Below, piece by piece: positions 1-33,305 of a stretch of 33,305 bases of DNA (the first letter of the stretch is position 1; each line of letters begins with the position of its first letter). The position numbers and the translations under genes are program-made. Below the pieces are notes generated by a model. That model ran no database searches and was not told the DNA's origin. It saw only the letters and a program-made list of their open reading frames with translations. Source of the stretch: Cryomorphaceae bacterium (GTDB taxonomy: Bacteria > Bacteroidota > Bacteroidia > Flavobacteriales > Flavobacteriaceae); the NCBI GenBank assembly GCA_003331265.1, contig QOPV01000014.1:1-33305 (forward strand), read 5' to 3'.

Positions 1-3000
1 GCTGTATTTTGAATTAAATAATAAGTTTTACCAAATTCTGTTTCAAATGTTACATTAGTTCCTCCATTATTTATAAAAATCATATCATTTGTAGAAGCAA
101 ATGAAGCAGGTGTCATATCCCTTACTTTAAATTTAAAAGCATCTTCGCCCTTATAATCAGAGTTTGGAACATATGAAATATCTGTAGATGAAAGAGTTTT
201 TGGAAGATCAGCTGCAACAATAGTTGTTCCCCCTTGTTTTAAAATTCCATTTGTAGGTAAAGAATAGATGATGTATGTTAAAGCATCTCCATCAATATCA
301 GTTCCTGTTATGGTTATAGGTAAAGCAGTGTTTTCATCTGCAGTTAAAACTTGAGGGTCAGCTTTCGGAGGGTCATTCCAAGGAGTTACAGTTAATGTTA
401 CAGTTGCAGAAGCACTTGAAGCATTTTCATCATCTGTAGCTGTAAATTTAAAAGTATCATTTCCATTGTAGTTAGAATTTGGAGTATAAGTTAAAGTAGC
501 TCCGCTTAAATCAGTACCAGCTGATGTGACATCTTTAGAACCATCTTTTAAAACTCCATTTAAAGGCAATTCTGTAATCGTGTAAGTAAATGAGGTGTCT
601 GTAGGATCAGGATCAGTAGCTTCAAGTGTAATTACTGGATCAGTTGTTATGTCTTCTTTTGTAGATACTGCTTGATCTTTAGCAACTGGTGGGTCGTTAA
701 CATCATTAACAGTAATTGAAACAGTAGCAGCAGAAGTGCTCTCCAAAGACTCATCATCTCTAGCTTTAAAAGTAAAAGTGTCTGTGCTAACAAAGTTATT
801 GTTTGGTAGATATGTTAGAGCTCCTGATAAAACGTTTCCTGTTGTTGAAATTGTAATTCCTCCGTCTTTTAGAATTCCGTTTGTGGGTAAACTAGAAATT
901 ATAAAAGTAAACACAGTATCAGAGGGATCTGGATCCGTTGCTGTTAGTGTTATGGTTGCTGTTTCTGTTTCCTCATCGGTAGTTAAAGATTGATTTTGAG
1001 CTACAGGAGGGTCATTCGCATCAGAAACATTAATAGTGACTGTTGCTTGATTACTTTCCGCTGGGGTTGATTCATCATCTTTAGCTGTAAACTTAAAGGT
1101 ATCGGCACCAATAAAATCAGAATTAGGTAAATATGTTAATGCTCCTGTTAAATCTCCAGGAGCAGTAATTACAGTTCCTCCATCTTTTAATTTTCCATTA
1201 CTTGGTATGGAAGCTATAGAATAAGTTAAAGTAGCATCATCTGGATCAGGATCTGCAGCCACTAAGGTGATTGTTCCTGTCTCAGTTTCTTCGTTTGCAG
1301 ATAATGTCTGATTTTCAGCAACTGGCGGATCATTATCTGTATTATTCACAGTAATGGAAACTGTAGCAGCATCAACACTGTTTTCTACATCTGTGGAACT
1401 ATCATCATTCACCCCTTTATCTCTAGCCTTAAATTTAAAAGAATCTGATCCTGCAAAATTAGAATTAGGAGTGAAAGTAACTTTAGTAGTACCTGAGACT
1501 ACTACTAAATTAGTTCCTCTTTTAATCGTATAATCTTCACCAGATGCCATAATATCAGCACTAATTGATAAAGAGTTATTATCGTCAACAGCCTTAACAT
1601 CAGCATAAGTATTATCTGTAGTATTTAAGATAAAATCTCCTGCTTGCACTGTACTAGTAAAATCTTGAGTACTATCCACTAATTTATTTACAGATGCTGA
1701 ATCAGTTGTTCCATTATCTCTATCAACTAAACTAACAGCAGCATCACTATTATTTTTATCTGTTAAAGTACCACTAGAAGGAAGTGAATATATCAAATAA
1801 CTTAAGTTAGACACAGATGTATCCACATCGGAACCAGCAAGAGTAATATCAACTGCTACATCCTCATCACTTGTAACAGATTGAGCAGTAGCAATAGGTG
1901 GATCGTTGTCTGGAATTATAGTTAATGTTACAGCTGCAGGAACACTACTTGCCTTGCCATCATGTACTATAAACTTAAATGAATCGCTAACAGCTACATC
2001 TGAATTACTATTATACTTGACTTTATTGGCGGATAAAGTGTAAGGAATGTCTGCAGAAGTAATTTCTGTACCACCCTCATATAACTTTGCAGTATTTAAT
2101 TCGGTGATTATATATACCAATGTATTTGGACCACTATCTCCATCTGTTCCAGTCAATGTTATTTCTTCAGATGAGGTAACTTGTTCATACAATGTGAAAG
2201 AGACACTCTGTGAATTAGCCACAGGAATTTGTTGCACCTCAAAAAGCTTGTAAACTCTTACGTGACCAGAATCTGTTCCATTTCCGTCATTTTGGTCTGC
2301 TCCAAATGCAAGTACAGAACCATCTCCACTTAAAAAAACTCTCTGACCTTTTGATTCAGCATTTCCAGAGGCACTTTGATCTCCATCTGCTTCCCCATCA
2401 AAATCGTAACTAACAGGAGATTGAACCCAAGAAGTTGAACTAGCATCGTAATTGTAGACCCTAACTCTCCCCTTATTTAAATAAGTAGACCCTGATGTGG
2501 CATCATGACCTGGGCCCATTACAGCAAGAGTATTTCCTTCGTTATCTAAAGAAAGTTGAGCACCAAAAAAATCATATTTATCAGAGCCTATTAAATCCGA
2601 ACCATAAGCCACATAACTGGTTCCGTTCCATTTATAAACACTTACTTTTCCTAAAAACTCTGATCCTGATCCAGAAATTCTATGATAAGGGGCTCCAACT
2701 GCCAAAATTAATCCATCACTACTTAAATCAACAGCTGCTCCGAACTTTTCAGTGGATTTATCTCCCAAAAGAGTTGCTTTAACATCCCACTCCGTATTAG
2801 CATAATCGTATTCGTAAATTTTAACTTGCCCTTTATTATTAGATGAATAATCATGTACACCAATAGCCATTATATTTCCATTAGCACTCAGAGAAAGTCC
2901 ATAACTAAAATTATCTCCACTTTCACCATACAAAGCAGTTTCATTTCCCAAAGAATTCCAATTAGTTCCATCGTATCTATACACAACCACCCTTCCTTGA

Positions 3001-3899
3001 TTACTTCCACCAGATCTATCAAACCAAATATCACTAACTGCCAAAGTTTTTCCATCACTACTTAATCTGACATCATTACCGAATTGTTCTGAAACAGCTT
3101 TGTTAGAGCCTGAGGCTACAATATTTGGAGTTATAGTTCCTGTAGGATTCCAAGTGCTTGAACCAGAATCATATAAATATGTTTTAACTTGACCTGCATT
3201 TGAGTTCGCAACGTCATTATAGGGAATTCCAACTGCTAAAATAGTTCCGTCTGCACTCAAAGAAACACTAGATCCAAAATAATCTTGCGAGGTAGTTCCA
3301 TCTAAATCTGAACCTATTTGTGACCAAGAACTTCCATCATATTTAAAAACTTTAACATGTCCCTTATCAGAATTCGACGTACCTGCATCATTAAATGGAG
3401 CTCCAACTGCCATAATTGTTCCGTCTTCACTTAAAGAAACTGAACGACCAAAACCATCTTCAACAGCATCACCATTAATCTCTGCTCCAATTAGTGTTGG
3501 AGGATTCAAATAAGAGTCAAAAACTTTAACAGTTACTGTTTTTACATTACTTTCTAAACCGCCACTGTCTGTGACTTTGTAGGTAAAATTTGTAGTTCCA
3601 GAAAAAATATATTTGTGATTTTCATCACTGTCAGGAACAAATGTTAAAACATCTTCAGACAAGGTTCCTCCTGCAGAAATAACTGCGTCGCCATTAAGCG
3701 GATCTTTAATTGTTCCATGTGAAGGTAAAGTAACAATGGTATAGGTTAAAGTACCATACTCAGAGTCTGACCCCACTAAATGAATAGAACCGTCGGTATC
3801 TTTATAATGTGCAGTAGATATATCGGAGGCTAATGGATTTGTCTGAGAAAAAACAAACACATGAAATAAAAAAAATAAAGAAAATAACACTTTTCTCAT
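1..3899 (-). CDS. Giant secreted cadherin-like/beta-propeller repeat protein (partial, C-terminus outside window)
   Basis: The reading frame stays open from an ATG at 3897-3899 to the window edge, giving 1299 residues with no stop. Residues 1-20 form a Sec signal peptide (MRKVLFSLFFLF...VFSQT). Next comes one cadherin/Ig-like domain (about 22-128). Seven propeller repeats of about 60 residues follow (about 148-548), each with an FGxSVSLSxDGTxLAVGAPxND-like core. After these come six tandem cadherin-like domains of about 100 residues (about 556-1268). They are bounded by NDPPVA and share the cores LTYxIxSLPxNGxLKDG and YxPNSNFxGxDTFxFKAxD, as in Big_9/Cadherin_5 (tandem-95) families. The domain at about 665-858 is nearly doubled by an insertion at about 720-793. 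Such proteins are cell-surface or secreted adhesins, or carriers of type IX cargo. The C-terminal sorting domain would lie outside the window, so the secretion route is not shown. The gene lies 55 nt downstream of the SDR gene on the same strand. Confidence 0.93.
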   Translation of the reverse strand, partial: MRKVLFSLFFLFHVFVFSQTNPLASDISTAHYKDTDGSIHLVGSDSEYGTLTYTIVTLPSHGTIKDPLNGDAVISAGGTLSEDVLTFVPDSDENHKYIFSGTTNFTYKVTDSGGLESNVKTVTVKVFDSYLNPPTLIGAEINGDAVEDGFGRSVSLSEDGTIMAVGAPFNDAGTSNSDKGHVKVFKYDGSSWSQIGSDLDGTTSQDYFGSSVSLSADGTILAVGIPYNDVANSNAGQVKTYLYDSGSSTWNPTGTITPNIVASGSNKAVSEQFGNDVRLSSDGKTLAVSDIWFDRSGGSNQGRVVVYRYDGTNWNSLGNETALYGESGDNFSYGLSLSANGNIMAIGVHDYSSNNKGQVKIYEYDYANTEWDVKATLLGDKSTEKFGAAVDLSSDGLILAVGAPYHRISGSGSEFLGKVSVYKWNGTSYVAYGSDLIGSDKYDFFGAQLSLDNEGNTLAVMGPGHDATSGSTYLNKGRVRVYNYDASSTSWVQSPVSYDFDGEADGDQSASGNAESKGQRVFLSGDGSVLAFGADQNDGNGTDSGHVRVYKLFEVQQIPVANSQSVSFTLYEQVTSSEEITLTGTDGDSGPNTLVYIITELNTAKLYEGGTEITSADIPYTLSANKVKYNSNSDVAVSDSFKFIVHDGKASSVPAAVTLTIIPDNDPPIATAQSVTSDEDVAVDITLAGSDVDTSVSNLSYLIYSLPSSGTLTDKNNSDAAVSLVDRDNGTTDSASVNKLVDSTQDFTSTVQAGDFILNTTDNTYADVKAVDDNNSLSISADIMASGEDYTIKRGTNLVVVSGTTKVTFTPNSNFAGSDSFKFKARDKGVNDDSSTDVENSVDAATVSITVNNTDNDPPVAENQTLSANEETETGTITLVAADPDPDDATLTYSIASIPSNGKLKDGGTVITAPGDLTGALTYLPNSDFIGADTFKFTAKDDESTPAESNQATVTINVSDANDPPVAQNQSLTTDEETETATITLTATDPDPSDTVFTFIISSLPTNGILKDGGITISTTGNVLSGALTYLPNNNFVSTDTFTFKARDDESLESTSAATVSITVNDVNDPPVAKDQAVSTKEDITTDPVITLEATDPDPTDTSFTYTITELPLNGVLKDGSKDVTSAGTDLSGATLTYTPNSNYNGNDTFKFTATDDENASSASATVTLTVTPWNDPPKADPQVLTADENTALPITITGTDIDGDALTYIIYSLPTNGILKQGGTTIVAADLPKTLSSTDISYVPNSDYKGEDAFKFKVRDMTPASFASTNDMIFINNGGTNVTFETEFGKTYYLIQNT

Positions 3900-3954
3900 A
3901 CTATAAATATAATGTTAGTTATTTAAACTAGTAATATAAATTCAGTAAGAAATG

Positions 3955-4617
3955 TTATTTTTTTGAACTTTCCATTATTTCATTGTATTCCAGTAAAACA
4001 AAACCATTGTCCCCCATTGAAACTTGGTAAATCATTGCTTTGGAAATATTTTCTGCATGTATTGACTTATACTTATGTAAACTACCAATAAGAAAAGGAT
4101 TTAAAAGTGAAAAAAAATACTTTGAAACTTTTTCAATAAACCTGCTTTCTTGTCGGTTTCCTAAAATCAAACCAGGTTTCATAATACTCACATGTTCAAA
4201 AGGAATTTTTTTTAAGTCCCTTTCAATCAAACCTTTTGTTCTTGGATATAATAAGTTAGAATTTGGATTAGAACCAACTGAGGATATAATTGAAATTCTT
4301 TTTACTCCACTCTCAAAAGCATTTTTAGCCAAATCAATGCAGTAATTATAATCGACTTTAATAAAGTTTTGATCGCTTCCTGCTTTTTTTCTTGTAGTTC
4401 CTAAAGCTATATATAGATGATTATCTGCACTAAAAATATCTTCATTTTTGATGTCATCAAAATCAATTACAGTGTTTTTTACTACTGAAGATGAATAATT
4501 AACTTTTTTTCTTGTTATTGAACATACTTTTGGATAAATAGTAGAAAGGTTATTAATTATATGAGACCCTACTAGTCCTGTGGAGCCTACAACACAAGGA
4601 ACAATATTTTTACTCAT
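3955..4617 (-). CDS. NAD(P)-binding SDR-type protein, HTATIP2/TIP30-like
   Basis: This is a 220-residue atypical short-chain dehydrogenase/reductase fold. Residues 8-18 hold the dinucleotide-binding loop (VGSTGLVGSHI). ALGTTRKKAGS follows at about 71-81 and SSVGSNPNSNLLYPRTKG at about 112-129. That arrangement matches TIP30/HTATIP2-like (YwnB-type) NAD(P)H-binding proteins, with Tyr and Lys of YxxxK as YPRTK. The substrate is unknown. The ATG lies one base after the aquaporin stop, so it is almost certainly the last gene of the glp operon. Its role in glycerol metabolism is not evident from sequence; protective oxidoreduction of triose by-products is only a guess. Confidence 0.85.
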   Translation of the reverse strand: MSKNIVPCVVGSTGLVGSHIINNLSTIYPKVCSITRKKVNYSSSVVKNTVIDFDDIKNEDIFSADNHLYIALGTTRKKAGSDQNFIKVDYNYCIDLAKNAFESGVKRISIISSVGSNPNSNLLYPRTKGLIERDLKKIPFEHVSIMKPGLILGNRQESRFIEKVSKYFFSLLNPFLIGSLHKYKSIHAENISKAMIYQVSMGDNGFVLLEYNEIMESSKK

Positions 4618-4618
4618 T

Positions 4619-5353
4619 TTACAGTAATATATTGAAAATTATTCCTGCTAAAATTGCACCAACTAGAGGACCAAGTACTGGAATCCAACTATAACTCCAA
4701 TCAGGTTTTTTATTTTTTCTTGGAAGCAGCGAATACATTAATCTCGGTCCAAAATCTCTAGCTGGATTAATGGCAAACCCTGTTGTACCTCCCAATGTCA
4801 TTCCAATAACCCAAACTACGATCCCAACTGGCAAAGCATCTAAGGCACCTAATCCAAAATTAATTACCTCTCCTTCAATTTCTATATTTGGTTTTACAAT
4901 AAAAAATATTGCAAAAACTAAAACAAAAGTCCCTATCAATTCACTGAAAAAATTATTTTTATAATTCCTAATTGAGGGACCTGTACAAAATGAACCACGA
5001 ACAGTTTCCTCATCTTTTGTCAATCTGTAGTGATCTATATAAATTACATAGGCTAACCAGCTTCCGAAAATTGCTCCAAGAAACTGAGAAATAATATAAC
5101 TTGGAACTAATGACCAAGAAAATTTTCCCGCAGTCGCTAGTCCAACAGTAACAGCTGGGTTTAGATGAGCACCACTATATTGAGCTGTTATGAATACAGC
5201 AATAAAAACCGATAAACCCCATGCCATAGTCACTAAAACCCATGCAGAATCTTTATTTCCAATTGTATTTTTTAAAGAGGTATTTGCGTTAACTCCAATT
5301 CCTAATAACAAAAGTATAGTAGTTCCTAAAAATTCAGCTAATAATATGCTCAT
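4619..5353 (-). CDS. glpF: Glycerol uptake facilitator (aquaglyceroporin)
   Basis: This 244-residue inner-membrane channel of the MIP family has about six transmembrane segments and both NPA boxes: GAHLNPAVT at about 61-69 and FAINPARDFGPR at about 194-205. The Asp directly after the second NPAR is the family hallmark of glycerol facilitators as opposed to strict water channels. The loop after the third helix (HYRLTKDEETVRGSFCTG) is typical for the family. It sits 2 nt downstream of glpD and 1 nt upstream of the SDR gene, in an operon ordered kinase, dehydrogenase, facilitator. It would let glycerol diffuse in to be trapped by GlpK. Confidence 0.95.
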   Translation of the reverse strand: MSILLAEFLGTTILLLLGIGVNANTSLKNTIGNKDSAWVLVTMAWGLSVFIAVFITAQYSGAHLNPAVTVGLATAGKFSWSLVPSYIISQFLGAIFGSWLAYVIYIDHYRLTKDEETVRGSFCTGPSIRNYKNNFFSELIGTFVLVFAIFFIVKPNIEIEGEVINFGLGALDALPVGIVVWVIGMTLGGTTGFAINPARDFGPRLMYSLLPRKNKKPDWSYSWIPVLGPLVGAILAGIIFNILL

Positions 5354-5355
5354 AA

Positions 5356-6843
5356 TTATATTTTATAAAGGTTAGTTATTCTTTTAAATTCAATTAATTG
5401 TTCATTAATCCAATCATCATCCTTTGAAAGTTCATCAGCCATAATCTTTGCCACTTTAGGAGCTAAATTAATACTCTCTTGACAATTTAAAAATAAGCAA
5501 CGTGTTCGACGTGACATAATATCGTCAATATTTATTGCCATTTCATTTCTAATAAAATGAATTATTTGACTTTTTGATATGTAAAAAAGACTACTTAAAG
5601 ACTTTTCTGTAAAATCAATATTTCTTAAACCATTTTCAATTTTTAAATTTTCTGTTTTAGACTCTGTAAAATTTATATCAATATTATTTAGTGATTTATC
5701 TAACACTTCTTTTCCCATTAATCGATAATTTGTCCATTTGCCTCCAACAACACTAATTAATCCTGAGTTACTCACAATAATTTTATGTTCTCTAGACAGG
5801 TCTTTTGATTTTACTTTTTTATTTGATAAGAATAAAGATCTTAGTCCAACAAAAACACTCTTAATATCCTTTCTTTCAGGTTTTAAACTCATATATTTTC
5901 TAGCATTTTCTAAAATAAAATCTATTTCACCATTTGTTGGCTTTGGATCAATGGAAGGTTTATCTAACTCTAAATCTGTTGTACCCAAAAGAACCTCACC
6001 TAACCATGGAACAGCAAATAAAATTCTTCCATCAGATGTTTTAGGAACCAATATTCCAAAATCTCCATTTAAAAACTTTTTATCAACTACTAAATGAATT
6101 CCTTGACTAAGTTTGATAGGTGATTTTAGTTTAAAAGAATCCTTATTCATTATTGATTGAGAAAAAACACCTGTACAATTAATAATTTGTTTTGCAGAAA
6201 TTTTATATAGTTTGTTTGAAATTGTATCCAAAGCTTGAAGACCTACTACATTACCCTTATTGTTTTTAAAAAAGGATTCAACAGACATGTAATTGATTAA
6301 TATAGCATCATTTGCAGAGGCAGTTAAAGCAATATCCATTCCCATTCTTGAATCATTAAACTGTGCATCGTAATAAACTACCCCACCATTTAAGTTCTCT
6401 TTTTTAATATTTGGAACTAATGATAAAGCCTCGTCGGATCCTACAATTCTAGACTTACTGAAAATTTTATTACCTGAGATAAAGTCGTATAATTTTAAAC
6501 CTAACCGATAATAAAACTTAAGTAAATAATTATAAGTAGGAATTAGAAAACCCACTTGATTGACTAAATGAGGAGCATTTTTAAATAAAACATCTCTTTC
6601 TTTTAAAGCTTGATAAACCAAGCGAAACTGACCCTTTTCCAAGTACCTTACCCCACCATGAATAAGTTTTGTACTTCTAGATGAAGTTCCTTTACAAAAA
6701 TCAAATTTCTCTAAAAGCAAGACTGAACATCTCCTTGTAGCCGCATCTAAAGCACATCCTAAGCCAGTAGCTCCCCCTCCTATTATAACAATATCAAATG
6801 TATTTTGATTATCTAATAATTTTAAATTATTTATTCTATTCAA
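5356..6843 (-). CDS. glpD: Aerobic glycerol-3-phosphate dehydrogenase (FAD)
   Basis: This 495-residue flavoprotein oxidises sn-glycerol 3-phosphate to dihydroxyacetone phosphate and passes electrons to quinone at the inner membrane face. An FAD Rossmann motif GGGATGLGCALDAATRR lies at about 22-38. The GlpD signature KGTSSRSTKLIHGGVRYL follows at about 51-68. GVFSQSI and SVVGGKWTNYR further on are also typical of the family, and the length is normal. It lies 2 nt after glpK and 2 nt before glpF. It is the single-subunit aerobic type rather than GlpABC, which fits an aerobic flavobacterium. Confidence 0.96.
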   Translation of the reverse strand: MNRINNLKLLDNQNTFDIVIIGGGATGLGCALDAATRRCSVLLLEKFDFCKGTSSRSTKLIHGGVRYLEKGQFRLVYQALKERDVLFKNAPHLVNQVGFLIPTYNYLLKFYYRLGLKLYDFISGNKIFSKSRIVGSDEALSLVPNIKKENLNGGVVYYDAQFNDSRMGMDIALTASANDAILINYMSVESFFKNNKGNVVGLQALDTISNKLYKISAKQIINCTGVFSQSIMNKDSFKLKSPIKLSQGIHLVVDKKFLNGDFGILVPKTSDGRILFAVPWLGEVLLGTTDLELDKPSIDPKPTNGEIDFILENARKYMSLKPERKDIKSVFVGLRSLFLSNKKVKSKDLSREHKIIVSNSGLISVVGGKWTNYRLMGKEVLDKSLNNIDINFTESKTENLKIENGLRNIDFTEKSLSSLFYISKSQIIHFIRNEMAINIDDIMSRRTRCLFLNCQESINLAPKVAKIMADELSKDDDWINEQLIEFKRITNLYKI

Positions 6844-6845
6844 CG

Positions 6846-8321
6846 TTATTGAACTTTTTCGATCCTCTTAATCCAGTTTTTAATTACTAACTCATCATTT
6901 TCGTTAGGTATTGGGTTAAATTCCTGATCAATTTTCCAAATATTTTTTAGTTCGTCAATAGAAGCCCAGAAACCAGATGATAATCCTGATAAAAAGGCTG
7001 CACCCAAAGCAGTTGTTTCAGTTGTTTTTGGTCTAATAACGTTTGTTTTTAAAAAGTTTGATTGAATTTGCATTAAAAGATCATTATTACTTGCACCACC
7101 ATCTACTTTTAGTTTATTAAACTTTGTTCCAGAATCTTTCTCCATTTCAATAATAATTTCTCTAGAACGTAAGGCAATTGCTTCGAGAGCAGCTCTTGCA
7201 ATATGACCCTTTTGAGTTCCTCTTGTTATACCCATAATAGCACCTGTAGCATTAGGATTCCAATAAGGAGCTCCCAAACCAGAAAGAGCAGAAATAAAGG
7301 TGACTCCTCCACTACTATTAACTGTCTTAGCAAGTGACTCAATTTCCGAAGAATCCTTTATGATATTAAGTTGATCTCTTAACCATTGAACCAGAGCACC
7401 GGCTATAAAAACACTTCCTTCTAGCGCATATATTGTTTCATTTCCAATTTTCCAGGCTATTGTTGTTAACATTTTATTTTTTGATTTGACAGCTTTTTCT
7501 CCAGTGTTCATCATACAAAAACACCCCGTACCATAAGTGTTTTTAACATCACCTGGATTTATACACATCTGACCAAATAATGCAGCTTGTTGGTCTCCAG
7601 CAATTCCACATATGGGTATTTCTGCATTTAAAATTGTTTTATCAATAAGTCCTACCTTTTTTGAACTATCTAAAACTTTTGGCAGTAAAATTTCTGGAAC
7701 ATTTAAAACTGAAAGCAATTCTTTATCCCATTTTAGGGTATGGATATTAAAAAGCAAGGTCCTACTTGCATTACTGTAATCTGTAACATGATGTTTTTTA
7801 TCAGTTAAATTCCAAATAAGCCAAGAATCAATTGTCCCAAATAATAAATCTCCTTTTTCGGCTAACTTTCTAATTTTAGTATCTGAATCTAAAATCCATT
7901 TAATTTTAGTTCCAGAAAAGTAAGCATCTAAAACCAAGCCTGTTTTATTGTAAAATAATTCTTCGTGATCATTTAATTTTAACTGATCACAAATAAATGC
8001 TGTTCTTCTATCTTGCCAAACAATTGCATTATACACTGGTTTTCCTGTATTTTTATTCCAGATAACAGTTGTTTCTCTCTGATTAGTTATTCCTATTGAA
8101 TCTATTTCATCTACACTAATTTTTGATTTTTTTACAACATCTTTAATTGCTTTTAATTGTGTTTCCCAAATTTCAATTGCATTATGTTCTACCCACGATT
8201 CTTTAGGAAAGATTTGAGTAAACTCAAACTGAGAAATAGATATTTGTTTTCCGTTCTTATCAAATAAAACAGCTCTAGAGCTGGTAGTCCCAGCATCTAT
8301 CGATAGTATATATTTTTTCAT
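6846..8321 (-). CDS. glpK: Glycerol kinase
   Basis: This 491-residue FGGY-family kinase phosphorylates glycerol to glycerol 3-phosphate with ATP. The recognisable blocks are SIDAGTTSSRAVLFD (7-21), GITNQRETT (about 78), VWQDRRTA (about 101), YSNASRTLLFNI, GIAGDQQAALFGQ and the ATP-binding NTYGTGCF. Near residue 405 is the FGGY signature region VDGGASNNDLLMQIQS. It is the first gene of the minus-strand glp operon, with 94 nt of AT-rich sequence between it and the sulfatase stop upstream. No exact TAnnTTTG box and no regulator gene (glpR type) is visible in the window. Confidence 0.97.
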   Translation of the reverse strand: MKKYILSIDAGTTSSRAVLFDKNGKQISISQFEFTQIFPKESWVEHNAIEIWETQLKAIKDVVKKSKISVDEIDSIGITNQRETTVIWNKNTGKPVYNAIVWQDRRTAFICDQLKLNDHEELFYNKTGLVLDAYFSGTKIKWILDSDTKIRKLAEKGDLLFGTIDSWLIWNLTDKKHHVTDYSNASRTLLFNIHTLKWDKELLSVLNVPEILLPKVLDSSKKVGLIDKTILNAEIPICGIAGDQQAALFGQMCINPGDVKNTYGTGCFCMMNTGEKAVKSKNKMLTTIAWKIGNETIYALEGSVFIAGALVQWLRDQLNIIKDSSEIESLAKTVNSSGGVTFISALSGLGAPYWNPNATGAIMGITRGTQKGHIARAALEAIALRSREIIIEMEKDSGTKFNKLKVDGGASNNDLLMQIQSNFLKTNVIRPKTTETTALGAAFLSGLSSGFWASIDELKNIWKIDQEFNPIPNENDELVIKNWIKRIEKVQ

Positions 8322-8415
8322 GTTAAATAATTATTCAAACAAAAGAATGATATTTCTTTATGAATAATAAAAGTTAAGAAAACTATTTAAATTTTGAAGA
8401 TTAATTATTAATAAT

Positions 8416-9720
8416 CTATTGCCAGGGAATATTTCCTGAAACCTGAATATGCTTTGTTAATTTTTTTAAAAGCAGGCTTTTAACTTCCTTATTTTCTATT
8501 GGATTTTCTTCAAATGGATCTTTTTCCAGATCATATAATTTATAAGGTTCAAAAGGGGAATTTTGTAATAACTTAAAACGACCGTTAGAAATTGCATAAA
8601 AATCTCTTCCGCCAAATACATGACCTTCTCTTCGAATCCATACCATAAATCTACTGTCATAAGATAACTCTTCATCTTTTAGAAGCGGCAGAATATTTTT
8701 TGATGGTAAATTATAATCATTAAATTCTCTTGATATACTTACTAAAGTTGGATAAAAATCCATTAACATAATAGGATCATTAACCACACCCGGTTTAATC
8801 ACATTACTCCACTTAACAATACAAGGAATTCTAATTCCACCTTCCAACATATTCCCTTTCCCTCCATTAAATGGTTTATTGGAGGCTGAATAATGTAAGG
8901 CCCCACCATTATCTGAGGTGAATATTATTATTGTATTATCTAATAAATTATTATTTTCTAATGAGTTAATTACTTTATCAACTGAATCATCTAGATGTTC
9001 AATAAAAGCAATTAATTTTTGGCGACCCTCACTAGAATTTCTCTCTCTTTTAATTACGGAACTTAACCATTTTTTAGGAGGCTGAATGGGGGAATGAGGC
9101 GCGTTGTAATTTAAAAATAGAAAGAAGGGGTTTTTTGAACTTTTATTCTTTTCAATATAATCAATGGACCATTGGGTAAATAAATCAGTGGCATGACCTT
9201 TGGGACTTATTTCTAACAAGTTTTCTCTCATCCAGTTTACACCTCCTCTCAAGTGATTATTATAATCATCCATCATATCACCTAAAAAACCTTTGAAATA
9301 ATCAAAACCTCTTTCATTTGGAATATCAGGAGATTCCAAGCCTAAGTGCCATTTTCCAATTAATGCTGTCTTGTAACCGCTTGTTTTCAATGCCTGAGGA
9401 AGAGATATAAAATCATTAACTAAATTTCCCCAATCATTATCTTTAAACTGTCTGATAACGCCAGGGACACCTACCCTATCTGGATAATTCCCAGATAAAA
9501 TTGCAGCTCTACTTGGTGAACATACGGTACTATTGGCATAAGCACGTGTAAAAAGTTTTCCTTCTTTTGCTAATTTATCTATTGCAGGTGTATTTATGTC
9601 TGAAGCTCCGTACGAACTTAAATCACCATAACCTAAGTCATCTACTAAAATATATACAATATTTGGAGCTTGAGCATTTAAGTTTAGACTTAAAAAAAAA
9701 AAAAATAAAAATTTTTTCAT
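8416..9720 (-). CDS. Secreted S1-family sulfatase (Cys type)
   Basis: This 434-residue alkaline-phosphatase-superfamily sulfatase is predicted to remove sulfate esters from polysaccharide or other organic sulfates outside the cytoplasm. A Sec signal (MKKFLFFFFLSLNLNAQA) precedes PNIVYILVDDLGYGDL, which carries the metal-binding Asp pair. The formylglycine site CSPSR is at about 67-71. GKWHLG, NAPHSP, FTSDNGG and the Lys-containing GGKGNMLEGG complete the active site. The Cys must be converted to formylglycine by an enzyme not encoded here. Its ATG directly abuts the yceI-like stop, so it is the last gene of a three-gene operon. A weak AT-rich dyad (about 8398-8417) spans its stop. Substrate specificity cannot be read from the sequence. 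Confidence 0.93.
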   Translation of the reverse strand: MKKFLFFFFLSLNLNAQAPNIVYILVDDLGYGDLSSYGASDINTPAIDKLAKEGKLFTRAYANSTVCSPSRAAILSGNYPDRVGVPGVIRQFKDNDWGNLVNDFISLPQALKTSGYKTALIGKWHLGLESPDIPNERGFDYFKGFLGDMMDDYNNHLRGGVNWMRENLLEISPKGHATDLFTQWSIDYIEKNKSSKNPFFLFLNYNAPHSPIQPPKKWLSSVIKRERNSSEGRQKLIAFIEHLDDSVDKVINSLENNNLLDNTIIIFTSDNGGALHYSASNKPFNGGKGNMLEGGIRIPCIVKWSNVIKPGVVNDPIMLMDFYPTLVSISREFNDYNLPSKNILPLLKDEELSYDSRFMVWIRREGHVFGGRDFYAISNGRFKLLQNSPFEPYKLYDLEKDPFEENPIENKEVKSLLLKKLTKHIQVSGNIPWQ

Positions 9721-10263
9721 TTATAAATTATTAAAAACAAGCTTGTAAGAAATATCCGCAAAATCTTCCATTTTTTTAAGCATTAATGAAGGTAGTTTTA
9801 TTTCAAAATCCGTCAAAACAACTGAGAACACCCCCTCAATAATTATTGATTCTCCATCTTTAACAAAGGAAGATTCGACTTTCTTATTTATTTTAATACC
9901 ATGGAAATCTAGTTCCCCATCAAAGGATATACTTTTTTCTGAAATAACAATTTGATCAGAATAAAATTTCACTTGAGGGTAATTTAAAGCATCTAAAACT
10001 CTAATGGTATTTGAATCTCTATTGCTAATTCCAGTATCAAAATCAGCAATATTTGCTGCTATGGCAATTTTGCTCTCATTATTGTTTAAAAAAAACACTC
10101 CTTTTACACTTTTATTAGTTCCTGTCCACTGATGAAGTATATGCTTAGCTTTATATTCAATTAAGGATTTTTCAGAGTTTAACATCCATTGAACAGTGTC
10201 TTGGGAAAAACAATTTATTAGTGGTGATATTAAAAAAAGAAATATTAAAATAGTATTTTTCAT
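9721..10263 (-). CDS. YceI-like periplasmic lipid-binding protein
   Basis: This 180-residue protein has a Sec signal (about 1-20, ending CFSQ) and a YceI/lipocalin-like beta-barrel domain. Typical sequence includes SLIEYKAKHILHQWTG, then VKGVF, the IAANIADFDTG strand, LDALNYPQVKF and the ISFDGELDFHGI strand. YceI proteins bind isoprenoid or quinone-like lipids in the periplasm. It lies 1 nt from the b561-like gene upstream and 0 nt from the sulfatase downstream. A YceI gene beside a cytochrome b561-like gene is a known arrangement (yceJ-yceI in enterobacteria), which supports both calls. Confidence 0.88.
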   Translation of the reverse strand: MKNTILIFLFLISPLINCFSQDTVQWMLNSEKSLIEYKAKHILHQWTGTNKSVKGVFFLNNNESKIAIAANIADFDTGISNRDSNTIRVLDALNYPQVKFYSDQIVISEKSISFDGELDFHGIKINKKVESSFVKDGESIIIEGVFSVVLTDFEIKLPSLMLKKMEDFADISYKLVFNNL

Positions 10264-10264
10264 A

Positions 10265-10867
10265 TTAAAATTTTAGAACAATAACAGCTGTTGCGTAGCT
10301 AGCAAAAGCCGTGTAAGCAGCTGCTTTATGAATTTTTTTGTCTCTGTATTTATAGTGATTGGTGGCTACCATTGCAGAAAAATGAACAGTAGCTAATATT
10401 TTATGTGCTTTTATTGAATCAAATCCCTTTGATTTCTTTTTATTTATTAGTGGAGGAGGTGAAAATAATGAAAGACCAGCTCCAGTAAAATAACCAATAT
10501 TCACAACCTTGCCCATAGTATTATGAGTACTTCTCAAACTTTCATCTCCGTTATACAGCTTACCTCCAATTATACCTTGAGCTATCATTGAAGCCAACGT
10601 TAAATATCCTATAGCCTGATGAGCAGTAAGCATTGACTTTCTTAATCTTAATTCTTTTTGTCTATTCTCAAGATTTAACTCTGAAATTCCTGTTTTTCTC
10701 AACAAACCCTTTTTACCCCAAAGCAAACTTTGAGTAAAAATCATTCTTTCAGGAAGTAATTCTATTTTCTTGTCCTCATTAGAAATAAGACTAAAAAGAT
10801 CTTCTTTTTCTTGCGAATAATTTACAGAAATTGAAAAAAGAAGAAAAGAAAATAAAAAATTTTTCAC
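10265..10867 (-). CDS. Four-helix membrane protein, possibly cytochrome b561-like
   Basis: This 200-residue protein starts at GTG (10865-10867). It has a signal peptide (1-19), a soluble stretch to about residue 78, and then about four hydrophobic segments (about 80-101, 117-136, 144-161, 172-199). Histidines lie at or near the segment ends: His83, His115, His145, His152, His161, His170. This layout resembles b561/ferric-reductase-type haem proteins, but I do not recognise a definite family signature, so haem binding is an inference. Being immediately upstream of a YceI-like gene favours a b561-type role in periplasmic electron or quinone handling. A plain hypothetical membrane protein is the alternative. 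Confidence 0.8.
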   Translation of the reverse strand: MKNFLFSFLLFSISVNYSQEKEDLFSLISNEDKKIELLPERMIFTQSLLWGKKGLLRKTGISELNLENRQKELRLRKSMLTAHQAIGYLTLASMIAQGIIGGKLYNGDESLRSTHNTMGKVVNIGYFTGAGLSLFSPPPLINKKKSKGFDSIKAHKILATVHFSAMVATNHYKYRDKKIHKAAAYTAFASYATAVIVLKF

Positions 10868-10939
10868 TTAATTATTTACAATTAAAGTTTTATTGAAAAT
10901 TATGTTCCTTAAAGATACAAGAAAATGATTTGATTTTCT

Positions 10940-11578
10940 TTAAAGTGACCATGCTCTTCCTCCAGTTGTTTCCTCTAAATCAACACATCCTTTTTGCTGA
11001 CCAGGAATTGGAGCATATGCTAAAACATTTTCACCTATATACTCATTTCCTTTAAATGCGGTAATAGTTAATTGACGAATAGTATTTAAAAAATTAAATG
11101 AAAAAGCTTCAATTAAGTAAGTATCGTTTTCAATGTTTTGTTCTTTGTTCTTGTTATAAGCTTGTCTCCACTCACTATGATCATCGGCTTTAGTTTTGAA
11201 GAAATATTTTAGACTAGACTCTAAATCATTTCGATCCAATTTTTCAAAATTATTTTTAGTTGATTTTGTTAAACAATTTCTCAAAAATGCATTTGTAGAT
11301 TTTTTTAGTAAATCCTGATCTTTTTTATTAGATATATTGTGAATATAAAGATCAATAAATTTAACTAAATTCAATTCTTTTGAACCAGGAATGTTATCAC
11401 CAGATGGAATTATTAAATCAGAAAGTTCAGCAACAATGTTTACATGGTCTGAACTAAAAAAAACAGGGTTCCAATCCAAATCACTTTTACAACTGTGAAG
11501 CAAACTCAATACTGCAGGAGACAAGGTTATTGTTCCTAAACTTAATCCTAAGTTTTTTAATGCTTTCCTTCTATTCAT
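10940..11578 (-). CDS. Gluconate 2-dehydrogenase subunit 3-like (small/gamma) protein
   Basis: This 212-residue protein begins with a Tat-type signal (MNRRKALKNLGLSLG). The family core reads AELSDLIIPSGDNIPGSKELNLVKFID, and the C-terminus contains IGENVLAYAPIPGQQKGC and ends GGRAWSL. Such small subunits escort the GMC-type flavoprotein through the Tat system and stabilise it. The gene starts 3 nt after the GMC gene stop, as expected for a co-expressed pair. It is separated by 72 nt, including an AT-rich dyad at 10919-10940, from the next downstream operon. Confidence 0.9.
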   Translation of the reverse strand: MNRRKALKNLGLSLGTITLSPAVLSLLHSCKSDLDWNPVFFSSDHVNIVAELSDLIIPSGDNIPGSKELNLVKFIDLYIHNISNKKDQDLLKKSTNAFLRNCLTKSTKNNFEKLDRNDLESSLKYFFKTKADDHSEWRQAYNKNKEQNIENDTYLIEAFSFNFLNTIRQLTITAFKGNEYIGENVLAYAPIPGQQKGCVDLEETTGGRAWSL

Positions 11579-11581
11579 ATT

Positions 11582-13273
11582 TTAAATATTTTTTTTATTT
11601 AATTCACTCACAGCATGCTTAGCTGCTCTAGCGGTTAAGGCCATATATGTTAATGATGGATTAACATTACCAGCTGATGTCATAGCAGAGCCATCTGTAA
11701 CAAAAACATTTTTTACAGAGTGAATTTGATTAAATTTATTTAGTATAGATGTTTTAGGGTCACGACCCATTCTAGCAGTACCCATCTCATGAATTCCTAA
11801 TCCTAAATCGTATTTTGATTCAGTACTCTTAACATCTTTAAATCCAGCATTTTCAAGCATTTCAACAGCCTGATTTTTCATGTCTTTCCTCATGTTTAAC
11901 TCATTTTCTCTTATATGAGCATCAAAAGTTACTGTTGGAAGTCCCCATTTATCTTTTTTCTCGTAATTTAAATACATCTTATTATCATGATATGGTAAAA
12001 TTTCTCCAAAGCCCGTTAATCCTACATTCCATCCACCAGGTGACAAAACAGCTTCTTTTAAATCTTTTCCATAAGATAGTTCTGCGATTATGTCATTATA
12101 ATTTCCTCTAGAAGCACCACCTTGATATCCATAACCTCTTAAAAAATCTTTTCTGTTGGTGGACCCTCCAATATTTCTAAATTTAGGTATGTTAATTCCA
12201 CCAGGCCGTCTTCCCGTATAATATTTATCATTAAAATCCTCACATTTGGCTCGTGCACCAACTTTAAAATGATGATCCATTAAATTATGACCAAGTTCTT
12301 CAGAATCATTACCCATTCCGTTGGGAAATCTATTAGATTTTGATTGTAATAATATTGAAGTGGATCCTACTGTTGAGGCACAAACAAAAATAACTTTAGC
12401 TTTAAATTCATATGTTAAATTAGTTTCTGAATCTATAACTTTTACTCCAGTTGCTTTTTTTGTGGTTTCATCATATGAAATTTCATAAACTAATGAATGA
12501 GGTCTTAAAGTCATGTTACCAGTAGCTTCAGCTGCAGGAAGTGTTGAAGAATTACTGCTGAAGTAAGCTCCAAATGGACATCCTCTTCTACAACGATTTC
12601 TATACTGACAACTTACTCTTCCTAATCCGGGTTTAGTTCCCTCAGTAATATGAGCTATTCTAGCCATTGTAACATAACGATTATCATATGTATTAGTTAC
12701 TGAATCTTTTAATACTTTTTCAACACAGTTCATTTCCATAGGTTTTAATAGTTTGCCACTTGGAAATTGTGGTAATCCTAAATTTTCACCCGTTACACCA
12801 ATATAATCTTCCACGTAATCATACCATGGTGCTAAATCATTATACCTTACGGGCCAATCCACTGCTATACCTTCTTTAGCATTTCCCTCAAAATCAAATT
12901 TTGTTAAACGGTGGCTTTGTCTTCCCCAAGTTAATGATCTTCCTCCCACGTGGTATCCTCTAATCCAATCAAAAGGTTTGTCTTCATTGTAAGGATGATC
13001 TATGTCATCAACAAACAGATGTTTGGTGGTTTCTCTATTAACGTATCCAGTTCTACTTTGTTTTGGTTGTCTTTCTTTAATCTTGTTTGTAATAACATCT
13101 CCTAAAGGTAAATCCCAGTTGTCTAAATTAGCGGTAGTGTAATCTTCTACGTGTTTTAGCATTCGACCTCTTTCTAAAACGAGAGTTTTTAATCCACTTT
13201 CACAAAGTTCTTTAGCAGCCCATCCACCACTAACTCCTGTTCCAATTACAATTGCATCAAAGTTTGTTTCCAT
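11582..13273 (-). CDS. GMC oxidoreductase, Fe-S FAD-glucose-dehydrogenase-like catalytic subunit
   Basis: This 563-residue FAD enzyme would oxidise a sugar or polyol in the periplasm. The FAD loop is VIGTGVSGGWAAKELCESG at about 9-27. HVGGRSLTWGR lies at about 107-117. The C-terminal GMC region holds HEMGTARMG and GSAMTSAGNVNPSLTYMALT with the active-site His and Asn. A cysteine set C-x5-C-x3-C (about 222, 228, 232, within SCQYRNRCRRGCPFGA) matches the spacing that binds a 3Fe-4S cluster in Burkholderia-type FAD-GDH alpha subunits. It has no signal of its own, so it probably travels with the Tat-bearing small subunit. No cytochrome c subunit is encoded next to it. Confidence 0.93.
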   Translation of the reverse strand: METNFDAIVIGTGVSGGWAAKELCESGLKTLVLERGRMLKHVEDYTTANLDNWDLPLGDVITNKIKERQPKQSRTGYVNRETTKHLFVDDIDHPYNEDKPFDWIRGYHVGGRSLTWGRQSHRLTKFDFEGNAKEGIAVDWPVRYNDLAPWYDYVEDYIGVTGENLGLPQFPSGKLLKPMEMNCVEKVLKDSVTNTYDNRYVTMARIAHITEGTKPGLGRVSCQYRNRCRRGCPFGAYFSSNSSTLPAAEATGNMTLRPHSLVYEISYDETTKKATGVKVIDSETNLTYEFKAKVIFVCASTVGSTSILLQSKSNRFPNGMGNDSEELGHNLMDHHFKVGARAKCEDFNDKYYTGRRPGGINIPKFRNIGGSTNRKDFLRGYGYQGGASRGNYNDIIAELSYGKDLKEAVLSPGGWNVGLTGFGEILPYHDNKMYLNYEKKDKWGLPTVTFDAHIRENELNMRKDMKNQAVEMLENAGFKDVKSTESKYDLGLGIHEMGTARMGRDPKTSILNKFNQIHSVKNVFVTDGSAMTSAGNVNPSLTYMALTARAAKHAVSELNKKNI

Positions 13274-13333
13274 TTATAAAATAATTTGTATCTAATTTAT
13301 TGATTAAAAGTATAATGTATGTGGTTAAATAGT

Positions 13334-14692
13334 TCAAAAATTGTCACCATAAGACCAACCTTTTCTAACTGGCGGTTTTATAAAGGCATCAACGTCGGGT
13401 CTATTAGTAATCTTCATTTTTTCAGCATCGTAATCTAAATCAGCATTAAACCTTTGAGCTAAACAACCCAGTACTGCCATCTCGGTAAGACTTGCCCCAT
13501 ATTCAAAATTAGATAAAGGTAATGTGTCATTTTTAATAGCATCTACCCATTCCTGTACTGGAGTTTCATCTTTAATTCTAGGAATAATTTTTTCAGGAGC
13601 ATTTTTTTTAAAATCTTTCCATTCGGAATCAGACATTATCAAACGAGGATTATTTGGTCTTCCACCTGTGATTAATGTATTTTTATCACCAACCATTATC
13701 ATTCCTTGTCTATCGAAATTTTTCATCTTATCAATACCTAAATCTTTATAAAGATCCGGTTTCAAACCACCTTCATACCACTTTAATTTGACAGGAGGTC
13801 TTTTATTATTTTCTTCAAAATTATACGTAACAACAGATTTTTCAGAAACAAAATTATGTTTTGTCATAGGGTTAGTTACATCAACTTTAACACTTTTTGG
13901 CATACCAAGATCTAGGGACCAAAAAGGACCATCTAATGTGTGACATGCCCAATCTCCTAACTGTCCATTTCCAAAATCATAAAATCCTCTCCATGATTTG
14001 GGAGCATATGCACTATTAAAATCTCTGTACTTAGCAGGTCCTAACCATAAATCCCAATCTAAATAATCAGGAATAGGGTGTTTTGGAGGAGGAAAACTCT
14101 CAGGCTTAGTCCAATAATGTCCAGGTCTAAAATTGAATGTACCTATCCATGCATGAACTTCTTTCACCTCTCCTAAAACTCCAGCATCATACCATTCTTT
14201 AATGGATCTTATCCCATCTGTGGTATGACCTTGATTTCCCATTTGAGAAACAATACCATAATATTTCGCTGCTCTTTTCAATGTTCTTAATTCCCAAATA
14301 TTATGAGCTAGAGGTTTTTCAACATAAACATGTTTTCCCAATTCCATTGCAGCCATTGTAGCTGCAAAATGCGTATGATCTGGTGTACTGATAATAACAG
14401 CATCTATTTCTTTATGCATTTGATCGAACATTAATCTAAAATCTCTAAACTTTCTTACTTTGGGAAACATTTTATACCCATCTAAAGCTCTATTATCATC
14501 TACATCACACATAGCTACTATATTTTCTTTTGGAACATTACTCCAGTTTGCTCTCCCTCTACCTCCAACTCCTATTACAGCAATATTCAATCTGTTATTT
14601 GCTGAAAAACCATATAGACTAGGCAAAATCAATAACCCAGATGATAAAGCTGAGGAGGATTTAAGAAATGATCTTCTTGTTGTTTTTTTCAT
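13334..14692 (-). CDS. Tat-exported Gfo/Idh/MocA-family oxidoreductase
   Basis: This 452-residue protein has a twin-arginine signal (TTRRSFLKSSSALSSG). The Rossmann motif NIAVIGVGGRGRANW lies at about 35-49. The catalytic EKPLAHN follows at about 124-130 and the conserved MGNQGHTTDGIRSIKEWYD near 151-169. The family carries out NAD(P)-dependent sugar redox chemistry, and some exported relatives act as glycosidases through a redox mechanism (GH109 type). A C-terminal domain from about residue 180 to 440 is complete. It is 60 nt upstream of the GMC gene on the same strand, suggesting joint processing of an oxidised sugar. The substrate is not evident. Confidence 0.92.
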   Translation of the reverse strand: MKKTTRRSFLKSSSALSSGLLILPSLYGFSANNRLNIAVIGVGGRGRANWSNVPKENIVAMCDVDDNRALDGYKMFPKVRKFRDFRLMFDQMHKEIDAVIISTPDHTHFAATMAAMELGKHVYVEKPLAHNIWELRTLKRAAKYYGIVSQMGNQGHTTDGIRSIKEWYDAGVLGEVKEVHAWIGTFNFRPGHYWTKPESFPPPKHPIPDYLDWDLWLGPAKYRDFNSAYAPKSWRGFYDFGNGQLGDWACHTLDGPFWSLDLGMPKSVKVDVTNPMTKHNFVSEKSVVTYNFEENNKRPPVKLKWYEGGLKPDLYKDLGIDKMKNFDRQGMIMVGDKNTLITGGRPNNPRLIMSDSEWKDFKKNAPEKIIPRIKDETPVQEWVDAIKNDTLPLSNFEYGASLTEMAVLGCLAQRFNADLDYDAEKMKITNRPDVDAFIKPPVRKGWSYGDNF

Positions 14693-14902
14693 GATATTAA
14701 ATTAATTAATTAAGATTAAGTATTAAGATTTTATTTAGGCATAAAAAAGGTTGATTAGTTCAAATCAATAAAATATATTTTAAAAATTATGTAATTCTGA
14801 TAATTAATTTGGAATGAAAAAAATTATAAAAATTAAAATTGAAATATTATAAAGTATCTTCACATAATAAATATAATAAATTACAATTATTAAAAAGACA
14901 CA
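14693..14902. promoter_or_regulatory. Divergent intergenic region, no recognisable motif
   Basis: These 210 bp of very AT-rich DNA separate the minus-strand Gfo/Idh gene from the plus-strand DoxX-like gene, so both promoters must lie here. I find only imperfect -7-like boxes (for example TTAATTTG near 14805) and no convincing -33 partner, operator or riboswitch. Confidence 0.5.
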
Positions 14903-15256
14903 ATGAATTTTACATACATTGAATGGATTGAAATATTTTCATCCCTTTCTTTTTTATTTTATGGGCTGCTTTCATTCCTTTCATTAGAAATGAAAAATGA
15001 ATTTAACAGATGGAATATTTCTCAATTTAGAGTGATTGTTGGAATAGCTCAATTGACAGGTGGAATTGGATTGATAATTGGATTTTTCTTACCAATTTTT
15101 ACACTTTTATCTTCTTTTGGATTAAGTATTTTAATGCTTTTAGGTTTTATTTTAAGAATCATGGTTAAAGATGGTGTTTTAAAATCATTACCTTCCTTAT
15201 TTTACTTTTTAATAAATGCATTTATATTTTTTAATTTCATGAAAACAATAATTTGA
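14903..15256 (+). CDS. DoxX-like small membrane protein
   Basis: This 117-residue protein has about four hydrophobic segments (about 8-26, 42-64, 66-86, 95-115). The segment RVIVGIAQLTGGIGLIIGFF resembles the second helix of DoxX/DoxX-like families. Its last four bases overlap the TTG start of the SDR gene (TTGA), so the two are translationally coupled. DoxX-like domains are often fused to SDR/YbjT-type proteins (DoxX_3), and here the same partnership appears as two genes. The biochemical role is unknown. Confidence 0.8.
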   Translation: MNFTYIEWIEIFSSLSFLFYGLLSFLSLEMKNEFNRWNISQFRVIVGIAQLTGGIGLIIGFFLPIFTLLSSFGLSILMLLGFILRIMVKDGVLKSLPSLFYFLINAFIFFNFMKTII

Positions 15257-16635
15257 AAAAAACAGTAGCAATAGCTGGAGCAACAGGATTTATTGGTAAA
15301 TGGTTTATTGATAAATATAAAAATGAATTTAATATAATTGCTTTAAGCAGAAACAAACTTAGATACCCAGAGAAAAGCAATATACATTGGAAACAAGTCG
15401 ATCTGTATTCTATTTCTAGTACAACTAAAGCTTTAGAAAATGTAGATATTGGTATTTACCTTGTACATTCAATGCAACCTTCAACAAGAATGAACCAAGG
15501 TAGTTTTGAAGATACAGATATTTTATTAGCTGATAATTTTTCTCGAGCTGCTCAAGATTGTAAATTAGAGCAAATCATATATGTTGGAGGAATCCTACCA
15601 AAAGATGAGTATACTATGTCTAAACATTTAAGGTCTAGATATGAAGTTGAAAAGACATTAGGGTCTGGATTAACCCCATTAACTTCAATTAGAGCTGGAA
15701 TAATAATAGGTCCTAACGGATCTTCATTTAGAATAGTACAAAAATTAGTAGAAAATTTACCTTTAATGGCTTGTCCCGAATGGACAAAATCATTAAATCA
15801 GCCTATAGATATATTAAATGCTTTACAGATTATTAAATGGTGTATTGGAAATAAAAAAACATTTAACAAACCATTAGAAATTGGAGGAGATCAGATTATT
15901 AGATACATGGATCTTTTAAAAATTACCGCAAAAAAAATGAATAAAAAAAGATTAATCTTTTCATTATCATTTATTACAGTAGGTCTTTCGAAATTATGGG
16001 TTAGCTTGATTACTGGAACCAGTAAGTTTTTAGTCTCTCCACTTATTGAGAGTTTAAAGCATAAAATGACATTAAACCCAGAAAATAAAATTGATTTAGA
16101 TATTAATTATATCTCAGTTGAAGACAGTGTAGAAAAAGCATTAAACACAAAAGAAAAAATCCCTGAAAATCCTGAATTTGTTAGAGAAAACACAGAAAAA
16201 AATACAGTTAGAAGTGTTCAAAGAATTGCTAATCCTAGCAAAAGAACAGTAAAATTTGTTTCTAGAATATATCCTATTTGGCTAACAAAAACATTTGCAA
16301 GTTTAGTAAATGCGAACTTTGATGGAAAATATGTTAAATTTTCATTTTTTAAAATCACTTTATTGGAATTAAAAGTAATCAAATCTCGTAGCGATGAAAA
16401 AAGACAACTTTTTTTTATTTCAGGTGGAGTTTTAGTAAAAAGAAATGATTTAGGATGGCTTGAGTTTAGATCAGTATTAAACAATGAATATTTAATTGCA
16501 GCAATTCACGAATACGTACCTAGACTTCCTTGGATTCTATATAAATTTACTCAAGCTAAAGTACATTTAATTGTGATGAAACAGTTTGAAAAGTTTCTAT
16601 TTAAGATTCCCAACCAATATTCAAAAAAGAAGTAG
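15253..16635 (+). CDS. YbjT-like NAD(P)-binding SDR with C-terminal DUF2867-like region
   Basis: This 460-residue protein starts at TTG (15253-15255); the next in-frame ATG would remove the Rossmann motif. Residues 4-16 hold VAIAGATGFIGKW. The extended SDR region carries the YbjT hallmarks IYVGGILP (about 109-116) and SKHLRSRYEVEKTL (about 122-135), followed by SIRAGIIIGPNGSSF. Residues about 315-455, ending in WLEFRSV, resemble the DUF2867 domain of E. coli YbjT in position and length (476 aa there). The substrate is unknown; a quinone or nucleotide-sugar ligand is possible. The gene is coupled to the DoxX-like gene by a 4-nt overlap. Confidence 0.88.
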   Translation: MKKTVAIAGATGFIGKWFIDKYKNEFNIIALSRNKLRYPEKSNIHWKQVDLYSISSTTKALENVDIGIYLVHSMQPSTRMNQGSFEDTDILLADNFSRAAQDCKLEQIIYVGGILPKDEYTMSKHLRSRYEVEKTLGSGLTPLTSIRAGIIIGPNGSSFRIVQKLVENLPLMACPEWTKSLNQPIDILNALQIIKWCIGNKKTFNKPLEIGGDQIIRYMDLLKITAKKMNKKRLIFSLSFITVGLSKLWVSLITGTSKFLVSPLIESLKHKMTLNPENKIDLDINYISVEDSVEKALNTKEKIPENPEFVRENTEKNTVRSVQRIANPSKRTVKFVSRIYPIWLTKTFASLVNANFDGKYVKFSFFKITLLELKVIKSRSDEKRQLFFISGGVLVKRNDLGWLEFRSVLNNEYLIAAIHEYVPRLPWILYKFTQAKVHLIVMKQFEKFLFKIPNQYSKKK

Positions 16636-16699
16636 TTGATTTTTGTGATAATGACTTAATAATATTATTTATTAATCTAGTTCATTAAACATATTTTTT

Positions 16700-16707
16700 T
16701 ACATTTG
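16700..16707 (+). promoter_or_regulatory. Bacteroidota -7 box of tRNA-Arg
   Basis: The sequence TACATTTG matches the TAnnTTTG -7 consensus exactly and ends 13 nt before the tRNA-Arg 5' end. That is almost the same spacing as at the tRNA-Pro(TGG) promoter. No TTTG is found 19 nt upstream. Confidence 0.65.
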
Positions 16708-16720
16708 CAATCGTCTTAAA

Positions 16721-16797
16721 GGTCGCGTAGCTCAGCTGGATAGAGCATCTGCCTTCTAAGCAGACGGTCAGAGGTTCGAATCCTCTCGCGATCACCA
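16721..16797 (+). tRNA. tRNA-Arg (anticodon TCT), CCA encoded
   Basis: A full cloverleaf can be drawn. The acceptor GGTCGCG pairs with CGCGATC (one G-U at 2:71). The D-arm is GCTC...GAGC. The anticodon stem TCTGC/GCAGA encloses the loop CTTCTAA, giving anticodon TCT. The T-arm is GAGG-TTCGAAT-CCTC, the discriminator is A, and an encoded CCA ends at 16797. A good -7 box lies upstream and a hairpin terminator 10 nt downstream. The last 21 bases up to 16795 recur exactly at 18110-18130. Confidence 0.96.
16775..16795 (+). repeat. 21-bp direct repeat, left copy (3' end of tRNA-Arg)
   Basis: This stretch runs from TTCGAATCC in the T-loop to GATCAC at the start of the CCA end. It is identical to 18110-18130 in the same orientation, with 1335 bp between equivalent positions. 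The arrangement is that of attL/attR left by integration into a tRNA 3' end, although no integrase lies between the copies. Confidence 0.9.
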
Positions 16798-16807
16798 GAA
16801 AAGATAG

Positions 16808-16832
16808 GGGGTTTTTAACCCCTTTTTCTTTT
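16808..16832 (+). terminator. Rho-independent terminator after tRNA-Arg
   Basis: A six-pair stem GGGGTT/AACCCC with a TTT loop (16808-16822) is followed by TTTTTCTTTT. It ends the tRNA-Arg transcript 25-35 nt past the CCA. Confidence 0.85.
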
Positions 16833-16950
16833 GCCATTTACACAAAATTCGCCCAAAAAAGAAGAATTAACAATTTTTTCATTAAAATATTTTCTGATAT
16901 AAATTTAGAATAATTAAATTGTAATATATTGTTTAAAATTGACTTTATAT

Positions 16951-17892
16951 ATGATATTTAAGAACTCACATTTTTTTAAAAAAACAATTAGCTATTTGTT
17001 TTTTATTATTTCTTCTCTTAATTATTCTCAAGAAATTATAAAAATATGGCCTAATGAGATTCCCAATCGGGTCAATTCTAACGAAAAAGAAATTAAGTTC
17101 TACAGTAATGACAGTACTATGTATTCTTACTCAAAAGTGCAAGTGCCAACTTTAGAAATACATCTTCCCCCTAAAAAATTTTCAACCGGTGAAGCTTTAA
17201 TAATATTTCCTGGTGGAGGGTATAAAAATTTAGCATATGAGTGGGAGGGGATATCTGTTTCAAATTTTTATAATTCAAAAGGGATTGCAACATTTATTTT
17301 GAAATACAGACACCCACAATCTAAATCTGTTAAGACTAGTCATTTAGCACCATTGCAAGACGCTCAGCGAGCAGTAAGAATAGTCAGAAAAAATGCAGTA
17401 AAATGGAATATTAATCCTAATAAAATAGGTGTTATTGGATTTTCTGCTGGAGGACATTTAGCCTCAACACTAGGGACACAATTCAATAGAGATCTCATTG
17501 TAAATAAGGATAAAATTGATTTTATTGATTCAAGACCTGATTTTATGGCTTTGATTTATCCAGTAATTTCATCTGATTCAACCATATATCACGGTGAATC
17601 TTTTAAAAGACTTTTAGGAAACAATCCTTCTAAAAAATTGCTTAAACAATATTCCAATGATTTAAATGTTAAGTTAGATACTCCTCCAACATTTATGGTT
17701 CATTCAAATAATGATAAAGCTGTAAAAGTTGAAAACAGCTTAAAGTTTCATAAAAGTTTAAATAAATTTGGCATAAAAAACGAACTACACATTTATGCTA
17801 TTGGAGGGCATGGATATTCTTTAGCAACAGGAAAAGAAAATCTAAGTAGGTGGCCATATTTACTCATTGATTGGATGGCGACACTTGACTAA
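16951..17892 (+). CDS. Secreted alpha/beta hydrolase, acetylxylan/feruloyl-esterase (BD-FAE)-like
   Basis: I chose ATG 16951 (313 residues); a TTG at 16939 would add four residues. A signal peptide covers about 1-26 (ending LNYSQ). The oxyanion region FPGGGYKNLAYEWEG lies at about 86-100. The nucleophile elbow is GFSAGGH with Ser165. The acid and base are likely the Asp in NNDKAV and the His in GGHGYS near the end. The pattern matches the BD-FAE/Axe group that deacetylates xylan or other plant and algal glycans. The gene stands alone between tRNA-Arg and tRNA-Ala, inside the segment bounded by the 21-bp repeats, which suggests it arrived or was duplicated with that segment. Base composition is like its surroundings. 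Confidence 0.9.
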   Translation: MIFKNSHFFKKTISYLFFIISSLNYSQEIIKIWPNEIPNRVNSNEKEIKFYSNDSTMYSYSKVQVPTLEIHLPPKKFSTGEALIIFPGGGYKNLAYEWEGISVSNFYNSKGIATFILKYRHPQSKSVKTSHLAPLQDAQRAVRIVRKNAVKWNINPNKIGVIGFSAGGHLASTLGTQFNRDLIVNKDKIDFIDSRPDFMALIYPVISSDSTIYHGESFKRLLGNNPSKKLLKQYSNDLNVKLDTPPTFMVHSNNDKAVKVENSLKFHKSLNKFGIKNELHIYAIGGHGYSLATGKENLSRWPYLLIDWMATLD

Positions 17893-17923
17893 ACTAGATA
17901 GTTGTGCTAGACGGGTTAATTTG

Positions 17924-17997
17924 TGGAGAAGATGGGACTCGAACCCACGACCTCTTGACTGCCAGTCAAGCGCTCTAGCCAGCTGAGCTACATCCAC
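17924..17997 (-). tRNA. tRNA-Ala (anticodon GGC), imperfect acceptor stem
   Basis: Read on the minus strand, the D-arm is GCTC...GAGC. The anticodon stem CTTGA/TCAAG holds the loop CTGGCAG, so the anticodon is GGC. The T-arm GTGGG-TTCGAGT-CCCAT is well paired. The 3' acceptor strand CTTCTCC expects a 5' strand such as GGGGAAG, but GTGGATG is present. This leaves mismatches at 2:71 and 6:67 while keeping the Ala identity pair G3-U70. CCA is not encoded. It may be functional with a weakened stem or a decaying copy. A weak -7-like TAATTTTA (18009-18016, minus) lies 12 nt upstream. Confidence 0.75.
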
Positions 17998-18030
17998 TTT
18001 TTTTTCTGTAAAATTAGTTTTTTAGTTAGT

Positions 18031-18067
18031 TGAAAAACGGCTATGTACTTTACTTAGTACTTTTTCA
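18031..18067. repeat. Two-tier hairpin inside the tRNA-bounded segment
   Basis: An outer pair TGAAAAA/TTTTTCA (18031-18037 with 18061-18067) encloses an inner stem GTACT-TTACTT-AGTAC (18045-18060). A 7-nt bulge, CGGCTAT, lies on one side only. It lies upstream of the tRNA-Ala gene and beside the tRNA-Arg remnant. Its function is unknown; a recombination site or a leftover terminator are possibilities. Confidence 0.6.
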
Positions 18068-18073
18068 GTCTAA

Positions 18074-18130
18074 TTTCGCGAGTTTAGTAAAGTTCTGAAA
18101 TTAATCTTTTTCGAATCCTCTCGCGATCAC
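18074..18130 (+). pseudogene. tRNA-Arg remnant with intact 3' end
   Basis: The last 21 bases (18110-18130) are identical to the 3' end of the intact tRNA-Arg, from the T-loop to CAC. Upstream there is faint similarity to its 5' half: TTTCGCG against GGTCGCG, then AGTTTAG against AGCTCAG, with later parts shortened. No anticodon arm can be drawn. It is followed directly by a strong plus-strand terminator, as a tRNA gene would be. It is either the original tRNA 3' end displaced by an insertion, or a decayed tandem copy. Confidence 0.6.
18110..18130 (+). repeat. 21-bp direct repeat, right copy
   Basis: This is an exact match to 16775-16795. The flanks differ on both sides (G against T before, C against A after), so 21 bp is the full extent of identity. 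Confidence 0.9.
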
Positions 18131-18133
18131 ACT

Positions 18134-18170
18134 AAACCCATTGCTTCCCGATGGGTTTTTTTGTCTTTTT
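18134..18170 (+). terminator. Rho-independent terminator after the tRNA-Arg remnant
   Basis: An eight-pair stem AAACCCAT/ATGGGTTT (18134-18141 with 18151-18158) and nine-base loop is followed by a T-rich tail (TTTTTGTCTTTTT). It is oriented to stop plus-strand transcription, although the neighbouring protein gene is on the minus strand. It therefore fits as the ancestral tRNA-Arg terminator. Confidence 0.8.
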
Positions 18171-18202
18171 TTTTGTTAACTTTTAACTTAACTATATAAG
18201 AA

Positions 18203-19291
18203 TTATTTATTCATAAATTCAGAAATTAATCTATGAAAATGATGAACACCTTGTTCTCTTTTTGGAGAAAATCTTCCTGCTTTGTAAAATGATGATCTTA
18301 GGCCATTGTGAACATTTTCTACAACAAACTCATCTTCTTCCTCAACTTTTTGAAGTTGGTTACCAGCTCCCCTATTTAATTTAGATTCATCATAAACATA
18401 GGATCTAAAAGAGACCCTTGTCAGACTATCATTAACAGGTTTAACTATGTTAATAGATAAACCCCACGGATAAAAATTAAACATCATATTTGGGAAAACC
18501 CAGTAGTAATATGCAGCTACATTTTTTCCGAAGTCAATATGATTTCTTGGTAAATCAAAAACATCTTTATTGTCCTCGCTATAACCAATTTGAAGGTTAC
18601 AATAATCATATGTTTCCGTTTTATAAACATTATAATCTAAAACCTCATTTAAACCTTTATGAACAAAAGGAATATGAAAACCCTCTAAGTAATTATCACA
18701 ATATAAAGCCCAGTGAGCATTAATAGTAAAGTTTTTGGATAACGAATGATCTGGATTAAATTTATCAATTGGTAGAAAATCAATTCGTTCGTTCATTTTA
18801 TCAATAACTTTTTGAAAATTAAATATTGGATTTAGTCCTGCAAATAATAATTTTCCCCATTTAATCATTGGAAACTTGTGTAAGTTATCGCATAACCTTG
18901 GAAAGTCTTGAGCATCACTAAATTCAGGCATAAATTCAAACTCACCAATATTATTAAATCGTCTTCCATGATACATACAAGTTATTTTTTTTGATTTTCC
19001 AGGCTCAAAAACTAGTATATTTCCTCTGTGTGTACAAATATTAGTCAAACAATGTATTTCTTCATTTTCGTCTTTTGTTAAAATAATAGGTTCATTTAAA
19101 TAATCTTTTAAAATGGTCAAAGGGTGTACCGAGTTTTTATATTTTAATAAATCAGAATCACCTACCCATTGCCAAGATTTAAGAAAAATCTTTGATTTTA
19201 CTTCATTAAAAATATCAGAATCTTTATAGAAAGAAGAGGGTAATGTTTCTGCCTTAGTAATATCAGGATCGATTATATATTTACCTTTCAT
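18203..19291 (-). CDS. Rieske non-haem iron oxygenase, alpha-subunit type
   Basis: This 362-residue ring-hydroxylating/choline-monooxygenase-type enzyme has an N-terminal Rieske domain with the 2Fe-2S ligands CTH (86-88) and CMYH (105-108), spaced by 16 residues. The mononuclear iron site lies in WALYCDNYLEGFHIPFVHKG at about 193-212, with the family's bridging Asp and two His. The C-terminal SRPBCC fold ends at HRLISEF. The DNYLEGFHIPFVH form resembles choline or carnitine-type oxygenases more than dioxygenases for aromatics, but the substrate is not certain. No reductase or ferredoxin gene is adjacent, so electrons must come from elsewhere. It is divergent from an amino-acid permease across 41 bp. 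Confidence 0.9.
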   Translation of the reverse strand: MKGKYIIDPDITKAETLPSSFYKDSDIFNEVKSKIFLKSWQWVGDSDLLKYKNSVHPLTILKDYLNEPIILTKDENEEIHCLTNICTHRGNILVFEPGKSKKITCMYHGRRFNNIGEFEFMPEFSDAQDFPRLCDNLHKFPMIKWGKLLFAGLNPIFNFQKVIDKMNERIDFLPIDKFNPDHSLSKNFTINAHWALYCDNYLEGFHIPFVHKGLNEVLDYNVYKTETYDYCNLQIGYSEDNKDVFDLPRNHIDFGKNVAAYYYWVFPNMMFNFYPWGLSINIVKPVNDSLTRVSFRSYVYDESKLNRGAGNQLQKVEEEDEFVVENVHNGLRSSFYKAGRFSPKREQGVHHFHRLISEFMNK

Positions 19292-19332
19292 TAATATTAA
19301 TTAACTAATTTAAAGGAATATAGATTATTATT

Positions 19333-20643
19333 TTGAAGAAGCAAAATCAAAAAATTGGATTATTAGCTGCTATTTCATTAATAGTTGGAAATATGATTGG
19401 TGCTGGAATTTTTGTTCTACCTGCTAGCCTTGCTAAATTTGGAGGTATTAGCATACTAGGATGGATATTTACAGCTATTGGAGCTTTAATTCTAGCTAAA
19501 ATTTTTAGCAATTTCAGTAAATTAATTTCAAGTAAGAGTGGAGGACCATACTTATACTCAAAAGTTGTTTTTGGAGATTTTATCGGATTTTTAGTTGCTT
19601 GGGGGTATTGGATTTCTTGCTGGATTAACAATGCTGCTATAGCAGTAGCAATTGTTAGTGCATTAAGTTTTTTTTTCCCTGTCTTAATAAACAGTCCACT
19701 ATATGCGACTTTGACAGGATTATCTTTTATATGGTTCTTTACTTGGACATCATCTAATGGAGTTAAGTTTTCAGGGAATATTCAAATAATAACTACTGTA
19801 GCCAAGTTACTTCCACTTTTATTTATAATAATTTCAGGAATATTTATTTTTGATTATAATCTCTTTCCTGAATTTAACAATACAGAACAAAGTGATTTTG
19901 AAATATTTCCAATTGTTTGCATAATGACACTATATGCCTTTCTAGGAATTGAATCAGCTACAATTCCAGCTAGCAGTATCAAAAACCCTAACATCACAAT
20001 TCCAAGAGCTACCATGATTGGTACAGTTATTTCAACTTTGATATATATTTTTGGAACTATTATATTATTTGGAATATTGCCTATAGAAATATTAATAGAC
20101 TCCCCTGCTCCTTTCGCTGAAGCTGGTAATATATTGGCAGGAAAATATGCAGGATATTTTATTTCTGCAGGTGCTGCAATCTCTGCAATAGGAGCATTAA
20201 ATGGATGGATATTAATAACCAGTTATATGCCCATATCTATGGCAAATGATAATTTATTTCCAAAAGTATTTAAAAATACCAATTCTAAAGGTTCACCAAT
20301 TGTAAGTTTAGTCTTTGGAAGTATTTTAACTTCATTTGTTATGACTATGAATTTTTCTGAGGGACTAGTCTCACGATTTGAATTTTTAATTCTATTAACT
20401 ACTTTATCCACATTAGTGCCCTACTTATTTGTAAGTGCAGCTTATATAATTTTTCATTTTGAAAAAAAATTATTTAAACGTGAAATTATTAAAACATATG
20501 CCTTAGGAATTTTAGGACTTAGCTATTCAATATGGGCAATATTCGGATCTGGAAGTGAAACTGTTTTCTATGGGTCTATTTTATTGTTAATAGGTGTACC
20601 CTTTTATTATGTTATGAAAATGAAAAACCCTTCTAAAAAATAA
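19333..20643 (+). CDS. APC-family amino-acid permease/antiporter
   Basis: This 436-residue protein has about 12 transmembrane helices. Helix 1 carries the APC signature (SLIVGNMIGAGIFVLPASLA, about 15-34). The start is TTG (19333-19335); the first internal ATG (residue 21) would destroy helix 1. The nearest relatives by pattern are the AdiC/YjeH-like basic-amino-acid or amino-acid exporters, but the substrate cannot be assigned. It shares a 41-bp divergent region with the Rieske gene, so joint regulation is likely. The last codons form one arm of the terminator. Confidence 0.9.
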   Translation: MKKQNQKIGLLAAISLIVGNMIGAGIFVLPASLAKFGGISILGWIFTAIGALILAKIFSNFSKLISSKSGGPYLYSKVVFGDFIGFLVAWGYWISCWINNAAIAVAIVSALSFFFPVLINSPLYATLTGLSFIWFFTWTSSNGVKFSGNIQIITTVAKLLPLLFIIISGIFIFDYNLFPEFNNTEQSDFEIFPIVCIMTLYAFLGIESATIPASSIKNPNITIPRATMIGTVISTLIYIFGTIILFGILPIEILIDSPAPFAEAGNILAGKYAGYFISAGAAISAIGALNGWILITSYMPISMANDNLFPKVFKNTNSKGSPIVSLVFGSILTSFVMTMNFSEGLVSRFEFLILLTTLSTLVPYLFVSAAYIIFHFEKKLFKREIIKTYALGILGLSYSIWAIFGSGSETVFYGSILLLIGVPFYYVMKMKNPSKK

Positions 20644-20656
20644 AAGGGTTTTTTTA
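20623..20656. terminator. Bidirectional terminator between convergent genes
   Basis: AAAAACCCTT (20623-20632), inside the permease stop region, pairs with AAGGGTTTTT (20644-20653). T-runs follow on both strands. It serves both the permease (plus) and the Met-rich lipoprotein (minus, ending at 20678). Confidence 0.8.
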
Positions 20657-20677
20657 ATATTTACTATTTATTTAATA

Positions 20678-21307
20678 CTATTTTCCTTGATAATCATAAT
20701 AACCCTCTACAGGTATCATTAAATGATCGTACCCAGTTCCTTGAAACATTACATATGGAGCGCCGCTCATAAAATCAGTGGTTTGACCAGCGAGTGTTGA
20801 AGGGTCTTTTGGCATTAACATTAAATGTGGTCCAGATTCAATCCATTGACCTTCAGCTGCATCTTCCTTGTTCATAACCATCTGTTTTGAATTATCTTCT
20901 CCCATATCACCATGTAACATCCAAGCCCATCCGTCAGAATCCATTTCAGGCTTAGTTTGACTCATATAGGCAGTAACCCATTTAAAAGATTGAGCATCAC
21001 CAACCATAGCCATGGCCTCATGAGCATCCTTCCAACCATTTTCAGGATCTGCAGGTCCTCTTGGATTTGCTGGCATAGCTGTCCAACCGTTAGTTCCTTC
21101 TCTCAACATTGTTCCATCCGCATCCATTACCGTACAATTAGCAGCGATAAAAGAGGGAGCAGCAGTGCTGTATGCCCAAATTTTCCATTCAGTTGATGTA
21201 TGTGGGCCTTCTGGTTCACCATTTGTGTTTACTGGCTCTGGAGAGGGAGCAGTTGTATTACAACCTATGAGTAAGGCCGATACAAATAATAAAAGTATTT
21301 TTTTCAT
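20678..21307 (-). CDS. Met/Trp-rich lipoprotein of unknown function
   Basis: This 209-residue protein has a lipoprotein signal (lipobox ALLIGC, Cys16). I do not recognise the family. Composition is unusual, with about 17 Met and many Trp, Gly, Asp and Pro, in a window otherwise dominated by Lys, Ile, Asn and Phe. Met/His clusters include HEAMAMVGD (about 95-103), WAWMLHGDMGED (about 127-138), HLMLMPKD (about 160-167) and DHLMIPVEGYYDY near the end. These could bind Cu(I), but that is inference from composition and from lying downstream of the metal-domain genes (28 nt after the second HMA gene). The coding sequence is richer in G and C than its neighbours, so recent acquisition is possible. 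Confidence 0.85.
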   Translation of the reverse strand: MKKILLLFVSALLIGCNTTAPSPEPVNTNGEPEGPHTSTEWKIWAYSTAAPSFIAANCTVMDADGTMLREGTNGWTAMPANPRGPADPENGWKDAHEAMAMVGDAQSFKWVTAYMSQTKPEMDSDGWAWMLHGDMGEDNSKQMVMNKEDAAEGQWIESGPHLMLMPKDPSTLAGQTTDFMSGAPYVMFQGTGYDHLMIPVEGYYDYQGK

Positions 21308-21335
21308 ATTTTTTTTATTTAAAGTTAATAAAAAT

Positions 21336-21752
21336 TTAATTTGACTTTATATTCATCTTAGGATCATATTTACAACACAAGGGTAAGTTATCATATGAAT
21401 CCATATTATTCTCAACTAACTCAGTACCATAACCAGAATTAGCTATGGCTTGATGGATACTCATTAGATCTACAATTTGAGGATCATATATCAATTTAAT
21501 TTGTTTCGTTTGCTTGTCCCAATCAGCATTTGTAACTCCAGACAATGATAAGGCCGCGGTTTCAATTGTTTTTTTACACATACCACAGTTTCCCTTAACC
21601 CCAAATGAGGTTTCATTACCCATCAGTTCGACTATTTTTTCAGCATTTTCAGATGTAATTTTAGAATCATTAGTAGTAAATAAATCTGGTAAAAACCATC
21701 CAATTAACAAACCAAAAACTAAAAAAACTATAATCGTGATATTTTTTTTCAT
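21336..21752 (-). CDS. Membrane-anchored HMA-domain protein with C-terminal CC motif
   Basis: This 138-residue protein has an N-terminal anchor or signal (about 5-24). A heavy-metal-associated domain (about 46-115) has a GNCGMCKKTIE metal loop, i.e. CxxC in a Cys-Gly-Met-Cys setting. The tail YDNLPLCCKYD adds an adjacent Cys pair. HMA domains bind Cu(I) or similar soft metals. It is 6 nt downstream of a second HMA gene with the same tail pattern and downstream of a TonB receptor. A periplasmic or surface metallochaperone role is inferred. Confidence 0.9.
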   Translation of the reverse strand: MKKNITIIVFLVFGLLIGWFLPDLFTTNDSKITSENAEKIVELMGNETSFGVKGNCGMCKKTIETAALSLSGVTNADWDKQTKQIKLIYDPQIVDLMSIHQAIANSGYGTELVENNMDSYDNLPLCCKYDPKMNIKSN

Positions 21753-21758
21753 AAGTAT

Positions 21759-22106
21759 TTAATGAGGTGTATTTGTTTTATAGAAGCAACACTCGGGTAA
21801 ACTATTATATATTTCATCTTTTGCTTTAAATTTATCAGTATCGTGTCCTAAAGCTGCTATATTTTTTTTTATGCTGTCAAGTTTAATTTTTCTAGAATTA
21901 TAAATAACAGAAAGATTGTTAGAATTAATATCCCAATTTGCATATTTTACCCCTTTAATTTTGAGTGTACCTTTTTCAATTCTAGTTTTACACATTTCAC
22001 AAACACCGCTTACTACAAATGAGGAGTTGATAACTTTTGGATCTTCTTTTTGAAAAGCAAAAGACAGGGAGGTTGTAAAAAAAAGCAAAATAAATAAATA
22101 TCTCAT
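21759..22106 (-). CDS. Secreted HMA-domain protein with C-terminal CC motif
   Basis: This 115-residue protein has a Sec signal (1-18). The HMA domain (about 28-95) has metal loop SGVCEMCKTRIEKG and typical continuation GVKYANWDINSNNLSVIY. The C-terminal YNSLPECCFYK repeats the tail of the next gene (YDNLPLCCKYD). It lies 10 nt after the TonB receptor stop and 6 nt before the sister HMA gene, so the pair probably arose by duplication within the operon and acts with the receptor. Confidence 0.9.
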   Translation of the reverse strand: MRYLFILLFFTTSLSFAFQKEDPKVINSSFVVSGVCEMCKTRIEKGTLKIKGVKYANWDINSNNLSVIYNSRKIKLDSIKKNIAALGHDTDKFKAKDEIYNSLPECCFYKTNTPH

Positions 22107-22116
22107 ATCAACAAAT

Positions 22117-24345
22117 TTACAATTTTAATCTGATTCCCAAATATAGCATAGGAGCAATAATTGGGGCGTATACAAGTGTACTATCAAAGTTCATTCCAAA
22201 GGGATTTTCAGAACTTAGTATTGGGTTTTCTTGAGTATAACTTCCAATATTTTCTCCACCAAAATAAATTTCGAAATTTTCTGAAAACACTCTAGTCAAC
22301 TGAGAGTTTAATAAAGTGTATGAGGGAGACCATCCATTAAATAAAGACTGATCTGAATGAATTGGTAACCTTTGTTTACCGATACGATTATAGGTAAAAT
22401 CGAATTTCCATTGACTACCATTATTTTTTGGAGTTGAAAAGAAATCTATATTTATAAAAAACCTATTCTTAGGAGTTAAAGGATTCTGTTTAAAACCCGA
22501 ATTATACTGTTTTTTAACATTATAATTTTTAAATGCAGATTTGAAATTGATATTATTTGAAATTGAATAATCTAATTCGATTTGAAAACTTTTAGCATAA
22601 CTTTTTCCTTCTAAATTATAAAAACTTAACTGTCCCTGTTTTTCCCAATCTACTACAATTTGATTTTCGAAATCAGTAACGTAATAATCAATTGTGATGT
22701 CTCCATCTTGATTATTTAAATTAAAACCTTGTCTAAAGCTTAACCCATAATTCAAAGCTTTTTCGGAGTTTAAGCCATAAAAATTACCATTTTCATTTTT
22801 AATCTTTATCTCACGTCCGGTTGAAAAAATCTCTTGGTTCTCTGAAAAAATATTTGAAGATTTTCTTCCGGATCCAATAGAAAATCTTAAAACTGATTTT
22901 TCAAAGGGTTGATATCTTACATGCATTCTTGGGGTTATAAAAGAACCTAAATTATTATGTATGTCATACCTTAATCCAGCAACTAAACTTACATCATCCA
23001 GGTTATCATAACTATATTCAAAAAAACCCCCAATCGATTTATCTATTCTATTATAATTTGTTTTAGTTTGATCTACAATTTCTTCAAAATCATCATAATA
23101 AAAATTTAGACCAGTCTTAATCTTATTCATTGTATTTCCAATTATTGAATTGTAAAGAAAACTAGAATAAAAACTGTTTTGTTTGATGTTATAATCTCTC
23201 AATCCAAAAAAAGATTTTTGATTATGAGCTGAATAAGCCATTTGAAAGCCAGTAGATCGATATGGAATTCGTGGATTAACATACCCTAATTTAAAATTAG
23301 AATCGAATCTGTCTGTTTTTATTTCACTTACCCATGCCATTCTTTTTAGTTTTAAATTTGCTACATCTTCTCCAGCTTTTTTATCATTTTTCATATATCT
23401 AAAACCTAAAAAACTTACAATACCTTTTTCTAAGTCTGTATATTGATATCTGTTAAAAAAATTAAAACCTTTAAAGGTTGGGTGATCTAAAAAACCATCG
23501 GAATTATCATCATGAATACTTGTATTATTATCAGCGTGAACAAAAAATATTGTGTTGAGTTTAGGGTTTAATTTTTTATTTAGATGAAAATTAAATTCAT
23601 TTCTTCCCATACTGGATCTGAAAACATTAATAAATAATGGGGCTTCATTAACTGGTTTTTTTAATTCTATATTAATTTGACCTGAAATACTTTCAAATCC
23701 ATTAACAACACTTCCAGTTCCTTTAGTAATCTGCATACTTTCTACCCATGGACCAGGGATGAATGACAATCCATAAACTTGAGAAGCACCACGAACCATT
23801 GGAATATTTTCTTCTGTTATTAATAAATATGGACTTTCTAACCCAAGCATTCTAACTTGCTTAACACCTGTAATTGCATTTGAATAACTTACATCAATTG
23901 ATGGATTTGTTTCAAAACTTTCTGAAACATTACAACAAGCAGCTTTTAATAGTTCATCACTAGAAACATTTACTATATTTTGTGTTTTAAAATATGATTT
24001 TTGGATGGTGTTTTTTCTTTTAGAAACAATGACTTCGTTCAACTCATTAGATTCTTCGATCAATTTAAAATCGTATGTTTTAACATCATTGATAATTAGA
24101 GAATATTCTTTAAAGCCTAACATTTTAACAACTAGTATGTTGGAATTTTCAGAGAATGGAATAGAATAATTTCCGTTTTTATCAGAAATCACACCTATTG
24201 AAGAATCTTTCCAATAAACACTTGCGCCCTCAAGAAAAACAATTTTATTTTCCTTATTTAAAAATGAAATCTTTCCTGATAATAATTCTTGCGAATATGA
24301 ATTAAGAGATAAAAAAATTATAAAAAAAAATAATTTAATTTTCAT
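22117..24345 (-). CDS. TonB-dependent outer-membrane receptor, probably metal-linked
   Basis: This 742-residue protein has a signal peptide (1-18) and a CarboxypepD-reg-like domain (about 20-95, GNYSIPFSENSNILVVKMLG). A plug domain at about 120-240 carries LKAACCNVSESFETNP with an adjacent Cys pair, GVKQVRMLGL and VVNGFESISGQINIE. A 22-strand barrel follows, ending in an aromatic/leucine terminus (GIRLKL). It should import a ligand with TonB energy. Being directly followed by two HMA proteins suggests a copper or similar metal chelate. The first 11 bases of the gene overlap the end of the DUF3089 gene, showing they are co-transcribed. Confidence 0.94.
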   Translation of the reverse strand: MKIKLFFFIIFLSLNSYSQELLSGKISFLNKENKIVFLEGASVYWKDSSIGVISDKNGNYSIPFSENSNILVVKMLGFKEYSLIINDVKTYDFKLIEESNELNEVIVSKRKNTIQKSYFKTQNIVNVSSDELLKAACCNVSESFETNPSIDVSYSNAITGVKQVRMLGLESPYLLITEENIPMVRGASQVYGLSFIPGPWVESMQITKGTGSVVNGFESISGQINIELKKPVNEAPLFINVFRSSMGRNEFNFHLNKKLNPKLNTIFFVHADNNTSIHDDNSDGFLDHPTFKGFNFFNRYQYTDLEKGIVSFLGFRYMKNDKKAGEDVANLKLKRMAWVSEIKTDRFDSNFKLGYVNPRIPYRSTGFQMAYSAHNQKSFFGLRDYNIKQNSFYSSFLYNSIIGNTMNKIKTGLNFYYDDFEEIVDQTKTNYNRIDKSIGGFFEYSYDNLDDVSLVAGLRYDIHNNLGSFITPRMHVRYQPFEKSVLRFSIGSGRKSSNIFSENQEIFSTGREIKIKNENGNFYGLNSEKALNYGLSFRQGFNLNNQDGDITIDYYVTDFENQIVVDWEKQGQLSFYNLEGKSYAKSFQIELDYSISNNINFKSAFKNYNVKKQYNSGFKQNPLTPKNRFFINIDFFSTPKNNGSQWKFDFTYNRIGKQRLPIHSDQSLFNGWSPSYTLLNSQLTRVFSENFEIYFGGENIGSYTQENPILSSENPFGMNFDSTLVYAPIIAPMLYLGIRLKL

Positions 24346-25396
24346 TCAATAAATAATTTTTAGCTCTATTTATTGAGTTTATTCTAATATCCTCCCAAAA
24401 CAAGTTTATATCTGCTTTGTGATAATCTTTGACTGACGAAACCAGTAATTTTTTTAAAATACCCATTTTTGGTAGTTTAACATAAACCTTACTATCAATA
24501 TCGTGAATTTTTACTGTATTTGGATATATTTTATTGTTCAAATAAAGAAACCCTTTATGATCCTCGTAATTTGAATTTTTGCTTGAATTCCATGTTATAG
24601 GATTGGAACACAATGCTCCCTCAATCCATTCGGGACTTACAGTATACACAGCCTTTTTAGCTTTTCTTTCAGACATTAGTCTGTATGTGTTCCAAGTAAC
24701 AAAACCACCTGTCTCATTTTCATTTTTCATTAATTTTATACTTCTAAAATCCTTATCAGTAATCTTTGTTCCAACTAAATATGCTGCGATTAATTTTTTT
24801 TCCAATGGCTTGTTGTCAAAAAAATCTTGTAAAATTCTTTTTGCGTGTCCTGCACCTTGACTATGACCTGCAATAATTATTGGTCTATTGTTATTATATT
24901 TTTTTAAGAATATCCTAAAAGCTTGTTTGATATCTTCATAAGCCATTTCATAGGCTTGTTCTCCTCCGTTTTTCCAAAAAGATTCTCTAAATACTCTTAA
25001 GTGGGCTTGTCTGTAAAAAGGAACATATAAATTACCTGTCGAGTACCAAGCAGAAGATTGATATTTAACTGTTGATTCTAAAATGTAATTTCGAGTTTTT
25101 TCATCATAAATATCCGCATTCCATGAAGTGTCTTTTTTATTGGAAAGCATGGTTGGATAAATAAAAAAAATATCTACAGGTAACTTGGAGTTTTGATATT
25201 TAGTATCAAAGAAAATATCAGAATCATTTTCAGGATGCACTGCCCAAGATTTTAGAATTTCATAGTTTGGTGGATCTGATATTTTAAAATCTTCAAAAGA
25301 AGAACTATTATATTCTATTGGATTATTACTTTCAGATAACAATCCACAAGATGAAATCGAAAGGAAAAGCATAAAGTACAGGTTTTTTATATTCAT
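24335..25396 (-). CDS. DUF3089 alpha/beta-hydrolase lipoprotein
   Basis: This 353-residue protein has a lipobox SISSC (Cys17). The DUF3089 pattern is clear. PVDIFFIYPTML and WNADIYDEKTRNYILES lead to YVPFYRQAHLRVF, then AYEDIKQAFRIFLKKY and the nucleophile elbow AGHSQGAGH (Ser169). The family is thought to have lipase/esterase activity but is not biochemically settled. The gene is 25 nt downstream of another lipoprotein gene and overlaps the TonB receptor start by 11 nt. Its part in the metal operon is unclear; cleaving an ester-linked metallophore at the surface is one speculative option. Confidence 0.9.
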   Translation of the reverse strand: MNIKNLYFMLFLSISSCGLLSESNNPIEYNSSSFEDFKISDPPNYEILKSWAVHPENDSDIFFDTKYQNSKLPVDIFFIYPTMLSNKKDTSWNADIYDEKTRNYILESTVKYQSSAWYSTGNLYVPFYRQAHLRVFRESFWKNGGEQAYEMAYEDIKQAFRIFLKKYNNNRPIIIAGHSQGAGHAKRILQDFFDNKPLEKKLIAAYLVGTKITDKDFRSIKLMKNENETGGFVTWNTYRLMSERKAKKAVYTVSPEWIEGALCSNPITWNSSKNSNYEDHKGFLYLNNKIYPNTVKIHDIDSKVYVKLPKMGILKKLLVSSVKDYHKADINLFWEDIRINSINRAKNYLLNEN

Positions 25397-25421
25397 TTTT
25401 TTATAATAAAATCACTCTAAA

Positions 25422-26141
25422 TTATTCTAGAATTACAGTCCTTATAGATGGATTGAAACGAGTGTCTATTAAATCTCCCTTAGAATTTATTAATTCTAAC
25501 TTAATTGTGATTTCACCTTTTGGTAATCCTTCAATATAATACGGAGCCCATTCACTAATAATAAATTCTGTATCCTCAATAGTTGCCCTAACTTTATTTC
25601 CTTCTTCAGAAATCTCTGTATTAATTAAGTAAAAGTCTAAAAGTAATTTCTTAGTATCCTCTCCGATGTATTTTCCTTTAGGTCTGCTATAAAAAAGAAA
25701 TTCGTTTGACAAATCCATTTCGTTATTGCTACCAATTTCCGTGAACACATAAGCCTCTGTATTTTTAACAGACTCATGATAGGAACGCGATAAAAAAGCT
25801 AAAAGAATATCACCTTCCTCTATTTTTTTTGTAAAATTTTCGGAATAGTGAGCAGAATACGGGTCATTATTTACAATAAAATGAATATGTTGTCCTTTAT
25901 CTGAATTTGCTAAATTATAATTAAACTCATTTGAAGTTTGAATTCCAAGCTCATAATTATTTGTCTCAAAAGAAAAAGAATATCCATCTTCAATTTTATC
26001 AACCTCCATCAGTGAAAGTTTAGCATCTTCATAGTTTGGTGAACCATTAATTTTCTCAATTGTAATTTGATTGGAATTATTACATGAAAAAATTGTAATT
26101 AAAAAAAAGAAAAAAATTAAATTTTGTAATGTCTTTATCAT
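25422..26141 (-). CDS. Lipoprotein of the type annotated phosphopeptide-binding in flavobacteria
   Basis: This 239-residue protein has a lipobox (TIFSC, Cys20). The segments LANSDKGQHIHFIVNNDPYSAHY (about 77-99), LLAFLSRSYHESVKN (about 113-127), FLFYSRPKGKYIGED and KVRATIEDTEFIISEWAPYYIEGLPKG look like a conserved Bacteroidota family that databases often label phosphopeptide-binding. This is from memory of the pattern, and I see no FHA-type signature, so the label may be a historical misnomer. It has His-rich potential (GQHIHF, SAHY, YHES). It is probably the first gene of the minus-strand operon running to 20678, with a -7 box at 26166-26173. Confidence 0.82.
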   Translation of the reverse strand: MIKTLQNLIFFFFLITIFSCNNSNQITIEKINGSPNYEDAKLSLMEVDKIEDGYSFSFETNNYELGIQTSNEFNYNLANSDKGQHIHFIVNNDPYSAHYSENFTKKIEEGDILLAFLSRSYHESVKNTEAYVFTEIGSNNEMDLSNEFLFYSRPKGKYIGEDTKKLLLDFYLINTEISEEGNKVRATIEDTEFIISEWAPYYIEGLPKGEITIKLELINSKGDLIDTRFNPSIRTVILE

Positions 26142-26165
26142 TTTTAGATATGTTTTAATTAACTA

Positions 26166-26173
26166 CAAATTTA
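26166..26173 (-). promoter_or_regulatory. Bacteroidota -7 box upstream of the metal operon
   Basis: Read on the minus strand this is TAAATTTG, an exact TAnnTTTG match, placed 25 nt before the ATG of the first lipoprotein gene. A TTTG lies 14 nt upstream of it rather than the expected 19, so only the -7 element is supported. Confidence 0.45.
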
Positions 26174-26241
26174 AAAAATATAAAGTACAAATTTCGTAAA
26201 GAATTGTTATTTTCAGAAAACAAAACAGTAAACTTATTATA

Positions 26242-27039
26242 TTACCACTCCCTTTTCTTATTGTTTTTTTCCAATTGAATAATTTCCTCTTGAGACAAAA
26301 CCTTTAAAAATGATGGGTGCTGTTCAATCGCATATTCTAATTTTTCAACAATACTGTCAATTGATTCATTCTCATAATCAATTTCTAGGGGTTGCTTGAT
26401 TTCCATTGATTGTAAGATGTTTCTCTTTTTTATTCTTATTCCTTTTTTATCAAAAGACCTTCTAAATCCATCAATAACAATTGGAACAACTGTAGGTTTA
26501 TATTTCTTAATAATATGAGCTGTTCCTTTTCTAATAGGTTTAAAAGGAGTCGTAGTTCCTTGAGGGAAAGTGATTACCCAACCATCATTAAGTGCTATTC
26601 CAATTTTACTTACATCACTCATCTTAACCTGTCTATTTACATCTTCTCCTTTAGATCTCCAGGTTCTATCAATTGAAACAGATCCTACATAGGCTAAGAT
26701 TCTTGGAAACAAACCATCTTTCATAGTTTCTTTTGCTGCTATGTAATAAATATTCAATTTTGGTTGCCATAAATAAGTGACATTTTTGATTGAATCATCT
26801 CTTCCACTTAAACTTGCATTAAAGACATGGAACATGGCTACTACATCAGCAAAATAAGTTTGATGATTAGAAACAAATAATACGTTATTTTTTGGAATAG
26901 ATCTTAAGACATCTGATCCCTCAATTTTAAGTTTATTGAATCTATTAAATCTTGTATGGGACAAAAAACCTAAAATTCTAATTAACCATTTCTTTATAAA
27001 AAGATTGTGGCCAAAAGGATTTCTTTTAAATATATTCAC
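26242..27039 (-). CDS. PlsC-like 1-acyl-glycerol-3-phosphate acyltransferase with atypical active-site spacing
   Basis: This 265-residue protein of the PlsC/LPLAT family acylates lysophosphatidic acid or a related acceptor at the inner membrane. The motif I region is SNHQTYFADV, His59 and Asp65, so five residues separate them instead of the usual four (HX4D). Motif III is FPQGTTTP where most relatives have FPEGTR. An arginine-rich stretch VSIDRTWRSKGED and VVPIVIDGF fit the fold. The differences are at key positions, so a different acceptor or a lineage-specific variant is likely. It stands between two unrelated minus-strand genes. Confidence 0.85.
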   Translation of the reverse strand: MNIFKRNPFGHNLFIKKWLIRILGFLSHTRFNRFNKLKIEGSDVLRSIPKNNVLFVSNHQTYFADVVAMFHVFNASLSGRDDSIKNVTYLWQPKLNIYYIAAKETMKDGLFPRILAYVGSVSIDRTWRSKGEDVNRQVKMSDVSKIGIALNDGWVITFPQGTTTPFKPIRKGTAHIIKKYKPTVVPIVIDGFRRSFDKKGIRIKKRNILQSMEIKQPLEIDYENESIDSIVEKLEYAIEQHPSFLKVLSQEEIIQLEKNNKKREW

Positions 27040-27066
27040 AGAATAATTTTATAGTTTGTAAATGTA

Positions 27067-27705
27067 TTAAGAATTAATCATATCGTTGAATAAGGTTAGG
27101 AATTCATTAATTATCATTGCGGTTGCTCCCCAAACCACATGACCATCAATTATATAACTAGGTACACTCATTTCTTTATTTTCAACAGAGATAACAGATT
27201 CAACTATTTTTAACTTTAACAATGAATCCAAGGAGGGTTTAATAATTTGAGAAACTTCTTTTGAGTCGGGATTAAAAAATGGTTTACCATTGTAGATTGA
27301 TAGGTATGGTTGAACGTTAAAATTACTAGGGGGAATATAAATTTCAGAAAGTGGGGTTAAAACCTTAATAAAACTTTTATCGACTCCAAGTTCTTCAACT
27401 GTTTCTCTAATTGCAGTATATTTCAAATCTTTATCAGAATCTTCCATTTTACCACCAGGGAAACTAATTTGATTTGAATGGACTCCGTTGTATTTATTTC
27501 TTAAAATAAGGGTCATATGAGTTTTATGACTCATATCTTTGAAAAATAATAACATGACAGCAGCTTTTCTTGGATTAGTAATTTTAAAACCATCATTGAA
27601 CTGCTTTACTCTGTTTGGTGGAGCTAATTTTAATAGTGATTTATTTCCAGGAAGATTAAAATCATTTATTTTTAATAAAATATTTTTAAAATCAGAGAAA
27701 TGCAT
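27067..27705 (-). CDS. Nudix hydrolase, CoA pyrophosphatase (NudL-like)
   Basis: This 212-residue Nudix protein probably hydrolyses CoA or related nucleotides to clear damaged CoA. The N-terminus (LPGNKSLLKLAPPNRVKQF) matches the NudL leader, and the Nudix box region is QISFPGGKMEDSD...AIRETVEELGVD at about 78-105. The ATG (complement of 27703-27705) lies inside ATGCAT, sharing bases with the start codon of the divergent cyclophilin gene. No other Met occurs before residue 50, which fixes the start. Its own promoter must therefore lie within the neighbouring gene. Confidence 0.9.
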   Translation of the reverse strand: MHFSDFKNILLKINDFNLPGNKSLLKLAPPNRVKQFNDGFKITNPRKAAVMLLFFKDMSHKTHMTLILRNKYNGVHSNQISFPGGKMEDSDKDLKYTAIRETVEELGVDKSFIKVLTPLSEIYIPPSNFNVQPYLSIYNGKPFFNPDSKEVSQIIKPSLDSLLKLKIVESVISVENKEMSVPSYIIDGHVVWGATAMIINEFLTLFNDMINS

Positions 27706-28383
27706 GTCAAAAATTTAATTATAATTTTTAGCTTTTTATGCTTTATATCTTGTAAAGATATTAGTAATAAACCTTCAAAAAAAATAGCAATAAAAAAGGT
27801 TCAAAAAGTTGAAATTAAAAAAGAAAAAAACACATTTTTATTGACCGATGATAATGCAATTTCTTTTTTTTTCGAATATGAAAAAAAGAATAAAGAAAAT
27901 TTAGTTAGAATAATAACTGATTTTGGGAATATTGATATCGAATTATTTCAAGACACTCCTTACCACAGAGCAAATTTTATTTTTTTAACAAAAAAAAAAT
28001 ATTTTGATGGAGAATTTTTTCACAGGGTAGTTAAAGATTTTATTATTCAAGGAGGAAATTCTGATAATAGAAGTACTTCTAAGAAAAGAAGGTCTATTGG
28101 AAAATATCTACTTCCACCTGATACAAAAAAAGGATATAAACATCATAGAGGTGTTATTTCTATGCCGAGTAGCGAAATTGAAAACCCGCATAAGCTTGCC
28201 TCCCCTTACGAATTTTTTATTGTTCAAAAAAAGGATGGGGCTTATCATTTAGATGGAAACTATACCGCTTTTGGAAAGGTAATTAAAGGGATGAGTGTTG
28301 TAGATAAAATTGCAAATTTAGAGACTGATAAAAGAGAGTGGCCACTAGACAACGTCAGGTTTAAAACAATAATAATAAAATAA
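27700..28383 (+). CDS. Cyclophilin-type peptidyl-prolyl isomerase lipoprotein
   Basis: This 227-residue protein begins at ATG 27700-27702 in ATGCAT. It has a lipobox (LCFISC, Cys18), a Lys-rich linker (about 25-70), and then a cyclophilin domain (about 65-227). The domain reads RIITDFGNIDIELFQDTPYHRANFI, then FFHRVVKDFIIQGG with the catalytic Arg/Phe. PYEFFIVQ, DGNYTAFGKVIKGMSVVDKI close it. It should catalyse prolyl cis/trans isomerisation of exported proteins while lipid-anchored in the periplasm. Two insertions of charged residues relative to minimal cyclophilins are visible. Confidence 0.92.
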   Translation: MHVKNLIIIFSFLCFISCKDISNKPSKKIAIKKVQKVEIKKEKNTFLLTDDNAISFFFEYEKKNKENLVRIITDFGNIDIELFQDTPYHRANFIFLTKKKYFDGEFFHRVVKDFIIQGGNSDNRSTSKKRRSIGKYLLPPDTKKGYKHHRGVISMPSSEIENPHKLASPYEFFIVQKKDGAYHLDGNYTAFGKVIKGMSVVDKIANLETDKREWPLDNVRFKTIIIK

Positions 28384-28415
28384 TAGCTTAACAATTATTA
28401 GAAATTCTTATTTAT

Positions 28416-28434
28416 TTACTATATTTAATAGTAA
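28416..28434. promoter_or_regulatory. Perfect inverted repeat upstream of oxyR (possible OxyR/LysR operator)
   Basis: TTACTAT-ATTTA-ATAGTAA is a 7-bp perfect dyad with a 5-bp centre lying 34-52 nt before the oxyR ATG. It contains ATAG and CTAT half-sites known from OxyR targets, here in the order CTAT-N5-ATAG. It also overlaps a -7-like TATATTTA (28420-28427). Both fit autoregulation by a LysR-type protein, but AT-rich chance occurrence is possible. Confidence 0.45.
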
Positions 28435-28467
28435 TCATTTATATCATTAACTATAATAGAATAAGAA

Positions 28468-29424
28468 ATGACAATAGTTCAATTAAAATATGCTATAGCC
28501 GTTGCGGAACATAGAAACTTTACAATAGCTGCAGAAAAATGTTTTGTAACTCAACCTACTTTAAGTATGCAAATTCAAAAGCTTGAGGGTGAATTAGATA
28601 TTACAATTTTTGATAGATCTAAAAAACCTATTGCAATGACTGAAGTTGGTGTTAAAATAATTCAACAATGTAAAAAAATAGTTAGTGAATCTGAAAAAAT
28701 GCAAGATGTCGTTGATCAGGACAGGGGAATTATTGGAGGTAACTTTAAATTGGGTGTAGTTCCAACAATTATGCCAACACTTTTACCAATATTCTTAAAT
28801 GAACTGGTTGATAAATTTCCTATGCTAAAGGTTTCCTTTTTTGAGCTACCAACATCCGAGCTAATAGATCAATTAAAAAACAATAGACTGGATTTAGTAA
28901 TTGCTTCAACTCCACTTGAAGATGATGATCTTATAGAAAAACCTCTTTATTACGAACCATTTGTAGCCTACCTTCCTAAAACCAACAAACACTTTGGAAA
29001 ACGTGAGATAATTCCTAAAGATTTGTATTCAAATGATTTATTACTTTTAAAAGATGGTCATTGTTTTAGAAATAGTATTGAAAATTTATGTTTTAATTGT
29101 TCCGAATACGATGGAAAATTTGAATTAAAAAGCGGAAGTTTTGAAACTTTAATAAATTTGGCCGATCAAGGATTAGGAATCACTTTTCTACCATACCTAC
29201 ATACCTTGAGATTAAATAATGCACAAAAAGAAATGCTGCATAATTTTAAAAACCCCAAACCAGCAAGAGAAGTAAGTCTAGTTTACCATAAAAGTGAACT
29301 TAAAATTCATATAATAAATGAAATTAAAGACCTTTTAGATAACCTTACCAAGAGGAAACTTCAATTTAACGATGTAAACATCATAAGCCCTATAAAAAAC
29401 AGAGAAGCTGTACGATTTGAATAA
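28468..29424 (+). CDS. oxyR: LysR-family peroxide sensor OxyR
   Basis: This 318-residue LysR-type regulator has an N-terminal winged helix (MTIVQLKYAIAVAEHRNFT... AAEKCFVTQPTLSMQIQKLE, about 1-62) and a periplasmic-binding-like sensor domain (about 90-300). The redox cysteines are Cys199 and Cys208 in GHCFRNSIENLCF, identical in numbering and spacing to the C199-C208 disulfide pair of E. coli OxyR. It should activate peroxide defence genes on oxidation. A dyad upstream suggests self-regulation. It ends 5 nt from the stop of a convergent small gene. Confidence 0.95.
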   Translation: MTIVQLKYAIAVAEHRNFTIAAEKCFVTQPTLSMQIQKLEGELDITIFDRSKKPIAMTEVGVKIIQQCKKIVSESEKMQDVVDQDRGIIGGNFKLGVVPTIMPTLLPIFLNELVDKFPMLKVSFFELPTSELIDQLKNNRLDLVIASTPLEDDDLIEKPLYYEPFVAYLPKTNKHFGKREIIPKDLYSNDLLLLKDGHCFRNSIENLCFNCSEYDGKFELKSGSFETLINLADQGLGITFLPYLHTLRLNNAQKEMLHNFKNPKPAREVSLVYHKSELKIHIINEIKDLLDNLTKRKLQFNDVNIISPIKNREAVRFE

Positions 29425-29429
29425 GTTAA

Positions 29430-29615
29430 TTAAACTAATACCCCCTCTAATTCAGGTTTATTTGCAGTAAATTCTTTTACCCAAATAATTAACTCACTAT
29501 ATTCATAAGGAAGAAGTCTCCTTGAAGCTTTCTTTAATTCTTTTTTGAATAAAGCAGGGTCAAAACTTACTTTTCTCAATACGTCAATAGTATAATTGTA
29601 AATTGATCTAGCCAT
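29430..29615 (-). CDS. Small conserved hypothetical protein
   Basis: This 61-residue soluble, charged protein runs from MARSIYNYTIDVLRKVSFDP to a hydrophobic ending GVLV. It contains an FKKELKKASRRLLPYE helix and a SELIIWVKEF helix. I recall similar short proteins of unknown function in flavobacteria, so it is more likely real than chance. It is convergent with oxyR, with 5 nt between the stops, and no terminator is evident there. Confidence 0.75.
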   Translation of the reverse strand: MARSIYNYTIDVLRKVSFDPALFKKELKKASRRLLPYEYSELIIWVKEFTANKPELEGVLV

Positions 29616-29693
29616 AATTAGTTGTTAAGTAAACTTAAAAAATAATATTAACTAAAAATGTTTAAAAAGTGTTAATGTTTTACTCTTTAAATA

Positions 29694-30146
29694 TTACTTG
29701 CGTACTTTCAAAGTCCACTCAAAACTAAATGTAGAAACTGTATCTTTTTGGGAATCAACTCCGCATGAGTTAAGCCAAATCTTTTGAGGCTCACCTGAAG
29801 ATATAGCCTTTTTTATAGTCTCCCTTATTTGAAGTCCTTGATTACAACTAAACGATATTCTTCCAGTAGCTTTTTTTGAAAAATTAGCTTTATTATTTAA
29901 AACTAACATTGAAAAACTTCTCTTACTTCTAGCAATTTCATTCATTAATAATAATCCTGTAGACAACTCTGCTGCCATACCTTGAACCGCCCAAAACATT
30001 GACTTAAAAGGGTTTTGGTTAATCCACATATGCTTAACACCAACAAGACAAGTCTCTTCATTTACAGACTTAACCCTAATGCCACACCACCAAACTGAGG
30101 GAAGTTTAAAAAAATTATAAAGATTATATTGAAATGGGCTTTTCAT
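29694..30146 (-). CDS. DUF4442 hotdog-fold protein (thioesterase-like)
   Basis: This 150-residue protein has DUF4442-type features: a hotdog-like N-terminal helix, WWCGIRVKSVNEETCLVGV, NPFKSMFWAVQGMAAELSTGLLLM (the central hotdog helix) and paired strands after about residue 95. A thioesterase function is suggested by fold only. Its ATG overlaps the trxB stop as ATGA, so it is translationally coupled to thioredoxin reductase. It is followed by an AT-rich weak dyad near 29650-29690. Confidence 0.88.
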   Translation of the reverse strand: MKSPFQYNLYNFFKLPSVWWCGIRVKSVNEETCLVGVKHMWINQNPFKSMFWAVQGMAAELSTGLLLMNEIARSKRSFSMLVLNNKANFSKKATGRISFSCNQGLQIRETIKKAISSGEPQKIWLNSCGVDSQKDTVSTFSFEWTLKVRK

Positions 30147-31084
30147 TCTAATCCTGCTAAATAACGTTCTGCATCAAGGGCTGCCATACATCCAGTTCCA
30201 GCAGCAGTAACAGCTTGACGATAATCTTTATCTTGAACATCACCAGAGGCAAAAACACCTGGACAATTTGTGTCAGTTGTCTTTCCTTTAGTAATTATAT
30301 ATCCCGCATCGTCCATATCTAATTGGCCTTTGAAAATCTCTGTATTTGGTTTGTGACCAATGGCAATAAAAAGACCTGTAATTTCAACCTCATCTTTTTC
30401 ATTTGTTTGGTTATTTAAAATTCTAACACCCTCAACAACATCCGTACCCAAAACTTCATCAATTTCTGAAAAATAACGCACCTCAATATTATCTCTTGAT
30501 TCAACTCTATGTTGCATGGCTTTTGAAGCTCTCATTTTACCTTTTCTAACAATCATAGTAACCTTGGAACAAATATTAGATAAATATGTAGCTTCTTCAG
30601 CAGCAGTATCTCCACCACCGACAATTGCCACATCTTGGCCTTTATAAAAAAACCCATCACAAACAGCGCAAGCAGAAACTCCTCCACCTTTTAATCTTTC
30701 TTCAGAGGGAATACCTAAATATTTTGCAGTAGCTCCAGTTGATATAATAATACTTTCTGCTTCTATTTCTTTGTTGCTATCAACAGTAACCTTATGTATT
30801 CCTCCCTCTGAATTGCTAAAAGTAACTTGTGTTACCAAACCAATTCTTACATCAGTTCCAAATCTTTCCGCTTGTTTTTGTAATTCAACCATCATTGTAG
30901 GGCCATCAACTCCGTCAGGGTATCCAGGAAAATTATCGACTTCTGTCGTTGTTGTTAATTGACCCCCAGGTTCCATTCCTGTATAAAGAACAGGTTTTAA
31001 ATCAGCTCTTGAGGCGTATATGGCCGCCGTATATCCAGCTGGTCCGGAACCAATAATTAAAGTTTTAATTCTTTCTATTGACAT
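30143..31084 (-). CDS. trxB: Thioredoxin reductase
   Basis: This 313-residue NADPH-dependent flavoenzyme reduces thioredoxin. The FAD motif is IGSGPAGYTAAIYASRA at about 11-27. The redox disulfide is CAVC in GGVSACAVCDGFF at about 132-144. The NADPH motif VGGGDTAAEEA follows, and ASGDVQDKDYRQAVTAAGTG closes the FAD domain. Length and order match the bacterial low-molecular-weight type. No close promoter motif was found in the 145 nt between its ATG and tRNA-Pro. Confidence 0.97.
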   Translation of the reverse strand: MSIERIKTLIIGSGPAGYTAAIYASRADLKPVLYTGMEPGGQLTTTTEVDNFPGYPDGVDGPTMMVELQKQAERFGTDVRIGLVTQVTFSNSEGGIHKVTVDSNKEIEAESIIISTGATAKYLGIPSEERLKGGGVSACAVCDGFFYKGQDVAIVGGGDTAAEEATYLSNICSKVTMIVRKGKMRASKAMQHRVESRDNIEVRYFSEIDEVLGTDVVEGVRILNNQTNEKDEVEITGLFIAIGHKPNTEIFKGQLDMDDAGYIITKGKTTDTNCPGVFASGDVQDKDYRQAVTAAGTGCMAALDAERYLAGLE

Positions 31085-31187
31085 ATCAGTATTTAAAAAT
31101 ATAAAATTAAATATTTGATCTTTTGTTTTTTAAAAAACTATAAAAAGTTATCATCAAAAAAAATTAATTCATTATTATCAAGTATTG

Positions 31188-31218
31188 TTTGATGATTTTT
31201 GAAATAATCCTATATTTG
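31188..31218 (+). promoter_or_regulatory. Consensus Bacteroidota promoter of tRNA-Pro(TGG)
   Basis: TTTG at 31188-31191, a 19-nt spacer and TATATTTG at 31211-31218 match TTTG-N19-TAnnTTTG at every fixed position. The -7 box ends 12 nt before the tRNA. This is the clearest promoter in the window and supports assignment to Bacteroidota. Confidence 0.85.
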
Positions 31219-31229
31219 CTCGCTCTTTT

Positions 31230-31304
31230 CGGGGTGTAGCGTAGCCCGGTTATCGCGCCGCGTTTGGGACGCGGAGGTCGCAGGTTCGAATCCTGCCACC
31301 CCGA
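31230..31304 (+). tRNA. tRNA-Pro (anticodon TGG)
   Basis: The acceptor CGGGGTG/CACCCCG is fully paired. The anticodon stem CCGCG/CGCGG encloses loop TTTGGGA, so the anticodon is TGG. The T-arm is GCAGG-TTCGAAT-CCTGC. The C1-G72 pair is the bacterial Pro identity feature. CCA is not encoded. A promoter and terminator flank it. Confidence 0.96.
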
Positions 31305-31306
31305 CT

Positions 31307-31344
31307 AAAACCTTTGTAAGTCATTGATTTACGGGGGTTTTTTT
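31307..31344 (+). terminator. Rho-independent terminator after tRNA-Pro(TGG)
   Basis: AAAACC-TTT-GTAA pairs with TTAC-GGG-GGTTTT (three G-U pairs in the middle), with a loop of about 9 nt and an uninterrupted T-run up to 31344. Confidence 0.75.
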
Positions 31345-31382
31345 AATTGTTAGGTGTGGTGTTAAGTTTGTTAAAAAATAGA

Positions 31383-33128
31383 CTAGTTTAAGGTCCGTTT
31401 TTTTAAAACTAGCAACCTAAAATCAATAGAGTTTTTACCTGTTTTTTTGGAAGTTTTCAGTTTTAAAACAGAACTACCTTTCTTGAAATCTATATCTCCA
31501 ATAGCAACTTTATTAAATTCTTTGGTGTAGGATTCAATTCTCTTGACAATATCTTTTTCATAACCCTGCAACTTAGGATCATGAAAAGTTTTGAGTTCCT
31601 TATAAATTATTTGATCCTCATACTCAATAGCAATTTCAGTACCTACGCTATTTTCGGGAAGGGTGTAATACAATTCTACATTACTTTTTCCAGAACTCAA
31701 CACCTCAACATCCCAATATATGTAGTCTTCTTTGTTTTCCCAATTTTCTATAAAAGAACAATTGGCATGAATAGAAGATCTTTTCAATTCCCCAGTTATC
31801 TCAGCGTCTCTCGCAGGAAGATGAGTGTAGACAGATTCTAAATCATTGACTGTAAACCTTCTTCTTTTTATTGATTTTTTATATTTATCAACCACTGTAT
31901 TTTTCCAGACATTCTTAGCTTTTTTTAACTCATTGTATTCCTTTGTAAATTTGTTATTTACAACTATTTCTTGTTGGTGATCAACTTTTAGATCAAATAA
32001 ATTATTTTGATTATCCAGAATAAATCTATTGTTTCTAACACTTATTTTATTATTCCAATATGAAAAAATCTTCCTTTGATCGTCTTTAAATTTTTGATCC
32101 TCTAAATATTTTTTAAAACTTAGACCATCAAAATCAATTTCAGAACTGTTATTGGTTAGTTCAATTAAGGTGGGAAAAATATCCAACACACTTGAAATTT
32201 GATTAACTCTGATTCCAGATGGAATCTTTTTAGGCCATTGAATGAAAAAAGGTACTCTTACCCCACCTTCACTAGTACTACCTTTTCTTTCTTTTAAATC
32301 ATTATTCCAACGGTTTCCATTAGGGCCATTATCACTCAAATATATAATTATAGTATTGTCATACAACTTATATTTTTTTAGTGAATCTATAACCTTGCCT
32401 ACGTTATAATCTAAGTTTTCGACCATAGCCAGAGCAGCCTCTGTTTTTTTGACATTTTCTTTGTCTGAATACCTTCCTTTTAGCACTATGTTTTTATCTT
32501 TTAAATAAGAGTCTGGAACCTGCATTGGAGAGTGAGGAGTATTGTAGGATACATAAGTAAAAAAAGGTTTTTTTGAATTTTTAATAAATGATATAGCTTT
32601 ATCGGTAATATCATCTGAAATATATCCTTTTCCTCTGGTTATTTCACCATTATTTTCTAAAACAGGATCATAATAATTTCCCCAGTGGCCAGACGTAAAT
32701 CCATAAAACTCATCAAACCCACGAGAATTTGGATGATAGGGTGGTTGTGATCCGTTGTGCCATTTTCCAAAAATACCAGTTCTGTAATCCTTTTCTTTAA
32801 AATAATCAGAAATTAAAATGTGATCTAAGTTCATTCGCTCATAGCCTCTGGTAACTCCATTGACTCCTGATCTAATAAAAAACTTTCCTGTTAATAGCTC
32901 GGCTCTTGTTGGAGAGCAAACCGGACTAACATAAAATCTATCGAAGGCCGCACCATTGTTGGCAATGCCATCAATATTGGGAGTGCTTAAATTACTATTT
33001 CCGTTAAAACTTAAATCTCCCCAACCTTGATCATCAGACAAAAAGATCAAAATATTTGGTTTTTGATCAACAAAAGACTCACAACCAAACACATGAATTA
33101 AGATAATTAGTAAGAGTATTTTTTTCAT
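31383..33128 (-). CDS. Lipoprotein S1-family sulfatase with C-terminal extension
   Basis: This 581-residue protein has a lipobox (HVFGC, Cys16). The catalytic domain runs from about 24 to 400. NILIFLSDDQGWGDLS carries the metal Asp pair and CSPTR at about 71-75 is the Cys-type formylglycine site. GKWHNG, NTPHSPMQVP, YLSDNGPNG and ERKGSTSEGGVRVP follow. About 180 C-terminal residues (from KSIKRRRFTVND on) are predicted beta-rich (YWDVEVLSSGKSNVELYYTLP) and may bind substrate. It differs from the 434-residue sulfatase by its lipid anchor and tail. It is the only protein gene between the two tRNA-Pro genes and runs opposite to them. Confidence 0.93.
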   Translation of the reverse strand: MKKILLLIILIHVFGCESFVDQKPNILIFLSDDQGWGDLSFNGNSNLSTPNIDGIANNGAAFDRFYVSPVCSPTRAELLTGKFFIRSGVNGVTRGYERMNLDHILISDYFKEKDYRTGIFGKWHNGSQPPYHPNSRGFDEFYGFTSGHWGNYYDPVLENNGEITRGKGYISDDITDKAISFIKNSKKPFFTYVSYNTPHSPMQVPDSYLKDKNIVLKGRYSDKENVKKTEAALAMVENLDYNVGKVIDSLKKYKLYDNTIIIYLSDNGPNGNRWNNDLKERKGSTSEGGVRVPFFIQWPKKIPSGIRVNQISSVLDIFPTLIELTNNSSEIDFDGLSFKKYLEDQKFKDDQRKIFSYWNNKISVRNNRFILDNQNNLFDLKVDHQQEIVVNNKFTKEYNELKKAKNVWKNTVVDKYKKSIKRRRFTVNDLESVYTHLPARDAEITGELKRSSIHANCSFIENWENKEDYIYWDVEVLSSGKSNVELYYTLPENSVGTEIAIEYEDQIIYKELKTFHDPKLQGYEKDIVKRIESYTKEFNKVAIGDIDFKKGSSVLKLKTSKKTGKNSIDFRLLVLKKRTLN

Positions 33129-33212
33129 CGAATTTAAATTAAGATAATTTTAATTAAAAGTTAAAATTTTATAATAATTTTTTGAATTAAAAAATATATC
33201 TTGAACAAAAAT

Positions 33213-33286
33213 CGGGATGTAGCGCAGTCTGGTAGCGTACACGCCTGGGGGGCGTGGGGTCGCAGGTTCAAATCCTGTCATCCCGA
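33213..33286 (+). tRNA. tRNA-Pro (anticodon GGG)
   Basis: The acceptor CGGGATG/CATCCCG is fully paired. The anticodon stem CACGC/GCGTG encloses loop CTGGGGG, so the anticodon is GGG. The T-arm is GCAGG-TTCAAAT-CCTGT. Its 3' 21 bases differ from those of tRNA-Pro(TGG) at three positions. Upstream only a degenerate -7-like TATCTTG (33197-33203) is seen. Confidence 0.95.
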
Positions 33287-33305
33287 CATTTTATCTATCT
33301 TAGTT

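Follow-up and report, generated by a model that had tools for sequence, protein, structure and literature searches.

To our knowledge, the ways in which Gram-negative bacteria take up copper are poorly known. The copper receptors that we found in the open-licence literature are OprC, CrtA, TccA, PcuB and the methanobactin receptors, none of them from Bacteroidota. OprC of Pseudomonas aeruginosa is a TonB receptor in which a cysteine of the plug lies in the copper site together with barrel residues (PMC8610252). CrtA is linked to heme-copper oxidases (PMC12914433, PMC10422930), to which it supplies copper in Bordetella, and its conserved ligand residues are E337, Q356, H358, R395, W265 and Y130 (PMC12914433). 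According to a study in Caulobacter, the TonB receptor TccA is needed for the aa3 oxidase and is proposed to be a copper route to the periplasm; the same study describes PcuABCDE of Bradyrhizobium japonicum, where the receptor PcuB and periplasmic chaperones are induced by copper starvation, and where deletion of PcuB has no detectable phenotype (PMC12617631). In Bizionia argentinensis, periplasmic HMA proteins have been listed, copper uptake being attributed to a different, OprC-like receptor (PMC11213822).

Here, we analysed a window of 33,305 nucleotides from a Cryomorphaceae bacterium. The initial annotation had proposed that six tightly packed minus-strand genes form a metal acquisition operon joined by adjacent cysteines. 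The open reading frames confirm the packing, with intergenic gaps of 25, -11, 10, 6 and 28 bp from 5' to 3' on the minus strand:

25422-26141, minus strand: lipoprotein LP239, 239 aa, family unassigned, nothing above the Pfam cut-off
24335-25396, minus strand: DUF3089 lipoprotein, alpha/beta-hydrolase-like, 353 aa (PF11288, 177 bits)
22117-24345, minus strand: TonB-dependent receptor, 742 aa (Pfam CarbopepD_reg_2, Plug and barrel)
23932-23937, minus strand: codons of C137 and C138, the Cys pair of the receptor plug, located relative to the ORF start (24345)
21759-22106, minus strand: HMA2, 115 aa, core partner gene of the receptor (PF00403, 29.5 bits versus a cut-off of 24.8)
21336-21752, minus strand: HMA1, 138 aa (PF00403, 32.2 bits)
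20678-21307, minus strand: Met-rich lipoprotein, 209 aa, accessory, lipobox Cys16, nothing above the Pfam cut-off
20623-20653, minus strand: terminator-like hairpin just 3' of the last gene, 13-bp stem, T-rich, by sequence match only

TAnnTTTG promoter sites are not enriched (40 found versus 58 expected) and the one at 26166-26173 is thus no evidence of a promoter. Elsewhere in the window, at 18203-19291, a Rieske-type ring-hydroxylating oxygenase adjoins an amino-acid permease; in NCBIfam it comes nearest to glycine betaine monooxygenase, with a score far under the cut-off.

This locus resembles PcuABCDE in that a TonB receptor is encoded together with periplasmic carriers. Yet, in the available sections of that report PcuC is PccA-like rather than an HMA protein, no matching of Cys pairs is described, and the organism belongs to another phylum (PMC12617631). 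The same sections give TccA a predicted site at His116/His321, found by a screen, and describe no HMA partner with a tail Cys pair (hereafter HMA-CC) (PMC12617631). CrtA is likewise a copper TonB receptor, in Bordetella pertussis and P. aeruginosa, but it is mostly beta- and gamma-proteobacterial, its selectivity is based on His, and the Pseudomonas protein has no Cys (PMC12914433, PMC10422930). OprC has in common with the window receptor a plug Cys, there a copper ligand, but it combines a CxxxM plug motif with an HxM barrel site (PMC8610252), whereas the window receptor has C137-C138 only. We considered membership of the OprC family and set it aside, because the plug motif is not present: C137 and C138 are followed by NVSESF, with no Met. 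By analogy with PcuABCDE and TccA, the receptor and its HMA-CC partner may function as do those copper TonB receptors that are known to have chaperones in the periplasm. We did not find this pair described in the open-licence literature, which is weak evidence of absence; it is a real and conserved family and, as far as we could find, an undescribed one.

Cys pairs in the receptor and in the HMA proteins

The receptor is composed of a signal peptide, a CarboxypepD_reg domain (residues 23-107), a plug and a beta-barrel (residues 281-700). Both PF07715 and PF00593 score above their cut-offs, i.e. the protein has the plug and the 22-strand barrel domains that define a TonB-dependent transporter, and its structural model matches BtuB, FepA and OprC in Foldseek, the plug part of the model being of low confidence. 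The plug bears ELLKAACCNVSESFETNP, which holds C137 and C138, the only Cys of the protein. A TonB-box-like LNEVIVS lies at about 102-108, with an EVIVS-like segment at 104-108 in which E104 and V105 are conserved. The barrel is modelled acceptably and the plug with a pLDDT of about 30-70, mostly below 50, too poor to place the Cys pair. Its position was therefore taken from an alignment to XusA, which puts it about 30 residues past the putative TonB box and just ahead of the 'nLsdaL..vPG' helix. We take this region to be the part of the plug nearest to the periplasm. Since the OprC Cys comes later and acts with barrel residues, we propose that the pair might be an exit-side transit ligand.

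HMA1 and HMA2 have exactly four Cys each, two in the CxxC loop and two in the tail. HMA2 has an N-terminal signal (SLSFA-FQ), a CopZ-like HMA domain with GVCEMC and the tail YNSLPECCFY; from about residue 31 to residue 110, tail included, its model exceeds a pLDDT of 90, and the fold is that of CopZ. HMA1 starts with a hydrophobic segment, which from its sequence looks like an uncleaved membrane anchor, followed by an HMA domain with GNCGMC and the tail YDNLPLCCKY. Both exceed the PF00403 cut-off, as expected of the beta-alpha-beta-beta-alpha-beta HMA fold with a CxxC loop, which they share with the CopZ and MerP metallochaperones. They differ from these by the additional tail Y-x-x-[LV]-x-x-CC-x-Y and by scores under the NCBIfam equivalog cut-offs, for CopZ (39.3 and 34.8 bits versus 91) and, in HMA1, for MerP (25.1 versus 92.6). 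They are adjacent in the loci of the window genus, and no HMA domain besides theirs was found in the window genome. Because HMA1 and HMA2 are only 28% identical, the tail Cys pair is a trait of the family and not the result of recent copying.

The initial annotation had pointed to Cys pairs in the plug and in both HMA tails, and had named a lack of conservation in homologues as one refutation. On both counts it is upheld. Across the window ORFs that do not overlap and reach 100 aa or more (10,344 residues), there are three CC dipeptides, precisely these and in three consecutive genes, against about 0.6 expected by chance given a Cys frequency of 0.7%. Among 26 diverse receptors (26-69% identical to that of the window), A136, C137, C138, E142, S143 and F144 are invariant, and so are C36, C39, C106, C107 and Y109 among 43 HMA-CC sequences, HMA1 and HMA2 included. 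A chance co-occurrence of the pairs is ruled out by this conservation across Bacteroidota and by the non-CC receptor control that follows.

Linkage across Bacteroidota and partner genes

Two sets of loci were used, one of 80 regions including the window genus, the rest of the phylum and non-CC receptor controls, and one of the closest 80 loci retrieved by a scan, essentially all from Flavobacteriaceae. An HMA-CC gene was counted as linked when on the same strand and at most two genes from the receptor, or when fused to it. Outside the window genus, 102 of the 116 receptors with a Cys pair in the plug have such a partner, versus 1 of the 32 non-CC TonB receptors (Fisher p ~6e-20, only a guide since the loci are not independent). 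The sole linked non-CC receptor (L228) is a different receptor lying close to a CC receptor. The pair is also present in annotated records of Parabacteroides and Bernardetia. Furthermore, the receptors of five loci (L117, L123, L124, L126 and L129) carry one or two HMA-CC domains as an N-terminal fusion and retain both CC motifs, with Pfam domain matches supporting the fusions in L117 and L123. About ten divergent CC receptors (L135, L136, L138-L145) have no adjacent HMA-CC gene; several of them have a small Cys-rich protein upstream. One of the loci, L266 (NZ_OY725762.1), is a plasmid according to its record, yet it carries ftsK, smpB and metH and may be a piece of chromosome.

Most relatives encode, just upstream of the receptor, a Cys-rich exported protein of the HYC_CC_PP family (NCBIfam NF047658), found in 70 of the closest 80 loci. 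The conserved unit is thus the receptor with one HMA-CC protein, usually accompanied by a HYC_CC_PP protein. The window locus has the receptor and HMA-CC core but, unlike the HYC_CC_PP-receptor-HMA-CC operon of Flavobacteriaceae, no HYC_CC_PP gene: none was found in the window genome (about 80% complete), and the single copy among the 22 genomes of the genus lies elsewhere than at this locus. The genus has a second HMA protein, HMA1, and usually also the Met-rich lipoprotein. The latter deserves its name, with 17 Met in 209 aa and with C58, H161xM163 and H195xM197 conserved in 13 copies of the genus. None of 148 genomes from elsewhere in the class has a match to it, a cupin-like lipoprotein takes its place in L101-L103, and it is a genus-level add-on. 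DUF3089 and LP239 occur in loci of the genus only, within a conserved gene order that includes an acyltransferase and a NUDIX gene, and were not found in CC loci outside it. We set them aside as functional parts because of this restriction and fixed order; they are probably passengers. Neither LP239 nor the Met-rich lipoprotein scores above cut-off in Pfam or NCBIfam or matches PHROGs. Hence, of the six-gene unit initially proposed, the receptor and HMA-CC core is linked throughout the phylum, and DUF3089, LP239 and the Met-rich lipoprotein accompany it at the level of the genus only.

The genes next to the receptor in relatives also bear on the metal. Five loci hold an 830-aa P1B ATPase between the HYC_CC_PP gene and the receptor. 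The one that was scanned scores best as Cu P1B-1 (TIGR01511, 592 bits versus a cut-off of 397) and passes the cut-off of the Cd model at a lower score; the CPC, YN and MSxSS motifs are present in all four that were read. HMBD lipoproteins are found among the neighbours, and in L050, L052 and L058 an HMA domain with the tail Cys pair forms the C-terminus of proteins of 530-540 aa; those of L050 and L058 were verified to be CusB-like adaptors that include an HMBD domain. In many relatives an HMA-MauE membrane protein lies between the HYC_CC_PP gene and the receptor; it has about 240 aa where it stands upstream of the receptor in L187, L199, L211, L214 and others, and is a candidate inner-membrane partner. 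Regulators of about 185 aa, with an HMA-like N-terminus (NMVCDRC) and an AraC helix-turn-helix, adjoin the receptor in six loci and are possible metal sensors:

HMA-AraC regulators: L090:2525-3079, L100:10301-10858, L102:10303-10863, L104:3156-3719, L108:4813-5379, L136:7423-7989

Besides copper, HMA domains are able to bind Hg, Zn and Cd. Given the Cu-type ATPase and the HMBD and HMA partner genes of relatives, copper is the simplest reading of the metal. The copper of the initial annotation is thereby retained as the best assignment, one that would follow from gene context.

A sister group of TonB receptors (L150-L156, L160-L165 and L169, e.g. L152:7977-10268) carries a plug CxxC in CxVCNTGDIHINGL, about 20 residues further along the plug than the CC. 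One of them (L152) adjoins a DtxR-type regulator and a ZIP transporter, another (L153) a ZnuA-like protein, and they are likely the Mn/Fe/Zn counterpart.

Proposed copper acquisition and alternative roles

We think that the unit serves copper uptake, its TonB receptor passing the metal on to HMA chaperones in the periplasm, and we give this reading a probability of about 0.6. The receptor would bring copper, as an ion or a chelate, over the outer membrane, and the Cys pair of the plug would serve as a transit ligand for Cu(I), exposed to the periplasm once TonB pulls the plug. Copper would then be taken by the HMA-CC chaperones. These are the soluble HMA2 and, as a further carrier in this genus, HMA1, which is apparently anchored in the membrane; with their CxxC and tail CC they would deliver copper in the direction of SCO and cytochrome c oxidase. 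We infer copper in this organism, the direction of import and the passage from Cys to Cys. A stricter version, in which a di-cysteine in the movable part of the plug passes Cu(I) directly to the tail di-cysteine of its cognate HMA protein, in one thiol relay characteristic of a Bacteroidota-wide class of receptors and fused in some lineages, is tentative, and we would bet slightly against it.

Dealing with copper stress is the rival role that deserves the most attention. The module might sequester or retrieve periplasmic copper to feed CopA or CusABC, with no nutritional purpose, as one could suspect from the CopA-type ATPase in the operon of some relatives, from the fusion of HMA-CC to CusB-like adaptors and from a Haliscomenobacter plasmid on which a CusA/CzcA system and the receptor are about 4 kb apart. 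Yet, efflux genes are not recurrent neighbours of the receptor when neighbours are clustered, and TonB receptors are importers by their known mechanism. Moreover, the module is retained in the window genus, in whose 22 genomes (G000-G021) P-type ATPases of every kind went undetected, versus 14 out of 14 control genomes having one. These 22 genomes are 51-93% complete, and a joint absence by chance is unlikely. At the same time 19 of them encode COX2 and all 22 encode SCO, and the COX2 of the window genome retains the stretch CAKICGSSHYNM, CuA-like by inspection. Copper users lacking such ATPases favour acquisition over detoxification; judging from gene content, the module more plausibly serves in this genus to obtain copper, and we consider a pure detoxification role unlikely. 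A part in both copper supply and resistance is possible, as some relatives pair the module with CopA.

The cargo could also differ from copper. The HMA proteins match MerP/MerTP models too, which would suit MerP-like carriers of zinc, mercury, cobalt or a thiol-bound complex such as a chalkophore-like ligand, and the genes beside the sister CxxC receptors (DtxR-type regulator, ZIP, ZnuA) indicate that specificity varies in the superfamily. But the ATPase of relatives scores best as Cu-type and has the Cu motifs, the nearest solved folds and chaperone models are those of CopZ, and no mercury gene was seen among the neighbourhoods read, which makes another soft metal improbable. Least probable is that the Cys pairs carry no metal at all and have a structural or redox role through disulfides, with HMA-CC as a redox partner or a helper of receptor assembly. 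Adjacent cysteines could form vicinal disulfides and the HMA-MauE partners include the redox-associated MauE domain, but each HMA protein keeps the GxCxxC metal loop besides the tail pair, and HMBD proteins, Cu-ATPases and HMA regulators are among the neighbours.

If the direct passage of Cu(I) from this receptor to its HMA-CC partner is confirmed, import and chaperoning would be a single continuous thiol relay. The association provides a simple sequence rule, by which a plug ACC beside or fused to HMA-CC identifies both the receptor and its partner, a combination widespread in Bacteroidota. The natural fusions, together with point mutations, make a direct hand-over from the outer membrane to a chaperone testable. 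Finally, as the sister receptors with a CxxC plug stand next to DtxR, ZIP and ZnuA genes, the cysteines of the plug may be a guide to the metal that a Bacteroidota TonB receptor handles.
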